A DNA stretch of 64,000 nucleotides from Melioribacteraceae bacterium (GTDB lineage: Bacteria > Bacteroidota > Ignavibacteria > Ignavibacteriales > Melioribacteraceae): contig CP129490.1 of assembly GCA_030584085.1 (NCBI GenBank), forward strand, positions 3,133,511 to 3,197,510, written 5' to 3'. Within the stretch, counting starts at the first letter, position 1. Each line of letters opens with the position of its first letter. The notes under the pieces are model-generated. The model had not been told where the DNA came from. It searched no databases and was given only the letters and a program-made list of their open reading frames with translations. Both the position numbers and the translations under genes were made by a program. Below are positions 1 through 64,000 of this stretch, piece after piece.

Positions 1-150
1 TGCTTTCAATAATTCAAATTAAGTAATTATGTTTTTTATTGCATTACATACATTACCATCAATATTTATTGTCGAAGAGCGTCTTCTCAGTAGCTGCGAA
101 AAAAGTTGTTATCTGATTATAATATAAACTGGGATTTAGTTAAAGTAAAT

Positions 151-241
151 CCGTAGAACTACGGAGGACAAGAATGTTAGGTTTTTATTCGTGCAGTAGT
201 GGCAACAAAAATTTTTAAAACCACGAATACACGAATAGTTT
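151..241. repeat. Intergenic palindromes downstream of the DUF4340 gene
   Basis: Two inverted repeats lie in the first 241 bases, which hold no gene. CCGTAGAACTACGG at 151-164 is a perfect palindrome. A longer imperfect pair has arms at about 182-202 (tttttattcgtg...) and 221-241 (...cacgaataaaaa-like), separated by an AT-rich loop. The second arm abuts the stop codon of the minus-strand gene ending at 242, so the hairpin could serve as a transcription end or mRNA 3' stabiliser. The CACGAAT words resemble dispersed intergenic repeats seen in many environmental FCB genomes (recollection, not a search). Confidence 0.45.
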
Positions 242-1174
242 TTAATTCAAAAATTCTTTCGAACCGACAAATACTTTATTGAACAAATCATTTTTGCTTC
301 CGTTAAAGTATGAATCGGGATTTAATGAGGAATTGACAATCAAATTATTTTCTTTCTTGTAGCCGAATACTTCAATTTGGCTATCGTCATTCATGATGAT
401 TGTCAATTTGAATTGAGGTAAAGGTAATTCAGATTTATTTACATCTAAAAATTCATTTCCGTTTATACTTGCAAGTTGTCGTAATTTCACTGATGTCTTT
501 GCCGAATCAACAGCCGCACCGTTTGAAAATTGCCAGTTGTCATTAACCTTCACAAGCTGATAAGAACTATCCGTCGGATAAGAAAATGAAATACTCTTCC
601 AATTATTTACATCACCTTTGATTACAGTTGCATCTCTAAAGGAATCTCTATTTTGATTGAATGTCATACTAAGAAATCCGTCGACTTCATAAACATCTGT
701 ATCGTTTGCTATGCGGACAAATGTTTTCATTGCTCTCGGCTGCTGAAATGTAAATTTGCCGATCACCAAATCAAGTGTTTTGCTTGAACCTTCATAAACT
801 TCGACTCTTGTTGCGGAGGTATCGACTTCAAAATCAACCCAACTGCTCTCCCCTCTTCCGGCTAATCTTTCCGGTTTTAGATTTACAAGTTGGTTAAGAA
901 TATCATCAATTTTTCTTTGAGGAACCAAAGCCGATTTATCGTTACTTAATTCCACCTTCCATTTATCTACTTCTTGGTATAACTTAATTTTATCAGTATC
1001 TGCTTGTCTCGGATAAATAATAATTTGCGAAACTTTGGAAGTATCAATAGAAACTAATTCCGTTCTGAATGATCTTTCATTGGATCCTTGATCGGTTAAG
1101 AATATGATTGCTGCAATGATCAGCAATACAAGAAATGCAAGTCCCAGCTTTTTGTTTGATAACACACTAATCAT
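242..1174 (-). CDS. DUF4340 domain-containing protein of the Gld-type ABC operon
   Basis: A 310-residue protein with one N-terminal membrane anchor (about residues 10-26, LAFLVLLIIAAIIFLTDQG) and the rest probably periplasmic. Its layout (anchor, repeated beta-rich DUF4340 segments, motif with DLVIGKF near the middle) matches the DUF4340 family. That family is usually encoded after GldG-like proteins, as here: its start overlaps the end of the upstream gldG-like gene by 8 bases. It is the last gene of a four-gene minus-strand operon (gldA, gldF, gldG, DUF4340). The molecular role is unknown; it is inferred to be a periplasmic accessory of the exporter. Confidence 0.8.
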   Translation of the reverse strand: MISVLSNKKLGLAFLVLLIIAAIIFLTDQGSNERSFRTELVSIDTSKVSQIIIYPRQADTDKIKLYQEVDKWKVELSNDKSALVPQRKIDDILNQLVNLKPERLAGRGESSWVDFEVDTSATRVEVYEGSSKTLDLVIGKFTFQQPRAMKTFVRIANDTDVYEVDGFLSMTFNQNRDSFRDATVIKGDVNNWKSISFSYPTDSSYQLVKVNDNWQFSNGAAVDSAKTSVKLRQLASINGNEFLDVNKSELPLPQFKLTIIMNDDSQIEVFGYKKENNLIVNSSLNPDSYFNGSKNDLFNKVFVGSKEFLN

Positions 1175-2675
1175 AATCTACGTTCATCAATTTGGTTTTC
1201 AATTTTCGTTTTATTTGGAATCTGTAAACTCCGTAAAGAATAATGGCAAATATCGGCAGTAAGAAGTTGAGATATTTTAATAATGCTTTCGTACCGTCTT
1301 CAAGTGTAGGATCAATCGGTCTTCCGGTAACACCCTTCGTTCTAAGTTGAATTAGTCCGGTATCATCGGCAAGCCAATCGACTGCGTTAACAAAAAGATT
1401 TACGTTATCTTCGTTAAGTCTCTGTTGATTTTGTCCGCTTCCGTTTATAATAAAATCACCGTCACCGAATACAATCATTCTTCCGATGTCATTTTCAACT
1501 GCGACAGCTACAACTAGATTAGACTGATTAAAATTGGTTTGATTCCATTCTCTTGATATATCAAAAAATGTGTTTGAGTTTTCCGTTCCGGATTTTTCCG
1601 AAGTAAATGCAATAGGCGTAATTCCAATTGCCGTGTCTTGCGGATTAAAAATAATCGGACTTGCGAACGGGAATAAAACTTGCTCAAGTCCTTCTGTAAT
1701 CGGATGTTCATTGAAATTTGTTATTATCGGTAAATATGGGAATCTTACCGGTGTATTCATAACAAAACCGCCTTGTTCTTGGCGAACCATAATTTGACTG
1801 CTGTTTACATCAATGATAAGTTTATTTTCAATTGTAATTCCTTTTTGAGCAAGCCAATCTTCTAAACCTGTGTAAACTTCCACTCCTCGTGCATTTTGTA
1901 AATCACCTTCAACTCTGTTTAAGGCAAGTAATAATCTTCCACCGTTATTTATATAATTATCTAATTGCGTTAAGTGCGATTGCGGGATTGTATCTTTCGG
2001 TGCAACAATAAGTAAAGCTTCGTAATTATTCGGAATTAACGTAGTGTCTGTTATCGTGAATTCTTCAACATCATAAATAACATTTAACTTTTGCTGTGCT
2101 TGAGGGAGTTCCATTAATGATGGTTCACCATGACCTTGCACTAAAGCAATTTTAGGTTTTTGATTCACAGAGATTTTTTTGATTGCTGAAGAAAGTTCAT
2201 ATTCCATTGCGGCACCGGGACGAATTAGCGGAATTGCTTCTTTCTTTTCTCCCATTTGAACAACCGCACCGAGATAAGCTCTCTGCTGTTTCATCTGATC
2301 TTTCTCGCGAACGTTTATCATTATCGGAGAAATTCCGCTCTGCTGAGCTTTCATTTCTGTTTCTTCATTCTCGCTTGGGTTTATAAATTCATAAACAACA
2401 TTTCCGCCCGATCTGTTGGAATATTCAATCAACAAATCTCTGAAATCTCTTCTTACCTTTGCGATATCAGGAGGAAGTTCTTCCGAAAAATATGCCGATA
2501 CCGTAACGGGATTTTGAAGTTCCGTCAAAATATTTTTTGTTGCTTCGCTTAAACTGTAACGTTGGTCTTCGGTAAAATCTAAACGAAGAAAAAATTTGTC
2601 GGATATAAAATTTACAAGAACAAGAATTCCAACAATAAACGCGAGTGATATTTGAATTTTTCTTTTAGTAAGCAT
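1167..2675 (-). CDS. gldG: GldG-like ABC transporter auxiliary protein
   Basis: A 502-residue protein with an N-terminal transmembrane helix (about 10-27), a large periplasmic region and a C-terminal helix near residues 468-484 followed by a basic tail. The segment RYSLSEATKNIL after the first helix and the ALLIVAPKDTIP and GGRLLLALN segments are typical of the ABC-type uncharacterised transport (GldG) family. In Flavobacteria GldA, GldF and GldG form an ABC complex linked to gliding; in other FCB lineages the operon occurs without proven motility. It starts 5 bases after the gldF-like gene and overlaps the DUF4340 gene, so translation is probably coupled. The assignment to the family is firm; a gliding role is not shown. 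Confidence 0.85.
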   Translation of the reverse strand: MLTKRKIQISLAFIVGILVLVNFISDKFFLRLDFTEDQRYSLSEATKNILTELQNPVTVSAYFSEELPPDIAKVRRDFRDLLIEYSNRSGGNVVYEFINPSENEETEMKAQQSGISPIMINVREKDQMKQQRAYLGAVVQMGEKKEAIPLIRPGAAMEYELSSAIKKISVNQKPKIALVQGHGEPSLMELPQAQQKLNVIYDVEEFTITDTTLIPNNYEALLIVAPKDTIPQSHLTQLDNYINNGGRLLLALNRVEGDLQNARGVEVYTGLEDWLAQKGITIENKLIIDVNSSQIMVRQEQGGFVMNTPVRFPYLPIITNFNEHPITEGLEQVLFPFASPIIFNPQDTAIGITPIAFTSEKSGTENSNTFFDISREWNQTNFNQSNLVVAVAVENDIGRMIVFGDGDFIINGSGQNQQRLNEDNVNLFVNAVDWLADDTGLIQLRTKGVTGRPIDPTLEDGTKALLKYLNFLLPIFAIILYGVYRFQIKRKLKTKLMNVDYD

Positions 2676-2680
2676 AGACG

Positions 2681-3409
2681 TTAATTCTCAACAATATTTC
2701 TTTTTGATAAAACAGATTCTGCAAGTGTCAATCCTAAAAATGTTATGGATAAGAAATAGATAATATCTTTTGTATCAACAACACCGCGTGAAATAGATTC
2801 ATAATGAGTTGATATACTTAAAAAATTAAAGGACTGCGCAAAACTTCCGGTGAAACTGCCTGCAAGCACATCAAAAATGATTAGGAAGAATAACCCGATA
2901 AAAAGTGATGTGAGGAAAGCAACAATTTGATTATTGGTTAGACTGCTTGCAAATAATCCTATTCCGATATAAGCCATACTCATTAAAATCATCCCGAGAT
3001 AACCGCACCAAACCGCGCCGTGATCAACCGGACCGATTGCCCAAACTGTAATGTAATATGGGATTGTTAAAACTAAGGCAATAACTATTAACAACAATGC
3101 GGCAGAAAATTTTCCAAGTAAAACTTGCCAATCGGAAACCGGTTTAGTTAATAATAATTCCAATGTTCCGCTGCGTTTTTCTTCGGCAATCATTCTCATG
3201 GTTAATGCGGGAATGAAAAAGAATAAAGTCCAATAAGCAACCGAAAAAAATGGTTGAAGAGTTGCTTGTCCCAACAAGAAAATATCGGAACCGAAAAGCC
3301 AGGTGAAAAATCCGCTCAATCCTAAAAAAACCGTAATCATTATATAAGCAATGAGCGAATCAAAAAATGATCTTAATTCTCTTTTTGTAATTACCCAAAC
3401 TGATTTCAT
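2681..3409 (-). CDS. gldF: ABC-2 type permease, GldF-like
   Basis: A 242-residue integral membrane protein with six predicted helices and the ABC-2 permease features: a first helix around residues 15-40, the conserved ALTMRMIAEEKRSGTLELLLTKPVSDWQ-type loop (about 68-95), and alternating hydrophobic segments to the C-terminus. It forms the membrane channel of the exporter encoded with the ATPase (2 bases upstream) and the GldG-like protein (5 bases downstream). Its length is normal for the GldF/NatB-like family. Substrate unknown. Confidence 0.87.
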   Translation of the reverse strand: MKSVWVITKRELRSFFDSLIAYIMITVFLGLSGFFTWLFGSDIFLLGQATLQPFFSVAYWTLFFFIPALTMRMIAEEKRSGTLELLLTKPVSDWQVLLGKFSAALLLIVIALVLTIPYYITVWAIGPVDHGAVWCGYLGMILMSMAYIGIGLFASSLTNNQIVAFLTSLFIGLFFLIIFDVLAGSFTGSFAQSFNFLSISTHYESISRGVVDTKDIIYFLSITFLGLTLAESVLSKRNIVEN

Positions 3410-3411
3410 AA

Positions 3412-4344
3412 TTAATTCGTAGTTAATTCTCTAAATATGTCTTCTAATTTTGTTTCGATTGGTGACATTTCAGTCAACACCCAATTTTTATTTATGCATA
3501 AATGGAAAATGTCTTTACGCGATGAAGTACCCGGATTGCTGTTTACCATAAAAGTGTTTTCACTAATTTGTACCGTATCAACCATCGCAACATTTTCAAG
3601 TTGTTGAAGTGATGAAATAATTTCATCTTTACTTGAAGCTTCCGAAATCTGAACACGTAAGACTTCCTGTCCCTTCGCTTTATTTCTTAAACTATCCGGA
3701 GTTCCGTCGGCAACAATTTTACCTTTATTGATAATTAAAATCCTATCGCAAGTTGCTTCAACTTCGGGGAGAATATGTGTGCTAAGTATAACGGTTTTCT
3801 CTCTTCCCAATTCACGGATGAGTTTTCTTATTTCTACTATTTGGTTTGGATCGAGACCGGTTGTCGGTTCGTCTAGAATTAAAATATCGGGATCATGAAT
3901 CATGGCTTGAGCTAAACCAACTCTCTGTCTGTAACCTTTCGATAGTTCACCGATCTTCTTGTGTTTTTCAACATTTAAACCGCAGACCCGAACCATCTCA
4001 ACAATTCGTTTTTTGATTTGATCTTTTGGAACTCCTTGCAATTCGGCCACAAACTCGAGATACTCTAAAACCGGCATGTCATAATAAAGCGGATTCGATT
4101 CCGGCAAGTAACCGATTTTCTTTTTGATCAGATCGGGATTTTCATGAATTGAAAGTCCGTCAACAGTTACATCGCCGTCTGATGGAGCCATGTAACATGT
4201 GATGATTTTCATTGTTGTAGTTTTACCGGCACCGTTCGGTCCGAGAAATCCGAGAATTTCTCCTTCTTTTACTTCAAACGAAATATTATCGACTGCTCTT
4301 TGTGTGCCGTACTTTTTGGTGAGGTTTTCTACTTTAATGCTCAT
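3412..4344 (-). CDS. gldA: ABC transporter ATP-binding protein, GldA-like
   Basis: A 310-residue cytoplasmic ATPase. Walker A GPNGAGKTT lies at residues 35-43, the Q-loop and ABC signature (LSKGYRQRVGLAQ) near 134, Walker B ILILDEPTTGLDP around 155, and the switch histidine in LSTHILPE. The extended C-terminal segment of about 90 residues is typical of GldA/drug-exporter type ATPases. It is the first gene of the four-gene minus-strand operon and is preceded by a good Bacteroidota-type promoter at 4374-4405. Family assignment is firm; the substrate and any link to gliding or T9SS are inference. Confidence 0.9.
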   Translation of the reverse strand: MSIKVENLTKKYGTQRAVDNISFEVKEGEILGFLGPNGAGKTTTMKIITCYMAPSDGDVTVDGLSIHENPDLIKKKIGYLPESNPLYYDMPVLEYLEFVAELQGVPKDQIKKRIVEMVRVCGLNVEKHKKIGELSKGYRQRVGLAQAMIHDPDILILDEPTTGLDPNQIVEIRKLIRELGREKTVILSTHILPEVEATCDRILIINKGKIVADGTPDSLRNKAKGQEVLRVQISEASSKDEIISSLQQLENVAMVDTVQISENTFMVNSNPGTSSRKDIFHLCINKNWVLTEMSPIETKLEDIFRELTTN

Positions 4345-4373
4345 AATTTTTCAGTATGTGATTAGAAACGTTG

Positions 4374-4405
4374 CAAACTTATTAAGTAGATCTAAAAAAT
4401 TCAAA
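4374..4405 (-). promoter_or_regulatory. Bacteroidota-type promoter of the gldA operon
   Basis: Read on the minus strand: TTTG (4405-4402), 20-base spacer, TAAGTTTG (4381-4374). This matches the TTTG-N19-21-TAnnTTTG pattern of the Bacteroidota primary sigma factor. The expected start of transcription is about 20 bases upstream of the gldA ATG at 4344. It lies in the only gap between rpiA and gldA. Confidence 0.55.
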
Positions 4406-4437
4406 AAATTTTATTACCGAGTTTTCTTACAATCAGT

Positions 4438-5148
4438 TTATAAAATGGGTTTCAACTTTTTTGATTTTTTTAACGAATTAGTACCATTGCTTGCTGCGAC
4501 AATAACTTCATCAGCTAATCCGATAAATAGTCCGTGTTCAACAATTCCCGCTCTGGATTCCAATTGTCCTGCTAAACTTTGCGGTGAATTAATAACTCCG
4601 AAATTTGCATCTAAAATATAATTACCTTCATCAGTAATGAATGGATTGCCATCTTTACCTGAACGTAATTTTACTCTTGCACCAATTGATTCCAAATATT
4701 TTTTTTCGAGCTCAACACAGAATTGTAAAACTTCAATCGGCACATGCCATTTCTCTCCGAGATGCTTGGAGACTTTCGATTCATCAACAATAATGATTAC
4801 CTTTTTACTTGCTTGCGCGACTACTTTTTCACGAAGCAAAGCTCCTCCTCCACCTTTAATTAAATTAAGGTCGAAGTCCACTTCATCGGCGCCGTCAATT
4901 GTAAGATCAATTTCTTGGATTTTTGCAAATGTGGTTAAAGGAATATTTAGTGATCTTGCTAATTCTTCCGTTGTCTTAGAAGTTGGAATTCCGACAATAT
5001 TTTTTAACTGACCACTTTTTAATAGTTCGGCAATTTTTTGAATTGCGAAAGTAGTTGTACTGCCCGTTCCTAATCCAACAACCATACCGGATTGAATTTG
5101 CTCAACTGCTTTTTCTGCAGCTTGTTTTTTTAATTCTTCGATGTCCAT
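4438..5148 (-). CDS. rpiA: Ribose-5-phosphate isomerase A
   Basis: A 236-residue cytosolic enzyme that interconverts ribose 5-phosphate and ribulose 5-phosphate in the pentose phosphate pathway. Visible family motifs: the phosphate-binding VGLGTGSTT near residue 24, TIDGADEVD (about 82-90) with the substrate-binding acids, the KGGGGALLREK loop near residue 97 with the catalytic glutamate, and VIVDESK. Length matches bacterial RpiA. Its ATG lies 3 bases downstream of the stop of the SDR gene, so the two are probably cotranscribed; gldA has its own promoter downstream. Confidence 0.95.
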   Translation of the reverse strand: MDIEELKKQAAEKAVEQIQSGMVVGLGTGSTTTFAIQKIAELLKSGQLKNIVGIPTSKTTEELARSLNIPLTTFAKIQEIDLTIDGADEVDFDLNLIKGGGGALLREKVVAQASKKVIIIVDESKVSKHLGEKWHVPIEVLQFCVELEKKYLESIGARVKLRSGKDGNPFITDEGNYILDANFGVINSPQSLAGQLESRAGIVEHGLFIGLADEVIVAASNGTNSLKKSKKLKPIL

Positions 5149-5151
5149 AAT

Positions 5152-5856
5152 CTATTTAGGATTTGTCGCGAATACCGTTAACTCTGTAATGAATCCTCTA
5201 TCATGCATTTCTAACGCGGAAATAACCGAATGTGCAATATCTTCAGCAATAAGTTTTGTTTCGTTAAACTTTCTTTCCGAACCACCTGCGTTTGTAAAGA
5301 AATCTGTTTGAACTTCACTTGGATTAACATGAATAACTCTAACATTATGTTGACGTAATTCAGCCCGCCAGCATTCCGACATTGCCTTTAATGCGAACTT
5401 TGTCGCGGTATAGGCAGTTCCGCCTGCATACCCTTTTATTCCAGCAGTAGAAGAAATATTAACAATATTTCCGTAATTCTGCTTCTTAAAAATTCTAGCT
5501 GCATATTTTGCCATCAAAGCGGCACCGACAACATTTGTATTGAAAACTTCTTCAAATTTCTTTTTGTCAAGTTCATCAATCATCGCAAAGTAACCGAAAC
5601 CTGCGTTGTTAATAAGCACATCCAATCTTCCAAATTCTTTCATAACCGCATCATAACATTCAATTACATGCTTTTCGTTTCCAACATCGCATAAAACCGG
5701 AAGTGCTGAGAGTTGTTTTGCAGCTTTATCCAATCTCTCGCGATTTCTTGCTGCAATTATAACTTTTGCTCCTTTATTTTTTGCCATCTCGGCAATTGCA
5801 TAACCAATTCCCGAGGAACCTCCCGTAACTAATACTACTTTATCTTTTAAATCCAT
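5152..5856 (-). CDS. Short-chain dehydrogenase/reductase
   Basis: A 234-residue classical SDR. It shows the cofactor motif VTGGSSGIGYAIA (residues 10-22), the structural NNAGFGY motif near 86, the catalytic serine in NISSTAG (about 135) and YTATK (about 150-154), the Tyr-Lys pair. GARVIIAARNRE after the first Rossmann strand suggests NADP(H) preference (basic residue). Substrate cannot be told from sequence. A Shine-Dalgarno GGGAG sits about 6 bases before the ATG. It is followed after 3 bases by rpiA. An FNR-type box at 5921-5934 lies 65 bases upstream but fits the opposite-strand gene better. Confidence 0.88.
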   Translation of the reverse strand: MDLKDKVVLVTGGSSGIGYAIAEMAKNKGAKVIIAARNRERLDKAAKQLSALPVLCDVGNEKHVIECYDAVMKEFGRLDVLINNAGFGYFAMIDELDKKKFEEVFNTNVVGAALMAKYAARIFKKQNYGNIVNISSTAGIKGYAGGTAYTATKFALKAMSECWRAELRQHNVRVIHVNPSEVQTDFFTNAGGSERKFNETKLIAEDIAHSVISALEMHDRGFITELTVFATNPK

Positions 5857-5920
5857 TTCACTCCCTTGAACTTTTTGTGCTTATAAATGATATTTTTTTG
5901 ATTTTCCGAAACTTTTATGT

Positions 5921-5934
5921 TTGATTTGCATCAA
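5921..5934 (+). promoter_or_regulatory. FNR/CRP-family operator TTGATTTGCATCAA
   Basis: The 14-mer is a perfect match to TTGATnnnnATCAA, the consensus of FNR-type members of the CRP/FNR family. Its centre (5927.5) lies about 41-42 bases upstream of the start expected from the TAATTTTG element at 5957-5964, the classical class II activator position. No TTTG -33 element is seen there, as expected for an activator-dependent promoter. The divergent SDR start is 65 bases away on the other side. The regulator is not encoded in this window. Confidence 0.5.
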
Positions 5935-5956
5935 AACTAATAAACTTTCGATTCAG

Positions 5957-5964
5957 TAATTTTG
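5957..5964 (+). promoter_or_regulatory. -7 element (TAATTTTG) for the 47-residue membrane protein
   Basis: TAATTTTG matches TAnnTTTG exactly. Transcription would begin near 5970, giving a leader of about 16 bases before the ATG at 5986. A TTTG -33 box at the proper spacing is absent, while the FNR-type box occupies the position an activator would use. Confidence 0.45.
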
Positions 5965-5985
5965 TTAATATTAAAATCAGAAATC

Positions 5986-6129
5986 ATGTTCACTAGAAAC
6001 AAATATAACGATAACCCTCCGAATATCCACGAATGGCGTAAAAAGCGAAAAATATACTTTGCTGCTTTTTTCAGTCTCTTTGCATTCATATTATTGAATG
6101 CTGTTTTATACCTTTTGACTCGTTATTAA
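5986..6129 (+). CDS. 47-residue single-pass membrane protein (unrecognised)
   Basis: A short ORF (ATG 5986, TAA 6127-6129) encoding a basic, proline/asparagine-rich head (MFTRNKYNDNPPNIHEW then RKKRK) followed by one hydrophobic helix (about residues 24-44) and a short tail ending TRY. The positive-inside pattern implies the N-terminus is cytoplasmic. It fills an otherwise empty 315-base gap and sits behind a well-formed FNR-type box and -7 element, which argues that it is real. No family is recognised; tiny single-pass subunits of respiratory oxidases look similar, but that is speculation. Confidence 0.55.
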   Translation: MFTRNKYNDNPPNIHEWRKKRKIYFAAFFSLFAFILLNAVLYLLTRY

Positions 6130-6143
6130 TTTTCCTATTTTTG
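6114..6143 (+). promoter_or_regulatory. Bacteroidota-type promoter of miaB
   Basis: TTTG at 6114-6117, an 18-base spacer and TATTTTTG at 6136-6143 match TTTG-N-TAnnTTTG. Transcription would start about 20 bases before the miaB ATG at 6172. The -33 box lies within the last codons of the preceding small ORF. Confidence 0.5.
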
Positions 6144-6171
6144 TTGTTCCCTTATAACAAAATAAGATAAG

Positions 6172-7521
6172 ATGGCTAAGAATAGCGTATATATCGAAAC
6201 ATACGGCTGCCAGATGAATGTGGCCGATACCGAATTAGTAATGGGTATTTTAAAAAACAAAGGCTACGAGTTAACCGAAGAACTTAACAATGCAAACGTA
6301 ATTTTATTAAATACATGTAGTGTTAGGGATAACGCAGAACAAAGAATTTACGGAAGACTCGGAAACTTGAAACGATACAAGGACAAGAATCCCGAAATGG
6401 TTATAGGTATTCTTGGTTGCATGGCGGAAAGACTTCGTAAAGATTTAGTTGAATCTAAAAAAGTTGTTGATCTTGTCGTTGGTCCGGATGAATACAGAAG
6501 ACTTCCGGAATTCATCGATACTGCATTTTCGGGTGAAAAAGGAATCGGGGTTAAACTTTCTCGAACAGAAACTTATGACGATATAATTCCTTATCGAGAA
6601 GACGGACTTTCAGCTTGGATTTCCGTGATGAGAGGTTGCGATAAATTCTGTACATTTTGTGTTGTTCCATTTACACGCGGAAGAGAGAGGAGCAGAAATT
6701 TAGAATCGGTTGTTGAAGAAATTGGACAGCTTTCAAGAAGAGGTTTTAGAGAAGTTACTTTGCTCGGTCAAAATGTTAATTCATACAATGATGAAGGCAG
6801 AGATTTCGCTGATTTACTTGCTGCAGCAGCTTCGGTCGATAGATCAATCAGAGTAAGATTTACAACTTCACATCCGCAAGATTTGTCCGATAAATTACTT
6901 TACACAATTGCCGAACATCCAAACTTATGTAACTATATTCATCTTCCTGTTCAGTCAGGTTCAGATAGAATTTTAAAAGAAATGAACAGAACCTATACGG
7001 TAGATCACTATCTCAAGTTGATTGAAAAAGCTCGTAAAATTATTCCCGGTGTAAGTTTTTCAACCGATATAATTTCTGGATTTCCTACAGAAACTTACGA
7101 AGATCATTTAGGAACTTTAGATGTTATGGAAAAAGTTCGATATGACGGCGCCTATATGTTTAAATATTCACCCCGTGAAGGAACAAAAGCATTCAAAATG
7201 AATGATGACGTTCCCGAAGAAACAAAAGCCAAACGATTAAACGAAATAATCGATCTTCAGCAAAGAATTTCTTACGAAATAAATCAAAATTTAGTTGGTA
7301 CCGATGAGATAGTTCTTGTTGAAGGAACAAGCAAAAAGTCCGATCAATTTTTAGCCGGAAGAACCGATACGAATAAAGTTGTTATCTTCCCGTTAAATGA
7401 CGAAATTAAAAAAGGCGATTATGTAAAAGTAAAAATTAATCGCGCAACTTCTGCTACATTGTTCGGTGATATTATGAAAATCGTTAATCCGGTCGGCGAA
7501 AAAGTTTCCCTAACTGCGTAA
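6172..7521 (+). CDS. miaB: tRNA-2-methylthio-N6-dimethylallyladenosine synthase
   Basis: A 449-residue radical-SAM methylthiotransferase that adds the 2-methylthio group to i6A37 of tRNAs reading UNN codons. Domains in order: UPF0004 domain with three cluster cysteines (C13 in YGCQMN, C49 in NTCSVRDNAEQR, one near 84 in GCMAERL); radical SAM core with CDKFCTFC near residue 156; C-terminal TRAM domain from about 375. The NTCSVRDNAEQ segment is MiaB rather than RimO type; RimO is encoded separately at 17446. Likely head of an operon with the SPOR and MBL genes (gaps of 4 and 0 bases). Confidence 0.96.
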   Translation: MAKNSVYIETYGCQMNVADTELVMGILKNKGYELTEELNNANVILLNTCSVRDNAEQRIYGRLGNLKRYKDKNPEMVIGILGCMAERLRKDLVESKKVVDLVVGPDEYRRLPEFIDTAFSGEKGIGVKLSRTETYDDIIPYREDGLSAWISVMRGCDKFCTFCVVPFTRGRERSRNLESVVEEIGQLSRRGFREVTLLGQNVNSYNDEGRDFADLLAAAASVDRSIRVRFTTSHPQDLSDKLLYTIAEHPNLCNYIHLPVQSGSDRILKEMNRTYTVDHYLKLIEKARKIIPGVSFSTDIISGFPTETYEDHLGTLDVMEKVRYDGAYMFKYSPREGTKAFKMNDDVPEETKAKRLNEIIDLQQRISYEINQNLVGTDEIVLVEGTSKKSDQFLAGRTDTNKVVIFPLNDEIKKGDYVKVKINRATSATLFGDIMKIVNPVGEKVSLTA

Positions 7522-7525
7522 AGGG

Positions 7526-8218
7526 ATGAAAATAAAATCCACAATATTTGTTTTATTTTTAGTTGGTGCTCTGTTTGCTCAAGAAGTTAGCATTGTTGAA
7601 TATCTAAAAGCAATTGAAGATGGCGACTATACTTCTGCGGTAAACGGATTGAGCAAATTAAAAACTTCACACCCGAACGATCCATCAGTATATTTTCTTG
7701 ACGCAGTTTTAACAGAAGACGGTAATTCCGCTGTCCAAAAATATCAAACAATATACGAACAGCATCCCAAAAGTAATTATGCCGATGCGGCATTGTATAG
7801 AGTATTCTCTTATTATTATTCGCTTGGGGTTTATAAAAGAGCTGAAGATTTACTTACAAAATTGAAAAATGATTATCCTTCATCACCGTATATTCGAGCT
7901 GCGGATAGAACAATTCCGGACGAAGTTGAAATTGCGAAAGAGCCGGTAAAACCTGCTCAACCACCTGTTCAGCAAATCGACAAATATAATTTTACGATAC
8001 AAGCCGGCGCATTTTTAAATTTAGAAAATGCACAAAATTTGGCAAACGCAATTCAGAATGATGGTTATCCGGTTGAACTGGGGACAAAAAGTGTCGGCGG
8101 CTCAATTCTTAATGTTGTCATGTTCGGTCATCTTTCAACCGAACAAGAAGCATCTCCATTGCTTTCTTACCTTAAAAGTAAATATGATTTGAACGGAAGA
8201 GTAATTTCAGTAGAATAA
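7526..8218 (+). CDS. SPOR-domain envelope protein with TPR-like repeats
   Basis: A 230-residue exported protein. Residues 1-18 form a signal peptide ending ALFAQ. Residues 25-135 are helical and TPR-like (LKAIEDGDYTSAVNGLSKL, DAALYRVFSYYYSLGVYKRAEDLL). A proline-rich linker (about 138-150) leads to a SPOR domain (about 153-230, with FTIQAGAFLNLENAQNLA and a final beta strand) expected to bind denuded peptidoglycan at division sites. It begins 4 bases after miaB and ends directly before the next ATG. A cell-division or envelope role is inferred from the domain. Confidence 0.8.
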   Translation: MKIKSTIFVLFLVGALFAQEVSIVEYLKAIEDGDYTSAVNGLSKLKTSHPNDPSVYFLDAVLTEDGNSAVQKYQTIYEQHPKSNYADAALYRVFSYYYSLGVYKRAEDLLTKLKNDYPSSPYIRAADRTIPDEVEIAKEPVKPAQPPVQQIDKYNFTIQAGAFLNLENAQNLANAIQNDGYPVELGTKSVGGSILNVVMFGHLSTEQEASPLLSYLKSKYDLNGRVISVE

Positions 8219-8992
8219 ATGAAAATAAGATTTATCGGAACCGGTTCGGGCAAAACATCTCTTAAACGAGATCATTCATCAATATTAATTGAAAACGGAA
8301 ATACAAATTTATTAATTGATTGCGGTGATGGAATTTCAAAAGCATTTCTGAAGAATAGTATCTCTTTTAATTCAATCAATTCTATTCTCTTTACACATTA
8401 TCATGCCGATCATTTTAGTGGAATCGCTTCTTTAATAACTCAGATGAAATTAGATGAGAGAGTTGGTAGACTAACAATATTTACCCACACAAATTTAGTC
8501 GAGCCGTTGAAAAATTTTCTTCACTCCACTTACATATTTGAAGAAAGTTTGCAATTCGAATTAGATATAATCGGTTTTGAATTCGGAAAAGATTATCCGA
8601 TTGATGATGAAATTAGTTTCTATGCTAAACAAAATTCACACATAACAAATAAGTACAGAACAGATTCAATTCCGGAGAATCAATTTGTATCCTCTAGCAT
8701 GCTTATTAAAATAAAAGATGAATCAATTATTTATACATCCGATATCGGGATACGTGAAGACTTATTTCTTTTTGATGAAGTAAAACCAAAGATTTTTATC
8801 ACCGAAACAACTCATATTGATAAAGATTGGATACACGGCATTGTAGCTTATTATCACCCGGAAAAAATTTATCTCACACATATTTCGGATGAAGATGAAC
8901 AAGAGCTTGTAAAATACCTCAGAAACCAAACATTTCCGCATTCTGTAAAAGTGATGTTGGCAGAAGACGGACATTCTGTCATACTTTTTTAA
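8219..8992 (+). CDS. MBL-fold metallohydrolase (RNase Z-like)
   Basis: A 257-residue metallo-beta-lactamase-fold protein. The metal-binding THYHADHFSG motif (HxHxDH, about residues 59-66) follows the family opening MKIRFIGTGSGK; later ligands include the aspartate of YTSDIG and the histidine in LTHISD. Overall shape is close to ribonuclease Z/arylsulfatase-like hydrolases, but the RNase Z exosite arm is not obvious. Substrate unknown. Its ATG immediately follows the stop of the SPOR gene, so it belongs to the miaB transcription unit. Confidence 0.8.
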   Translation: MKIRFIGTGSGKTSLKRDHSSILIENGNTNLLIDCGDGISKAFLKNSISFNSINSILFTHYHADHFSGIASLITQMKLDERVGRLTIFTHTNLVEPLKNFLHSTYIFEESLQFELDIIGFEFGKDYPIDDEISFYAKQNSHITNKYRTDSIPENQFVSSSMLIKIKDESIIYTSDIGIREDLFLFDEVKPKIFITETTHIDKDWIHGIVAYYHPEKIYLTHISDEDEQELVKYLRNQTFPHSVKVMLAEDGHSVILF

Positions 8993-9052
8993 GATTTCCC
9001 TTAATTATCAGCATCATTTATGCTATTTTAAACTTCTCAAAAAAAATGAATT

Positions 9053-10159
9053 ATGACAATCACAGAATTTCAAAATAAGTTTGGAATTATTGGCAAATCT
9101 CAAGAAATTAAAGATTTATCGGATATTGCGCTGCAAGTTGCACATTCTGACATATCAGTTTTAATTTACGGTGAATCGGGAACCGGTAAAGAAGTTTTTG
9201 CCAGAGCAATTCATGGTGCAAGTAATCGTTCCGACAAAAAATTGGTCAGTGTTAATTGCGGTGCAATTCCCGAAGGAATTTTAGAAAGTGAATTATTCGG
9301 TCACAAAAAAGGATCTTTCACAGGTGCAATAGATGATAGGAAAGGTTACTTCGAAATTGCCGATGGCGGTACATTATTCCTTGATGAAATTGGTGAAATG
9401 CCGTTAACAACTCAGGTAAAGTTACTTCGTGTTTTAGAGACTAAAGAATTTATGCGAATAGGAAGCGAAACGGTAACCAAAGTTGATGTTAGAATAATCG
9501 CAGCATCAAACAAAGATTTGCAAGATGAAGTTGCCGCAAAAAGATTTAGAAGTGATCTTTACTTTCGTTTGAAAGCAGTCATGTTGAGTATTCCCCCGCT
9601 TCGTAAAAGACCTTCGGACATTCCCGCTCTCATTGAACATTTTTTAGAAAATTATTCAACAGAAAATAAAATTACAAAACCACAATTAAGCAAAGAAGCA
9701 TGGGATTTACTATACAATTATAAATGGCCCGGGAATATCCGCGAACTCAAAAATGCAATTGAAACGGCAACTGCTCTATCGAGAGATTCTTATTTAACCG
9801 AAAAAGATTTTCTTCCTTTATTATCGTTGGGTGATTCTTCGGATCAAATAAAAAATTTACCCGTTCATTTAAACCGATCTCCTGAAGCATTAGATAGAGA
9901 AATGATTTATCGCGCATTGATCGAAATAAAAAAGGATTTGATTGAATTAAAAGATATTGCATTGAACAACCATTCCGAGATTCAAAACACCGGTAAAAAG
10001 TTTGAAGTCGATGAAGTAATTCCAATCGATAAACTTGAAAAACAAGCTATCGAAAATGCACTCGATTTTACAAGAGGAAATAAAAGAAAAGCTGCAAAAC
10101 TTTTGAATATTAGTGAACGTACACTTTACAGAAAATTAAAAGATTATGACATTCAATAG
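9053..10159 (+). CDS. Sigma-54-dependent transcriptional activator without receiver domain
   Basis: A 368-residue AAA+ enhancer-binding protein. The central domain starts almost at once: Walker A GESGTGKEVFARAIH (about 40-55), a GSFTGA loop (GAFTGA variant) that contacts sigma-54, Walker B GGTLFLDEIGEMP near 105, and the arginine-finger region around LYFRL. The C-terminus carries a Fis-type helix-turn-helix (NKRKAAKLLNISERTLYRKL). No response-regulator, GAF or PAS domain precedes the AAA+ core, so it is probably controlled by expression or partner binding. Its end overlaps lptE by 14 bases. No convincing -24/-12 promoter was seen in the window, so targets are unknown. Confidence 0.88.
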   Translation: MTITEFQNKFGIIGKSQEIKDLSDIALQVAHSDISVLIYGESGTGKEVFARAIHGASNRSDKKLVSVNCGAIPEGILESELFGHKKGSFTGAIDDRKGYFEIADGGTLFLDEIGEMPLTTQVKLLRVLETKEFMRIGSETVTKVDVRIIAASNKDLQDEVAAKRFRSDLYFRLKAVMLSIPPLRKRPSDIPALIEHFLENYSTENKITKPQLSKEAWDLLYNYKWPGNIRELKNAIETATALSRDSYLTEKDFLPLLSLGDSSDQIKNLPVHLNRSPEALDREMIYRALIEIKKDLIELKDIALNNHSEIQNTGKKFEVDEVIPIDKLEKQAIENALDFTRGNKRKAAKLLNISERTLYRKLKDYDIQ

Positions 10160-10670
10160 AAAGTTAGAAAGTATATTTATATTATTCATAATTGCTTTGG
10201 TATTAAGTGCGTGCAGTTATTCTTTTACCGGAGCCTCAATTCCTCAGCATCTTGAATCGATTGCCATTCCATTGTTTGATGATAGAAGCGGTTCGGGCGA
10301 ACCAAGTTTAAGAGAAGATTTCACAAATGAATTAATAACAAAATTTATTGATGATAACTCTTTACAAATTCGCGAAAGAGTTAATGCCGATGCAATTTTA
10401 GAAAGTACAATTCTCTCGCTTGTCGATGCCCCGTCATCAGTTGGAGCTCAAGAAGGTATTACCGCAGTAGAAACTAGAAGAGTCACATTAACTGTTAGAG
10501 TCATTTATAAAGATTTTATAATGAAAAAAACAATCTTTGAGCAAACTTTTTCAAATTATGCAGACTATGTAAACGAAGGTGACATTACAACCTTCAGAAA
10601 CGACGCTATTAAAACAGCAATAGATAAAATAACCGAAGATATACTGCTTGCGGTTGTATCTAATTGGTAA
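10146..10670 (+). CDS. lptE: LptE-family LPS-assembly lipoprotein
   Basis: A 174-residue lipoprotein with a signal peptide and lipobox LSAC (Cys near residue 23) followed by SYSFTGASIPQHLESIAIPLFDDRS, the family opening. The fold (two helices against a beta sheet) and ending IDKITEDILLAVVSNW match bacterial LptE, which plugs the LptD barrel and delivers LPS to the outer leaflet. The ATG lies inside the end of the sigma-54 activator gene, so translation is coupled. LptD is not in this window. Confidence 0.8.
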   Translation: MTFNRKLESIFILFIIALVLSACSYSFTGASIPQHLESIAIPLFDDRSGSGEPSLREDFTNELITKFIDDNSLQIRERVNADAILESTILSLVDAPSSVGAQEGITAVETRRVTLTVRVIYKDFIMKKTIFEQTFSNYADYVNEGDITTFRNDAIKTAIDKITEDILLAVVSNW

Positions 10671-10682
10671 AAAGGGATTAAC

Positions 10683-12158
10683 ATGAATTTCGATGAAATA
10701 GTTTTACTTACTTACATAGTATCGTTATCAATATTAATGATTTTCGCCAGTCACGGATTTATAATGGTCTATTATCAATCCAAGTACGGAAAAAATATTC
10801 CTAAAGAAAAAGCTGAAGAAGTCTTACACAAAACAGTTACAATTCAACTACCGCTTTATAATGAAATGTATGTTTCGGAAAGGTTAATTGACGCAGTCTG
10901 TGCAATTGATTTTCCCAAAGAACAAATGGAAATTCAAGTTCTTGATGATTCAACCGATCAAACAGTCGAAGTTGTTGCAAAAATAGTTGAGGAAAAACAA
11001 AAACTCGGGTTTAACATAAAACATATTCACAGAACTGACAGAAGCGGATACAAGGCCGGTGCACTGAAAGAAGGATTGAAATCTGTAACTGGTGAATATG
11101 TTGCAATTTTTGACGCCGACTTTATTCCCAAACCAGATTTTTTGAAAAATACTTTAAAGTTTTTTGCCGATGATAATGTGGGAATGGTTCAAACGCGATG
11201 GGAGCATCTAAACGAAGATTATTCCATGCTAACCAAAATACAAGCACTTGCGCTCGACGGACATTTTGTAATAGAACAAACCGTTAGAAACCGTGCTGGA
11301 TTCTTTATCAACTTTAACGGTACCGGAGGAGTTTGGAGATTAAGTTGTATTCTTGACGCAGGCAACTGGCATGCAGATACCTTAACCGAAGATCTTGATT
11401 TAAGCTACCGAGCACAATTAAAAGGCTGGAAGTTTATTTACCTGAGAGATTTTACCACTCCGGCTGAATTACCGGCCGAAATGAATGCTCTTAAAGCACA
11501 ACAGTTTAGATGGACAAAAGGCGCTATCGAAACAGCAAAGAAAATGTTACCCGAAGTCTGGAAATCAAAAATTCCAATGCGTGTTAAATTACAATCAACA
11601 TTTCATCTTACAAACAATATAGTATTCCCATTTATTTTGCTTGCCGGTATTTTGAATGTTCCGTTAATCTTTATTAAAAACAGCGGTCCGTACGATAACT
11701 TTTTTAACTTCATGTCGATATTTGTGATTGCATTTTTAAGTTCATTTGTGTTTTATCTTTTCGCACAGAAAAATGTTCATGAAGATTGGCGAAAGAAAAT
11801 TGCTCTCTTCCCTTTATTCATGGCGGGAAGTATGGGTTTTGCTGTAAATAATTCTCGCGCGGTTATGGAAGCTTTGATGAACAGAAAAAGTGAGTTTGTA
11901 CGAACACCGAAATTTAAAATTCAAAAAAAAGATGATTCCCTTGCGAAGAATCAATATTTTCTTAATATGAAAATTGAAAGCTCGGCTTATATCGAAATGA
12001 TTCTTGCAATCTATTGTTTGATCGGCGTTGTCGCATCAATTTACTTTATGGAAATTGCTGCACTTCCGTTTCAGTTAATGTTCTTCTTTGGATTTGCATC
12101 GGTATCTTATTTTTCTTTTAGAAACTCGTTTACAAAAAAATCAAAATCTGCAGCATGA
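10683..12158 (+). CDS. Family 2 glycosyltransferase, processive membrane type
   Basis: A 491-residue membrane glycosyltransferase. An N-terminal helix (about 8-28) precedes the GT-A domain with DDSTDQT, FDADFIP, TEDLDLSYR and QQFRWTKGA, the D, DxD, TED and Q(Q/R)xRW set of cellulose-synthase-like enzymes. Four or so C-terminal helices follow. The combination resembles bacterial ceramide/glucomannan-like GT2 proteins that build extracellular polysaccharide or glycolipid. Preceded by lptE (12 bases) and overlapping the TPR gene by 4 bases (ATGA), suggesting a joint envelope role. Confidence 0.85.
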   Translation: MNFDEIVLLTYIVSLSILMIFASHGFIMVYYQSKYGKNIPKEKAEEVLHKTVTIQLPLYNEMYVSERLIDAVCAIDFPKEQMEIQVLDDSTDQTVEVVAKIVEEKQKLGFNIKHIHRTDRSGYKAGALKEGLKSVTGEYVAIFDADFIPKPDFLKNTLKFFADDNVGMVQTRWEHLNEDYSMLTKIQALALDGHFVIEQTVRNRAGFFINFNGTGGVWRLSCILDAGNWHADTLTEDLDLSYRAQLKGWKFIYLRDFTTPAELPAEMNALKAQQFRWTKGAIETAKKMLPEVWKSKIPMRVKLQSTFHLTNNIVFPFILLAGILNVPLIFIKNSGPYDNFFNFMSIFVIAFLSSFVFYLFAQKNVHEDWRKKIALFPLFMAGSMGFAVNNSRAVMEALMNRKSEFVRTPKFKIQKKDDSLAKNQYFLNMKIESSAYIEMILAIYCLIGVVASIYFMEIAALPFQLMFFFGFASVSYFSFRNSFTKKSKSAA

Positions 12159-12763
12159 ATAAAGATTTAGCAAAAATAAAATTGATATATGAATTCAATC
12201 CTTCTTCTCCTCTTTTTGCGAGAGTAGCAGAAAGCGAATTAGAATCAGGTAACACTGATACTGCCATTCAAATGTTAGAAAGAGGAATGGAACTTTATCC
12301 CGATTATATAAGTGCTAAACTTGTTTATATCCAAGCGCTTGCAAAGAAAGGTGAATATAAAAAAGTAATTGATAAACTTGATGAGCTCAAACCAATTTTA
12401 AATGATGATTCCACAATTAATTATTATTTAGAAAAAATCGAGGAAGAGAAATCTAATATTCAGAACAACGAAGATGAAATTACTAGAATTAAAAAACCGT
12501 TAGAAGAAGATTTGGAAAACCTCGCCGAAACTATTAATAAAGCAAAAATTCCACCAATAGACAGTAACATAACCCCCAAAATTGATGAATCCGAACCACG
12601 GGGGAAGCAATTTGTATCCGAAACATTAGCCGGAATTTATTTAGCTCAATCAAGCTTCAAAGAAGCTCTCGATATATATGAGAAATTAATAGAGAGTAAT
12701 CCAGCCAAAACCGAATATTATGAAAGAAAAATAGAAGAAATAAAAAACATGATGAATAATTAA
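12155..12763 (+). CDS. Tetratricopeptide-repeat protein
   Basis: A 202-residue soluble protein without a signal peptide. TPR-like helices occupy residues 10-95 (LFARVAESELESGNTDTAI, MELYPDYISAKLVY) and 155-200 (LAGIYLAQSSFKEALDIYEKL, ESNPAKTEYYERKI), joined by an acidic, low-complexity linker. It overlaps the GT2 gene by 4 bases, so is probably made with it as a scaffold. Function not recognised beyond protein-protein interaction. Confidence 0.7.
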   Translation: MNKDLAKIKLIYEFNPSSPLFARVAESELESGNTDTAIQMLERGMELYPDYISAKLVYIQALAKKGEYKKVIDKLDELKPILNDDSTINYYLEKIEEEKSNIQNNEDEITRIKKPLEEDLENLAETINKAKIPPIDSNITPKIDESEPRGKQFVSETLAGIYLAQSSFKEALDIYEKLIESNPAKTEYYERKIEEIKNMMNN

Positions 12764-12779
12764 TTCATTTTCCTTTTGT

Positions 12780-13391
12780 ATGCAATTTGACCCTTCTAAA
12801 AAACTTACCAAGCAATTCTATCAAATCGATGCCGTAAAACTTGCTCCAAAGCTGTTGGGTAAACTTTTTTTTAGAAAAGTTGAATCTGAATATTTGATTG
12901 GGAAAATTGTAGAAGTTGAGGCTTATCGTGGTAGAGATGATGAAGCCGCTCACACCTTTAATGGTAAAACAATACGCAACGAAGTAATGTTCAAAGAAGG
13001 TGGTTATCTTTATGTTTATTTCACTTATGGAATGCATTTTTGTGCTAACGTAGTATGTGGTAAAGCAAGTGAAGGAGCAGCCGTTTTGATTAGAGGAGTT
13101 GAACCTTTGTTTGGTTTAGAAAAAATGAAGTTACATAGATTTGATGCAAGAGTGCTTTCTGACAAAGAAATCATAAACCTAACAAATGGTCCGGCTAAAT
13201 TTTGCAAAGCATTTTCAATTACAAAAAAAGAAAACGGAATCGATTTAACTTCATCAGAAATTTTTCTCTTAGATTCGGAAGATGTTTCAAAGAAAAATAT
13301 AATTGTCACCCAAAGAATCGGAATTAAGAAATCAGTTGAACTTCCTTGGCGTTTTTATATCAAAGATAATCCGTATGTTTCGAAGAAATGA
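12780..13391 (+). CDS. 3-methyladenine DNA glycosylase, AAG family
   Basis: A 203-residue homologue of alkyladenine DNA glycosylase (Mpg/AAG), which excises alkylated purines in base-excision repair. Visible motifs: IVEVEAYRGRDDEAAHTFNG with the catalytic glutamate (about 42) and water-coordinating residues, YVYFTYGMHFCANVV carrying the intercalating tyrosine region, and AAVLIRGVEPL. Length fits bacterial members. Stop overlaps the start of the GT9 gene (ATGA). Confidence 0.92.
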   Translation: MQFDPSKKLTKQFYQIDAVKLAPKLLGKLFFRKVESEYLIGKIVEVEAYRGRDDEAAHTFNGKTIRNEVMFKEGGYLYVYFTYGMHFCANVVCGKASEGAAVLIRGVEPLFGLEKMKLHRFDARVLSDKEIINLTNGPAKFCKAFSITKKENGIDLTSSEIFLLDSEDVSKKNIIVTQRIGIKKSVELPWRFYIKDNPYVSKK

Positions 13392-14410
13392 ATTCACCGA
13401 ATAAAATATTAATCGTAAGAACTGATCGAATTGGTGACGTCGTACTGACGTTACCATTGGCAAAGTATATAAAGAAATTTTATCCAAAATCTCATGTGAC
13501 ATTTTTAGTTCGAGAATATACAAGTCCGCTTACTCTTAACAATAAGTTTATTGACAACACAATAATTCTTCCCGAAAAAAGTAATCAAACAAATTTTTGG
13601 AAAGTACTATCTATTTTAAAGAGCGAAAAGTTTGATACGGCTATAATGGTATATCCCCGATTTAGAATTTCGCTCGCTTTAAAACTTGCAGGTATTAAAA
13701 AAAGAATTGGATCAGGTTATAGGTGGTTTTCATTTTTGTTTACGGACAAAGTTTATGAGCACAGAAAAACCGGAGAAAAGCATGAACTTGAGCATAATTT
13801 AACTCTGTTGAAAAAAATAGGCATTACTGATATTGAAAAAACAGATGTATCATTTGATATACACATTAGCGAACAAAGTAGACAAAAAGTTGATCAAATA
13901 TTTGAAGACTATAATATACCGGACAACAGGAAAATCATTATAATTCACCCGGGAAGCGGTGGAAGTTCAATAGATTTACCAATTTCTAAGTTTAGCTCAT
14001 TATCATATCGTTTGGCACATGAATTGGACTGTGTAATACTAATTACAGGTTCGCAATCAGAAAAAAACACATGTGACAAAATTATGAACGAACTAAACTC
14101 ATACAATCTAGCCGGTAAATTAACTCTCGAAGAGTTAACTGCAGTTATCGAGAAAAGTGACATGTTAATTGCAAATTCAACCGGACCAATTCACATAGCA
14201 GCAGCTCTTGGCAAGAATGTTGTCGGTTTCTATCCAAAAATCAAAGAATGTTCAGTTGAAAGATGGGGACCTTACACTGATAAGAGTATAATCTTTTCAC
14301 CATCAATTGATTGTAAAAATTGCACAAGAGAACAATGTGAAAAATTGGATTGTATGAACAGTATTGATATTGATAATGTTTATTCGGAAATCAAAACTCT
14401 ATTGAATTGA
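13388..14410 (+). CDS. Family 9 glycosyltransferase (heptosyltransferase-like)
   Basis: A 340-residue GT-B enzyme. It opens with ILIVRTDRIGDVVLTLPL, the acceptor-site signature of GT9, and has the C-terminal nucleotide-sugar region IIHPGSGGSSIDLP (about 180) and ANSTGPIHIAAALGK (about 260), with a cysteine-rich tail CKNCTREQCEKLDC common in this family. It probably transfers a heptose or related sugar to lipid A core on the cytoplasmic face. Starts within the stop codon of the glycosylase gene; DUF3108 follows after 7 bases. Confidence 0.88.
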   Translation: MNSPNKILIVRTDRIGDVVLTLPLAKYIKKFYPKSHVTFLVREYTSPLTLNNKFIDNTIILPEKSNQTNFWKVLSILKSEKFDTAIMVYPRFRISLALKLAGIKKRIGSGYRWFSFLFTDKVYEHRKTGEKHELEHNLTLLKKIGITDIEKTDVSFDIHISEQSRQKVDQIFEDYNIPDNRKIIIIHPGSGGSSIDLPISKFSSLSYRLAHELDCVILITGSQSEKNTCDKIMNELNSYNLAGKLTLEELTAVIEKSDMLIANSTGPIHIAAALGKNVVGFYPKIKECSVERWGPYTDKSIIFSPSIDCKNCTREQCEKLDCMNSIDIDNVYSEIKTLLN

Positions 14411-14417
14411 GTCTATT

Positions 14418-15197
14418 ATGAAAAAGCTAATACTATATATAATATATTTTACACTTTTATTAACCGTATCTGTAAATGCCGATGATTTCAGAAAAATAGA
14501 AAACAAAGCATTTCGAGAAGGTGAAAAATTAACGTTTGATGTTAAGTATGGTTTTGTAACTGCAGGTATTGCAGAAATGGCGATTCCAAAAATCAAAAAA
14601 TTAGCCGGTAGAGATGTTTACCATGTTACGTTTAGAGTCAACACAGTTCCGGCCTTCGATCCGTTTTTTATTGTTAGAGATAGATACGAAACATTTATTG
14701 ATGTCGAAGGAATTTTCCCTTGGAGATTTGAACAGCACATTAGAGAAGGAAATTATACTAAAGATTTCTCGGCGTTTTTTGATCAGCGAAATGGTTCGGC
14801 CAAAACAACCGGCGGTACTTTCGAAATTCCAAAGTATGTTAACGATATAATGTCAGCTTTTTATATCACACGTACTTTTGATTTCAGCGGAATGAAAAAA
14901 GGCGACCGGTTCAACTTAGAAAATTTTTATAACGATAAAGTTTATCCGCTTGATGTTGTTTATCACGGAAAAGAAAGAATAACAGTTGATGCCGGTACTT
15001 TTGATTGCATTATAGTTGAACCACTAGTTAGGGAAGGCGGTTTGTTTAAGAACGAAGGTAACATAATTATTTGGTTATCCGATGATGAACTTAAAGTGCC
15101 GATCAAAGTAAAAACAAAAGTAATAATCGGTTCAATTGATTCGGAATTGACTGCCTATGAAGGACTTGCCGGTGAATTTACCTCTAAAGTAGATTAG
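14418..15197 (+). CDS. DUF3108 domain-containing exported protein
   Basis: A 259-residue protein with a signal peptide (residues 1-21, ending VNADD). The body shows the DUF3108 pattern: FREGEKLTFDVKYGFVTAGIAEM near the start, VDAGTFDCIIVEPL and IWLSDDELKVPIKVKTK near the end. These proteins are periplasmic or outer-membrane-associated beta-rich proteins of unknown role; a related fold occurs in LolA/LolB-like lipid carriers (inference). Seven bases after the GT9 gene. Confidence 0.82.
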   Translation: MKKLILYIIYFTLLLTVSVNADDFRKIENKAFREGEKLTFDVKYGFVTAGIAEMAIPKIKKLAGRDVYHVTFRVNTVPAFDPFFIVRDRYETFIDVEGIFPWRFEQHIREGNYTKDFSAFFDQRNGSAKTTGGTFEIPKYVNDIMSAFYITRTFDFSGMKKGDRFNLENFYNDKVYPLDVVYHGKERITVDAGTFDCIIVEPLVREGGLFKNEGNIIIWLSDDELKVPIKVKTKVIIGSIDSELTAYEGLAGEFTSKVD

Positions 15198-15255
15198 TTA
15201 ATCTTACTAAATTTTAATAGAGAATTTTACCTCTTTTTCTTACCTTTGATTCCAT

Positions 15256-16215
15256 ATGAGTGAAGAATTCCGCAATTTTGAAGATCCTCCGGAAAAAGAG
15301 GATCAATTCAGAAATAATATTGAACCAACCATGTCGCCAATCGCCGCGGCGTTCACGGGTCTAATTGTGGTTTTTGTTCTCTACCAAATTGGCGGTAGTC
15401 TCTTAACTCTCCTAATATTTGGATTAGACCTTGAATCCGCGAATGTTAACGCGATGCGATTGATGACAATCGGTGGACAAGTAATGTTTATACTTCTCCC
15501 CGCACTCATGTTTGCAAAACTAGTTTATGAAGATGTTGGAACAATTATTCGTTTTAAACTTCCAACAGTAAAAGAAGTTTTTGCTTTTGTATTTGGATTA
15601 ATCCTCATTGCACCGCTTCTTCAAAGTTATCTTTACCTACAAAATTATTTACTTAATCTTCTTGCCCAAAAAATTCATATTATTCAAGTAATTAAAAATT
15701 TATTGGATAGTTTAGATAAACTGGTAACAGAAACTTATTCCGAACTTTTAAGAAGCGATACAATTTTTGAAGCATCATTTATAATTTTTGTCGTAGCAGT
15801 AGTTCCCTCTATTTGTGAAGAAGTTTTCTTTAGAGGTTATGTTCAAAAAAGTTTTGAATTTAGAATAAAGCCCGTTTGGGCAGCTTTTGTGACTGCAATC
15901 TTTTTTGCCTTATATCATTTTAATCCATACGGATTGATTGCACTATTTGCACTCGGATTTTTCTTCGGTTACTCTGCATTTAAAAGTGAATCCATATTCA
16001 TTCCTTTGATTCTACATTTCTTAAATAATCTTATAGCAATTATTTCTTTCTTCATAGTTGGTGATGATGAATTTTTGCAAGCAACTGCCGCTGATCCGGC
16101 AGATCTTGGAATTAACACATTTTTCTTTCTTTTCTTTCTGTTGCTATTCTTGGTTTATATTTATATTCTAAACAAGAATTACGATAAACTCTCAAAAAAG
16201 AAGGAGTTATTATGA
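15256..16215 (+). CDS. CPBP-family intramembrane metalloprotease
   Basis: A 319-residue polytopic protein with about eight helices. The CPBP (CAAX protease/bacteriocin-processing) motifs are present: EEVFFRGYVQ (about 194-203), then FALYHFNP (about 220) and LILHFLNN (about 256), giving the Glu-Glu, His and His/Asn active-site set. The charged N-terminal 30 residues are cytoplasmic. Substrate unknown. A TACCTTTG word at 15241-15248 just before the ATG resembles a -7 element but lacks a -33 partner. It overlaps the next gene by 4 bases. Confidence 0.86.
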   Translation: MSEEFRNFEDPPEKEDQFRNNIEPTMSPIAAAFTGLIVVFVLYQIGGSLLTLLIFGLDLESANVNAMRLMTIGGQVMFILLPALMFAKLVYEDVGTIIRFKLPTVKEVFAFVFGLILIAPLLQSYLYLQNYLLNLLAQKIHIIQVIKNLLDSLDKLVTETYSELLRSDTIFEASFIIFVVAVVPSICEEVFFRGYVQKSFEFRIKPVWAAFVTAIFFALYHFNPYGLIALFALGFFFGYSAFKSESIFIPLILHFLNNLIAIISFFIVGDDEFLQATAADPADLGINTFFFLFFLLLFLVYIYILNKNYDKLSKKKELL

Positions 16216-16556
16216 TATGTCCAAATTGTGAATGTGAATATGTTGATACAGTTACAACTTGTCCTGATTGCGGTGTTGAACTTGTTACTAAGGATGTATT
16301 CGAAGGACATCTTGTTCATCATTCGGATTGGCTTGTAGTTTATACAACTGATGAGATTTATAAAGCCGAAATGTATAAAGCCAACCTTGAAGGTGCCGAG
16401 ATTGATGCATTAATTCTAGGACAAAAGGATAGAAATTATCCAACCGTTGGTGATCTTTCCGTCATAAAAATTTTAGTAAAAAAATCCGATGCTGAAACTG
16501 CTATAGAAATTATTAATGATATTAATTCTCGAACAGACGAGAGTGAAGAAGAATAA
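16212..16556 (+). CDS. DUF2007 protein with N-terminal zinc ribbon
   Basis: A 114-residue cytosolic protein. CPNCECEYVDTVTTCPDCG at residues 3-21 is a two-knuckle zinc ribbon; residues 35-105 match the ferredoxin-like DUF2007 (putative signal transducing protein) pattern (LVVYTTDEIYKAEMYKANLEGA, ILVKKSDAETAIEII). It is locked between the CPBP protease and cdsA by overlaps of 4 and 1 bases, so the three are one translationally coupled unit. Function unknown. Confidence 0.78.
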   Translation: MICPNCECEYVDTVTTCPDCGVELVTKDVFEGHLVHHSDWLVVYTTDEIYKAEMYKANLEGAEIDALILGQKDRNYPTVGDLSVIKILVKKSDAETAIEIINDINSRTDESEEE

Positions 16557-17383
16557 TGTCGGGTAACAAAACCGGAACAAGAATAATTGTCTCAGTTGCT
16601 GCTATTCCATTTATCGGCCTAGCTGCCTATTTCGGTGGAATACTATTTCTGATTTTTGTTTTGGGAATTGCCCTTATTTCTTTTTTTGAATTTTCAATTT
16701 TAGTCAAAAGCAAAGGTACAAATCCAAATTTAATTTTTGGATTAACTTCGGTCGTGTTAATTTTATTGAATGTCTATTTTGATTGGCTTGATTTTTACAT
16801 TCTCATCCTTTTGATTTCATTTATTTTATTGATAGTCGAATTATATAGAGATAATAATTCTGCAATATTAAATTTAGGAAGTACATTTCTCGGCATTTTT
16901 TACATTGGAGTATTTTCCGCTTCTTTATTAAGCATTAGAGAGTTGTTTAATTTTTCAAATCAATTATATGAACAAGGTGGATTGTTAATCATTGCTTTGT
17001 TTGTAACTATCTGGATTTGTGATTCAGCTGCTTTTTTTCTTGGAACTGCATTCGGTAAACACAAACTTTTCCCGCGAGTGAGTCCTAAGAAAAGTTGGGA
17101 AGGTGCAATTGCCGGATTTATTTTTTCAATTCTCACAATGATAGCGGCTCACTTCATACTTTTGGATTTCCTCTCACTTGTTGATTCATTTATAATCGGT
17201 ACAATTGTTGGAACAGTTGGACAAATTGGGGATCTAATTGAAAGTCTGATTAAACGAGATGCGAACGTGAAAGATTCTTCGGCTTTAATACCAGGTCACG
17301 GCGGTGTATTTGATAGATTCGATTCTCTTTTATTCAGCGCACCGGCAGTTTATGTTTACCTTATTTATACAATGCAGTTATAA
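16556..17383 (+). CDS. cdsA: Phosphatidate cytidylyltransferase
   Basis: A 275-residue membrane enzyme that makes CDP-diacylglycerol from CTP and phosphatidate, the entry step to phospholipids. About eight helices are visible. The family signatures are clear: SPKKSWEGAIAGF near residue 178 and the C-terminal CDS signature with GDLIESLIKRDANVKDSS then PGHGGVFDRFDS (about 222-260). Length normal. Last gene of the CPBP-DUF2007-cdsA unit. Confidence 0.95.
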   Translation: MSGNKTGTRIIVSVAAIPFIGLAAYFGGILFLIFVLGIALISFFEFSILVKSKGTNPNLIFGLTSVVLILLNVYFDWLDFYILILLISFILLIVELYRDNNSAILNLGSTFLGIFYIGVFSASLLSIRELFNFSNQLYEQGGLLIIALFVTIWICDSAAFFLGTAFGKHKLFPRVSPKKSWEGAIAGFIFSILTMIAAHFILLDFLSLVDSFIIGTIVGTVGQIGDLIESLIKRDANVKDSSALIPGHGGVFDRFDSLLFSAPAVYVYLIYTMQL

Positions 17384-17445
17384 TTCCCCACTAAACTTAT
17401 TGCCCGATATTTCCTTAAATTAGTGACTTAAAAATTCTTGGTAGA

Positions 17446-18750
17446 ATGAAAGAAAATAAAATAAATATAATTACGCTTGGCTGTTCTAAAAACACTGTAG
17501 ATTCTGAGAGATTGATGAAACAGCTAAACGCAAATAATTTTGAATTAGTTAAAAATAGTGACGATGCCGATTCAATTGTCATAAACACATGTGGATTTAT
17601 TGATGCGGCTAAAGAAGAATCAATCAATACAATTTTACAAGCTGTGGAATTAAAGAAAAAAGGTAAGATCAAAAAAGTTGTAGTTGCCGGCTGCTTATCC
17701 GAACGATACATGGATGATCTTGTTAAAGATATCCCGGAAGTTGACAAGTATTTTGGAACCGAAGATTATGAAGGTGTCGTTAAGGAATTCGGCGGTAATC
17801 TAAAATATGAACTACTCGGCGAAAGAATTGTTTCTACACCTAAACATTATGCTTATCTAAAGATAAGTGAAGGATGCGATAATCCATGTTCGTTTTGCGC
17901 AATTCCTTTGATGCGCGGCGGTCATAAATCAAAACCGATGGAACAATTATTAAAAGAAGCCGAAAGCTTAGCTAAAAATGGGGCGAAAGAAATAATAATC
18001 ATCGGTCAAGATACAACCGATTACGGGAAGGATATTTATCAAAAAAGAAATCTATCGGAACTATTAAATCGCCTAAGTGATATCAATGGAATTGAATGGA
18101 TCAAACTTTTATATGCTTATCCTTCTCATTTCCCGAATGATGTAATTGAAACAATTGCAGAAAACCCAAAAGTCTGCAAATATTTGGATATGCCGCTCCA
18201 GCACATTTCTGACAATGTTCTTCGTTCTATGCGCAGAGGAATTAGTTCAAGAAGAACAAAAGAGCTCCTTTATAAAATCAAAGAAAGAATTCCTGATATA
18301 ACTTTAAGAACGACTTTTATTGTAGGATATCCCAACGAAACAGAAAAGGAATTCCAAGAACTTTATGATTTTGTTAAAGATATTGAATTCGATAGAATGG
18401 GAGTTTTTAATTATTCAATAGAAGAAACAACCACAAGTTTTATTTTAGGTGATCCTTTTTCCCTAAAAGAAAAGGAAAGAAGAAAAGACGAACTGATGAA
18501 TCTTCAACAAAAAATTTCGTTATCTAAAAACGAAAAGCTGGTTGGCAGAAAAATTCGTGTGCTTATCGATGATATTGAAGATCAACATTATATTGCACGA
18601 AGTGAACGAGATGCTCCAGAAGTTGACGGAGAAGTAATTATTGATCCGAATGGAAAATATTTAACACCGGGTAATTTTTATGAAGTTGACATTTATGACT
18701 GTAATGAGTATGATTTATTTGCAAAACATTCCGGTAATGGGGGAAAATAA
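17446..18750 (+). CDS. rimO: Ribosomal protein S12 methylthiotransferase
   Basis: A 434-residue radical-SAM enzyme that methylthiolates a conserved aspartate of ribosomal protein S12. Domains: UPF0004 with LGCSKNTVDSE (Cys near 11) and NTCGFIDAAKEESI, both RimO-specific rather than MiaB-specific; radical SAM core with CDNPCSFCAIPLMRGGHKS near residue 145; C-terminal TRAM domain. The pair MiaB/RimO in one window allows unambiguous separation. Followed after 2 bases by the GWxTD gene. Confidence 0.96.
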   Translation: MKENKINIITLGCSKNTVDSERLMKQLNANNFELVKNSDDADSIVINTCGFIDAAKEESINTILQAVELKKKGKIKKVVVAGCLSERYMDDLVKDIPEVDKYFGTEDYEGVVKEFGGNLKYELLGERIVSTPKHYAYLKISEGCDNPCSFCAIPLMRGGHKSKPMEQLLKEAESLAKNGAKEIIIIGQDTTDYGKDIYQKRNLSELLNRLSDINGIEWIKLLYAYPSHFPNDVIETIAENPKVCKYLDMPLQHISDNVLRSMRRGISSRRTKELLYKIKERIPDITLRTTFIVGYPNETEKEFQELYDFVKDIEFDRMGVFNYSIEETTTSFILGDPFSLKEKERRKDELMNLQQKISLSKNEKLVGRKIRVLIDDIEDQHYIARSERDAPEVDGEVIIDPNGKYLTPGNFYEVDIYDCNEYDLFAKHSGNGGK

Positions 18751-18752
18751 AC

Positions 18753-20033
18753 ATGAAGAACTTATTATTCATATCGCTTATAATTTCATTTTTTCTAACA
18801 ATTAATGCACAGGAAGATAAAAGTAAAAAACAAATTTATCCTTCGGCCCCAAACTTTAATCTGGATTTTTTAAATTACAAAAGTGATGAAACCGGTAAAT
18901 CTAGGGTTGATCTCTTTGTACAAGTTCCTTATACAAACATTCAATTTGTTAAAGTAGATGATAAATTTGTCGGGAAATATTCGGTTAATTTGACAATGTT
19001 TAACGAGGATAAGAGCAATATTATCAGTAATGATATATGGGAGGAAGTTGTAACTGCAAATAGTTTCAATCAGACTTCCACTTCAAAAAATTTCAATTTG
19101 AGTTTAAGATCATTTCAACTTGCACCGGGTAATTATTTCGTCAGATGTATCGTTGAAGATGTAGATTCCAAAAGAAATGTAACGAGCGAACATACGTTGG
19201 AAGTAATGCCATTTGATACTCAAGTTAGTATAAGCGATCTCTTATTAATTACAGAACTTGTTGAAACCGAAAGTGGTAAAAGAATCGTTCCTAATATCTC
19301 CCAAACTGTTGAAAGTATGGACGAAGTTATAAACTTCTATTATGAACTTTATTCCGACGAAGAAAAAGATATTAAGATTGAGTATGGGATACGGGATAAA
19401 AACGAAAACCAAAATTACACTCATACCATTGAGAAAAAATTGGATAAAGGCACTAACGAAATTTATGGTTCTCTTCAATATCCGTCTTTTACTTTTGGCG
19501 AGTATGAATTAGTTGTTAAAGTGACAAACCTAAACGATTCATTAATAGCCGGTATAGGAAAATCATTTTATGCAAGAGTTATCGGGATTCCGAGAAGCAT
19601 AACTGATCTTCAAAAAGCTATTGACCAAATGTTATATATTGCCGAATCTAGTGAAATAAATCATATTATGAATTCCGAATCTTTTCAAGAAAAGTTGGAA
19701 AGATTTTTAGAATTTTGGGAAGTTAAAGACCCTACTCCAAACACTAAAGTTAACGAAGCGATGCTTGAGTATTATAGACGAATAGATCATGCAAATAGAA
19801 ATTTTGAGGCTTATAGACGAGAAGGCTGGCAAACCGATATGGGAATGGTCTATGTTTCACTTGGTCCACCCGATTATATTGATAGACATCCTTTCGCCGT
19901 TGATTCTAAACCATACGAAGTATGGGATTACTACAATCTTAATCGTCAATTTGTATTTATTGATTACACCGGATTCGGTGATTACCGTTTAGTAAACAGA
20001 GACTACCGAGATCTTAACAGATATAGATACTAG
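18753..20033 (+). CDS. GWxTD domain-containing exported protein
   Basis: A 426-residue protein with a signal peptide (about residues 1-19, ending NAQ). Most of it is beta-rich; the C-terminal domain (about 285-426) contains GWQTDMGMVYVSLGPPDYID, the GWxTD signature, and a tyrosine/arginine-rich end. Such proteins are widespread in FCB and Acidobacteria genomes; their function is not established. It begins 2 bases after rimO and ends 5 bases before the PfkB kinase gene. Confidence 0.85.
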   Translation: MKNLLFISLIISFFLTINAQEDKSKKQIYPSAPNFNLDFLNYKSDETGKSRVDLFVQVPYTNIQFVKVDDKFVGKYSVNLTMFNEDKSNIISNDIWEEVVTANSFNQTSTSKNFNLSLRSFQLAPGNYFVRCIVEDVDSKRNVTSEHTLEVMPFDTQVSISDLLLITELVETESGKRIVPNISQTVESMDEVINFYYELYSDEEKDIKIEYGIRDKNENQNYTHTIEKKLDKGTNEIYGSLQYPSFTFGEYELVVKVTNLNDSLIAGIGKSFYARVIGIPRSITDLQKAIDQMLYIAESSEINHIMNSESFQEKLERFLEFWEVKDPTPNTKVNEAMLEYYRRIDHANRNFEAYRREGWQTDMGMVYVSLGPPDYIDRHPFAVDSKPYEVWDYYNLNRQFVFIDYTGFGDYRLVNRDYRDLNRYRY

Positions 20034-20038
20034 AATAA

Positions 20039-21007
20039 ATGATATTAACTGTTACACCAAATCCGCTGCTTGAACGAAGATTGATATTCAATTCAATTAC
20101 GCAAGGTGCAATTAACCGAAGTCAAAAAGAAATACTTTATGCCGGCGGTAAAGGTATCAACGTTAGTCGGCAGCTAAACAGACTTGGAATTAAAAATCTT
20201 GCACTTACATTCCTCGGTGGTAACAACGGTAAATTATTACGAAGAGCTTTAGAGACCGAACAAATCAATTTTAATGCGGTAAGTACTAAAGACGAAACTC
20301 GATACGCTGCTGTTACTATTTATAATGAGAAAAAAGAACTGACCTCATATTTTTCACCCAATTCAGAAATAAGTGAACGTGAAGTTGATGAGTTTATTAA
20401 CAAATTAGATAAGGCAATTCAAAATTGTTCCATTGTTTTATTTGCCGGAAGTTCACCGAACAATTCAACCAATCGAATTTTTATTGAAGGAATTGAACTT
20501 TCAAATAAGTACGATAAAATTTCCATTGTGGACACTTATGGTGAGCATTTGCCAGAATGTATAGACTTATCCCCTTTTGCAATTCATAATAATAAAAGAG
20601 AAATTGAATCTTCGTTAGATGTTAATCTTCATGATGAAAAAGCAATAATGGAATTTCTAGACTCACTTTATGCAAAGAATGTAAAGATGGCATTTATAAC
20701 TGACGGTGAAAAGGATGTGTATTCCTCAAAATTCGATTTTCATTTCAAAACGACCCCGCCTAAAGTAAATGCAATTAATTCTATGGGAAGTGGTGACGCA
20801 TTTGTAGCCGGAATAATTTATGGTATAGAACAAGCTTTGGTTTATAATGATTTTATGAAGCTAGCCGTTGCACTCGGTGCACTTAATACAGAAAGTTTTG
20901 AAGCCGCGAATGTTGAGTCGGCAAAAGCCAAAGAACTAGCAGAAATTATAAGTATTGAACCGGTCGGCAAGAAAATGAAATTGATAGATGATTCACCAAA
21001 CTATTAA
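20039..21007 (+). CDS. PfkB-family hexose-phosphate kinase (1-phosphofructokinase-like)
   Basis: A 322-residue sugar kinase. Visible PfkB signatures: GGKGINVSRQLNRLG near residue 37 and NSMGSGDAFVAGIIYG near 243, with the catalytic aspartate in GSGDA. The opening ILTVTPNPLLERRL matches the 1-phosphofructokinase/tagatose-6-phosphate kinase branch (TVTPNPALD in relatives). The exact phosphosugar substrate cannot be told. Its last 20 bases overlap the start of the BamA/TamA-like gene. Confidence 0.85.
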   Translation: MILTVTPNPLLERRLIFNSITQGAINRSQKEILYAGGKGINVSRQLNRLGIKNLALTFLGGNNGKLLRRALETEQINFNAVSTKDETRYAAVTIYNEKKELTSYFSPNSEISEREVDEFINKLDKAIQNCSIVLFAGSSPNNSTNRIFIEGIELSNKYDKISIVDTYGEHLPECIDLSPFAIHNNKREIESSLDVNLHDEKAIMEFLDSLYAKNVKMAFITDGEKDVYSSKFDFHFKTTPPKVNAINSMGSGDAFVAGIIYGIEQALVYNDFMKLAVALGALNTESFEAANVESAKAKELAEIISIEPVGKKMKLIDDSPNY

Positions 21008-22742
21008 ATATGCTTCAATATTTCTTCTTGTAATACTCACTCTTCAATCACAACCTGTTGGTTCTATAGAAATTTCCGGCAATCAGAAATTCCCTTCATC
21101 AGAATATTTAAGCTGGATTTCAATCAATAGCGGCACACCTAATTTTGTGGGAATTGTTGATACAATCACTTCTAGAATCTTCTCCAATCTTAATGACAGA
21201 GGCTACTTCTCTTCAGAAATTACAAAAATTGATTCCGCGATTAATTCCGATTCTTCACTCACTTATAAAATTGAAATCGATGAAGGAAATCCCTCTTATT
21301 TCAGCAAGTTTGAGATTTCAAATCTGAGCGTTCACGATTCATTAATTTTTTATTCAGAACTAGATTTCTTGATTGGCGAAATTTTTAATAAGACAGAATT
21401 TGAATCAGCCATTTCAAATATACTTGATGAATACGAAAACATTGGTTTTCCCTTCGCAAAAATTGTAATCAATTCAATAACCTTTTCTGAAATTGAAGAT
21501 GAAAGTCAAGTCAAAGTAAAGTTAACTTTTGAAAAGAATGAGAAAAGTACAATCGACAAGGTAGAAATAATTGGGAATGATAAAACCAATAATCAAGTAA
21601 TACTTCGTGCAGCAAGAATTTTTCCGCCGGAATTATACTCACAAGATAAAGTTGAATCAATTCCGAAGAAGTTAAATAGACTTAGATTTTTTGAACAAGT
21701 CAATACACCGGGCTATTATTTTAACAGCAGCAATGAAGGAGTTCTGCAAATTACAGTTCAGGAAAAAGAGACGAATAATTTTGACGGAATTGTAGGATTC
21801 GTTCCAGGTAATGAAAATGAAACCGGATACTTCACCGGGTTTCTAAATATTAGTTTAAGAAATTTATTCGGAACCGGGAGAGCCGCTGCATTTAAATGGC
21901 ATAAAGAAAATCGGAATTCTCAAGAACTCGAAATTAAATATATGGAACCGTGGATTCTGGGCTATCCATTTAATATTGGTCTGGGATTTTTTCAACGAAA
22001 GCAAGATACAACTTATGTCCAAAGCAAGTTTGATGGATCAATAGAATTTTTAGCCACGGATGATATCTCCGCAAGTTTACTTTTTTCAACCGAATCAATT
22101 GTTCCGACCGAAAATAAGAATTCATTTTTTACTGTTTATAATGCAAGCATACTTTCCACAGGTATTCAGCTTTCAATCGATAGCAGAGATGATGTTTATG
22201 CTCCAACCGAGGGAATATATTTTGTCAATTCATATTTATACAGTAAAAAATCAATTAACGGTCCGGCACAGTTTATCACCAGTGATACAAAGACCGAAAT
22301 AAACTTGCAGCGGTTAACATTAGATTTTTCTTATTTCTATGAAATATTTAACAGACAAGTTATTGCCGCCGGAGTTCATGCACGAGAAATGCGAGGTGAT
22401 TTTTTTGAAATAAGCGACTATTACATGCTCGGCGGAACTACAACATTAAGAGGTTATCGCGAAAATCAATTTCTCGGGAATCGAACTTTTTGGTCGAACT
22501 TGGAATATAGATATTTACTCACGCCTCGCACTTATGCGTATTTATTTTTCGATACTGGTTATTATTTAAGAAATGCAGATGAGTCACGAGATCTAATTGA
22601 ACTTTCCGAATTTAAATACGGATATGGACTTGGATTAAATTTAGAAACCGGTTTAGGAATTTTAGGTGTAAGCTTTGCGCTCGGTGAAGGTGATTCATTT
22701 AGTCAAGGAAAAATCCATTTTGCAATAGTGAATGAGTTTTAA
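20988..22742 (+). CDS. BamA/TamA-family outer-membrane protein
   Basis: A 584-residue Omp85-superfamily protein. A signal peptide (about 1-22) precedes two to three POTRA-like repeats up to about residue 250 (GSIEISGNQKFPSSEYLSW, TIDKVEIIGNDKTNNQVIL). A 16-strand barrel region follows, with the conserved MLGGTTTLRGYRENQFLGN (the (V/I)RG(F/Y) lid-lock) near 490. It is shorter than housekeeping BamA (five POTRAs), closer to TamA/FhaC-like members, so probably not the essential BamA. The ATG lies inside the kinase gene. It ends head-to-head against the minus-strand reductase stop. Confidence 0.82.
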   Translation: MIHQTIKYASIFLLVILTLQSQPVGSIEISGNQKFPSSEYLSWISINSGTPNFVGIVDTITSRIFSNLNDRGYFSSEITKIDSAINSDSSLTYKIEIDEGNPSYFSKFEISNLSVHDSLIFYSELDFLIGEIFNKTEFESAISNILDEYENIGFPFAKIVINSITFSEIEDESQVKVKLTFEKNEKSTIDKVEIIGNDKTNNQVILRAARIFPPELYSQDKVESIPKKLNRLRFFEQVNTPGYYFNSSNEGVLQITVQEKETNNFDGIVGFVPGNENETGYFTGFLNISLRNLFGTGRAAAFKWHKENRNSQELEIKYMEPWILGYPFNIGLGFFQRKQDTTYVQSKFDGSIEFLATDDISASLLFSTESIVPTENKNSFFTVYNASILSTGIQLSIDSRDDVYAPTEGIYFVNSYLYSKKSINGPAQFITSDTKTEINLQRLTLDFSYFYEIFNRQVIAAGVHAREMRGDFFEISDYYMLGGTTTLRGYRENQFLGNRTFWSNLEYRYLLTPRTYAYLFFDTGYYLRNADESRDLIELSEFKYGYGLGLNLETGLGILGVSFALGEGDSFSQGKIHFAIVNEF

Positions 22743-23918
22743 TTACACTACATAGACTTTTGCCACATCAATTATTAATGATGGTTTTTTTGCTAAGGCA
22801 GTTACAAAAAATTTGCCTAGAGTTCTTTTTTCTTTTGGTATTCTTAATAACTTTTCGATTATATCGTTAAACTCTTCATCCGATAAATTAAAAATTCCTT
22901 CTTTCAATCGATCAAAAATTAAGTGTGATTTCCCTCTTTCTTTCATCCATTTATCACGGTACTTATCTATTAATTTTAAATTATTACTTTTGATCGCTTT
23001 CCCTGCAATTTCGCCGGCAACTTTACCGCCAATCATTCCGCTTCCAATTCCTCCTCCGGTAAGCGGATTAACTTGACGTGCCGCATCTCCGACAAGCATT
23101 ATTCCATCACCTGAAATTCTTTCTAATGTTAATGCACACGGCACACCTCCGGCAACTTGTGTTAATACAGATGCATTGGGATAAAACCGTTCCATATTTT
23201 CGTTCAGGTAAGAAAGTGCAGATCGTTTCTTTCCTGTATCACCGCTCACACCCAATCCGATATTTGCAGTCTTATCACCTTTTGGGAAAACCCAAAAATA
23301 TCCGCCCGGTGCATAATTGGAACCGAGGTAAAAATAAAGTGTATGTGAATCAACATTATTAATATTTGTTGCAGTAACTTGAAAGCAAGCTTCCATTTCT
23401 CGAAAATCAATATGAGTTTTGATTCCCGCCCATCTTCCGACTCTAGATTCAACTCCATCAGCTCCGATAACTATTTTTGATCTAATCTCAATTTGTTCAC
23501 CTTGATATTCAGCCTTAACTCCACAAACTTTTTCGCCTTCAAGGATTAATCCGTTTACATAAACTCTGGTTTGTATGTGAGCCCCGGCTTCGGTTGCAAG
23601 TTTTCCAAGTTCATAGTCAAAAATTCTTCGTTCTAATACGTAACCGTTCTCTTCATCAAATTCTATTACAACTTCTTTTCCATTCGGAGAAATAAACGCG
23701 TACTTATTTATTTTGGCGGCAATCCATTTATCGTTTGGTTCTATAAACTGCACTACATTTCTTTTCGAAATAGCTTCGGCGCATCTGACGGGATAACCAA
23801 CATCTCTATCTTTTTCGAGAACGAGTACATCGACTCCTTGCATGGCGGCATATCTCGCAGCAACAGTTCCGGCAGGACCAGCACCAACAACAATTATATC
23901 GTATTCTTTCTTTAACAT
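22743..23918 (-). CDS. Geranylgeranyl reductase family flavoprotein
   Basis: A 391-residue FAD-dependent oxidoreductase. The FAD-binding motif VVGAGPAGTVAARYAA (about 10-25), VLEKDRDVGYPVRCAEAIS, the GGYFWVFPKGDKTANIGLGV segment and GDAARQVNPLTGGGIGSGM (about 275-293) are typical of the geranylgeranyl reductase (GGR/ChlP) family. Such enzymes hydrogenate prenyl chains of archaeal lipids, chlorophyll or menaquinone. It lies 9 bases after a 2[4Fe-4S] ferredoxin gene, its likely electron donor, and is divergent from a UbiA prenyltransferase resembling DGGGP synthase. A role in ether-lipid or quinone side-chain saturation is inferred. Confidence 0.87.
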   Translation of the reverse strand: MLKKEYDIIVVGAGPAGTVAARYAAMQGVDVLVLEKDRDVGYPVRCAEAISKRNVVQFIEPNDKWIAAKINKYAFISPNGKEVVIEFDEENGYVLERRIFDYELGKLATEAGAHIQTRVYVNGLILEGEKVCGVKAEYQGEQIEIRSKIVIGADGVESRVGRWAGIKTHIDFREMEACFQVTATNINNVDSHTLYFYLGSNYAPGGYFWVFPKGDKTANIGLGVSGDTGKKRSALSYLNENMERFYPNASVLTQVAGGVPCALTLERISGDGIMLVGDAARQVNPLTGGGIGSGMIGGKVAGEIAGKAIKSNNLKLIDKYRDKWMKERGKSHLIFDRLKEGIFNLSDEEFNDIIEKLLRIPKEKRTLGKFFVTALAKKPSLIIDVAKVYVV

Positions 23919-23927
23919 AGTATCCTT

Positions 23928-24149
23928 TTACTTCAGAAATCCTTCTTTATTAAATTTGATTACTTCAATCGGACAAGCCCAAATACACTTTGAACAATTT
24001 GTGCAATTCTCATCTATTATTCTTATTTCGGCTTCTTTCAATTCGATTGCATCATCAGGGCAGACGCCAACACAACACCCACAGAAATCGCATTTGTTAG
24101 GAAGGATTTCTATCATCAATTTAGCGCCGGTTTTTGCAATTCGATACAT
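23928..24149 (-). CDS. 2[4Fe-4S] ferredoxin
   Basis: A 73-residue protein with two complete cluster motifs: CDFCGCCVGVCP and CTNCSKCIWACP. It should carry two low-potential [4Fe-4S] clusters. Encoded directly before the geranylgeranyl reductase with a 9-base gap, it is probably that enzyme's reductant supply. The alternative start at the internal Met 12 (LMIEILPNKC) would still keep both motifs. Confidence 0.9.
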   Translation of the reverse strand: MYRIAKTGAKLMIEILPNKCDFCGCCVGVCPDDAIELKEAEIRIIDENCTNCSKCIWACPIEVIKFNKEGFLK

Positions 24150-24182
24150 CGTTGCCTTTCTTTAAATAAGATAATTAATGCG

Positions 24183-24213
24183 AAAATATATAATTATTTA
24201 TTACTTTAACAAA
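24183..24213 (-). promoter_or_regulatory. Promoter of the ferredoxin-reductase unit
   Basis: Read on the minus strand: TTTG (24213-24210), 19-base spacer, TATATTTT (24190-24183), one mismatch from TAnnTTTG. It sits about 35 bases upstream of the ferredoxin ATG at 24149. Confidence 0.45.
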
Positions 24214-24222
24214 CATTGATCT

Positions 24223-24230
24223 TATCTTTG
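24223..24230 (+). promoter_or_regulatory. -7 element (TATCTTTG) for the UbiA prenyltransferase gene
   Basis: An exact TAnnTTTG match 22 bases before the ATG at 24253. A clear TTTG -33 box is missing (only TTTA at 24197-24200). It lies back-to-back with the ferredoxin promoter, so the two units could be co-regulated. Confidence 0.35.
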
Positions 24231-24252
24231 TAACAATATTATAGCATAATTA

Positions 24253-25086
24253 ATGAAATTGATAGCAATTATAAAAATTCTTCGCCCCATAAACCTAATA
24301 ATTACTTTTTTGTCGGTTATTATCTCGGCTGTAATTTCTGCTTCATTTGATTCTTTATCATTAATTGTAATTCTAACAGCTCTCTCAGTTACATTTTCAT
24401 TTGCCGCAGGTAATGTGATAAATGATGTAATAGATTTCGAAATTGATAAAATTAATCGTCCCGAACGTGTTCTCCCGCTTGGATTGATGTCACTAAAATC
24501 CGCCAAAGGATTATACTTTATAACCGTTGGAATTTCATTACTACTTTCAGCTTTAGTAGCCGTAGAGATATTAGTTATTATGATTTTCCTCAACTTATTA
24601 TTATTACTTTATTCAACAAATCTGAAGAGAATAATTTTACTTAGTAATTTTGTTGTCGCATTTGCGACTGCTTTCCCTCTAGTTCTTGGTGGAATTGTAG
24701 TTGAGAATTTTTTCGGCGGATTAATACCTGCCGGTTTTGCATTTTTTACTAATTTCATAAGAGAAATAATAAAAGACTCCGAAGACATAAAAGGTGACAG
24801 CATAATCGGTGTTAAAACTTTTCCGCAACAATTTGGATTGGATTTTTCGGTTGCATTAATAATCTCATTAATAATACTATTAATTGTAATTGATATGCTT
24901 CCATTTTTTTACAGAATTTATTCTGCTGAATATTTTGTATTAATAACCATTTTGGTTAATCCGCTGTTTGTCTTTGTAATAAAACTACTGTATAACAACA
25001 AGGAATTGGCAACATTAAGACGAGCAAGTAACCTTATTAAGATTAATATGATGCTTGGGTTACTTGCGATTTTAATCGGGGCATAA
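24253..25086 (+). CDS. UbiA-family prenyltransferase, DGGGP-synthase-like
   Basis: A 277-residue membrane enzyme with seven to nine helices. The first Asp-rich motif is NDVIDFEIDKINRPERVLP (about 57-75) and the second IREIIKDSEDIKGDSIIGVKT (about 169-188). The wording of both is closest to archaeal-type geranylgeranylglycerol-phosphate geranylgeranyltransferase rather than MenA or UbiA, which have different spacing and partners. If so it would make a di-geranylgeranyl ether lipid precursor. The opposite-facing geranylgeranyl reductase supports a prenyl-lipid pathway. Exact substrate is inference. The stop overlaps the rnhB start by 1 base. Confidence 0.78.
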   Translation: MKLIAIIKILRPINLIITFLSVIISAVISASFDSLSLIVILTALSVTFSFAAGNVINDVIDFEIDKINRPERVLPLGLMSLKSAKGLYFITVGISLLLSALVAVEILVIMIFLNLLLLLYSTNLKRIILLSNFVVAFATAFPLVLGGIVVENFFGGLIPAGFAFFTNFIREIIKDSEDIKGDSIIGVKTFPQQFGLDFSVALIISLIILLIVIDMLPFFYRIYSAEYFVLITILVNPLFVFVIKLLYNNKELATLRRASNLIKINMMLGLLAILIGA

Positions 25087-25709
25087 TGAAAGACTTTGAT
25101 AATAAATTTTATTCTGAACAGGTCAAGATAATCTGCGGTGTTGATGAAGCGGGTCGAGGACCGCTCGCGGGTCCTGTTGTTGCTGCAGCGGTTATATTTG
25201 GAAACGGGAAAATCATACCGGGAATAAATGATTCCAAAAAACTAGATGAAAAAACCCGCGAAAGGCTTTTTACTGAAATTGTTGCAAATGCCGTTTCATT
25301 TGGAATCGGAATTGTCGACCACACAAAAATTGACGAAATAAACATCTTAAACGCTTCCCTTCTCGCAATGAAAATTGCAGTTGAAAAATTAGAGATAGAG
25401 CCTCATCTTATTTTGATTGACGGCAACAAAACATTCCCTTCTAGTGTTCAGACACGAGCCATTGTAAAAGGCGATTCGAAATCGTATTCAATTGCGGCGG
25501 CTTCAATTTTAGCAAAGGTTACACGCGATAGAATAATGAAGAAAGAAGCAGAAAAATTTCCACATTACTCATGGCACACAAATAAAGGTTATCCGACAAA
25601 AGCACATATAAAAGCAATTCAAAAATATGGTGCTTGTTCGCTTCATCGTAAAACATTTTTAACACGGATATTATCAAAAGAAGAGCAATTAGTTTTAGTT
25701 GAGAATTAA
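25086..25709 (+). CDS. rnhB: Ribonuclease HII
   Basis: A 207-residue endonuclease that removes RNA from RNA-DNA hybrids, including single ribonucleotides. It shows CGVDEAGRGPLAGPVVAAAV (residues 13-32) with the first catalytic Asp-Glu, a second aspartate in LILIDGN, and GDSKSYSIAAASILAKVTRD with the last aspartates. Length is normal. It lies between the UbiA gene (1-base overlap) and yraN (2-base gap). Confidence 0.96.
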   Translation: MKDFDNKFYSEQVKIICGVDEAGRGPLAGPVVAAAVIFGNGKIIPGINDSKKLDEKTRERLFTEIVANAVSFGIGIVDHTKIDEINILNASLLAMKIAVEKLEIEPHLILIDGNKTFPSSVQTRAIVKGDSKSYSIAAASILAKVTRDRIMKKEAEKFPHYSWHTNKGYPTKAHIKAIQKYGACSLHRKTFLTRILSKEEQLVLVEN

Positions 25710-25711
25710 TT

Positions 25712-26077
25712 ATGTCCGACTCAAAACAAAAAGCCGGCAATTATGGTGAAGAACTTGCCGTTAAATTTCTCAAAGAAAAAGGATTTGAAATAGTTGAAAG
25801 AAATTATCGCTACGGCAAGGGTGAAATTGATATTGTTGCAATGGATAAAGACGAATTGGTTTTTGTTGAAGTTAAGTACAGGAATAATTTAGAATATGGT
25901 CCGCCCGAATATGCGTTAACAAAATCCAAACAAAGACAAGTTCGTAAAATCTCAGAACTCTACATTATAGAAAAAGGTCATGAATTGACTTTCGAAAATG
26001 CCAGAATTGATGTAATTGCAATACTCAATTTGCCAAATGAAAAACCTGATATAAATCACATAGAAAATGCATTTTAG
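25712..26077 (+). CDS. YraN/UPF0102-family nuclease-like protein
   Basis: A 121-residue protein of the UPF0102 family with an endonuclease-like fold. Visible motifs: GEELAVKFLKEKGFEIVERNYR, GEIDIVAMDKDELVFVEVK (the E-x-D...E-x-K core of PD-(D/E)XK nucleases) and the C-terminal RIDVIAI. Commonly found next to rnhB, as here (2 bases). Cellular role is not established; linked to recombination or repair in relatives. Confidence 0.9.
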   Translation: MSDSKQKAGNYGEELAVKFLKEKGFEIVERNYRYGKGEIDIVAMDKDELVFVEVKYRNNLEYGPPEYALTKSKQRQVRKISELYIIEKGHELTFENARIDVIAILNLPNEKPDINHIENAF

Positions 26078-26169
26078 TTTTATTCATTTTCTTAATTATA
26101 TAATAGATAAATACTTTCCGATTTATTTTATATTTTAGCGTATAATTAGTCCGGCGGAAAAATTATCGT

Positions 26170-26979
26170 ATGAATCTTCCTGAAATAAAATTCAAAAAGA
26201 GACCAACTCCATCAGAAGCAATCTATACTTTTTTTACTTCGTTGACGGGGTTAACTATTTTTATTATAGAATTTTTCAAACAATTTCTAATTCCGCCATA
26301 CGAAATTTCCGAAATCAAAAAGCACATGGATGAGTTGGGTGTAAAAACACTTGGTATTGTCAGTATAACCGGATTTATTATTGGATTAGTTTTAGCTTTA
26401 CAAAGCTGGCCTGTACTTGCAAGATTTGGTGCAACCGATTTTCTTCCTGCAACAGTTTCGCTTTCTGTAGTTAGAGAACTTGGACCTGTTATAACCGCAC
26501 TTATATTTGCGGGAAGAGTCAGTTCGGGGATTGGAGCAGAACTTGGTTCCATGCGAGTGACAGAACAAATCGATGCAATGGAAGTTTCAGCTATCGATCC
26601 TTTTAAATATTTGGTTGTTACACGTGTTATAGCAACCACAATGATTCTCCCAATTCTTACCGTCTATGTTATTTTTATTGCTCTTATCGGAGGTTACATT
26701 GCTGTAATTATTGCGGAAAGTATGAGTTTTACCTATTATCAAAATGCAGTTATCAGTGCAGTTGAATTTGGGGACTTTATTCCCGGTGTTGCAAAAACTT
26801 TTGTGTTTGGATTTATTGTGGGAATAGTCGGATGCTTTAAAGGATTTACCGCTGAAGGTGGAACCGAAGGCGTAGGAAGAGCGTCAACAACTGCTGTTGT
26901 AATGGCATCTCTTTTAATATTAGTTTTTGATATGGTTCTTGTAAAAATTACGATGTGGATATGGCCGACGCTAGGTTAA
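26170..26979 (+). CDS. mlaE: MlaE-type ABC permease
   Basis: A 269-residue integral membrane permease of the MlaE family, the channel of the phospholipid transporter linking inner and outer membranes. Typical segments: LVLALQSWPVLARFGATDFLPATVSLSVVRELGPVITALIFAGRVSSGIGAELGSMRVTEQIDAMEV (about 80-140, quoted in part) and GCFKGFTAEGGTEGVGRA near the C-terminus. First gene of a mlaE-mlaF-mlaD unit; its 3' end overlaps mlaF. Confidence 0.93.
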   Translation: MNLPEIKFKKRPTPSEAIYTFFTSLTGLTIFIIEFFKQFLIPPYEISEIKKHMDELGVKTLGIVSITGFIIGLVLALQSWPVLARFGATDFLPATVSLSVVRELGPVITALIFAGRVSSGIGAELGSMRVTEQIDAMEVSAIDPFKYLVVTRVIATTMILPILTVYVIFIALIGGYIAVIIAESMSFTYYQNAVISAVEFGDFIPGVAKTFVFGFIVGIVGCFKGFTAEGGTEGVGRASTTAVVMASLLILVFDMVLVKITMWIWPTLG

Positions 26980-27710
26980 TACGAATCGAAAATCTTACTA
27001 AAGGATTTAACGGAAATATTATTCTTGATGATATTTCATTATACGTTGATCGAGGTGAAAACTTTGTCGTCTTCGGACAAAGCGGAACCGGGAAAAGTGT
27101 TTTGTTGAAATGCATTATTGGATTATTAAAACCAGAAACCGGGAAGATTTTTATCAACGATAAGAATGTAATCGAGCTAAAAAAGAAAGAACTTAATAAG
27201 ATTCGAAAAAATATTGGATTCTTATTTCAAGGGGCAGCACTTTATGATTCTATGACTGTACGTGAGAATTTAGAATTTCCGCTTAAGAAGAATTTTGATT
27301 TTACTCAAAAAGAAATTGATGAAAAAGTAAAAACTGCTCTCGATCATGTTTCGTTAGAAGAAGCAATTGATAAAATGCCATCGGAATTATCAGGCGGGAT
27401 GAAAAAAAGAATTGGTCTAGCTCGTTCAATTATAACTGAACCCGAACTCATGTTATATGATGAGCCGACAACCGGACTTGATCCGATTACTTCTAAAGAA
27501 ATAAGTGAACTAATATTAACTTTGCAAAAAAGATTAAACATGACCTCCATCGTTGTAACTCATGATTTAATTTGCGCTAATATAATTGCAGATCGTGCGA
27601 TATTTTTACGTGATTCAAAAATATCATACGAAGGGACAATACCGGAACTAATTAATTCCGACGATAAATTTTTAAGAAACTTTTTTAGTACCGAAATAAT
27701 TAATGAATAA
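26961..27710 (+). CDS. mlaF: MlaF-type ABC ATPase
   Basis: A cytoplasmic ATPase of about 250 residues that powers the MlaE permease. Walker A GQSGTGKSVLLK, signature LSGGMKKRIGLARS and Walker B LMLYDEPTTGLDP are clear, with the Mla-typical VRENLEFPL segment between. I chose ATG 26961 (MADARLIRIENL); a GTG at 26955 in the same frame is an alternative start. Both lie within the end of mlaE, so translation is coupled. mlaD follows after 12 bases. Confidence 0.92.
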   Translation: MADARLIRIENLTKGFNGNIILDDISLYVDRGENFVVFGQSGTGKSVLLKCIIGLLKPETGKIFINDKNVIELKKKELNKIRKNIGFLFQGAALYDSMTVRENLEFPLKKNFDFTQKEIDEKVKTALDHVSLEEAIDKMPSELSGGMKKRIGLARSIITEPELMLYDEPTTGLDPITSKEISELILTLQKRLNMTSIVVTHDLICANIIADRAIFLRDSKISYEGTIPELINSDDKFLRNFFSTEIINE

Positions 27711-27722
27711 AAGGGGTAGAAA

Positions 27723-28766
27723 ATGTTAAAGCATCTTGAGGGCGCTAGGCTCGGTTTGTTTGTCTTTCTCGGAACGGTGCTAATTATCATTGCTATTTTA
27801 TTTATCGGAAATAAAGATTCTTTATTTACGGAAACTATAACTATCCGTACCAATTTTAGTGAAGTAGAAGGACTTAAAACCGGAGCCCCCGTTAGATTAA
27901 GCGGTTATGATATTGGTAGCGTAAAAGATATATCACTCGCCCCGGAAAAAGCAGGCAGAGTTATCGTTACAATGAGAATCGAAGAGAGAGTTAGAAATTT
28001 TGTTAGACTTGATAGTCGTGCTTCAATAGCAACTGAAGGTCTGGTAGGAAAGAAGATTGTATCCATTTCCCCCGGTTCTCCTGATCTTGAAATAGTAGCT
28101 GATGGTGGATTTATCGAATCAATTGACCCTGTAAATATTTCGGAAATTATAACAGAGAGTCGTGGAGTTATAACCAGCCTCAGGGAAATGACCGCAAATT
28201 TTGCGGAACTAACTTCGAAAGTGAATACCGGACAAGGAACGGTTGGAAAGATTTTTAATGATGATGAACTTTATTATGCTGCTGTTGATTTAACTCAATC
28301 TGCCGATAAAAGTCTGGAAAATATTACAACAACATTGAATGAAATTACCGATTACATTGTTGAACTTGGAAAAGGTGTGAACGATGTAATGCATAATGTT
28401 GATTCAACAATAGTAAATATTAAAGAACTAACCGCAAAACTTAACCGTGGAGAAGGTGCGCTTGGCGCTCTTCTAGCCGATGAATCTGTTTATGATTCTG
28501 TTAAAACTGTCATTGCTAATCTTGTTCAAACGTCAGAGTTTGCAAGTTCCGGAGCTTCAAAATTTGCTGAGAATATGGAGGCGCTAAAACGAAACTGGTT
28601 ATTCAAATCATACTTTGAAGAACGCGGTTACTGGGACCAAGTTGAATATCAAGCAGAAATTGACAATAAATTAAAAAAGCTGTTTCAAGAACAAAATAAA
28701 CTTGATGAAAAAATCGAAGAGCTGAAAAAACTCCAAGAAGAATTAACTGAAATACAGAAAAATTGA
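27723..28766 (+). CDS. mlaD: MlaD-type substrate-binding (MCE) protein
   Basis: A 347-residue periplasmic protein anchored by an N-terminal helix (about 10-28). The MCE domain (about 38-125) has GLKTGAPVRLSGYDIGSV and STEGLVGKKIVSISPGS. A long C-terminal region (about 140-347) is predicted helical/coiled coil and ends in a charged KLKKLFQEQNKLDEKIEELK-type heptad stretch, longer than E. coli MlaD. It should form the hexameric lipid tunnel of the transporter. A terminator follows at 28775. Confidence 0.9.
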   Translation: MLKHLEGARLGLFVFLGTVLIIIAILFIGNKDSLFTETITIRTNFSEVEGLKTGAPVRLSGYDIGSVKDISLAPEKAGRVIVTMRIEERVRNFVRLDSRASIATEGLVGKKIVSISPGSPDLEIVADGGFIESIDPVNISEIITESRGVITSLREMTANFAELTSKVNTGQGTVGKIFNDDELYYAAVDLTQSADKSLENITTTLNEITDYIVELGKGVNDVMHNVDSTIVNIKELTAKLNRGEGALGALLADESVYDSVKTVIANLVQTSEFASSGASKFAENMEALKRNWLFKSYFEERGYWDQVEYQAEIDNKLKKLFQEQNKLDEKIEELKKLQEELTEIQKN

Positions 28767-28774
28767 TACTCTCG

Positions 28775-28805
28775 GCGAGACTATTCAATGAATTGTCTCG
28801 CTTTT
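28775..28805 (+). terminator. Intrinsic terminator after mlaEFD
   Basis: GCGAGAC (28775-28781) pairs with GTCTCGC (28795-28801), with an inner ATTCA/TGAAT helix, followed by TTTT. It begins 9 bases after the mlaD stop and separates it from uvrA. Confidence 0.7.
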
Positions 28806-28951
28806 GCTATTTTAGTCGTTACTTCTACTTACCTACTTCCGACTAATACAATATCATCCTCACTACTAACTTTTTTCTTCTGAATTCTGCTTTAACAATC
28901 TCACAAAATTTTGTTATAATAGAATTTTAAACTTTACGACTTGCTCAAAAA

Positions 28952-31729
28952 ATGACAAAATTCCAACCGAAATATTCTAAAGATAAAATTATTGTTAAAG
29001 GCGCTCGCCAACACAATTTAAAGAACATTGATCTTGAACTTCCGAGAAATAAATTAATTGTATTTACCGGTGTCAGCGGTTCGGGTAAATCATCTCTTGT
29101 TTTCGATACGATTTATGCAGAGGGACAGCGTCGATATGTAGAAAGCTTATCATCGTATGCACGGCAATTTTTAGAACGCATGAGCAAACCGGATGTTGAT
29201 TTCATTTATGGAATAAGTCCGGCTGTAGCAATTGAACAAAAACAAGGCGCAAGAAATCCTCGTTCAACAGTTGCGACCAGCACAGAAGTTTACGATTATC
29301 TTCGATTACTTTTTGCAAGAATCGGGAAAACAATCTGCTTCAGTTGCGGGAAAGTTGTAACAAAAGACTCAACTACAACGGTTGTAAAATGGATTGAAGA
29401 TCAACCCGAAGGCGGTAAATATTATCTGGTTTATCCTCCGCATCTTCACGAAGGAAGAAAAATAAAAGATGAAATTGAACTTCTTAAACGAAAAGGTTTC
29501 TTCAGAATATTTTATAAAGATAGAATTTATGATCTAAACGATGAAGAATTAAAAGCGAAATCAATGGAGAACTTATTTGTTGTGATTGACAGATTCAAAT
29601 CCAGCAAAGAAGGTATTCGTTCAAAGTTATCCGATTCGATCGAAACAACATTTAAACAAGGTGAAGATCGATTAACAATTATAAATGCGGACACAAATGA
29701 GATAAAAAGTTTTACCAAATTTTACGAATGCTGTGGAATACGATACGAAGAACCCGAACCGAGATTCTTTTCATTCAATAATCCGTTTGGAGCTTGTCCC
29801 GTCTGCCAAGGATTTGGCCGTACTATGGATTACGATATGAATTTAATTGTACCTAATCCAAAACTTACATTAGCTGAAGGAGCAATTGCACCTTGGCGAA
29901 GTGTAAAATACAGCAAACATTTACGTGATCTTATTCGAGGTTCAAAAGAAAACGGTATACCAATTAATGTGCCTTTTGAAAAATTATCCGAAGAACAATT
30001 GAAAAAAGTTCACGGAGGTTTTAAAGAATTTATTGGCATCGACGGCTTCTTTGAAAAATTAGAAAAGAAAACTTACAAGATGCACATCAGAATATTACTG
30101 AGTAAATACAGAGGTTATAATACATGCAAAGCTTGTAAAGGATCGAGATTAAGGAGAGAAGCTCTGCAAGTTAAAATTGACGATCATTCATTAAGCGACA
30201 TTATTAAAATGTCTATCGAACGTGCTTATAAATTTTTTGAGATTTTACAATTAACCGAGTATGAAGAACAAGTCGCTGATAGAATCCTAAAGGAAATAAG
30301 AAAACGTTTATCTTTTCTAAACAATGTCGGATTAGGTTATCTAACATTAGACAGACTCAGCAGCACACTTTCCGGTGGTGAAACTCAGAGAATTAATTTG
30401 GCTACATCTTTGGGTTCGGCATTGATCGGAACCTTGTATGTTCTGGATGAACCGACAATCGGTTTGCATCCGAGAGATAACACGAGGCTAATTAATATTT
30501 TGAAATCACTTCGCGATATCGGCAATACGGTTCTTGTCGTTGAACATGATTCAGAAATGATGGAAGAAGCTGATTTAATCGTTGACATGGGACCAAAAGC
30601 CGGAATTAAAGGTGGAGAGATAGTTGCTATAGGTACTCATGATGAACTGATGAACAATCCAAATTCGTTAACCGGTAATTATCTTTCTAAAAAGAAATCA
30701 ATTCCTTTACCAAGTATTCGTAATTTGAATGAAACCCCGGTAATCAAAATAAGAGGCGCAAGAGAAAACAATCTAAAAAATGTTGATATAGACATTCCCC
30801 TAAAGAAATTTGTTGTGGTTACCGGTGTCAGCGGCTCCGGCAAAAGTACTTTGGTTCATGATATACTTTACGGCGGTATCGCAAAAATGCTTGGACAAAA
30901 TCCACCCAAGATCGGTAAGTATGATTCTATTGAAGGAACAAAATTTATTGATGAAATTGAAATAGTTGATCAATCACCAATAGGTAAAACACCAAGATCA
31001 AATCCCATTAGTTATGTAAAAGGATTCGAACACATCAGAGAATTATTTGCAAACACACCTCAAGCTCGTGCACGTGGATATAAACCCGGTTATTTTTCAT
31101 TTAATGTTCCCGGCGGAAGATGCGAAACTTGTTCCGGTGAAGGTTATGTGAAAATCGAAATGCAATTTCTCGCTGATTTGTATTTAGAGTGTGATGATTG
31201 CAAAGGTACACGCTATAAAAAAGAAACAAGAGAAGTAACTTATAAAGGTAAAAATATTGTCGATGTTCTTAATATGACAGTCACCGAAGCATTAGAGTTT
31301 TTCACTAACAACAATAAAATAGCTCAATATCTTCAAGTGTTGGAAGATGTCGGATTAGGATACATTAAACTCGGGCAACCTTCAAACACACTTTCCGGTG
31401 GTGAAGCACAAAGAATTAAACTCGCACTACATTTATCAGCTCAAAAGAAAAATAGACACACACTTTTCATTTTTGATGAACCTACGACCGGTTTACATTT
31501 TGATGACATTTCGAAACTTTTAAGCTGCTTCCAAATGTTAATTAAAAACCAGAACTCGGTTTTGATAATTGAACATAACTTAGATATAATAAAAAATGCG
31601 GATCATGTTATAGATCTTGGTCCCGATGCGGGAGATAAAGGAGGGAATGTCGTTGCATTTGGAACTCCCGAAGAAATAGTAAAAGTGAAAAACTCATTTA
31701 CCGGACAATATCTAAAAAAAGTTTTGTAG
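28952..31729 (+). CDS. uvrA: Excinuclease ABC subunit A
   Basis: A 925-residue damage-recognition ATPase of nucleotide excision repair. It contains two ABC modules: Walker A GVSGSGKSSLVFDT near residue 40 and GVSGSGKSTLVHDI near 625, with LSGGETQRINLA and LSGGEAQRIKLA signatures. Zinc-binding pairs are visible (CPVC, CKAC in the first insertion; CETC and CDDC near 735). The first canonical zinc module is represented only by CFSC near residue 130, without an obvious second pair. Length is close to normal (about 940). Followed by an EVE protein and a photolyase. Confidence 0.96.
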   Translation: MTKFQPKYSKDKIIVKGARQHNLKNIDLELPRNKLIVFTGVSGSGKSSLVFDTIYAEGQRRYVESLSSYARQFLERMSKPDVDFIYGISPAVAIEQKQGARNPRSTVATSTEVYDYLRLLFARIGKTICFSCGKVVTKDSTTTVVKWIEDQPEGGKYYLVYPPHLHEGRKIKDEIELLKRKGFFRIFYKDRIYDLNDEELKAKSMENLFVVIDRFKSSKEGIRSKLSDSIETTFKQGEDRLTIINADTNEIKSFTKFYECCGIRYEEPEPRFFSFNNPFGACPVCQGFGRTMDYDMNLIVPNPKLTLAEGAIAPWRSVKYSKHLRDLIRGSKENGIPINVPFEKLSEEQLKKVHGGFKEFIGIDGFFEKLEKKTYKMHIRILLSKYRGYNTCKACKGSRLRREALQVKIDDHSLSDIIKMSIERAYKFFEILQLTEYEEQVADRILKEIRKRLSFLNNVGLGYLTLDRLSSTLSGGETQRINLATSLGSALIGTLYVLDEPTIGLHPRDNTRLINILKSLRDIGNTVLVVEHDSEMMEEADLIVDMGPKAGIKGGEIVAIGTHDELMNNPNSLTGNYLSKKKSIPLPSIRNLNETPVIKIRGARENNLKNVDIDIPLKKFVVVTGVSGSGKSTLVHDILYGGIAKMLGQNPPKIGKYDSIEGTKFIDEIEIVDQSPIGKTPRSNPISYVKGFEHIRELFANTPQARARGYKPGYFSFNVPGGRCETCSGEGYVKIEMQFLADLYLECDDCKGTRYKKETREVTYKGKNIVDVLNMTVTEALEFFTNNNKIAQYLQVLEDVGLGYIKLGQPSNTLSGGEAQRIKLALHLSAQKKNRHTLFIFDEPTTGLHFDDISKLLSCFQMLIKNQNSVLIIEHNLDIIKNADHVIDLGPDAGDKGGNVVAFGTPEEIVKVKNSFTGQYLKKVL

Positions 31730-31747
31730 AATAAATGGAGATAAATA

Positions 31748-32206
31748 ATGGCTAATTATTGGTTAATTAAATCCGAACCTGATGTTTACTCAATTGATGA
31801 TTTAGAAAAAGACAAAAAAACATATTGGGATGGTGTAAGAAATTATCAAGCGAGAAATTTTATGCGCGATGAAATGAAAAAAGGTGATCAAGTAATTTTT
31901 TATCACAGCAACACCGAACCACCCGCTGCGGTTGGAATTTGTGAAGTTGTAAAAGAAGGTTATCCCGATTTCACTGCCTTTGATCCCGATGATAAACACT
32001 ACGATCCTAAAAGTAAAGAAGATAACCCGACGTGGATTATGGTCGATGTTAAATTTGTTAAGAAGTTTAACAAACCGGTTCCAATCCCAGATATGAAAGA
32101 AAATGCTAAATTGAAAAATATGAAACTAGTTCAACGCGGAAATCGTTTATCCGTTATGCCGCTTACAAAAACTGAGTTTGATGAAATTGTAAAGATGGGA
32201 AATTAA
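31748..32206 (+). CDS. EVE domain-containing protein
   Basis: A 152-residue protein consisting of one EVE domain (PUA-like fold) from NYWLIKSEPDVYSIDDL to the end. Family landmarks: KKTYWDGVRNYQARNFMRDEMKKGDQVIFYHSN and PTWIMVDVKFV. EVE domains bind modified bases in nucleic acid and occur in thymocyte nuclear protein 1 relatives. Starts 18 bases after uvrA with a GGAG Shine-Dalgarno, so likely cotranscribed with it. Precise ligand unknown. Confidence 0.9.
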   Translation: MANYWLIKSEPDVYSIDDLEKDKKTYWDGVRNYQARNFMRDEMKKGDQVIFYHSNTEPPAAVGICEVVKEGYPDFTAFDPDDKHYDPKSKEDNPTWIMVDVKFVKKFNKPVPIPDMKENAKLKNMKLVQRGNRLSVMPLTKTEFDEIVKMGN

Positions 32207-32216
32207 ATAAGGTTTG

Positions 32217-32277
32217 CTTTGCGTCTCCGCGTCCTAGCGGTGAAATAGATTAACCGCAAAGTCGCTAAGGGGCAAAG
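32217..32277. repeat. Intergenic imperfect palindrome, copy 1 of the CTTTGCGTCT family
   Basis: Left arm CTTTGCGTCTCCGCGTC... ending GCGGTGAA (32217-32244), right arm TTAACCGCAAAG...GGCAAAG (32250-32277). The arms are imperfectly self-complementary. A second copy of the same family lies at 33852-33917. It fills the gap between the EVE protein and photolyase genes and can fold into one long hairpin. Confidence 0.6.
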
Positions 32278-32284
32278 ATATATA

Positions 32285-33622
32285 ATGAACATAAAAAGAA
32301 TAAAACAACAAAAAGAAGCAGCCCATGCAAGCGGTCCCGTCATTTATTGGATGCAGCGCGATCAACGTGTTAAAGATAATTGGGCTTTGCAGTTTGCGAT
32401 TGAAAAAGCGAAAGAATTAAATCAACTTGTAGTCGTTGCATTTTGTCTTGTCCCAACTTTTCTTGATGCTACAATTCGTCAATATGGATTTATGCTTTCC
32501 GGGTTGAAAGAAGTAGAAGAATCATTAATAAAATTAAACATTGCATTTTATTTATTAACCGGAGATCCCGGTGAAGAAATTCCAAAATTATCAAAACACT
32601 TAAATGCTTCTGCTGTAGTTTCCGATTTCAATCCACTTAGATTAATTCGTAAATGGAAAAAAGATGTAATTGAAAATATTGATATCCCCTTCTATACTGT
32701 TGATGCCCACAACATAGTTCCCGTTTGGGAAGCTTCGAACAAACAAGAATTCGGAGCTTATACAATTCGTCCAAAAATAAAGAAACAATTAGATGAATAT
32801 CTAGATGAGTTTCCGACACTTGCAAAACAAAAATCACATAACCTAAAAAGTGAAAAGATCGATTGGGAAAAAGCTCACAAAACATTAAAGATAAATTTTG
32901 ATGTAAAAGAAGTCGATTGGATACAACCGGGTGAAAGTAATGCGTTAAAAATGTTGAATTCATTTTTAAATGAGCGTTTTACAAACTTCAGCGAAAAAAG
33001 AAATGACCCGAATGAAAATGTCTTATCAAATCTTTCACCATATCTTCACTTCGGACAAATTTCAGCACAAAGAATTGTAAAGGAAACACTGCAAGTTAAA
33101 GGTGAGGAAATAAATAAAGAATCATTTCTTGAAGAGCTCATTGTAAGAAGAGAACTATCTGATAATTTTTGCTTTTATAACAAGAACTATGATTCGTTTG
33201 ATGGATTCCCGGAATGGGCAAAGAAAACATTGAATGAGCATAGAAATGATAAAAGAGAATTCACATATAAATTAGAGCAATTTGAAAATGCTGAGACACA
33301 TGACGAACTTTGGAATGCGGCACAAATTGAAATGGTAACTACCGGTAAAATGCATGGCTATATGCGAATGTATTGGGCTAAGAAAATTCTTGAGTGGACT
33401 GAAACACCCGAAGAAGCATTAGAGTTTTCGATTTATTTAAATGATAAATACGAACTTGACGGCAGAGACCCAAATGGTTATGTCGGATGTGCTTGGTCAA
33501 TCGGTGGTGTACACGATAGAGCCTGGACTGAAAGACCTGTCTTCGGAAAGATCAGATTCATGAATTACAATGGCTGCAAGCGCAAGTTTGATGTGAAAAA
33601 GTATATAGAAAGATTTATCTAA
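32285..33622 (+). CDS. phr: Class II deoxyribodipyrimidine photolyase
   Basis: A 445-residue light-dependent CPD photolyase. The class II landmarks are clear: VIYWMQRDQRVKDNWAL near the N-terminus (antenna domain), EELIVRRELSDNFCFYN in the FAD domain (about 282), and the C-terminal YELDGRDPNGYVGCAWSIGGVHDRAW block. It should bind FAD and repair cyclobutane dimers. Start ATG 32285 follows the palindromic repeat. It groups with uvrA and the EVE gene as a DNA-repair cluster. Confidence 0.94.
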   Translation: MNIKRIKQQKEAAHASGPVIYWMQRDQRVKDNWALQFAIEKAKELNQLVVVAFCLVPTFLDATIRQYGFMLSGLKEVEESLIKLNIAFYLLTGDPGEEIPKLSKHLNASAVVSDFNPLRLIRKWKKDVIENIDIPFYTVDAHNIVPVWEASNKQEFGAYTIRPKIKKQLDEYLDEFPTLAKQKSHNLKSEKIDWEKAHKTLKINFDVKEVDWIQPGESNALKMLNSFLNERFTNFSEKRNDPNENVLSNLSPYLHFGQISAQRIVKETLQVKGEEINKESFLEELIVRRELSDNFCFYNKNYDSFDGFPEWAKKTLNEHRNDKREFTYKLEQFENAETHDELWNAAQIEMVTTGKMHGYMRMYWAKKILEWTETPEEALEFSIYLNDKYELDGRDPNGYVGCAWSIGGVHDRAWTERPVFGKIRFMNYNGCKRKFDVKKYIERFI

Positions 33623-33645
33623 ATTTATTCTTCCTCCTAACAATG

Positions 33646-33786
33646 GGGCTAAAGCCCTTTTTCCATTCTTTGCTTTCATCCGTCCGCTAAAGCGGACGGC
33701 AATGAATGAAATATTTTGATCTTTCTTGCCGTTGGCTTCAGCCAACGGATTAATGTGTAACAAAAAAACATCTGGGCTTTAGCCCA
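33646..33786. repeat. Compact array of four palindromes in the gap after the photolyase gene
   Basis: Four perfect palindromes lie in 141 bases: GGGCTAAAGCCC (33646-33657), CCGTCCGCTAAAGCGGACGG (33680-33699), CCGTTGGCTTCAGCCAACGG (33729-33748) and TGGGCTTTAGCCCA (33773-33786). The first and last can also pair with each other, which would close the other two into a multi-hairpin unit. No ORF here looks real. The arrangement resembles REP/BIME-like dispersed intergenic elements; no transposase is nearby. Confidence 0.65.
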
Positions 33787-33851
33787 ATTAAAACTTTCCG
33801 GTAAGAAAGATTGTTGTGAAAAATAATATTGTAGGATTCATCAAATTTTTC

Positions 33852-33917
33852 CTTTGCGTCTCTGCGTCTTTGCGGTGAATCAATGAAAAACATCCGCTGA
33901 GACGCCAAGACGCAAAG
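33852..33917. repeat. Intergenic imperfect palindrome, copy 2 of the CTTTGCGTCT family
   Basis: Left arm starts CTTTGCGTCTCTGCGTCTTT (33852 on) and ends GCGGTGAAT; right arm is CCGCTGAGACGCCAAGACGC then AAAG, ending at 33917. It ends 4 bases from the stop of the minus-strand YbjQ-like gene. Same family as 32217-32277, with the same CTTTGCGTCT start and GCGGTGAA inner end. Confidence 0.6.
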
Positions 33918-33921
33918 TTCT

Positions 33922-34236
33922 CTATTCAACATAAACCGCAGTACCATAAACCAAAATTTCTGCTGCGTTTGCCATTAAGTAACTTGTTGAAAATCTGCAA
34001 TCAACAATTGCATTAGCGCCGAGTGCTTTGGCTTCTTCGGTCATTCTATCAAGAGATTGATCTCTCGACTCAGCCAACAACTTTGTGTATTCTTGAATTT
34101 CGCCGCCGAATATATTTTTAAATAATGCTAAAATATCTTTACCTATATGTCTTGCACGAATCGTATTCCCTCTTACAATCCCGAATGTTTTTTTAATTTC
34201 TTTACCGGCAATTTGAGATGAACTTGTAATTATCAT
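33922..34236 (-). CDS. YbjQ/UPF0145-family protein
   Basis: A 104-residue protein of the YbjQ family (heavy-metal-binding domain-like fold, pentameric in solved relatives). Landmarks: GIVRGNTIRARHIGKDI and ALGANAIVDCRFSTSYL near the C-terminus. Function unknown. Its start overlaps the anti-sigma-like gene stop (ATGA), so it is the third member of the sigma/anti-sigma operon, unusual company for YbjQ. Confidence 0.87.
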   Translation of the reverse strand: MIITSSSQIAGKEIKKTFGIVRGNTIRARHIGKDILALFKNIFGGEIQEYTKLLAESRDQSLDRMTEEAKALGANAIVDCRFSTSYLMANAAEILVYGTAVYVE

Positions 34237-34676
34237 CTTTGTATCTCCTTATATTTATCAACTTTGTTGGTTGCGATTTTCTCTCTGATAAGCGAGAAGA
34301 TTAGTATCGCAATTCCGATTACAAATACTATTATTGAAATTTTTAAAAACATCGGGATATCGGTTTCAGCTAATAAATTCTGAATTGCTTCAATGATTCC
34401 GTAAGCGGCGATGACTATCGCAGAAATGGAAATTAAAATCCATGCAATACCACGTTCAATCTTGTTGTAAATACTTAACCAGTAACCATCCCAAAATTCT
34501 TTGCCGGGATTTTTTAATGACATATTCATCAGCACCCCCTTAATTCTTTTTTGTTCTTCGAACTCATTTTTAATAGAAGAATTTTCATTAATCATTTTTT
34601 CAAACTCTTTTTTTTCGCCTGTTGAAAGTTCGCCTTCCAACGCCAGTTCCATCAAATAAATTTCTCGTTCATTCAT
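34233..34676 (-). CDS. Probable zinc-free anti-sigma factor, two-helix membrane protein
   Basis: A protein of about 147 residues. The N-terminal 60 residues are charged and helical (LALEGELSTGEKKEFEKM, then NSSIKNEFEEQKRI), like the sigma-binding domain of anti-sigma factors, but no HxxxCxxC zinc motif is present. Two transmembrane helices follow (about residues 73-92 and 106-127). Gene order directly after an ECF sigma factor supports the role. I prefer ATG 34676, preceded by AAAGAG at suitable spacing; a GTG at 34682 overlapping the sigma stop codon is an alternative. It overlaps the YbjQ gene. Confidence 0.65.
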   Translation of the reverse strand: MNEREIYLMELALEGELSTGEKKEFEKMINENSSIKNEFEEQKRIKGVLMNMSLKNPGKEFWDGYWLSIYNKIERGIAWILISISAIVIAAYGIIEAIQNLLAETDIPMFLKISIIVFVIGIAILIFSLIREKIATNKVDKYKEIQR

Positions 34677-34678
34677 AA

Positions 34679-35215
34679 TCACTCTTTTATCTTTTCTGCT
34701 AATTTCTTTCTTGCATAATGTAGTTTTGACATTACCGAACCGATTGGTATCTCCAGCATTTCGGCAATTTCTTTATAGCTATAATTCTCAAATTCTTTTA
34801 GAATAATTATTTCTCTATCCGAATCACTCAAGCTATTCAACGCTGCTGTTATTTTTTGAGCATCTTCATCTCTTTCGATTTCAAATTGAATGCTCTCGCT
34901 TGATTCATATTCTATATTATCTATAAACGAGCTGACTTTTCTGTTCTTACTATCGCGGATAAAATTCAGACATAAATTTCTAAGAATCTTATAGTACCAA
35001 GTAAAAAAATTTCTTTCCGGATCATAACTCGAAAAACTTTTATAAGCTCTCAAGAATGCTTGCTGTGATAGTTCCATCGCATCATCATGATTAGCAACAA
35101 TAGCAAGAGCCGAATAATATGCGCGTTTCATATTTGCCTTTGCAAGAGTAGTAAACAAGATTTTATCCGAAGTGTTTTTCAATTTTTTCCGAATTCCTAA
35201 CAATGATACACTCAA
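34679..35215 (-). CDS. ECF RNA polymerase sigma factor
   Basis: A 178-residue sigma-70-family factor with region 2 (AMELSQQAFLRAYKSFSSYDPERNFFTWYYKILRN, about 52-86, quoted in part) and region 4 (ALNSLSDSDREIIILKEFENYSYKEIAEML then GSVMSKLHYARKKL). No region 3. The reading frame opens with TTG at 35215; an in-frame TAA lies only 10 bases further upstream, and the first ATG (35131) would cut into region 2. A weak start may keep the factor scarce. Head of a three-gene operon with its probable anti-sigma and YbjQ. Confidence 0.88.
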   Translation of the reverse strand: MSVSLLGIRKKLKNTSDKILFTTLAKANMKRAYYSALAIVANHDDAMELSQQAFLRAYKSFSSYDPERNFFTWYYKILRNLCLNFIRDSKNRKVSSFIDNIEYESSESIQFEIERDEDAQKITAALNSLSDSDREIIILKEFENYSYKEIAEMLEIPIGSVMSKLHYARKKLAEKIKE

Positions 35216-35299
35216 TCTAATTATTTATTCAAAATATTTTTATGGATTTTGAACTTCTCATAAATTATTATCATTTTAAGTAGAAAAGAAAGGAATGCC

Positions 35300-36736
35300 A
35301 TGTTTAATCGTATAAGTTTACTGATCTCATTACTACTTTTTACAACATTATCATTTGCGCAACTAAGATATGTAGAAGCGTTTCCTAATTTAGAATTTGC
35401 CGCCCCGGTTGATATTCAACATGCCGGAGATAATTCAAACCGTTTATTTGTTCTTGAACAAGAGGGACGAATTCGTGTATTTCAAAATGATTCTTTGGTG
35501 AATTCCACCGAGGTATTTTTAGATATCAGAGATAAAGTTCTTTACGGCGGCGAGCAAGGATTACTTGGTTTAGCTTTCCATCCAAACTATAGCGAGAACG
35601 GATATTTTTATTTGGATTATACAAGAAGCAATCCAAGAAGGACAGTAATTTCAAGATTTCAAGTTTCAGCAAATAATCCTAATCAAGCTGATCCAAACAG
35701 TGAATTTGTTTTGTTGGAAGTTGAACAGCCTTACAGTAATCATAACGGTGGACAAATTGTAATTGGTCCGGATGGATATCTATATATCACGTTAGGTGAC
35801 GGTGGAAGCGGTGGCGATCCGTTAAACAGCGGACAAGATAGAACAACATTGCTTGGAAATATTTTAAGAATTGACGTTGATAATCCGGCTAACGGTTTGA
35901 ATTACGGAATACCCGATGACAATCCGTTTGTCGGGAATAACGAAGATTGGCGTGAAGAAATTTATGCTTACGGATTAAGAAATGTTTGGCGTTTCAGTTT
36001 TGATCCGATTACAAATAAACTTTGGGCTGCCGATGTTGGTCAAAATGCTTACGAAGAAATAAATATTATTGAAAGCGGAAAGAATTATGGTTGGAAAATC
36101 ATGGAAGGTTTTCATTGTTATGATCCCTCGACAAATTGTGATCAAACCGGTTTAGAGTTACCGGTTTGGGAATATGCTCACAACGATCCTAACGGCGGAC
36201 AATCAATTACCGGTGGATTTGTTTATAGAGGAAGCAAAGCAAATGAATTATTCGGTGGTTATGTTTATGGTGATTTCATAACCGGAAGAATCTGGGTTTA
36301 TTTTGAAGGAGAGAATCCTACTAATATGCTGATATTCAATAATACCGGACTTGCAATCTCAACATTTGGAGTTGATCAAAATGATGAACTCTATTTTGCG
36401 TCTTTTACAAACGGTAGAATCTATAAATTTCTTGGTGAACCAACCGGCGTTCAAGAAGAAGGTAAATTGAATATCGATTACAAACTAAATCAGAATTACC
36501 CAAATCCATTTAATCCCGATACTATGATTTCATTTTATTTTTCCAAGCCGGAAAAGGTTAAGATAGAAATCTTTAATAATCTTGGAGAGAAAGTAGAAGA
36601 AGTTTTTAATGGAACTGCTGTAAAAGGAATGAATAGAATAAACTATACTTCGAAAAATTTAGCAAGCGGTGTATATTATTTTAAACTGACCTCAGACAAT
36701 TTTTCCGATTCGAAGAAGATGGTGCTGATGAAATAA
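35300..36736 (+). CDS. Secreted PQQ-type sugar dehydrogenase with T9SS sorting domain
   Basis: A 478-residue protein. Signal peptide 1-20 (ending LSFAQ). Residues about 24-385 form a six-bladed propeller of the glucose/sorbosone dehydrogenase (aldose sugar dehydrogenase) family: GGEQGLLGLAFHPNY, NHNGGQIVIGPDGYLYITLGDGG and YGLRNVWRFSFDP are its landmarks. Residues about 395-478 form a type A T9SS sorting domain (LNQNYPNPFNPDTMISFYF ... SGVYYFKL ... KKMVLMK). It should oxidise a sugar outside the cell; PQQ dependence is known for relatives, not shown here. GGA Shine-Dalgarno before the ATG. Confidence 0.9.
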   Translation: MFNRISLLISLLLFTTLSFAQLRYVEAFPNLEFAAPVDIQHAGDNSNRLFVLEQEGRIRVFQNDSLVNSTEVFLDIRDKVLYGGEQGLLGLAFHPNYSENGYFYLDYTRSNPRRTVISRFQVSANNPNQADPNSEFVLLEVEQPYSNHNGGQIVIGPDGYLYITLGDGGSGGDPLNSGQDRTTLLGNILRIDVDNPANGLNYGIPDDNPFVGNNEDWREEIYAYGLRNVWRFSFDPITNKLWAADVGQNAYEEINIIESGKNYGWKIMEGFHCYDPSTNCDQTGLELPVWEYAHNDPNGGQSITGGFVYRGSKANELFGGYVYGDFITGRIWVYFEGENPTNMLIFNNTGLAISTFGVDQNDELYFASFTNGRIYKFLGEPTGVQEEGKLNIDYKLNQNYPNPFNPDTMISFYFSKPEKVKIEIFNNLGEKVEEVFNGTAVKGMNRINYTSKNLASGVYYFKLTSDNFSDSKKMVLMK

Positions 36737-36742
36737 ATTATC

Positions 36743-36790
36743 GTAGAGATTTGATCACGCCTGAGGCGGACAAGTTAATCAAATCTCTAC
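36743..36790. repeat. Palindromic element with 13-base arms overlapping the end of the ypdA-like gene
   Basis: GTAGAGATTTGAT (36743-36755) pairs perfectly with ATCAAATCTCTAC (36778-36790). The loop contains CGCCTGAGGCG, itself a palindrome. The right arm lies inside the minus-strand flavoprotein gene and encodes its last codons and stop. It may also end transcription from both convergent genes, although no T-run is present. Confidence 0.6.
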
Positions 36791-37738
36791 AGATGATAAA
36801 AATTTGAAAATATTTTCCGCATGATAACGAGAGTTTTCAATAAACCATTTTCCGGTATCCATCCCTCCGCTCACAACTCCGGCTAGGAAAATTCCTTTAA
36901 TATTAGTCTCAAATGTTTCGGGATTATAAATTGGTTCGCGCTTTTCGTTTAATTCAATTCCCAAAGATATAAGAAAATCAAAATCTGGATGATAGCCTGT
37001 CATAGCAAGTACAAAATCATTTTCAATTGTAAGTTTGCCTTTTGGAGTTTGTATATCAACTTCCATTTCTCTTATTTCAATTAGATGTGAATTGAAGTGA
37101 GCTATTATTGATCCTTCATTAATTCTGTTTTCAATATCAGGCTTAACCCAGTATTTAACACCCTCATCAATTTTGTCTTTTTTAATTACCATCGTAACTT
37201 CCGAACCGCGGCGATAAGTTTCCAATGCTACATCCACAGCAGAATTACCACCGCCAACAACCATAATTTTTTGATCAATGTATGGATGCGGGTCATCGTA
37301 ATAATGTTTTACTTTAGGTAATTCTTCACCGGGAATATTTAAATAGTTTGCATAATCAAAAAATCCGGTTGATACAATTACATTTTTAGTTTCGTATTTA
37401 TTATTATCTGTTGTAATAGTAAAATTATTTTTCTTTCCTTTAACTTCGGTAACTTTTTCATACAGATTAACATTGAGATTCCATGAACTTTTTACTCTGC
37501 GGTAATATTCAAGCGCTTCGGTTCTTGTTGGTTTTGGTCCGTGTGATATAAAAGGAACATCTCCAATTTCTAATCGTTCCGAAGTTGAGAAGAAAGTCAT
37601 ATTAGTAGGATAGTTAAAAATTGAATTTACCAAACATCCTTTCTCGATAACAAGGTAATTCAATTTCTTTTTCTCGGCTTCAATTCCGCATGCAAGTCCG
37701 ATTGGACCGGCACCGATTATTATTGCATCGTATTTCAT
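36779..37738 (-). CDS. ypdA: YpdA-family FAD/NAD(P)-dependent disulfide reductase-like protein
   Basis: A 319-residue flavoprotein. FAD motif IIGAGPIGLACGIEAEK (residues 6-22), NAD(P) motif VVGGGNSAVDVALETYRRG near 161, and the closing GIFLAGVVSGGMDTGKWFIENSRYHA block. No CxxC redox pair, as in the YpdA/Bdr bacillithiol disulfide reductase family (thioredoxin-reductase fold). Bacillithiol use in this organism is not shown. The final VEI-stop codons come from a palindromic element. Single-gene unit facing the sugar dehydrogenase. Confidence 0.85.
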   Translation of the reverse strand: MKYDAIIIGAGPIGLACGIEAEKKKLNYLVIEKGCLVNSIFNYPTNMTFFSTSERLEIGDVPFISHGPKPTRTEALEYYRRVKSSWNLNVNLYEKVTEVKGKKNNFTITTDNNKYETKNVIVSTGFFDYANYLNIPGEELPKVKHYYDDPHPYIDQKIMVVGGGNSAVDVALETYRRGSEVTMVIKKDKIDEGVKYWVKPDIENRINEGSIIAHFNSHLIEIREMEVDIQTPKGKLTIENDFVLAMTGYHPDFDFLISLGIELNEKREPIYNPETFETNIKGIFLAGVVSGGMDTGKWFIENSRYHAENIFKFLSSVEI

Positions 37739-37767
37739 ATAACTCGCATTTATGTGATGACAAGAAT

Positions 37768-37803
37768 AAAAAAACCTCTTACAAGATAACTAATTGCAAG
37801 AGG
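37768..37803 (-). terminator. Intrinsic terminator of the first T9SS paralogue
   Basis: On the minus strand CCTCTTGCAA pairs with TTGTAAGAGG (10 bp with one G-T), loop of 9, followed by seven T. It lies 27 bases past the stop of the gene ending at 37830. Confidence 0.85.
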
Positions 37804-37829
37804 CTTTAATAATCCACTCTAAATAACTA

Positions 37830-40800
37830 TTATCTAATATCCAAAAATTCTTTGGACGGAATGATTGCTACTTTTAATATCTTTGTCCCTATACCCGGCA
37901 TTTCCAAATGTGCTATATACATCCCACCGGCTACTATTTGATTACTTTCATTTCTTAAATCCCAATCCACATATTTTGTTTGATCATCTTTCTCCATTCT
38001 TCTTACTATCTGTCCCGATAACGTAAATATTCTTATCGTGGCTTTCGTCGGTAATCCGATAAACCGTACATAATTTTGATTCGTTATGTTATTTCCTGCA
38101 AAGAACGGGTTCGGGAATACACTTATCTCGTCTATCTTTTCCTTCCCGCTTTCGGTGTCATTAAAATTCGGGGCTTCTAATGTTATCTCAAATACATCTC
38201 CGTCACTTAGTGGACGGAACGTGGTTATACGTATGATCGTTCCAACTTTAGGTTGTTCTCCTTCGAATACTATATTCCCTACTCTATGCTGCGCACTGAA
38301 ACTTCTTCCCGAGGTCTCAGGAAATACTTCCGGATATTCTCCATCCGGTTCGTAACAATAGAATCTCTCCCACATATTTGTCGTTTCATCTTTTGTCCAT
38401 GCGGTATCTCTTAAGGTCTGATCAAATACTTTTATTATCAACCGCTTCGTCTCTTTGCCGTCTCTGCTTATCTGCCATATTTCAAAAGGTAATCTTCCTT
38501 TTCCTTTGGGATCATCGTTTCTAAAAAAGAATAACGGCGAATAGCCCGTTGTATAGTACTCGCTTCCTTCTTCGGTAAATCGTATCTCATATGTGTTATA
38601 ACCGATGTTTTCTGCATAGTTTAGATGACTCTTTTTAGGAAATTGTACGCCCCCTATTCTGAACTTCCATCTGTTTGTTGAATTATAATTGTTCAATAAT
38701 TTCGTTGGTGTGTCTAAATATCCTTCTTCGTTTCTGATCTCCAAGATTTCTTTTACAGCATGTGTGCGATTAGGATCTATCGCGTTAATTGAATCTTTTC
38801 CGAAATCATCAACAAGTAGAAGAAATCCATCATACACATGTTTCTCTTTTAGTTCTGTGTTTAATTTGTAGTTTGTTTTATCCAAAGTGTCATTTTTGGT
38901 TTCATTAATTAAATCATACGACAATCCGAAAGTAGCATCGTGAAATTCAACAATATAACTATCCTTTGTTATCGCCGATGGATCAACAATCTTTGTTAAT
39001 ACATTTGCGTCTGTAATTCCTTCAATTTGATTACTATGTATATTCTCATCATGCTTATATATTGAGCTGAAATCAATCTTATGTTTACCGGGAACAATTT
39101 TAATTACATCAATCGGACTTATCTTAAACTTTGGAGAACTGAATTGAGAATATGCATAGGCTCTAATTCCGAAATAATATTCTTGTCCGTTTAATAAAGG
39201 TTTTCCGGTGAATTCATCTTTATCAATCGAATAAAATCTTGTAATACCTCTATCATTTCCAAAGATAACCGGGACCGTGACACTAACACCGTTTACAATA
39301 ATATTATCTTCTATAACAGTTACACCATTAGTTTTATCAATAATAGAAACAATTTCAGGATCATTGCCCAATGAGTCAGCATATTGCTCAATTAGGTAGC
39401 CTTCAAAAGTATATGTTGTATCCGATAGATTTTGATTTTTCAAAAATGGATCGAACTCATCATAGTTTTCTGCGTTACTTTCCCACCAAAGAGTAAATTT
39501 ATTGTTTTCAGTGAACTGATAGATCTGCGGTTTTGAAGGATCCGGTATTATAAAAAAATTATTATAATAAGCATTTCTAACTGAATTAACCTTTTCACGT
39601 AATTTAATTATCGAATCAATATTGTCTTCCCCTTGTGCAACAACATTTGCGACAACCACTGTTTGAGTATCAAACGGTGCGAAATCGAACGGTCTTAATG
39701 CAATTTGGAATTGTTTAAACGAATTTGAGATATGCACGGTATCACCGCCCCACCCTTCAAGAAGATCATACCAACCGGTTTCTTCAACCGGATCTCCTGC
39801 TAATGGGAAAACAGTTTCACGACCTGTATTCGGATCAATTAGTGGCCTGCCATTATGTGTTTTTCCATTAATTGTATTTAAAAATGACTCAACATTATAT
39901 GGAGCAATCAGCTTGTCTTCATAGTAAGGATCATTAAGAGGAATTACAGGTTCATATCCTCGAAAAAAATTAAAACTCATTAACTCTATATTTTTATATC
40001 CTTTGTTCCATCTTCCGTTAAAAAAAGCACTATCGGTATTAGATGATTCAATGATCGGATTTTCGAGAAAAACATATCCGAATGCCGGAGGGAAGTTTTC
40101 ATATTCATCATCAAATCTATCGCGATTGTATCCATAAACAAAATTTCGAACAGTGTCAATTCCTACTCCATCATCAGGCATACCGCCAATTGAGAGGAAC
40201 GAATACCAACTGGTTATAAAATCCTTAATCGTTTTTCCACTTTTATTTATCATTTTTATCTTTCGAAAAACAACATCTCCCAAAACTCCTGTACCTTGAA
40301 AGGCAAAGGCAGACACTTGAAATTCTATCCCAAACGGGAGCGAATAAATATTTCCTGTTAAGACTCCGGATTTTAATGAAGAGTCTGCATCATTGGCAAC
40401 AAAAAATACATGTTCATCACCGATGTAATCAGGTTGATCAACTCCTCTAGAAAAGAAACCATCTCCATCAATATCTATCCATGATGCACCATCTTCAACC
40501 GGCCATTGGTTAAAATCACTTTCAAGATCATCACGTAAATCTCCAAAGGGAAGAGTTTCCCAACCACGTTGAATTTTATAAGTTTTATTGCGGGGATTCT
40601 CCGGATTAGTCGGCGTACCATCATCGAACATTTTACCGGGCTGAACTCTATGATATAAACCACCGCTCGCTCTAATCAACACTTCTGTTTGACCGTTCAC
40701 TTCCCCAACTAGTTGTAAACCATCAAACCAGACTAATGGTTTGAATGCTTTGGATCCGCCGGGCCATTTAATTGCACCGAAACCAACATCATCCAAACTT

Positions 40801-41000
40801 TCTGCTCCAATTTCTGTATTACTCAAGATCAATTTCATCTGGTTTATTGAAAGTGATTTTACTGATGATTCATATTGAGGTATGCTTTGCTTCATTAATT
40901 TATTTTGCAAGAGAAAATTTTCTTGCGAATAGAAAGTTGTTATAAACAATAGACAAAGAAGCGACTTAAATAATCTATATGTGTTATTTTTTATTAACAT
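37830..41000 (-). CDS. Large secreted T9SS-substrate protein, paralogue A
   Basis: A 1056-residue secreted protein. N-terminal signal (about 1-26). The body has no enzyme motif I recognise; it opens with SINQMKLILSNTE and GAIKWPGGSKAFKPLVWFDGLQLVGEVNGQ and contains fibronectin-like segments (SGEYYFGIRAYAYS type near 625). The C-terminal 80 residues form a sorting domain (ISVFPNPFFAGNN ... IRIFTLSGQIVRR ... VAGGMYIAHLEMPG) that ends in PSKEFLDIR instead of the usual basic KK tail. It is a close relative of the gene upstream at 41109; residues about 743-1056 are nearly identical. A terminator follows. Confidence 0.8.
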   Translation of the reverse strand: MLIKNNTYRLFKSLLCLLFITTFYSQENFLLQNKLMKQSIPQYESSVKSLSINQMKLILSNTEIGAESLDDVGFGAIKWPGGSKAFKPLVWFDGLQLVGEVNGQTEVLIRASGGLYHRVQPGKMFDDGTPTNPENPRNKTYKIQRGWETLPFGDLRDDLESDFNQWPVEDGASWIDIDGDGFFSRGVDQPDYIGDEHVFFVANDADSSLKSGVLTGNIYSLPFGIEFQVSAFAFQGTGVLGDVVFRKIKMINKSGKTIKDFITSWYSFLSIGGMPDDGVGIDTVRNFVYGYNRDRFDDEYENFPPAFGYVFLENPIIESSNTDSAFFNGRWNKGYKNIELMSFNFFRGYEPVIPLNDPYYEDKLIAPYNVESFLNTINGKTHNGRPLIDPNTGRETVFPLAGDPVEETGWYDLLEGWGGDTVHISNSFKQFQIALRPFDFAPFDTQTVVVANVVAQGEDNIDSIIKLREKVNSVRNAYYNNFFIIPDPSKPQIYQFTENNKFTLWWESNAENYDEFDPFLKNQNLSDTTYTFEGYLIEQYADSLGNDPEIVSIIDKTNGVTVIEDNIIVNGVSVTVPVIFGNDRGITRFYSIDKDEFTGKPLLNGQEYYFGIRAYAYSQFSSPKFKISPIDVIKIVPGKHKIDFSSIYKHDENIHSNQIEGITDANVLTKIVDPSAITKDSYIVEFHDATFGLSYDLINETKNDTLDKTNYKLNTELKEKHVYDGFLLLVDDFGKDSINAIDPNRTHAVKEILEIRNEEGYLDTPTKLLNNYNSTNRWKFRIGGVQFPKKSHLNYAENIGYNTYEIRFTEEGSEYYTTGYSPLFFFRNDDPKGKGRLPFEIWQISRDGKETKRLIIKVFDQTLRDTAWTKDETTNMWERFYCYEPDGEYPEVFPETSGRSFSAQHRVGNIVFEGEQPKVGTIIRITTFRPLSDGDVFEITLEAPNFNDTESGKEKIDEISVFPNPFFAGNNITNQNYVRFIGLPTKATIRIFTLSGQIVRRMEKDDQTKYVDWDLRNESNQIVAGGMYIAHLEMPGIGTKILKVAIIPSKEFLDIR
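38251..38489 (-). repeat. 239-bp block identical to 41530-41768
   Basis: This segment of paralogue A (about residues 838-917) is base-for-base identical to 41530-41768 in paralogue B, bounded by the first mismatches on either side (CCAACTTTA versus CCTTCTTCC, and GGTAATC versus GGCAATC). The flanks remain roughly 90% alike, mostly differing at silent positions, whereas the 5' two-thirds of the two genes diverge strongly. Confidence 0.85.
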
Positions 41001-41108
41001 GTCTACATTATATTATATGATCCAATTACAATTAAGTATAAGATATTTTTTAAAAAATTAGACCGCGGGTTTAATTTCTAAGGAAATCCTCAAGGTTAGA
41101 ATAATTGG

Positions 41109-44100
41109 TTATCTTATATCAAGAAATTCTTTAGAAGGAATTACAGCCACTTTCAATACCTTCGTTCCTATTCCCGGCATATCCAAATGAGCTATATACA
41201 TTCCGCCTGCTACTATTTGATTGCTTCCATTTCTTACATCCCAATCAATGTATTTTGTTTGATCATCTTTTTCTAATTTTCTTATTAACTGCCCCGATAT
41301 CGTAAATATTCTTATCGTGGCTTTCGTTGGTAATCCGATAAACCGTACATAATTTTGATTCGTTATGTTATTTCCCGCAAAGAACGGATTCGGGAATACA
41401 CTGATCTCATCTATCTTCTCCTTACCGCTTTCGGTGTCATTAAAGTTAGGCGCTTCTAACGATATCTCAAATTCATCTCCATCGCTTAGAGGACGGAATG
41501 TCGTTATACGTATGATCGTTCCTTCTTCCGGTTGTTCTCCTTCGAATACTATATTCCCTACTCTATGCTGCGCACTGAAACTTCTTCCCGAGGTCTCAGG
41601 AAATACTTCCGGATATTCTCCATCCGGTTCGTAACAATAGAATCTCTCCCACATATTTGTCGTTTCATCTTTTGTCCATGCGGTATCTCTTAAGGTCTGA
41701 TCAAATACTTTTATTATCAACCGCTTCGTCTCTTTGCCGTCTCTGCTTATCTGCCATATTTCAAAAGGCAATCTTCCTTTTCCTTTAGGATCATCATTTC
41801 GGAAAAAGAATAACGGTGAATAGCCGGTTGTATAATACTCACTTCCCTCTTCGGTAAAGCGTATTTCATATGTGTTATAACCGATATTCTCCGCATAGTT
41901 GAGATGACTCTTTTTCGGAAATTGTACTCCGCCTATTCTGAATTTCCACTTGTTTGTTGAATTATACTTGTTCAATAATTTCGTTGGCGTGTCTAAATAT
42001 CCTTCTTCGTTTCTGATCTCCAAGATCTCGTTTACTGCATATGCTCTGTTAGGATCTATTGCTATAATAGAATCTCTTCCATAATCATTCATTAGTAAAA
42101 TAAAACCATTATAAATTTGTTTGTCTTTAATATCCGGTGTTATTTGGTAGTTAAGCTTGGTAAGCGTATCCTGCGTGGCAGCATTAATCAAATTATATGC
42201 AATTCCAAAAGTTGTATCTACAAATTCGACTTTAATAGTATGTTCAGTTGTTGATGCCGGATCAATTATCTGAGTCGATACCGTTGCGTCCGAAACACCA
42301 ACAGTTTGATTACTTTCAACATTCTCGTTTTGACTATAGGGCGAGCTGAAATCAATTTTTGATTTACCCGGAATTATTTTAAATATATTAGGCTCACTTT
42401 TTAAATAAGAAGGATCACTAAATCGCGAGTATGCATATGCCGATACTCCAAAATAATATTCACTCCCACTTAACAGCGGACCGTTTGTATATGCATCACT
42501 ATTTATGTTTATAAATCGTTTTAAGCCACTATCACTCCCAAAAATTACCGGGACTTTTACACTAACACCATTTACAATTTGATTATCTTCAATTACCGTC
42601 ACTCCGTTTACTTTATCGGCAATAAATATTGTTTCGGGATTATTGCCTAGGGAGTCACTATACTGCTCGACAATGTATCCCTCAAAGGTATATGTTGTGT
42701 CCGACAAACCTTGATTTTCTAAAAATATATCGAACTCATCAAAACTTTCTGCATTGCCTTCCCACCAAAGTGTAACCGATTGGTCATCTTCATATGAATG
42801 AGTAAGGGGTTTTTGAGGAATTAAATTTGTTCGGAAGCCTTCTAAATATGATTTCTTAACTGCTTTGGAAATTCTTCTTAATTTTTCTATTCCTAAGATG
42901 TTATCATCACCTTGAGCGGCAATGACAGCAATAACTACTTCGGCTGTATCAAAAGGTGCAAAATCAAATCCCTCAATCGCAAATTGACTATACTTATCTG
43001 ACATACCGGGATTTGCAGTGTCTCCCGGCCATGCATTTGGATGATCATACCAGCCCGATTTTGAGACCGGGTCTCCACTAAGGGGCCATAGAGTTTCTTC
43101 CCCTGTATAAGGATTTACGAAAGGTCTTTCGTTATGCCATAAACCATTGATTGTATTTATGTATTCTTCAACATTTCTTGGAGCTCGTATTTTATCGTAA
43201 TAATAAGCTGAATCAGTTACACCGTCGGGGACAGGTCCAAAACCTCGGAAATAATTAAAGTTAACCATCTCTAAATTTCTATAACCTTGAATCCATTTCC
43301 CATTATAATATGCGCTGTCATTAGGAGAGCCTTTGACTTTAGGTCCGTACACTAAGATATATCCAGCAGCAGGCGGAGCTTCTCCATAAATGACATCATT
43401 GTTCGTATAATTATATGTATACATTAACCCGGCCGAAGTATCAATCCCGGCTGCATCATCCCCGGGGCCACCAATATCGATATCGCTGTACCAGCTAATA
43501 ACGAAGTCTTCTATTGTGTGATTACTTTTATTAATGAGTTTAATTTTTCTAAATACAACATCTCCCAAAATTCCGGTACCTTGTTTTGCGAAAGTTAGAA
43601 CTTGGAATTCAATATTAAATGGATCCGAATATGTGGTACCATTGACTGCTAATTTTAATGAGGGATCTGAATCATTTGATACAAAAAATAATACTTCGTC
43701 ACCAATGAAATCGGGTTGATCAACACCTCTTGAGAAAAAACCATCACCATCAATATCAACCCAAGGTGCACCATCATCTACAGGCCACTGATTATAATCT
43801 CTTTCAAGTTCATCACGAACAGCACCAAAGGGTAAACTTTCCCAACCTTTTTGGATTTTGTATATCCTATATTTTGAATTATTCGGATTATCCGGGGTGC
43901 CGTCATCAAAGATTTTGCCGGGTTGAAGAGTAGCACCAAAATTTTGAGGAAGGAAATATGAGTTTTGAATTAATGCTCGTGGTTCACCGTTTATATATCC
44001 TAACAGCTGTAAGCCATCAAAAAAAACAAGTTGCTTAAAAGCATTTCTACCACCAGGCCATTCAATAGCACCGCCTAATGTTCTCTTAATTGCCCCAGGA

Positions 44101-44282
44101 TTAGTGTTTGATACCCAACACTTCATTTGGTTTATTGAAGTGAAACTGTTACTCATTTCGTATTGAACTGATTGCTTACTTTTTCCACTATTTATTATTA
44201 GTTCTTGCTTGTCCTGAGATTTTAATTCCAATCCACTAAAGCAAACAAATAGCAAAGCAAAAAAAAATATAAATTTTTGCAT
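41109..44282 (-). CDS. Large secreted T9SS-substrate protein, paralogue B
   Basis: A 1057-residue secreted protein, same architecture as paralogue A downstream: signal peptide (about 1-22, ending LKSQD), the SINQMKCWVSNTNPGA opening and GGAIEWPGGRNAFKQLVFFDG segment, body without recognised catalytic motif, and a C-terminal sorting domain ending PSKEFLDIR. Residues up to about 740 diverge from A, with the remainder almost the same. Separated from A by 108 bases, with no clear terminator, so A may be partly cotranscribed. The following TonB/DUF4249/PorV-like genes are divergent. Function unknown; possibly cell-surface or matrix proteins. Confidence 0.8.
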   Translation of the reverse strand: MQKFIFFFALLFVCFSGLELKSQDKQELIINSGKSKQSVQYEMSNSFTSINQMKCWVSNTNPGAIKRTLGGAIEWPGGRNAFKQLVFFDGLQLLGYINGEPRALIQNSYFLPQNFGATLQPGKIFDDGTPDNPNNSKYRIYKIQKGWESLPFGAVRDELERDYNQWPVDDGAPWVDIDGDGFFSRGVDQPDFIGDEVLFFVSNDSDPSLKLAVNGTTYSDPFNIEFQVLTFAKQGTGILGDVVFRKIKLINKSNHTIEDFVISWYSDIDIGGPGDDAAGIDTSAGLMYTYNYTNNDVIYGEAPPAAGYILVYGPKVKGSPNDSAYYNGKWIQGYRNLEMVNFNYFRGFGPVPDGVTDSAYYYDKIRAPRNVEEYINTINGLWHNERPFVNPYTGEETLWPLSGDPVSKSGWYDHPNAWPGDTANPGMSDKYSQFAIEGFDFAPFDTAEVVIAVIAAQGDDNILGIEKLRRISKAVKKSYLEGFRTNLIPQKPLTHSYEDDQSVTLWWEGNAESFDEFDIFLENQGLSDTTYTFEGYIVEQYSDSLGNNPETIFIADKVNGVTVIEDNQIVNGVSVKVPVIFGSDSGLKRFININSDAYTNGPLLSGSEYYFGVSAYAYSRFSDPSYLKSEPNIFKIIPGKSKIDFSSPYSQNENVESNQTVGVSDATVSTQIIDPASTTEHTIKVEFVDTTFGIAYNLINAATQDTLTKLNYQITPDIKDKQIYNGFILLMNDYGRDSIIAIDPNRAYAVNEILEIRNEEGYLDTPTKLLNKYNSTNKWKFRIGGVQFPKKSHLNYAENIGYNTYEIRFTEEGSEYYTTGYSPLFFFRNDDPKGKGRLPFEIWQISRDGKETKRLIIKVFDQTLRDTAWTKDETTNMWERFYCYEPDGEYPEVFPETSGRSFSAQHRVGNIVFEGEQPEEGTIIRITTFRPLSDGDEFEISLEAPNFNDTESGKEKIDEISVFPNPFFAGNNITNQNYVRFIGLPTKATIRIFTISGQLIRKLEKDDQTKYIDWDVRNGSNQIVAGGMYIAHLDMPGIGTKVLKVAVIPSKEFLDIR
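41530..41768 (-). repeat. 239-bp block identical to 38251-38489
   Basis: Partner of the block in paralogue A, covering about residues 839-918 of paralogue B in the same frame and orientation. The two copies are direct repeats about 3.3 kb apart and could recombine, deleting the intervening sequence and fusing the two genes. Confidence 0.85.
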
Positions 44283-44442
44283 TCGAATCAGTCCTTCAAA
44301 ATTTTTCTAAAAATATAGATTATATATGGAAAATGAAAACATAATAATATTTTCAAATATTTTACTAGTTCTTCAATTAATATCTTTTGTTTATTTCAAA
44401 ATGTTGATATATTGAACAAATTTTTAACGAATATAAATAAGT

Positions 44443-46761
44443 ATGAAAATTACTCGCCTAATCTGTCTCCTATTAATCCTAATAGTTTCATACAGTGCTC
44501 AAAACCGCACTGGAAAAGTAATGGGGAAAATCACCGATATCCAAACAGATGAACCACTGCCAAATGCAAACATACTTTTATATTCGGATGAAGGAAGGCT
44601 TAATCAGATTACCGGTACTGCATCAAGTCTTAACGGCAATTATGAAATTGAACGACTATCGCCAGGTGAATACTGGATATATGTTCAAGTTTTGGGATAT
44701 AAACCATTGCAGCAGAATTTTGTAATTATATCGCCGCCAAGAACTGTCGAGTTAGATTTAGGTATGGAAAAAACTCAACTAAGACTTGATGAAGTTTTAG
44801 TCGAAGCAAAACAGGATACAAACTATAATATAAGTACAATAAGAATTGATCCGAACTTTGTTGAGCAGCTTCCGTCAATGAGCGGAGAAGCGGATGTGTA
44901 CCGAGCTTTGACAATGCTTCCCGGAGTAACTTCTTCATCCGAGTTATCGAACGGACTATATGTGCGAGGCGGTTCACCGGATCAAACATTAACTCTGGTT
45001 GATGGTGTAACTGTTTATAATCCATTTCATCTTGGTGGTTTTGCTTCAACCTTTAACTCCGATGCTATTGAAGATATCAAACTAATTAAAGGTGGATTCG
45101 GTGCCGAATATGGCGGGCGAATTTCTAGTGTACTAGATATTAAATTAAGAAGCGGTGACCCTTTTCAAGATAAAGCTAATATTGGGGTTGGCTTAATAAG
45201 TTCTCGTCTTGCCATTGAAGGACCTATAAACGAAAATATTACTTATATGATTTCCGGTAGAATGTTATACCTTAATAAACTTCAGGAAGCTTTTTTGGAT
45301 GATCAAAATTATCCGTTATATAATTTTTATGATATCAACGCGAAGATTTCCGCGAATGTGACGGATAATGATATGATTTCAATAAGTGCCTATACCGGTG
45401 ATGATAATTTAACCTCACCATCAAACACTGAGGATGTTGATTATGATATCAGCTGGAAAAATACCTTTGTTAATTTAAGTTGGCTAAATGTACCTGCCCA
45501 AAATAAGTATACTCTATTTTCATTTAATTATACCAGTTACGAATTTAATACTCTTATTTTAGATAAAGCCCCTGATGCATTTAAACAGGATTTCTTTTCT
45601 ACCTCTAAAATTGAGGACTATTCCATAAAGGGAGAAGGACAGTACTTATCGACTGAAAAACATTCGGTTAAAATTGGTGCTGAGGTTATCATCCATAGAT
45701 TTAATTTATTGAATAACAATTTTTATACTTCCGAAATTGAAAGCGATGAGCGAATCGAAAATAGTTTAGTTGGTTTGGAAGGATCCGTATTTATTCAAGA
45801 TGAATGGCGCATAACTCCATTATTAACTGCAAATTTAGGATTAAGACTATATGGTTTTCCTAAAGCAAGGTACTTTAGTCCCGAACCGCGTGCTGCTTTA
45901 AAATTTGCAGTTACTGATAAATTTTTTCTTAAAGCGGCATATGGAGTAGGCAATCAATTCTTACATTTAATAGTAAGAAATGATGTCGTTCTTCCTACCG
46001 ACATGTGGTTTCCATCCACACCGGAAATTAAACCTACTTATGCACAGCAAGGAATATTCGGATTAGAATGGGTATCAAATGATAAACAATATTTACTGAG
46101 TGCAGAGGCTTATTATAAAGACATGCAAAAATTATATGAATACAGTGATACTTCAACTTTTACATTTGAGGAAAAAATTGAAAATCAACTTACCGAGGGT
46201 AACGGTGTCGCTTACGGTCTTGAATTATTTTTAAATAAACGATCGGGTGACTTTACAGGTTGGATTGGATATACACTTGCTTTGACTGAAAGAAATTTCG
46301 ATAATCTGAATAGAGGTATTACATTTTATCCAAGATATGACAGACGTCATGATATTTCTGTTGTCGTAACTTATCAATTTTCGGAAAGTTGGGAGTTTGG
46401 GATGACGTGGAATTATGCATCAGGCCAAGCATATACGATGCCTACAGGGCAATATTATTTTCCAAGCATATATTCATCAAATGAAAACGGGAGAGATATT
46501 TATCTTGATTACACAAATATCAATGAATACAGACTCCCCGATTATCACAAAATGGATATAAGTGCGACCTATAGTTTTAATTGGTTTGAAGTACCGTGTA
46601 AGCTTAGCTTCAGTGTATATAATGTTTATAACAAACAAAATGCTTTCGCAAGATATATAGATTATGAATTTGACGAATCAGCAAATACGGCAACACCGGT
46701 TCTTAAACAGTTTACATTATTCCCAATTTTACCAACAGTAAGTTTATCGGTTCGATTATGA
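44443..46761 (+). CDS. TonB-dependent outer-membrane receptor with carboxypeptidase-like N-domain
   Basis: A 772-residue outer-membrane protein. Signal peptide (1-19), a CarboxypepD_reg-like beta-sandwich (about 22-105: GKVMGKITDIQTDEPLPNANI, LNGNYEIERLSPGEYWI), a plug domain (about 115-235: RALTMLPGVTSSSELSNGLYVRGGSPDQTLTLVDG) and a 22-strand barrel to the end (ILPTVSLSVRL). No TonB box was identified. The stop overlaps the DUF4249 ATG by 4 bases. A nutrient receptor of unknown substrate; the TonB+DUF4249 pair is common in FCB genomes. Confidence 0.88.
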   Translation: MKITRLICLLLILIVSYSAQNRTGKVMGKITDIQTDEPLPNANILLYSDEGRLNQITGTASSLNGNYEIERLSPGEYWIYVQVLGYKPLQQNFVIISPPRTVELDLGMEKTQLRLDEVLVEAKQDTNYNISTIRIDPNFVEQLPSMSGEADVYRALTMLPGVTSSSELSNGLYVRGGSPDQTLTLVDGVTVYNPFHLGGFASTFNSDAIEDIKLIKGGFGAEYGGRISSVLDIKLRSGDPFQDKANIGVGLISSRLAIEGPINENITYMISGRMLYLNKLQEAFLDDQNYPLYNFYDINAKISANVTDNDMISISAYTGDDNLTSPSNTEDVDYDISWKNTFVNLSWLNVPAQNKYTLFSFNYTSYEFNTLILDKAPDAFKQDFFSTSKIEDYSIKGEGQYLSTEKHSVKIGAEVIIHRFNLLNNNFYTSEIESDERIENSLVGLEGSVFIQDEWRITPLLTANLGLRLYGFPKARYFSPEPRAALKFAVTDKFFLKAAYGVGNQFLHLIVRNDVVLPTDMWFPSTPEIKPTYAQQGIFGLEWVSNDKQYLLSAEAYYKDMQKLYEYSDTSTFTFEEKIENQLTEGNGVAYGLELFLNKRSGDFTGWIGYTLALTERNFDNLNRGITFYPRYDRRHDISVVVTYQFSESWEFGMTWNYASGQAYTMPTGQYYFPSIYSSNENGRDIYLDYTNINEYRLPDYHKMDISATYSFNWFEVPCKLSFSVYNVYNKQNAFARYIDYEFDESANTATPVLKQFTLFPILPTVSLSVRL

Positions 46762-47579
46762 AAAACTTTTATATTAATAGAATCATATTTGTTTTTGTTT
46801 TATCATTTTCAATTTGGTCATGCAGTGATCAGATTGTTGATAACGACTTATCATTCAATGAGAAGGTTGTTGTTCGATCTCTGCTTGAAGCAGGTAAACC
46901 AATTGAAGTTTATTTCGGAAAAACATTTCCACCTAACTCTACATTCGATCCAAGTAAAACGTTTCTGGAGGATGTTAATGTTTCAATAAGAAACGGAAGT
47001 AATATTTTTCCGCTTGAGCATATTGGTGACGGTATATACGTGAATAATAATCTCATTGCTGTTAACGGAGAAGAGTATTCTTTAAATGCGGTTTGGCATG
47101 GAGATACAATAAAAGCACAAACTTATATTCCATTTTCTACAACATTCCAAAAAGCACAAGTACAAAGTGAAATATCTGCAGCCGGTGATTCTGTTTTTTA
47201 TTTGCAAGGATTTTTAACTCCGCGAGAAAATGCCGTTTACGGTGCAACTTGGTCTGTGCTTGATGCTCTTGATACTGTGAGAATTGAAGATGACGTTATT
47301 CCTAATTTAGTTAGAGAAAAAGATGCTAATCTTGCCGGACTATTATTAATTAAAACAAGATCTATTCCTAACAACCTTGTAAAGCAATATCGCAACTCGT
47401 TATTTATTCGCATACATGCATTCGATGAGGTATTCTATAATTACTTTATTACACAAGACGCAAACAATGCTTCAACCAATATTTTTAGTCAATCTGGGAT
47501 AAACTTACGTTGGAATGTAACCGGGAACGCTATTGGATTATTTATAGGTAAATCTGATTTTATTATTAAAATTCCATAA
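46758..47579 (+). CDS. DUF4249 family lipoprotein
   Basis: A 273-residue lipoprotein with a signal peptide and a lipobox ending at Cys 22 (SIWSC). After it VVRSLLEAGKPIEVYFGKTFPP and LEDVNVSIRNGSNIFPLEHIGDGIYV show the DUF4249 pattern (carboxypeptidase-regulatory-like domains). Family members are paired with TonB receptors, as here (4-base overlap). Probably surface-exposed partner of the receptor (inference). The PorV-like gene starts 7 bases later. Confidence 0.82.
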   Translation: MKNFYINRIIFVFVLSFSIWSCSDQIVDNDLSFNEKVVVRSLLEAGKPIEVYFGKTFPPNSTFDPSKTFLEDVNVSIRNGSNIFPLEHIGDGIYVNNNLIAVNGEEYSLNAVWHGDTIKAQTYIPFSTTFQKAQVQSEISAAGDSVFYLQGFLTPRENAVYGATWSVLDALDTVRIEDDVIPNLVREKDANLAGLLLIKTRSIPNNLVKQYRNSLFIRIHAFDEVFYNYFITQDANNASTNIFSQSGINLRWNVTGNAIGLFIGKSDFIIKIP

Positions 47580-47586
47580 AAATATT

Positions 47587-48609
47587 ATGAAAAAGAATAT
47601 ATACAAACATATTTCCGTAATTAGTTTGTTAATATCATTAAGCTTATCAGCCCAAGACAAAGCAGGGGTAGCCGGTGCACATGAACTATTAATTCCTACA
47701 AGTGCAGTTGGTTTATCTTTAAGTGATGCTTACATTGCCGGTATTTCGGGACTTGATGCGCTAACATATAATCCCGCCGGACTTTTTTATATTGATAATG
47801 ATATCGGAGTTATGTTTTCTTATATGCAGTATTTAGCCGATATTAATTTCTCTTATGCAGCAATCGGATTTAAATTTGAAAACTTTGGCGTACTCGCCGT
47901 AAATGTTCGAAATTTGGATTTTGGAGAAATACCTATCACTACTGTTGAAAAGCCTTACGGCACCGGAGAAAATTTTTCTCCTACATACATAACAGCCGGA
48001 ATTACTTATTCTAATTCGCTTTCGGATAACTTAACCGTAGGTGTAAGCGCAAATTTGGTCACTGAAAAAATACTTCAAACTACAGCAAATACTATCTCCT
48101 TTGATTTGGGTTTTCAAATAGCTAAGATGTTCGGTATCGTAGGATTAAAACTTGGCGGAGTGTTAAAAAATCTAGGTCCGGAATTGCAATTTGACGGAGC
48201 CGATCTGCTTTCTCAAACAGAAAGGTCAGGTACCGGTGGTATTGATTTTATAAAATACGACACACCTGAGTTTGAACTTCCGCTACAAGTCCAAATCGGA
48301 ATTGCATATGATAAAAAAATAACTGAGGATTACTCAATCTCTTTTTCAACTGCTTTTCAAAGCAGTGAATATTTCAACAATGAGTATAAAATAGGAGGCG
48401 AATTTTCATATGATAATTTAGTGTATCTGCGTGGCGGTTATACTTATATAAAAGAAGCAGATGAAAATTCAGATAATAATATTTTCGGACCAAGTTTTGG
48501 TGCCGGTTTCCGAATTAAAGGGGATTTTAACGTTATTGTTGATTATGGATTTAGACAAGCAAGATTTTTCTCAAACAATCATATTATCTCTGTTAGTTTG
48601 GGATTTTAA
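47587..48609 (+). CDS. PorV/PorQ-family outer-membrane protein
   Basis: A 340-residue barrel protein. Signal peptide (1-22), then GVAGAHELLIPTSAVGLSLSDAYIAGISGLDALTYNPAGL, the opening typical of PorV/PorQ, and an aromatic end (ARFFSNNHIISVSLGF). PorV shuttles T9SS cargo to the attachment machinery; the paralogue here, beside a TonB/DUF4249 pair, may have a related role. Overlaps the convergent VirK-like gene by 4 bases. Confidence 0.8.
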   Translation: MKKNIYKHISVISLLISLSLSAQDKAGVAGAHELLIPTSAVGLSLSDAYIAGISGLDALTYNPAGLFYIDNDIGVMFSYMQYLADINFSYAAIGFKFENFGVLAVNVRNLDFGEIPITTVEKPYGTGENFSPTYITAGITYSNSLSDNLTVGVSANLVTEKILQTTANTISFDLGFQIAKMFGIVGLKLGGVLKNLGPELQFDGADLLSQTERSGTGGIDFIKYDTPEFELPLQVQIGIAYDKKITEDYSISFSTAFQSSEYFNNEYKIGGEFSYDNLVYLRGGYTYIKEADENSDNNIFGPSFGAGFRIKGDFNVIVDYGFRQARFFSNNHIISVSLGF

Positions 48610-49064
48610 TCTTTATAAAAATAAACTCCACCTTCATTTTCACCATTGTTAAAAATTGTTATAAACTTTTCATTCATTTTTATTTCATATGAAACGGGAT
48701 CTAAATATTGTGCAGTAATTTCAACTGTATCATCTTCATAGATTCTTAATTTTGCATAATTATAAACAACGCCATAAAAGGGATGGTTTATTAAAACAGT
48801 TTCCGAACATGAGATGTAAGCTTTATCATTTCTAACAACGCCGGGTGCAAAATATTCATAAGTCGATAATTCCATTCCGCCAATCGCATCCGGAGCTTTG
48901 CTTTCTTCTCCATCAATAATGAGTTTTGTCATTCCGTATTTAATAACTATGTTAACATCATTTCCGTTCATCAAAGTTTCATAAAGTTCATCGAATGATT
49001 TTAACTGTGTGCTTTGAGAATATACTATGCATACTAAAGAAAAGTAGACTAACATTTTTATCAT
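48606..49064 (-). CDS. VirK-like exported protein
   Basis: A 152-residue protein with a signal peptide (about 1-16, ending VYSQS). Residues 22-150 resemble the VirK family (LKSFDELYETLMNGNDVNIVIKYG, GGMELSTYEYFAPG, VYNYAKLRIYEDDTVEITAQYLDP). VirK is best known from Agrobacterium and related bacteria, where its role is not settled. It stands alone on the minus strand between plus-strand genes. Function unknown; family assignment is from remembered motifs. Confidence 0.6.
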   Translation of the reverse strand: MIKMLVYFSLVCIVYSQSTQLKSFDELYETLMNGNDVNIVIKYGMTKLIIDGEESKAPDAIGGMELSTYEYFAPGVVRNDKAYISCSETVLINHPFYGVVYNYAKLRIYEDDTVEITAQYLDPVSYEIKMNEKFITIFNNGENEGGVYFYKD

Positions 49065-49140
49065 ATCACCTCCAAGTTCTATAATTATTTAAAACCAATT
49101 TACGGAAAGAATAAGTAAATTTAGAAAAAGAAAAAAAATT

Positions 49141-49662
49141 ATGTCAATACACACATATTCATTTATTGCAAGGTTAATTTACCGCTGGGCAAATATTCCG
49201 CTTACAATTGTGCTACTATTTTATCTTGTCGTTTATATTCTTGCATCATTTTACCAATGGTATTACATATTTGCCGTTATATTTGAAGCCGGTATACTTT
49301 TCTTCTTAAACCGTCATTATATAAGAGGCTATAAACTTTTCCCTTATAAAATTTCCGTCGATAATGAAAAAATGATTTGTGAAGATTTCTTCTTTTCAAA
49401 AAGATCGTTAACAATTTATCACAAAGATATAACAGAAATAAAGGGAAGTATTTTCAGCGGAAATAAAGCTCGACCACTTTATATAATTGACAACAATAAC
49501 CAAACAATTGCCATTAGAATTCACCTTAAAGGTTACAATCAAGTTGTTACAAAAATTTTAAGTAATGTTAACAAAGAACTCTACAATTCACTTCTCGACA
49601 AGATGAAAGAGTTTAATGAAGACATTGCGTTGATTAGATCAAAACGAGTAAAGAAGAAATAA
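49141..49662 (+). CDS. Two-helix membrane protein with PH-like C-domain (unrecognised)
   Basis: A 173-residue protein. Two close transmembrane helices (about residues 19-36 and 40-56) precede a beta-rich region (about 65-150: YKLFPYKISVDNEKMICED, LTIYHKDITEIKGS, RPLYIIDNNNQTIAIRIHL) like bacterial PH domains, and a basic tail ending VKKK. No further family recognised. Separated from the HU gene by that gene's terminator. Confidence 0.6.
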   Translation: MSIHTYSFIARLIYRWANIPLTIVLLFYLVVYILASFYQWYYIFAVIFEAGILFFLNRHYIRGYKLFPYKISVDNEKMICEDFFFSKRSLTIYHKDITEIKGSIFSGNKARPLYIIDNNNQTIAIRIHLKGYNQVVTKILSNVNKELYNSLLDKMKEFNEDIALIRSKRVKKK

Positions 49663-49687
49663 AAAAACCCCGGTAGTTGCCGGGGTT
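49661..49687 (-). terminator. Intrinsic terminator of the HU gene
   Basis: AACCCCGG (49666-49673) pairs with CCGGGGTT (49680-49687) around a 6-base loop. Read on the minus strand it is followed by seven T (49667-49661), the proper polarity for the HU gene ending at 49713. Confidence 0.88.
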
Positions 49688-49712
49688 CACATCTCCGTAA
49701 TAAAACTCAGAA

Positions 49713-49994
49713 TTATTTTATAACTGCATCTTTAGCAGCTTTAGCAAATTTGAATTTCAATACTTTTGAAGCAGGAATTTTTAACGCAGCACCTGTTTGT
49801 GGATTTCTGCCCATTCTTGCTTTTCTCTTGCCAACAGATACTTTACCTAAGCCTGGAATTACAAATTCATTCTTAGCTTGTTTGTAGGTTAATTCAACAA
49901 AAGTATTTAAGAATTCTGTAGCTTGTTTTTTTGTTGTACCAACCTTGCCGGCAAGGTGATCTACTATTTCGGCTTTAGTCATTGATTTTGCCAT
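49713..49994 (-). CDS. HU-family DNA-binding protein
   Basis: A 93-residue nucleoid protein ([24 protein letters not shown]; then [41 protein letters not shown], quoted in parts). The arm signature [14 protein letters not shown] is the HU/IHF hallmark. It should bend and package DNA as a dimer. Good Shine-Dalgarno GAGGGAGAG. A strong terminator follows; the gene is a single-gene unit. Confidence 0.95.
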
Positions 49995-50179
49995 GGCTCT
50001 CCCTCTTATTTAGTTAGAGATTAATTAGTGATGAATAAAAATAAACATTTTCATTAATAAATGAAATCTTTTTTAACGTTTTGCTTTATTTTTTGATCGA
50101 GGTCAATTCCACCATCTTCACGCGGGATATGGGTTTCCCAAGACACAAATTTCCAGTCATTTGTACTTAGATTCGAATC

Positions 50180-50210
50180 TTGGCACTCAAAATTATTATG
50201 AGTATTTTCG
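50180..50210 (+). promoter_or_regulatory. Candidate promoter of the outer-membrane porin gene
   Basis: TTGG at 50180-50183, a 19-base spacer and TATTTTCG at 50203-50210, a two-element near match to TTTG-N19-TAnnTTTG (one mismatch in each core), 22 bases before the ATG. The rest of the 237-base gap shows nothing recognisable. Confidence 0.3.
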
Positions 50211-50231
50211 AAAGATATTTACTACTTATTA

Positions 50232-52244
50232 ATGATGATCAAAACAAAATTTCTTTTCTTTTCATTTATAGTTTTTTCAATTTCATTGTTAGCCCAACCG
50301 CAGCAAGGGATAATCAATATTTCAGATTCTACTTCTGTTGATTCGACAGCTATTCAAATATCTGATTCCTTGCAAGTACCGGTTAAACGCGATACGCTGA
50401 AACCCTTGTATTATCAAGGCTTATCGTTAACTGACGGTTTAATTGAATCCGTTGATAAGGAGACAATAGATAGAAGTGATTATAGATATAGCGGTGATTT
50501 AATTAATCAATTTCCGTTCGGATATCATGCCGATCTTGGTTCGGTTGGAAATCCATCTGAAGTCTATTTATTTGGATTGGGATTTGATAACATTTCATTT
50601 TTATCAAACGGGATTGAGATAACGAATCGTTATCAAAATGCTCTAGACCTCAATCTTCTCCAGTCCGAAGATTATGATCTGATTGAAATTCCATCGCTTT
50701 CTTCAGGGTTCTTTTATAACAACCGAAATAATCCCGTATCAATTAATTTTATTAAAAAGAACAGGGTAAACATAAGACCATACTCGCGAATAAGATTTTA
50801 TCAAGCTCCTGAAAATGAAGGTGGCTTTGATGGAAAATTCAGCGCTTATTTATTCAAAAGAGTAAACCTTTCCTTCGGTATTTCAAATCAAAGCACGGAT
50901 TCAAGATATCTTAATTCTGAGTTGAGTAATTGGCAATTCAGTTCTTCGATTCGTTATATGCCATCTAATTTTTTGAATATTATCGGCAGTTATAGTTTTT
51001 CAAATTTGAATATGGATTTAAACGGCGGAGTTAATGTTAATACAACTCCTACTGAGCTATTTCAAAATTTACAAGCGGAAGTTAATTTTATAGACAGATA
51101 TCATAAATCAACAACTCATAATTTTTCAATTTCTTCAATCGTTGAAATCGATTCATTGAGTTACACGAATCTTACCTTCTACTATCAATATTTTTTGAAT
51201 GAATATAGACAGAATGAACTCTCGTTTGATACCACCGAGGTAAAGATTTTCAATAATAATTCTTATAAAACTTTTGGTGCACATCTTCAGCAGAGATTTG
51301 ATTTTTCTCCGTTTAATATAGAAATACTTGGCAATTATGAAAGAACTGATTTTGATGTAGTCTATGCAAATCACATCTCTACACAAGACAGATGGTCAAT
51401 CGGTGGAAAATTAAGCGGCTCATTTCTTTCCGGATTAATTACTCCTTCTGCATTCATTAAGCAATCAGCTTTGGATGATAATGGATTTTTCGGCTGGGGC
51501 GGGAATGTTATTTTTAATCCTTTGAACTGGTTGAAATTTGGATTCGGGATTTCCGATTATGATAGAGACGTAAATAATTTTCTTACTTCGTCATTTAATC
51601 AAAAGAGTGATGTTCAGGTAATTGATGCAAGCTTGATGATTGATTATTCCTTCTTCAATCTTTCTCTTGAATATTTTTCAATTGAACAATCAATTCAGCC
51701 GTTAGGAAAAGTAGACGATGTAAATGATTATCTCAACCAATCTGAGATTACGAATTATAACTTTGCAACTGTAAAAAGAAACGGTCTAAATCTTAAACTA
51801 GATGTTAATTTTTGGAAATTATCTTTACAAACAAACTCTTCAATTTATTTTGGCGAGAGTGGTTTACCTTCTTACACTATTCCGGAGCAGACGTCTTTCG
51901 GAGGATTATATTATATAGATACATTATTCAACGACAATCTCGATCTAAAAGCCGGAATTAATTATAAGTTTTACGGTAAACGGGGATTTGCTCATTATGA
52001 TTTTCAGAGAATGCAAAATGCTTACATTGACATTAATGGAAATCCCTTATCCGGGTTTAATTCAGAATTATTTATTGATAGTAATTATCAGTTAGATTTA
52101 TTTGTTGCCGGCACAATAAGAAAACGTGCAATAGTATATTTGGTTTTCGAAAATTTATTAAACGAACAATATTATCTTATCCCATACTACCCTATTCAAC
52201 CGCCGGGATTCAGATTTGGAGTCGCGTGGGAATTCCTTGATTAG
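50232..52244 (+). CDS. TonB-receptor-like outer-membrane porin
   Basis: A 670-residue barrel protein. Signal peptide (1-21, ending LLAQP), a serine/aspartate-rich leader, a plug-like region (about 60-170: DYRYSGDLINQFPFGYHADLGSVGNPSEVYLFG) and a long barrel ending LLNEQYYLIPYYPIQPPGF then RFGVAWEFLD, the terminal strand of TonB-dependent receptors. The usual plug VRG motif is missing, so transport type is uncertain. A second ATG at 50235 is equally plausible. It is followed after 73 bases by the amylase gene, suggesting a saccharide-uptake role (inference). Confidence 0.75.
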   Translation: MMIKTKFLFFSFIVFSISLLAQPQQGIINISDSTSVDSTAIQISDSLQVPVKRDTLKPLYYQGLSLTDGLIESVDKETIDRSDYRYSGDLINQFPFGYHADLGSVGNPSEVYLFGLGFDNISFLSNGIEITNRYQNALDLNLLQSEDYDLIEIPSLSSGFFYNNRNNPVSINFIKKNRVNIRPYSRIRFYQAPENEGGFDGKFSAYLFKRVNLSFGISNQSTDSRYLNSELSNWQFSSSIRYMPSNFLNIIGSYSFSNLNMDLNGGVNVNTTPTELFQNLQAEVNFIDRYHKSTTHNFSISSIVEIDSLSYTNLTFYYQYFLNEYRQNELSFDTTEVKIFNNNSYKTFGAHLQQRFDFSPFNIEILGNYERTDFDVVYANHISTQDRWSIGGKLSGSFLSGLITPSAFIKQSALDDNGFFGWGGNVIFNPLNWLKFGFGISDYDRDVNNFLTSSFNQKSDVQVIDASLMIDYSFFNLSLEYFSIEQSIQPLGKVDDVNDYLNQSEITNYNFATVKRNGLNLKLDVNFWKLSLQTNSSIYFGESGLPSYTIPEQTSFGGLYYIDTLFNDNLDLKAGINYKFYGKRGFAHYDFQRMQNAYIDINGNPLSGFNSELFIDSNYQLDLFVAGTIRKRAIVYLVFENLLNEQYYLIPYYPIQPPGFRFGVAWEFLD

Positions 52245-52317
52245 AGTTTTATTAGAGTTTATTTTGCAATATATTAAGCTACTCCCCAATTATTATTTAC
52301 CAACTAAAGGTCTACAA

Positions 52318-55125
52318 ATGAAATTACGTTTAAATGTCTTACTTTTACTAATAACACTTACTAGTTTAACTGCACAGGTTGTTTCATCCGATCCCCCATT
52401 TCCTACCGAAGATGATTTTATTACAATTACATTTGATGCAACACAAGCAACAAATAAAAGTCTTGTCGGATATACCGGTGACCTTTATGTACATACAGGT
52501 GTTAATACAGCTACTCAAAATTGGCAGTATGTAATTGGAACTTGGGGCAATAACACGACTCAACCCAAACTGACAAGAATCGGGACCGATTTATATGAAC
52601 TCGAAATCGGTTACCCGCGAGAATTTTATAACATAACGAGTCCCAGCGTAAAAATTACTTCACTAAATTTTGTTTTCAGAAGCGCTAATGCTTCACAACA
52701 AACAGAAGATATATTTCTTCCAATTTCCGAAGGCGGTTTGGAAGTAACAATATTGCAGCCATCTTCTCCCTTTACTATTAAGCAAGTCGGTGATGAACTA
52801 AACATAACCGCAATCAGTTCATCTGCGGATTCTCTTTATTTATTTCTGAATGACGAACTATTGACACAAACAGATAAAGATACGATTACTTATACTCTCT
52901 CAGCTACAGAGGAAATGTCAAAATATATAATCGCCAAAGCTGTCGATTCTCAATCAAATTCAGTTTCCGATTCTGCAATTTTTATAGTTCGCGGTGAAGT
53001 TCAAGAAGCTGAATTACCTGATGAAATTATGCATGGCATTAACTATACAAGCGAGACAAGTGTAACCCTTGCACTACTTGCACCAATGAAAGAGTTTGTA
53101 TATGTAACCGGAGATTTTAATGATTGGTTATTTGGTCCTGATTCATACATGAAACGTACACCAAATGACTCAACTTACTGGATCGAGATAACGGGTTTAA
53201 CGAGCGGCGAAGAATACGCTTTCCAATATTTAGTAGATGGTGAATTATTAATTGCTGATCCCTACACTGATAAAGTCTTAGATCCTTGGAATGATTCGTA
53301 CATAACAGATGATGTATACCCAAACTTAAAGCCATATCCTTTCGGGAAAACGACCGAACCTGTTTCAGTATTCCAAACAGCACAAGAGGAATATGAATGG
53401 CAGGTAACAGATTTCCAAAGACCTCCTCAAGACAATCTTATTATTTACGAACTTTTAATTCGCGACTTTGTTGCATCACATAGTTATGAAACAATTATTG
53501 ATACATTAGATTATCTCGAACGCCTTGGCGTGAACGCAATCGAATTAATGCCCATTTATGAATTTGAAGGAAACATTAGTTGGGGTTACAATCCTTCGTT
53601 TATGTTTGCCGTTGATAAATATTATGGAACAAAAAATGCATTGAAAAAATTTATTGATGAGTGTCATGCACGCGGTATTGCTGTAATTCTTGACATGGTA
53701 TTAAATCATCAATTCGGTCAATCACCGCTGGTAAGATTATATTGGAATGATGCATTAAACAGACCATCAGTAGATAATCCTTGGTTTAATCCGGTTGCTA
53801 GACATGATTTTAATGTCGGTTACGATATGAATCATGAAAGCAAATTAACTCAAGAGTTTGTTGATAGAGTAAATAGATATTGGCTGGAGGAATTTAAATT
53901 CGACGGTTACCGTTTTGATCTCTCAAAGGGATTTATGCAAACCGGAAGTTTTTATGATTACAATGCATCAAGAATTGCTTTACTTAAAAGAATGTATGAC
54001 GAAGTTAGGACTTACGATGAAGACGCTTATATGATTCTTGAACACCTTGGAGCAAATAACGAAGAAACTGAATTAGCAAATTACGGTTTCATGCTTTGGG
54101 GAAAAATGACCGACCAATACAATGAAGCAACTATGGGTTATCATGATAACAATAAATCCGATTTAAGCTGGGTTTCATATCAAACACGTGGATGGAATGA
54201 TCCGCATTTAATTGGTTATATGGAAAGTCATGATGAAGAAAGATTGATGTACAAAAATTTGCTTTACGGAAATTCAAATGGAAGCTATAACATTCAAGAG
54301 TTAGTTACAGCGCTTCAAAGAATGAAAATGGCCGCGGCGTTTTTCTTTACAATTCCGGGACCAAAAATGATCTGGCAGTTCGGTGAATTGGGTTATGATT
54401 ACTCAATAAATTATCCATCCGGAACCGATAGCGATCGATTAACTCCAAAACCGATCAGATGGGATTATCAAGATATTCTTGCAAGAGAAAAATTGTTTAA
54501 AACATTTTCTGCTATAATAAATTTGAAGAAAAATTATGAAGCCTTCAATACGGATGATTTTCAGTTGAGTGTCAGCGGCTCGATTAAGAAAATCAAATTG
54601 TATCACGAATCAATGAATGTTTATATCATTGGGAATTTCGGAGTTACTTCAAACGGTCAACCTCTTGATTTCCAAAGTACCGGGACATGGTATAACTTTT
54701 TTACCGGGGACAGTGTTGAATATACATCTTCGGCACCATTCCAAAATTTATTACCGGGTGATTTTCACATATTCACAACAGAAAAATTACCAACTCCCGA
54801 AGGTGATATTATAAGTAATGTTATTCAAGAACATGATGAAATTCCAGTTAATTATTCACTATCTCAAAATTACCCAAATCCTTTTAACCCTAGTACAACA
54901 ATTAATTTTTCAATTCCGGCTCAGAGTTTTGTGAATATTAACATCTATAATGTTCTTGGAGAGAAAGTGAAAACATTATTAGTCGAAGAGATGCAGCCGG
55001 GCAGTTTCCAAGTAAGCTGGGACGGTACAAACGATTTTAACCAAAACTTATCAAGCGGTGTTTATATATATAGAATAGATGCCGATAATTTTTTTCAATC
55101 AAGAAAGATGATTCTTTTAAAATAA
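52318..55125 (+). CDS. Secreted GH13 alpha-amylase-type glycosidase with T9SS sorting domain
   Basis: A 935-residue protein. I start it at ATG 52318 because this gives a clean signal peptide (MKLRLNVLLLLITLTSLTAQ); a longer frame starting at 52216 has none and overlaps the porin. Domains: beta-rich carbohydrate-binding-like domain (about 25-140), CBM48/E-set (about 235-320), GH13 barrel from about 365 with DMVLNH (459), the nucleophile in GYRFD (533), acid ILEHLG (575) and ESHDEER (635), then a T9SS type A sorting domain (NYPNPFNPSTTINF ... SSGVYIYRI ... RKMILLK). It should cleave alpha-glucans at the cell surface. Confidence 0.9.
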   Translation: MKLRLNVLLLLITLTSLTAQVVSSDPPFPTEDDFITITFDATQATNKSLVGYTGDLYVHTGVNTATQNWQYVIGTWGNNTTQPKLTRIGTDLYELEIGYPREFYNITSPSVKITSLNFVFRSANASQQTEDIFLPISEGGLEVTILQPSSPFTIKQVGDELNITAISSSADSLYLFLNDELLTQTDKDTITYTLSATEEMSKYIIAKAVDSQSNSVSDSAIFIVRGEVQEAELPDEIMHGINYTSETSVTLALLAPMKEFVYVTGDFNDWLFGPDSYMKRTPNDSTYWIEITGLTSGEEYAFQYLVDGELLIADPYTDKVLDPWNDSYITDDVYPNLKPYPFGKTTEPVSVFQTAQEEYEWQVTDFQRPPQDNLIIYELLIRDFVASHSYETIIDTLDYLERLGVNAIELMPIYEFEGNISWGYNPSFMFAVDKYYGTKNALKKFIDECHARGIAVILDMVLNHQFGQSPLVRLYWNDALNRPSVDNPWFNPVARHDFNVGYDMNHESKLTQEFVDRVNRYWLEEFKFDGYRFDLSKGFMQTGSFYDYNASRIALLKRMYDEVRTYDEDAYMILEHLGANNEETELANYGFMLWGKMTDQYNEATMGYHDNNKSDLSWVSYQTRGWNDPHLIGYMESHDEERLMYKNLLYGNSNGSYNIQELVTALQRMKMAAAFFFTIPGPKMIWQFGELGYDYSINYPSGTDSDRLTPKPIRWDYQDILAREKLFKTFSAIINLKKNYEAFNTDDFQLSVSGSIKKIKLYHESMNVYIIGNFGVTSNGQPLDFQSTGTWYNFFTGDSVEYTSSAPFQNLLPGDFHIFTTEKLPTPEGDIISNVIQEHDEIPVNYSLSQNYPNPFNPSTTINFSIPAQSFVNINIYNVLGEKVKTLLVEEMQPGSFQVSWDGTNDFNQNLSSGVYIYRIDADNFFQSRKMILLK

Positions 55126-55141
55126 ATCAACAGGAGGGCTG

Positions 55142-58100
55142 ATGTCCAAATTTCTTATAGCAATACTTCTATCGTTTTCCATTGCATTTGCTGCAAATTC
55201 AACTAACTATTTCAAAGCAAATCCGGAGGTAATAATTCAACCAGGAAAAGTGGTTGTTAAATATAAAAAGATGGATTCTTACGGTGCCGTTAACAAAAAG
55301 GTGAAAGATCAATTGAGTGCAAAGTTTGGTCTTCAAGCAGAAAAAGCCGTCTTTGAAAGTGCGCAAAATATTGAGTTGAAGAACCATCTCAATCTTAACA
55401 ACATTTTTGTATACGAAGTCCCAACAGTAGTTGATGTAAATAAATTAATAATACAACTTAATGCAGATCCATCGATTGAATATGCTGAACCAATTTATCT
55501 CTCCCCTCTCGAGGAAATTCCTAACGATCCTTTATATGGTTCACAACAACATTTACCTCAAATCTCAGCTCCCGAAGCCTGGGATGATCAATATGGAAGT
55601 TCTTCAGTTATTATTGGCGTTATAGATTCCGGTGTTGATTGGGATCATGAAGATCTTGCCGATATAATTTGGATGAACTCCGGTGAAATTGCTGACAATG
55701 GAATAGATGATGATGGTAATGGATACATTGATGATATAAGAGGTTGGGATTTTGTTACGGGCGTCTCCGGTTCCGGAGCAACAAATTCTTCACCTAATGA
55801 AGATGGTGAAGTTCCCGATAATAACCCCATGGATTATAATGGACATGGAACTCATGTAGCGGGAATTGCTGCAGCAGAAACTAACAACAATATTGGAATT
55901 GCATCAGTTTCTTCCGGTGCTCAAGTAATGTCATTAAGAGCCGGTTGGAACGGTAATGATGGAAGAGGTTATGTTAGCAGTCTATTTGCTGCTCAGGCTT
56001 ATATGTATGCAGCCGATAATGGTGCTCATATAACAAATCAAAGTTCCGGCAGTTCAGGGCAGTTAATAGTTGATGCGGCTTTTTATGCTTTTTTAAATGG
56101 TGTATTAATTATAGAATCTGCAGGAAACTCCAACAACCAAACACCTTCTGCATTAGGTGCACAACCATGGATAATTTCCGTTGCATCACTTGATCCAAAT
56201 GATACTAAATCTTCATTCTCAAATTATGGTGATTATATAGCTGTTTCAGCTCCCGGTTCGAGTATATTGAGTACAATTGTTGAACCATCAAGTTACTTTG
56301 GTGGAAATAAATATGTTCGATTATCCGGAACTTCAATGGCTGCACCATTAGTTGCTTCGGTTGCAGGTTTAGTTAAAGCTAAATATCCGGGAATGGATGT
56401 CATAGAATTATTTACTCAAGTAGTAAAAACCGCCGATAATCTTGATGATGTTAATCCGGCATTTGTTGATGCATTAGGAACCGGTAAAGTAAATGCTGCG
56501 CGAGCTCTCTCCGAATCGGTTACTCCACTTCCTCCGAATTTGCAATTTGAGAATATTACTATTTCAGAAACTTCCGGTAACGGTAATGGAATATTAGATC
56601 CCGGTGAAACTGTTGATGTAAATATTGAAATAAGTAATATGTGGGCTGCAACTACAAATATTAGTGCTAATCTTTCTGCGCTAGTCGAATGGCCTATTAC
56701 AATTTTAGACGGTTCAGAAAACATCGCTTCAATTGGCAGTGTTCTAGATACAAACACATCAAAACAAACTGTTACTTTTTCAGTATCATGTTCAGCTGAT
56801 GCTTTTCCAACAGCCGTTCCAATGCAATTAGTTTTAAGCGGAACTGATGTTGATGATACATTAAACTTCCAACTCGGAATTGCACCACAACTTTTATTTG
56901 TAGCAGATTTTGAAGAAGATAATAACGGTACAGTTGATTTCAGCCAGTTCTATTTCGATGATTTTAATACACAAAAAATTTCATTTGATTACGTGCATAG
57001 ACTTCAAACAGACATTACTTATGAAATGTTAAGTAAATATAATATTGTTATTTGGGCTTGCGAATGGGCCTTCCCTTCGCTAGATGCTAACGATAGAGCC
57101 GCAATTGAAGAATATTTGGATAATGGCGGTGCACTATTTCTCTCCGGGCAAGATATTGGCTGGGACTTAAATGAAAACGCCGATAATCTTGATATCACTT
57201 TTTTCAATAATTATCTAAAATCCAATTACCTTGCCGATGATGCCGGTATGTCTTTTATAAATGGGGTTGACAGTGATCCCATAAGTCACGGTATCAGTTC
57301 TGAATTTTTTCAAATTAGAAGATCGAGTGCAAATCAGTATCCGGATAGAATTTCGGGAATTGGAGGTGCACAATCAATTTTTAATTTTAATGACGGGACT
57401 TCAGGTGCAATTAGGTATCGCGGAGATTATGATCTAGTATATTTTGCTTTCGGTGGATACGAGTCGATTTTGGACGATGATGCCAGAAGAACTGTGTTAA
57501 GCAGAATAATCAGTTGGTTCTCCGGAATTCAATACTGGCTGTCTGTTGTTGGTAATACCGAGGATACTGAATCACCAATTGAAGTTAATATTACAGTGCA
57601 AAGTGAATCATCTTTGTCATCTGTAAAATTATACTATGACACGGATGGTACACCACCTTACAATATTTTAGAAATGACTAACAGCGGCAATGACAACTAC
57701 CAAGCAAGTATTCCCCCTCAAGCTGATGGAACTGATATTACTTATTTTATTGGAATTACTACTGACGATGGATACAGCATTGTTACAGGAGAAAATTCGT
57801 TTTACGTCGGTGCAGATATAGTACCTCCAACTGTTCAGATGCTCAGCAATCCTTTGAGGAACTCGATCAACTTAAGCGGTATTTCTCCTTATGAATTGCT
57901 CGCATTTTTAGATGATGAATATGGAATTGACGGATCTACCGCCACAATAAACTATTGGGTAAATGACGGATCGGTAATTTCGGAACCATTATCATTTTTT
58001 GATTTAAATACATTCTCCGGTACAATCGATTTTTCTGATTCTAGACTTACATGGGGAGATGAGGTAAGTTATTATTTTGCTGTGAATGATTTATCAAGTA

Positions 58101-58921
58101 ATGCAAACCTGGGAACATCGGATACGGTTTCATTCACTATAGATACAACACAAATTGTAGATGATTTCGAATTACCATTTTTAGAATGGGATTTAACCGG
58201 AACTTGGGGACTCTCATCAACAGTTAAGAAGAATGGAAATTATTCCTTAAGCGATAGTCCTTCCGGAACTTATGGAAACAATACTAATAGTACAGCTACT
58301 TATAAAATTCCGCTTGATTTAAGCAACTACATTTCCGGTGAAATTTCCTATTGGGTAAGATCTCAATTAGAAGTTGGGGTGGATTCACTTCTTCTGGAAA
58401 TAAGTAACGGTGGAGGAAATTGGCAAATCATTGATGCAATTTCACAAAACTTTATTTTCTTTTCGCAGAGAACGATTGATATCTCAAATTATACAACTGC
58501 TGAAAACAGTGAAGTGTATTTAAGATTCAGACTTTATACAAACGGAAGCACTACTGCCGATGGCGTTTACATAGATGATGTGATAGTTAATGTAACTCCG
58601 GATCCGACATTATCTGTAGAAAGACTCGATGAAATACCGTTGTCTTTTGATATCAGTCAAAATTATCCAAATCCGTTTAATCCTAGCACAACAATTAATT
58701 TTGCGATACCTGTTAAATCCGATGTAAAGATTGTTGTGTATAATGTTCTAGGTGAAGTCGTAAAGGTACTTGCCGATGCAAGCATGAATTCCGGAAATTA
58801 TTCACTGTCATTTAATGCAGCAGATGCGTTAAGCAGCGGGATTTATTTCTATAGAATTTCTGCTCTTGGAAGTGACGGACAAAATTTTGTTCATACAAAA
58901 AAGATGATGCTGATAAAATAA
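55142..58921 (+). CDS. Secreted subtilisin-family (S8) peptidase with T9SS sorting domain
   Basis: A 1259-residue protein. Signal peptide (1-17), inhibitor-I9-like propeptide (about 30-118), and a peptidase S8 domain with Asp in GVIDSGVDW (162), His in NGHGTHVAG (237), the oxyanion Asn in ESAGNSNN and Ser in SGTSMAAP (399). Beta-sandwich segments and a propeller-free stretch follow (600-1150), including a glycine/aspartate-rich dockerin-like bit SGNGNGILDPGETVDV. The end is a T9SS type A sorting domain (NYPNPFNPSTTINFAIP ... KKMMLIK). Starts 16 bases after the amylase gene with AGGAGGGC, so the two are one unit. Confidence 0.92.
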   Translation: MSKFLIAILLSFSIAFAANSTNYFKANPEVIIQPGKVVVKYKKMDSYGAVNKKVKDQLSAKFGLQAEKAVFESAQNIELKNHLNLNNIFVYEVPTVVDVNKLIIQLNADPSIEYAEPIYLSPLEEIPNDPLYGSQQHLPQISAPEAWDDQYGSSSVIIGVIDSGVDWDHEDLADIIWMNSGEIADNGIDDDGNGYIDDIRGWDFVTGVSGSGATNSSPNEDGEVPDNNPMDYNGHGTHVAGIAAAETNNNIGIASVSSGAQVMSLRAGWNGNDGRGYVSSLFAAQAYMYAADNGAHITNQSSGSSGQLIVDAAFYAFLNGVLIIESAGNSNNQTPSALGAQPWIISVASLDPNDTKSSFSNYGDYIAVSAPGSSILSTIVEPSSYFGGNKYVRLSGTSMAAPLVASVAGLVKAKYPGMDVIELFTQVVKTADNLDDVNPAFVDALGTGKVNAARALSESVTPLPPNLQFENITISETSGNGNGILDPGETVDVNIEISNMWAATTNISANLSALVEWPITILDGSENIASIGSVLDTNTSKQTVTFSVSCSADAFPTAVPMQLVLSGTDVDDTLNFQLGIAPQLLFVADFEEDNNGTVDFSQFYFDDFNTQKISFDYVHRLQTDITYEMLSKYNIVIWACEWAFPSLDANDRAAIEEYLDNGGALFLSGQDIGWDLNENADNLDITFFNNYLKSNYLADDAGMSFINGVDSDPISHGISSEFFQIRRSSANQYPDRISGIGGAQSIFNFNDGTSGAIRYRGDYDLVYFAFGGYESILDDDARRTVLSRIISWFSGIQYWLSVVGNTEDTESPIEVNITVQSESSLSSVKLYYDTDGTPPYNILEMTNSGNDNYQASIPPQADGTDITYFIGITTDDGYSIVTGENSFYVGADIVPPTVQMLSNPLRNSINLSGISPYELLAFLDDEYGIDGSTATINYWVNDGSVISEPLSFFDLNTFSGTIDFSDSRLTWGDEVSYYFAVNDLSSNANLGTSDTVSFTIDTTQIVDDFELPFLEWDLTGTWGLSSTVKKNGNYSLSDSPSGTYGNNTNSTATYKIPLDLSNYISGEISYWVRSQLEVGVDSLLLEISNGGGNWQIIDAISQNFIFFSQRTIDISNYTTAENSEVYLRFRLYTNGSTTADGVYIDDVIVNVTPDPTLSVERLDEIPLSFDISQNYPNPFNPSTTINFAIPVKSDVKIVVYNVLGEVVKVLADASMNSGNYSLSFNAADALSSGIYFYRISALGSDGQNFVHTKKMMLIK

Positions 58922-58927
58922 TATTTT

Positions 58928-58957
58928 CGTAGCGGCTTCAATATTGAAGTCGCTACG
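58928..58957. repeat. Near-perfect 30-base palindrome between the S8 peptidase and DinB genes
   Basis: CGTAGCG, G, CTTCAAT and its complement ATTGAAG, T, CGCTACG form a 14-base-pair hairpin with one G-T pair and no loop. No T-run follows, so it is less typical of an intrinsic terminator than of a REP-like element. Confidence 0.6.
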
Positions 58958-58967
58958 TACTATAATT

Positions 58968-59420
58968 ATGAATAGAGAATACTTTATAACGTTATTAGAA
59001 TACGATAATTGGGCAAATAATAAAATTGCAGAATTTCTTGTGAATCAAGAGGAAATACCATCAAAATGTAAAATTTTGTTTCATCATATCGCTGCCGCAA
59101 CTGATGCATGGTTAAGTCGTGTTAATAATACTGAAAGATGTTTTTCAAATTTATTTGAAGAGAGTAGCCCTGAAGATATTATTAAAATGCTTAATGAATT
59201 ATTTTGCAAGTGGATTGATTTTGTTAAAGAAGCAAATGATTTTGACAAATTAATAAAGTACAAAAACACTAAGGGAGTAGAATTCGAAAATACACTGAGT
59301 GATATCTTAACACACTTATCCGCACATGGGAATTATCATCGTGGACAAATTAATCAACTACTCAGACAAAATGGGATTGAACCCGCGACAATAGATTATA
59401 TTTTATATAAACGACAATAA
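58968..59420 (+). CDS. DinB-family protein
   Basis: A 150-residue four-helix-bundle protein. The opening FITLLEYDNWANNKIAEFL and the metal-binding histidines in HHIAAATDAWL (about 39-42) and SAHGNYHRGQINQLLRQNG (about 124-128) are the DinB/YfiT signature; thiol transferase or unknown role. I prefer ATG 58968; the frame also opens 24 bases earlier at a TTG inside the palindrome, which is unlikely. Function in this organism unknown. Confidence 0.85.
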   Translation: MNREYFITLLEYDNWANNKIAEFLVNQEEIPSKCKILFHHIAAATDAWLSRVNNTERCFSNLFEESSPEDIIKMLNELFCKWIDFVKEANDFDKLIKYKNTKGVEFENTLSDILTHLSAHGNYHRGQINQLLRQNGIEPATIDYILYKRQ

Positions 59421-60176
59421 TTATTTAGTAAGCTCATTTAATATTACAGCCGAAGCACTTGCAACATTTAGTGATTCGGCTTTTCCTTTTTGAGGAATAG
59501 TAATTTTTGCATTTGCTGGTTCAAGAAGTTTATTAGAGGGACCATGAGCTTCATTACAAACTACAATTACAAATTTATCGGGTTTAATAAAATTATAGAT
59601 GTTTTCTCCATCCATATCGGCAACAATTATTTTATAACCGTTTTCCTTTAATCTAGCCAGCTCTAAATAAAAATCAATGTTGTGCGCATGTTCTAAATGA
59701 AAAACAGATCCCATAGATGCACGTAAAACTTTCGGATTGAAAATCTCTGCACAGTCTTCACTTAAAATTATTTGTTGAATTCCGAACCAATCCGCATTTC
59801 TAATTATAGTCCCGACATTACCCGGATCAGAAATATTTTCCATCGCAAGAATAACGTTAGACTTTGGTTCGAAGATGAAACTGAGTTTCTCCATTTCTAA
59901 AACTGCAAGTATTCCTTGAGGTGATTGTGTATCGGACAATCTTTTAAAATCAACTTCTTTAACAACTTCCACGCGGTGAGAAGATTTCAATTCTTCAACA
60001 AGCTTAGATTCTAAAGAAATAAAATTTTCCGTAACCAAAACAATTTCGCAAATTAAAGAACTGTTTAACGCCTCGATTACAATCCGTTTTCCTTCGACAA
60101 TAAATTTTCGTTCTCTATCACGATATTTTTTATGAAGTAAAGTTGAATAATATTTAATTGCGTTCTTGCTTAACAT
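59421..60176 (-). CDS. SpoU/TrmH-family RNA 2'-O-methyltransferase
   Basis: A 251-residue enzyme of the SPOUT superfamily. N-terminal RNA-binding domain with KYRDRERKFIVEGKRIVIEAL (about 13-33), then SPOUT motifs: LAMENISDPGNVGTIIRNADWFG (motif 1), VVCNEAHGPS (motif 2) and ITIPQKGKAESLNVASASAVILNE (motif 3). It should methylate a ribose in rRNA or tRNA; target unknown. Directly follows the DUF971 gene without a gap. Confidence 0.93.
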   Translation of the reverse strand: MLSKNAIKYYSTLLHKKYRDRERKFIVEGKRIVIEALNSSLICEIVLVTENFISLESKLVEELKSSHRVEVVKEVDFKRLSDTQSPQGILAVLEMEKLSFIFEPKSNVILAMENISDPGNVGTIIRNADWFGIQQIILSEDCAEIFNPKVLRASMGSVFHLEHAHNIDFYLELARLKENGYKIIVADMDGENIYNFIKPDKFVIVVCNEAHGPSNKLLEPANAKITIPQKGKAESLNVASASAVILNELTK

Positions 60177-60515
60177 TTATATCAACGGTTTATAATCATG
60201 AGATTTTCCGCTTGCTTCATCTTCTGCCAATGTCTTAAGGTATTGCCAACTATAAATTCCCGTGTCATGCCCATCTTTCCAAGAAATTTTTATCGCATAT
60301 CCCCCGACTACATCTATTTTGGTTATATCATATCGACCCGGAGCATTTTTATTTTGTCTTGCCGGTCGCATAGTTTTCAGAAGAATTGTTTCACCTTTAC
60401 AATTAGCACAAGGACATTCATCCCGCAAGTAGTTTAGTGATATCAGATCCGAAGAATCATCATCCCAAGTAAGTTTTAAGAAACCGTCATCTATTTTAAT
60501 TTTGGTTGGATTCAA
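60177..60515 (-). CDS. DUF971 domain-containing protein
   Basis: A 112-residue protein of the DUF971 family (gamma-butyrobetaine hydroxylase N-domain-like). Conserved features: LRDECPCANCKGE with the zinc/iron-binding cysteines, VGGYAIKISWKDGHDTGIYSWQYLK at the C-terminus. Family proteins are linked to Fe-S cluster biology in some genomes but have no settled role. Ends adjacent to the TrmH gene. Confidence 0.9.
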   Translation of the reverse strand: MNPTKIKIDDGFLKLTWDDDSSDLISLNYLRDECPCANCKGETILLKTMRPARQNKNAPGRYDITKIDVVGGYAIKISWKDGHDTGIYSWQYLKTLAEDEASGKSHDYKPLI

Positions 60516-60626
60516 TTTTTGCCCACTTTCTAAATAAGAATAATTACAAATATATAGTTTAGGAAAATATTAATCTTCTTCTTGCTTAGAAAACGAAAAT
60601 ATATTAGATTTGAACTCTTCAAAAAT

Positions 60627-60699
60627 GCTGGCATAGCTCAATTGGTAGAGCAGCTGATTTGTAATCAGCAGGTTGCGGGTTCGAGTCCCATTGCCAGCT
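60627..60699 (+). tRNA. tRNA-Thr (anticodon TGT)
   Basis: A complete cloverleaf of 73 bases: acceptor GCTGGCA / TGCCAGC with T discriminator (60699), D-arm GCTC...GAGC, anticodon stem GCTGA / TCAGC with loop TTTGTAA (anticodon TGT), and T-arm GCGGG-TTCGAGT-CCCAT. The T-stem contains a C-A mismatch at the second pair and a G-T pair at its base, an unusual weak point for an otherwise normal tRNA. No CCA is encoded. A terminator follows. It marks the border with the mobile region to the right. Confidence 0.95.
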
Positions 60700-60722
60700 C
60701 GAAAATAGCTTAAAAACGCAAT

Positions 60723-60750
60723 AAACCGTCTGACTTTAAGGCGGTTTTTT
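60723..60750 (+). terminator. Intrinsic terminator after tRNA-Thr
   Basis: AAACCGTCT (60723-60731) pairs with AGGCGGTTT (60739-60747), 9 bp with one G-T pair and a 7-base loop, followed by TTT (T-run to 60750). Proper polarity and distance for the tRNA. Confidence 0.8.
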
Positions 60751-60959
60751 GTTTTTAAACTAAAATCGCACTGAACAGTTGACTGAACACTTTTTATCAA
60801 GTTATCGTAAGAACATCTTGGGTTAATTAAGATTGTAATCGAAACTTACGAATTTTGTCATGAATTATAAATAAGATTCCCTCGTATAATCTATAAATCC
60901 AATAAACCCTTTAAACACAACAACTTATGGATAGCAATATTTTGAGTGGATTTTTAGAA

Positions 60960-61802
60960 CTAGGAGGAAGCAGACAATTGGGAGTAGTCTCGCAAAATGT
61001 AATCTATTGCCTTCTGTGCTTGCAAAGAAGCTTTGATTAATGCATCTCGGTTAGATTGAAGATTTCTGTACCAGCCCTCTATATATGATGATTGATTATC
61101 TATTACATTTGATTCTATTCCCGTTAAACCGCAAAGATAAGCTGAACCAATTTCGGCAGTTAATTCTTCCAGTGAATATTTATCTACATCGGATATAATT
61201 GACAATCGATTTAGTCTATTGATATTTCCAGTCCAATGGATCAATTCATGAAAAAGTGTGCTGTAATATTCATCGGGATTATCGAAATCATCTATTTGAG
61301 GAATAGAGATATAATCCTTCTTTGAAGAGTAGTAACTTCTTACCGGATTGTGCTTTATTACAGGTCTATTATCTCCCATGCCCTCTATTATTGATTCACA
61401 AGAATAGATCTTCAGTTGATCCGCGTTATCTTTATATAGATCCGTTTGAGTTAAATTGAATACATAGCTTAGTCGAGCAATGGGAACTTGTTTAACTTCA
61501 TTAGACATATCATCTATATCCTTATTTGCTATATCAGTGATTTTCCAAAATATAATAGGTATGCCCTTAGCCCCTTTAAGTATTTTGCCTTGTTTCTTAG
61601 AACATTGTAAATAGGTCAAGTAATATGGAGATGCAAAATCATTTACAAGCAAGGATAGAAAGTTTATTCCGGAATAGATTCTCTTTGAAATATAATTAGC
61701 TGGCAATCCAATTTTCCAAGAGCGTTTCCATGGAATCGTTCCTTCCTTAAGCTTAGAGAGTATAGTATCAGTTATGCGTGAATATATAGTTTGACGGTTC
61801 AT
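60960..61802 (-). CDS. ardC: ArdC-like antirestriction protein
   Basis: A 280-residue protein with the ArdC architecture: an N-terminal ssDNA-binding domain (DUF1738-like, about 1-125; ITDTILSKLKEGTIPWKRSW, ISKRIYSGINFLSLL, GAKGIPIIFWK) and a C-terminal zincin-like metallopeptidase domain with FHELIHWTG (HExxH, around residue 183). ArdC protects incoming single-stranded plasmid DNA from restriction in relatives. Strong Shine-Dalgarno GGAG. Last gene of the minus-strand run, next to the tRNA end. Confidence 0.87.
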   Translation of the reverse strand: MNRQTIYSRITDTILSKLKEGTIPWKRSWKIGLPANYISKRIYSGINFLSLLVNDFASPYYLTYLQCSKKQGKILKGAKGIPIIFWKITDIANKDIDDMSNEVKQVPIARLSYVFNLTQTDLYKDNADQLKIYSCESIIEGMGDNRPVIKHNPVRSYYSSKKDYISIPQIDDFDNPDEYYSTLFHELIHWTGNINRLNRLSIISDVDKYSLEELTAEIGSAYLCGLTGIESNVIDNQSSYIEGWYRNLQSNRDALIKASLQAQKAIDYILRDYSQLSASS

Positions 61803-61915
61803 ATAAATTCTCCTTCTATATAGATGTTATTATTTATTGTATGTGATTTATAAAGCACTACTTGCGCAAGTAGATTTGAATGGAATAGGATTGATCAGAT
61901 CCTATTTATTATAGA

Positions 61916-62416
61916 TTAGTAATTGAAGCCGTTATGACCGTTACCGTTCTTGGTGCGTTGTATGAATAAAGTTATGGCGACTCTAGTTGGCTCAACCATA
62001 CCGTTTAACTCATTACTTATCTTGATTGCATCCTTGAATGACTGAAGCATGATTTCATAATAGTTATCCGTTTTAGGTTCTTGTTCCTTGACCGGCTCAG
62101 GCTCATCAACTTCAGTAATGGTCTGATTGGGTTTTGATTTAACTTTGCCTTTTACACTTACGTCATAAGTTGATACAATTCTCGAGCCTCGTTTTGCTAC
62201 TAGCTTTGTTATAGTTGCTCGATCTCCGGCTTTAAGTTCTTTTAGAGCATCATGTACTTCCCGCGGCGGGAAAAAGGCATACTCTTCTTCGCCGACTTTA
62301 ACTGCATAAAGAAAATATTCTCCATAAGAATTAAATCCAGTTACTGGTTCATTGTACATTATCTCAATTTCAACTGCCTTGTTGACCTCAAGTTCAAGCT
62401 TAGTTCTAGTTACCAT
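61916..62416 (-). CDS. Hypothetical protein, possible OB-fold DNA-binding protein
   Basis: A 166-residue protein. Residues 5-95 are beta-rich (AVEIEIMYNEPVTGFNSYGE, EVHDALKELKAGDRATITKL, then SRIVSTYDVSVKGK), compatible with an OB fold; residues 97-120 are a proline/glutamate-rich linker; residues 125-160 are helical (IMLQSFKDAIKISNELNG, VEPTRVAITLFIQRTK), a motif seen at the C-terminus of phage replication-module proteins. Start overlaps the end of the Gam-like gene region: its GGAGG Shine-Dalgarno lies in the upstream stop. Function not shown. Confidence 0.55.
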   Translation of the reverse strand: MVTRTKLELEVNKAVEIEIMYNEPVTGFNSYGEYFLYAVKVGEEEYAFFPPREVHDALKELKAGDRATITKLVAKRGSRIVSTYDVSVKGKVKSKPNQTITEVDEPEPVKEQEPKTDNYYEIMLQSFKDAIKISNELNGMVEPTRVAITLFIQRTKNGNGHNGFNY

Positions 62417-62417
62417 T

Positions 62418-62921
62418 TTATACCTCCAATATTTTTAGTGATAGACTAAATGAGTCTTGCCCTTCTGTGAACTTTACACCTTCAGGAACAATACCCGTTC
62501 TTTTTATATAGTTCTTTATTCCATTTAGATCAGGCTTATAGCTTTCCGGAATAGCCTTCAACATCTCACTCTTTGCCGATATAATAAATGTATCAACATC
62601 TATTACCTCTACCTTATCTGGGCGTTTTCTAATCTGTAGCTTTCCATGAGGCAGATCTATAGTTTTTACATTACTCTCTACAATAAAAGCATGAAGTTTA
62701 GTTTCCAGGAATTCAATCCGATCTAAATGCTTGGTTATCATGCTGTCTTTCCATTGATTGATAAGCTCAATCTCCCGCTTGGTCTGATCATTAATCTCAT
62801 TGATCCGTTTTTGCTCATTAATGATATCCACAATAAGCATATCATAATAGGCAAGGGATTGCTGCTCCTCTTTCTGTTCCGCTTCACGGATTAATTCGTC
62901 GATGAAATCTCTTGATTCCAT
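62418..62921 (-). CDS. Gam/Gp157-like host-nuclease inhibitor
   Basis: A 167-residue protein. Residues 1-100 form a long coiled coil (REAEQKEEQQSLAYYDM, NEQKRINEINDQTKREIELI, DRIEFLETKLHAFI); then KTIDLPHGKLQIRKRPDKVEV, the beta-hairpin signature of Gam and siphovirus Gp157 proteins, and VDTFIISAKSEMLKAIPES. Gam binds DNA ends and blocks RecBCD-type nucleases; Gp157 members are linked to phage resistance. Shine-Dalgarno GGAG 8 bases upstream. Family choice between Gam and Gp157 is open. Confidence 0.7.
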   Translation of the reverse strand: MESRDFIDELIREAEQKEEQQSLAYYDMLIVDIINEQKRINEINDQTKREIELINQWKDSMITKHLDRIEFLETKLHAFIVESNVKTIDLPHGKLQIRKRPDKVEVIDVDTFIISAKSEMLKAIPESYKPDLNGIKNYIKRTGIVPEGVKFTEGQDSFSLSLKILEV

Positions 62922-62949
62922 ATTTAGCTCCTTTCATTTTGGTTATTAA

Positions 62950-63165
62950 TTAGTCTTGGTATGAGTTAAGTAAGTCAGCATCGGTGATTTCTCTTGCACA
63001 GACTGTACAGCGGTTAGGCATGGAAAAAGAATATACTGTTTGATTATAGCACCATGGACAGATGACTATATCATCTTCGGGCGAATAAATTAAATAACTA
63101 TACCCGCCGTTTTGCTTTAGTTTCTGTTCAACTAATACTTCATCGATTTGATGGATACTTTTCAT
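62950..63165 (-). CDS. Small zinc-ribbon protein
   Basis: A 71-residue protein whose C-terminal half has two CxxC knuckles (ICPWCYNQTVYSF and CTVCARE), about 19 residues apart, a classic zinc ribbon. The N-terminus (DEVLVEQKLKQNGGYSYLIY) is unremarkable. GGAG Shine-Dalgarno. The start overlaps the preceding gene end by 26 bases in another frame. Function unknown; such ribbons often bind nucleic acid. Confidence 0.6.
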   Translation of the reverse strand: MKSIHQIDEVLVEQKLKQNGGYSYLIYSPEDDIVICPWCYNQTVYSFSMPNRCTVCAREITDADLLNSYQD

Positions 63166-63310
63166 CTTGATTCTCCTTAATTAATGATTGATGTTTGGTT
63201 AGAAATTCAGCTATAGCTTCAGAGACCAATACGGTCATTGGTTTCTTTACTTTCTGCTTCAGCTGATATAGTAAAGGAACATACTCCTCCTTGATCTTCG
63301 GGGAATACAT
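63140..63310 (-). CDS. Small RHH-like protein
   Basis: A 56-residue protein with a possible ribbon-helix-helix layout (YSPKIKEEYVPLLYQL, KKPMTVLVSEAIAEFL). I chose ATG 63310 because GGAGG lies 5 bases before it; an ATG at 63322 would put that Shine-Dalgarno inside the gene. RHH proteins are common DNA-binding regulators in mobile elements, but no homologue is recognised. Confidence 0.5.
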   Translation of the reverse strand: MYSPKIKEEYVPLLYQLKQKVKKPMTVLVSEAIAEFLTKHQSLIKENQDEKYPSNR

Positions 63311-63406
63311 TTTTACCTCCATGTTGAGTTATTAATTAATTGGATTGTTACTGCCACTTCTGACAGGTTTTGAGAATAGATATACTTTTGAAAAGCGTCA
63401 GTTCTG

Positions 63407-63586
63407 TCAGGCGTTGCCTTTGGCTTGAATGGTGACGGTTATTTTAGAGGGGCCGTCAAAGCGGTTGGCTACTTCGAGGAGAGTTTTGGAGAGAAACTTA
63501 CTAACTCTTTTCTTCTCGTGTTCCGGTATGGGGAAATAATTGTAGGGCTTTCTTACAGTTAAGCTTACTTCTTTGGTTGATACCAT
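63407..63586 (-). CDS. 59-residue hypothetical protein
   Basis: ATG at 63586, TGA at 63407-63409. The product (MVSTKEVSLTVRKPYNYFPI...QAKGNA) has no recognised family; a central helix (KKRVSKFLSKTLLEVANRF) lies between beta strands ending KITVTIQ. A strong GGAGG Shine-Dalgarno sits 4 bases upstream and it is spaced 12 bases from the next upstream gene, good signs that it is translated. Confidence 0.55.
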   Translation of the reverse strand: MVSTKEVSLTVRKPYNYFPIPEHEKKRVSKFLSKTLLEVANRFDGPSKITVTIQAKGNA

Positions 63587-63598
63587 ATTCCCTCCTTG

Positions 63599-63745
63599 TT
63601 ATAGATTGAATAATTTGATTACTGCACATACCGCAACAGCTATCCAGACAAATGGAGCCAAAGGCGGCATGATAAAGGTAGTGATGATAGCACCTGTCAC
63701 CATAACGGGCATGTTGATACTGTCTGAGAGATTTTGCTTTTGCAT
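63599..63745 (-). CDS. 48-residue small membrane protein
   Basis: ATG at 63745, TAA at 63599-63601. Residues about 12-45 are hydrophobic and form one or two short helices (INMPVMVTGAIITTFIMP, PFVWIAVAVCAVIK); no family recognised. Shine-Dalgarno AGGAGG with ideal spacing. It is the first translated gene after the terminator at 63774-63812 and thus probably the start of the operon reading leftwards. Confidence 0.55.
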   Translation of the reverse strand: MQKQNLSDSINMPVMVTGAIITTFIMPPLAPFVWIAVAVCAVIKLFNL

Positions 63746-63773
63746 AAAGACCTCCTAATTGATTTGAATGAAT

Positions 63774-63812
63774 AAAAAAAGCCGCCAATGAGATTGTCTC
63801 TCAAAGGCGGCT
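63774..63812 (-). terminator. Intrinsic terminator immediately upstream of the mobile-element run
   Basis: On the minus strand AGCCGCC (63812-63806) pairs with GGCGGCT (63786-63780), with an inner GAGA/TCTC helix and a TTG-type loop, followed by seven T (63780-63774). It ends 28 bases before the first small-gene ATG and after a GC-richer segment, so it may be an attenuator or the end of a small RNA. Confidence 0.75.
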
Positions 63813-63953
63813 GTAAATTGAATTTTTATGTAAAGATTATGTGGTTATATTATTTGACCGGCGGCCTCGCATCGGAATTGAAAAGGGTCCCATGCTAACT
63901 TCAAGGATATACCTGGTTCCTTCTAGCTGTCGGGTCTATTTGTCAAAGTACTT
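63813..63953 (-). ncRNA. Candidate structured small RNA or leader
   Basis: The 141 bases upstream of the terminator contain no good ORF but show nested pairing on the minus strand: closing GACC (63936-63933) with GGTC (63859-63856); GCTA/TAGC and AAGGA/TCCTT around 63926-63896; GCAT/ATGC with GGA/TCC around 63897-63869. TACAAT (63960-63955) is a plausible -10 element, giving a transcript of about 170 bases ending at the terminator. No known riboswitch class matched by eye. Confidence 0.35.
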
Positions 63954-63990
63954 TATTGTATCATTCTTCTAAACATGCTTGCTCAATAAA

Positions 63991-64000
63991 AACCCCCGAT
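63991..64000 (-). terminator. Partial terminator at the window edge
   Basis: Minus strand reads ATCGGGGGTTTTTATTG at the very end of the window. GGGGG followed by TTTTT looks like the 3' arm and T-run of an intrinsic terminator whose other arm lies beyond position 64000. Cannot be confirmed here. Confidence 0.25.

Follow-up and report, generated by a model that had tools for sequence, protein, structure and literature searches.

Some bacterial reductases of archaeal-type lipids are, with high confidence, selenoproteins. In Poribacteria, a gene row encodes a digeranylgeranylglyceryl phosphate (DGGGP) synthase (DGGGPS), a ferredoxin, a geranylgeranyl reductase (GGR) and a GGGP synthase (GGGPS), and selenocysteine most likely replaces the redox cysteine of the GGR. 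Together with the cysteine form in Ignavibacteria (the window), Kryptonium and other lineages, this points to an actively selected, ferredoxin-driven pathway to saturated archaeal-type lipids in bacteria. The window, the whole stretch of 64,000 nucleotides that was analysed, comes from a Melioribacteraceae genome that is congeneric with a Melioribacter record. We consider it likely that its UbiA, ferredoxin and GGR genes provide the latter half of a bacterial ether-lipid pathway of the archaeal type.

Gene organization of the locus

The genes considered in the window are as follows.

16556..17383, plus strand: gene named cdsA in the initial annotation, 275 aa ORF
20988..22742, plus strand: BamA-like outer-membrane protein (named by eye), conserved in the class as a neighbour upstream of UbiA-1
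22743..23918, minus strand: GGR of the archaeal type, FAD domain, 391 aa, Pfam GGR_cat 86 bits
23928..24149, minus strand: 2[4Fe-4S] ferredoxin, upstream gene of the ferredoxin-GGR pair, 73 aa, Pfam Fer4 40.9 bits
24150..24252, no strand: divergent intergenic region between ferredoxin and UbiA-1, 103 bases between both start codons
24253..25086, plus strand: UbiA-1, DGGGP-synthase-like prenyltransferase, 277 aa ORF, Pfam UbiA 121.5 bits
25086..25709, plus strand: rnhB (named by eye), conserved in the class as a neighbour downstream of UbiA-1

The UbiA and GGR ORFs were found where the initial annotation had placed them, with the ferredoxin ORF at 23928-24149. Both motifs it had read in the UbiA protein, NDVIDFEIDKINRPERVLP and IREIIKDSEDIKGDS, are present in the UbiA-1 translation, and the 103-base divergent gap was confirmed. 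The back-to-back promoters claimed for this gap found no support. When 22600-25200 was scanned for sigma-70 promoters, 11 sites came up, compared with 9.8 in shuffles, and the gap itself held one minus-strand site and no plus-strand site. The ferredoxin lies 9 bases upstream of GGR, and the UbiA-1 stop and the rnhB start overlap by one base at 25086. The BamA-like gene and rnhB are outside the pathway. An Rfam scan of the window returned one tRNA and nothing else.

A 275 aa ORF does exist at 16556, for which cdsA is a putative name. Its only match in its own genome is itself. Matches occur in 116 of the 119 class genomes, which marks it as a general gene, and it was rejected as a module-specific member.

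The divergent arrangement of UbiA-1 and the ferredoxin-GGR pair occurs in the window, in its congener (locus L158) and at two loci of the same family (L159 and L161). In most other families, UbiA-1 and GGR lie farther apart.

Assignment of UbiA-1 as a DGGGP synthase

By sequence, the closest PDB entry to UbiA-1 was 6m31, the Digeranylgeranylglyceryl phosphate synthase of M. jannaschii (1.1e-32; next entry 2.1e-06). The same entry was the closest fold to the UbiA-1 model (pLDDT 93; E 9.1e-13; next protein 2.7e-06). Its fold is that of UbiA, and the protein carries NDxxDxxxD together with a further Asp-rich motif. When 17 class sequences (window included) were aligned with M. jannaschii DGGGPS, 25 columns were invariant, among them N57, D58, D61, D65, R170, E171, K174, D178 and D182.

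The NCBIfam DGGGPS equivalog cut-offs were missed by UbiA-1 (PRK12882, 141.4 vs 296; PRK12883, 119.3 vs 353), as was that of PRK12884, a model named only 'prenyltransferase' (177.9 vs 269). The Poribacteria UbiA that stands in a row with GGGPS likewise falls under the PRK12882 cut-off (240.7 vs 296). In the UbiA tree, UbiA-1 grouped with bacterial DGGGPS-like proteins in a clade of 58 rows (SH-aLRT 93). A second tree recovered a bacterial DGGGPS-like clade of 48 rows (support 95/84). A topology joining the bacterial clade and archaeal DGGGPS was not rejected (p-AU 0.589, lnL 3.8 higher), with weak deep nodes. The archaeal rows formed no clade in the careful tree, where the deep nodes were also weak; a grouping of UbiA-1 with DGGGPS apart from MenA, ChlG and other UbiA proteins is only tentatively supported.

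UbiA-1 was rejected as MenA: the 20 families listed in its search include no MenA model, and the genome has a separate MenA that scores 330.4 bits (cut-off 264). This separate MenA and the grouping with bacterial DGGGPS-like proteins speak against a place for UbiA-1 in the MenA or quinone clade, which would have refuted the initial annotation.

It is very unlikely that another paralogue, UbiA-2 (locus L004), serves as DGGGP synthase here in place of UbiA-1. UbiA-2 scores 273.5 on PRK12884, above the cut-off of 269, and outscores UbiA-1 on PRK12882 (167 vs 141.4). Against this, its orthologues (identity of at least 49 percent) occur in only 12 of the 119 class genomes, 9 of them with GGGPS, and 43 genomes that have GGGPS are without one. 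The trees put UbiA-2 outside the bacterial DGGGPS-like clade, and, by eye, R and K are missing from its counterpart of the R-E-x-x-K common to UbiA-1 and M. jannaschii DGGGPS. UbiA-2 was thus rejected on its narrow spread and missing motif residues, despite the better score on one model. No arsenic genes were seen next to UbiA-2 in the loci of 11 relatives, within the available flanks.

GGGPS and co-occurrence in the class

The initial annotation had proposed searching the rest of the genome for a GGGP synthase, the absence of which would have refuted it. One was found, scoring 209.7 bits on TIGR01769 (cut-off 161.55), and its closest PDB entry was 4jej, named geranylgeranylglyceryl phosphate synthase. 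It is located 302 kb from UbiA-1. Among the 119 genomes of class Ignavibacteria, GGGPS was counted in 52, UbiA-1 in 57 and GGR in 53. All three were present in 48 genomes, none in 60, and one or two in 11. Fisher p-values for co-occurrence ranged from 3e-23 to 2e-28 with kinship ignored; they overstate independence because the presence pattern mostly follows family. In 8 of the 14 module-negative genomes searched, the BamA-like gene is followed by rnhB with UbiA-1 cleanly absent between them. That GGR, GGGPS and UbiA are lost together favours a functioning pathway over a relic.

The reductase and its ferredoxin

The window GGR carries Cys46 at the active-site place and the YFWVFPKGDKTANIGLG and GGG motifs. 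It scored 231.9 bits on TIGR02032, the GG-red-SF subfamily model (cut-off 158.8), and its closest PDB entry was 3oz2 (7.3e-65). The archaeal GGR equivalog cut-offs were missed (250.8 vs 780; 187.5 vs 580). Compared with 250.8 bits for the best archaeal model, MenJ gave 88.8 bits and ChlP 67.7. The protein has GGG and YxWxFPx7-8GxG, not REG or GEG. In the accessible part of PMC6309074, GGG and YxWxFPx7-8GxG are reported for the archaeal GGRs studied, and the active-site cysteine is described as a redox modulator.

All 30 class loci keep this cysteine, and 28 of them match both YxWxFPx7-8GxG and GGG exactly. A ferredoxin gene stood upstream of GGR in 30/30 class loci read, within 200 bases in 28. 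Of 32 genomes outside the class with DGGGPS, 6 had no GGR match and 10 had weak ones only (68-131 bits, vs 163-433 for the other 16). A ferredoxin was upstream of GGR in all 16 of the close GGR loci, and none was beside the GGR of the 10 weak-GGR genomes in the loci read. The active-site cysteine was found in 13 of the 16 strong loci, and the other three have TGA. From this gene linkage we infer that the ferredoxin probably supplies GGR with electrons. The pairing of the two genes suggests that saturation of the lipids is intended.

A selenocysteine form of the reductase in Poribacteria

UbiA, ferredoxin, GGR and GGGPS occur in one row at three Poribacteria loci (L206, L211 and L216), an arrangement for which no description was found in the literature searched. 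The GGR frame at these loci is open and conserved save for one in-frame TGA, which coincides with the codon of the active-site cysteine. Both sides of the TGA are under purifying selection (dN 0.07-0.17; dS above 1.4 or saturated and not computable), and this low dN relative to dS led us to reject a pseudogene. TGA as an ordinary sense codon was also rejected, as it ends 3/14, 2/14 and 8/16 long ORFs at the three loci.

A hairpin that may be a bacterial SECIS element follows the TGA, with its loop 19 nt downstream. In the three sequences 27/27 cells are paired, with two compensated pairs; 54 of 500 shuffles reach the same. The fold z ranged from -0.7 to -2.5, on these three Poribacteria sequences only, and no Rfam match for the hairpin was obtained (L206). 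The genome of L206 (L290), the sole Poribacteria genome examined, contains the selenocysteine machinery: tRNA-Sec (76.6 bits vs 47), selB (370.7 vs 242.25) and selA (601.1 vs 267.9). Eight Poribacteria 20-kb loci contained no tRNAs. The Poribacteria GGR is most likely a selenocysteine reductase; this assignment is computational only, without protein selenium data. If true, it represents a selenoprotein family not found described in the literature searched and offers a probe of the role of the active-site cysteine.

Proposed pathway and alternative explanations

In the proposed pathway, the GGGPS encoded elsewhere in the genome would join geranylgeranyl diphosphate and glycerol phosphate, and UbiA-1, as DGGGP synthase, would add the second geranylgeranyl chain. 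CdsA may then activate the product to a CDP intermediate, and GGR would saturate the chains with electrons from its own ferredoxin. Ordinary acyl-ester lipids are presumably also made, giving a mixed membrane. For this pathway the genes, families, motifs, co-occurrence and gene order were computed. The enzyme activities, substrates, role of CdsA, ferredoxin donor, glycerol stereochemistry, acyl lipids and presence of ether lipids are inferred without lipid data. The suggestion of the initial annotation that the organism builds digeranylgeranyl lipids and hydrogenates them with ferredoxin gains support from the GGGPS, the non-quinone UbiA and the co-occurrence in the class, the lipids themselves being inferred.

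We regard it as unlikely that UbiA-1 and GGR act on another isoprenoid, such as menaquinone, a polyprenol, a carotenoid or a pigment, with only an indirect link to GGGPS. The UbiA and GGR superfamilies are broad; side chains of chlorophyll, tocopherol, dolichol and menaquinone are also reduced by GGRs, according to the portion of PMC6309074 at hand, and the missed NCBIfam equivalog cut-offs fit such a reading. However, besides MenA the genome has further UbiA paralogues that are CyoE-like and DPPR-synthase-like, and the MenJ and ChlP scores of the GGR are far under that of the best archaeal model. The co-occurrence of GGGPS, UbiA-1 and GGR and their single row in three Poribacteria also speak against it. 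A silent or relic pathway, or one that, as in Bacillus, yields a minor glycerol mono-ether lipid, is quite unlikely. The partial sets in 11 of the 119 class genomes favour it, and no Ignavibacteria ether lipid appeared among the literature titles listed (15 of 1,240 in the larger search); that larger search is weak evidence, since none of its listed papers mentions Melioribacter. On the other side, the reading frames are open, the UbiA Asp motifs do not vary among the 17 aligned class sequences, the GGR cysteine is kept in all 30 class loci and the other GGR motifs exactly in 28, and relatives lose the whole set together.

The source of the glycerol phosphate affects the form of the archaeal-type pathway and not its existence. 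A G1P dehydrogenase (EgsA or AraM), which the initial annotation had also proposed looking for, was searched with PF13685 only, and no convincing one was obtained in the window genome. Its two PF13685 hits, one an iron alcohol dehydrogenase and the other AroB, were for that reason rejected as G1P dehydrogenases. The top match among module-bearing class genomes was 57.6 bits, and both class matches above 74 bits sit in genomes without GGGPS (one of them 77 bits, in G004). It is therefore possible, if short of probable, that the archaeal-like lipid is built on sn-glycerol-3-phosphate (G3P) instead of G1P; this is a variant of the main explanation and no alternative to it. The Cloacimonetes GGGPS also accepted G3P, as stated in the accessible text of PMC7852524. 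In contrast, engineered E. coli produced G1P lipids without araM or egsA (PMC7852524; PMC13400652, both seen in part), and therefore a bacterial G1P source that is not known appears to exist.

The lipid divide is a classic problem. Production of saturated archaeal diethers by a cultured bacterium was not shown in the literature searched, some of it available only in part. For Melioribacter roseus a named strain exists (P3M-2, by taxonomy), and the prediction is testable there if its genome carries the set.

Comparison with known systems

An archaeal-type ether-lipid pathway in FCB bacteria has already been published (PMC7852524, of which a part was available), so the window adds a further member to it. 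According to Villanueva et al. 2020 (PMC7852524), E. coli with the GGGPS and DGGGPS of Ca. Cloacimonetes formed an unsaturated archaeol lipid. As far as the available part of that paper describes it, the Ca. Cloacimonetes pathway resembles that of the window genome in having GGGPS, GGR and a DGGGPS that falls in the bacterial clade of UbiA-1, with no G1P dehydrogenase. It differs in that the window genome has its GGGPS away from DGGGPS and a ferredoxin-GGR pair beside DGGGPS. The same excerpt states that GGGPS-DGGGPS co-localization in bacteria seems restricted to Ca. Cloacimonetes, and neither the class-wide co-occurrence nor the Poribacteria gene row was found in it.

The M. jannaschii DGGGP synthase (PDB 6m31; also 7bpu) is like UbiA-1 in fold, in both Asp-rich motifs and in the RE-x-x-K of motif 2; identity in the fold alignment is 32 percent, and the activity of UbiA-1 is inferred. 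The archaeal geranylgeranyl reductase (PDB 3oz2; 3atq) shares with the window GGR the FAD domain, the active-site Cys and the YxWxFP and GGG motifs. Unlike it, the present GGRs are bacterial, and the Cys codon is TGA in three Poribacteria. The GGR of M. acetivorans reportedly works with its ferredoxin, a partner that the window GGR has as well.

Cys/Sec homologue pairs are known among bacterial selenoproteins. The selenocysteine GGR differs from them in that no description of it was found in the literature searched. Like them, the Poribacteria GGR has TGA in place of the codon of a redox-active Cys; a candidate hairpin follows it, and the one genome examined carries selA, selB and tRNA-Sec.

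Locus and genome

The initial annotation had proposed archaeal-type ether-lipid synthesis from a ferredoxin and geranylgeranyl reductase (GGR) pair lying divergent from a DGGGP-synthase-like UbiA gene (UbiA-1). The three genes were confirmed at its positions, and the divergent starts are 103 bases apart, as it stated. The back-to-back promoters it placed in this gap received no support from a consensus scan. It had also suggested searching the genome for GGGP synthase (GGGPS), and the gene was found (TIGR01769, 209.7 against a cut-off of 161.55), about 302 kb from UbiA-1. The best PDB match of GGGPS was 4jej, named geranylgeranylglyceryl phosphate synthase.

22743-23918, minus strand: GGR, archaeal-type geranylgeranyl reductase
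23928-24149, minus strand: two-cluster ferredoxin, upstream of GGR
24253-25086, plus strand: UbiA-1, DGGGP-synthase-like prenyltransferase
G000:C1:2855085-2855843 (L017:7086-7844), plus strand: GGGPS, TIGR01769

The window (G000:C1:3133511-3197510) belongs to a genome of 3.74 Mb in one contig. A congener is Melioribacter roseus isolate BE2012_2_34_37 (G029, record DYHH01000007.1), and each of the 16970 31-mers of L155 also occurs in L158; NCBI taxonomy places Melioribacter in Ignavibacteria, within the FCB group. UbiA-1 and rnhB overlap by 1 base. The stretch 24312-25191 has four terminator-like sites, where shuffles give 1.5; each is on the plus strand and lies within UbiA-1 or the beginning of rnhB. 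From cdsA to UbiA-1 the window forms a loose cluster. This cluster is shared, because five genomes of families f4 and f18 (G082, G002, G043, G062, and G096) hold the ferredoxin-GGR pair, cdsA, the BamA-like gene, and UbiA-1 inside about 12 kb; in the remaining f4/f18 members the same genes are more distant or on separate contigs. A cdsA match was present in 116 of 119 class genomes.

UbiA-1 as a probable DGGGP synthase

The best PDB sequence match of UbiA-1 was the DGGGP synthase (DGGGPS) 6m31 (1.1e-32; next 2.1e-06). An AlphaFold2 model built from 17 class sequences (pLDDT 93) also matched 6m31 (E 9.1e-13; next protein 2.7e-06). When these 17 sequences were aligned with M. jannaschii DGGGPS, 25 columns were invariant. 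UbiA-1 fell below the NCBIfam DGGGPS equivalog cut-offs.

Trees were built from rows picked by similarity to UbiA-1; 21 of 111 collected rows were left out of the quick tree (90 rows), and 16 more were then omitted, for reasons of time and long branches. The quick tree placed UbiA-1 among 58 bacterial rows that form a clade (SH-aLRT 93), adjoining a 19-row group (87) that is archaeal throughout except L210. This locus is on a contig binned as Clostridia, its DGGGPS groups with Methanobrevibacter, and the contig is possibly misbinned. Placement of UbiA-1 inside MenA or another quinone clade would have refuted the proposal; UbiA-2, MenA, ChlG, CyoE, and the decaprenyl-phosphate phosphoribosyltransferase-like (DPPR-like) protein all fell outside (92). 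The careful tree (74 rows) recovered a bacterial clade of 48 rows (95/84), and its archaeal rows formed no clade, with ChlG among them. Constraining bacterial and archaeal DGGGPS together was not rejected (p-AU 0.589, lnL 3.8 above the free tree). Both Cloacimonadota rows were in the bacterial clade, and in one (L235) UbiA adjoins GGGPS.

The window genome encodes five UbiA paralogues: UbiA-1, a CyoE-like protein slightly below cut-off (199.6 against 210.3), MenA (330.4 against 264), the DPPR-like protein (262.3 against 234), and UbiA-2, a second DGGGPS-like protein (PRK12884, 273.5 against 269). With MenA among them, the genome has a separate enzyme for prenylating quinones. UbiA-2 was found in 12 of 119 class genomes. 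In the window genome, within L020:6274-13504 (G000:C1:1392273-1399503), it is preceded by an arsenic-resistance-like set, named by eye only (ArsR, permease, ACR3, thioredoxins, CcdA, and ArsC); no such genes were found in the flanks examined around relatives' UbiA-2 loci.

Distribution in Ignavibacteria

In an evenly drawn sample of 119 Ignavibacteria genomes, UbiA-1 was present in 57, GGR in 53, and GGGPS in 52. The UbiA-1 count includes four weak matches in family f6 (G004, G015, G035, and G054) and is 53 without them. The module of all three genes was complete in 48 genomes, absent from 60, and represented by one or two genes in 11. GGR and GGGPS occurred together in 50 genomes, GGR alone in 3, GGGPS alone in 2, and neither in 64. 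Fisher values for co-occurrence ranged from 3e-23 to 2e-28; these are not independent-event probabilities, because module presence follows families. Nine families were positive, eleven were wholly negative, and f6 had weak rows only; the window's own family, f1, was mixed, with a complete module in 7 of 13 genomes. The BamA-like neighbour was sought in 16 genomes, two of which (G060 and G073) have UbiA-1. Among the remaining 14, 8 show the BamA-like gene and then rnhB, with no UbiA-1 between; in the other 6, rnhB was outside the flank or the BamA-like gene was not found.

GGR and its ferredoxin

GGR scored above the TIGR02032 cut-off, was the sole match above the family cut-off in the window genome, and best matched 3oz2, a digeranylgeranylglycerophospholipid reductase, in the PDB (7.3e-65). 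It carries the active-site cysteine C46, YFWVFPKGDKTANIGLG, and GGG. Published work describes Cys47 (SaGGR) or Cys45 (TaGGR), YxWxFPx7-8GxG, and GGG in the archaeal GGRs studied, REG in a Streptomyces GGR, and GEG in GGRs of photosynthetic organisms (PMC6309074), and Cys47 as essential to catalysis in S. acidocaldarius and conserved among archaeal GGRs (PMC10821996).

The best 30 GGR loci were taken from the matches in the 53 positive class genomes. All 30 retained the active-site cysteine, and 28 had exact YxWxFPx7-8GxG and GGG (L079 has GLA and L076 GAG). A two-cluster ferredoxin lay upstream of GGR in 30/30, within 200 bases in 28 and at 475 and 904 bases in the remaining two. Among 32 genomes outside the class, GGR was strong in 16, weak only in 10, and absent from 6; the upstream ferredoxin was found at 16/16 strong and 0/14 weak-match loci.

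Gene rows and a probable selenocysteine GGR in Poribacteria

The UbiA-alignment search confirmed 564 loci. Among the best 80, GGGPS was near UbiA in the flanks of 11: eight from Poribacteria, one from Cloacimonetes TCS62, and two from archaea. Three Poribacteria loci, L206 (9989-13091), L211, and L216, have the order UbiA, ferredoxin, GGR, GGGPS. No GGR match was found in four other Poribacteria genomes searched (L218, L223, L226, and L236; G143-G146), which may have an unsaturated lipid, a different reductase, or a loss. UbiA and GGGPS are near each other in each of these four despite the missing GGR.

In the three complete rows, the 397-codon GGR frame has a single stop, a TGA at codon 46.

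L206:11225, Poribacteria: in-frame TGA at the GGR active-site cysteine codon
L211:11415, Poribacteria: the same
L216:11963, Poribacteria: the same

The context is PVR*AEG, against PVRC(A/G)E in other GGRs. Cysteine occupies this position in 30/30 class loci and 13/16 strong loci outside, the remaining three being these. The three proteins share 77-88 percent identity; on both sides of the TGA, dN is 0.07-0.17, and dS either exceeds 1.4 or is saturated and could not be computed. A hairpin begins ten bases past the TGA and has its loop 19 bases downstream of that codon. Its 27 cells are all paired, with two compensated pairs, but only three sequences were available and 54/500 shuffles did equally well; the L206 hairpin had no Rfam match. 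In the one-chromosome genome of L206, the only one examined, selA, selB, and tRNA-Sec adjoin (L290:7917-11502; G140:C1:47917-51502). SelA and SelB are reported from most sponge-symbiont bins of various phyla, with Poribacteria unnamed in that passage (PMC5649159). Judged from sequence, the Poribacteria GGR is probably a selenocysteine reductase. No published description of one was found in the literature searched, which was partly judged by title.

Source of G1P and relation to known pathways

No G1P dehydrogenase was recognized in the window genome, where the only two PF13685 matches were an iron alcohol dehydrogenase and AroB. The best match in any module-bearing class genome reached 57.6 bits; two matches above 74 bits were both in f6 genomes without GGGPS. 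A missing G1P dehydrogenase is likewise reported in Cloacimonetes (PMC7852524), and G1P is produced in E. coli via an unknown route (PMC7852524; PMC13400652). The first source regards bacterial GGGPS-DGGGPS co-localization as seemingly restricted to Ca. Cloacimonetes.

Neither enzyme activity nor lipid has been demonstrated. The idea of archaeal-type lipid genes was right in substance. The window alone adds one more member to the archaeal-lipid pathway already published for the FCB group. The wider finding is a new version of this pathway, with the ferredoxin-GGR pair as a fixed part and, in Poribacteria, a probable selenocysteine form of the reductase.
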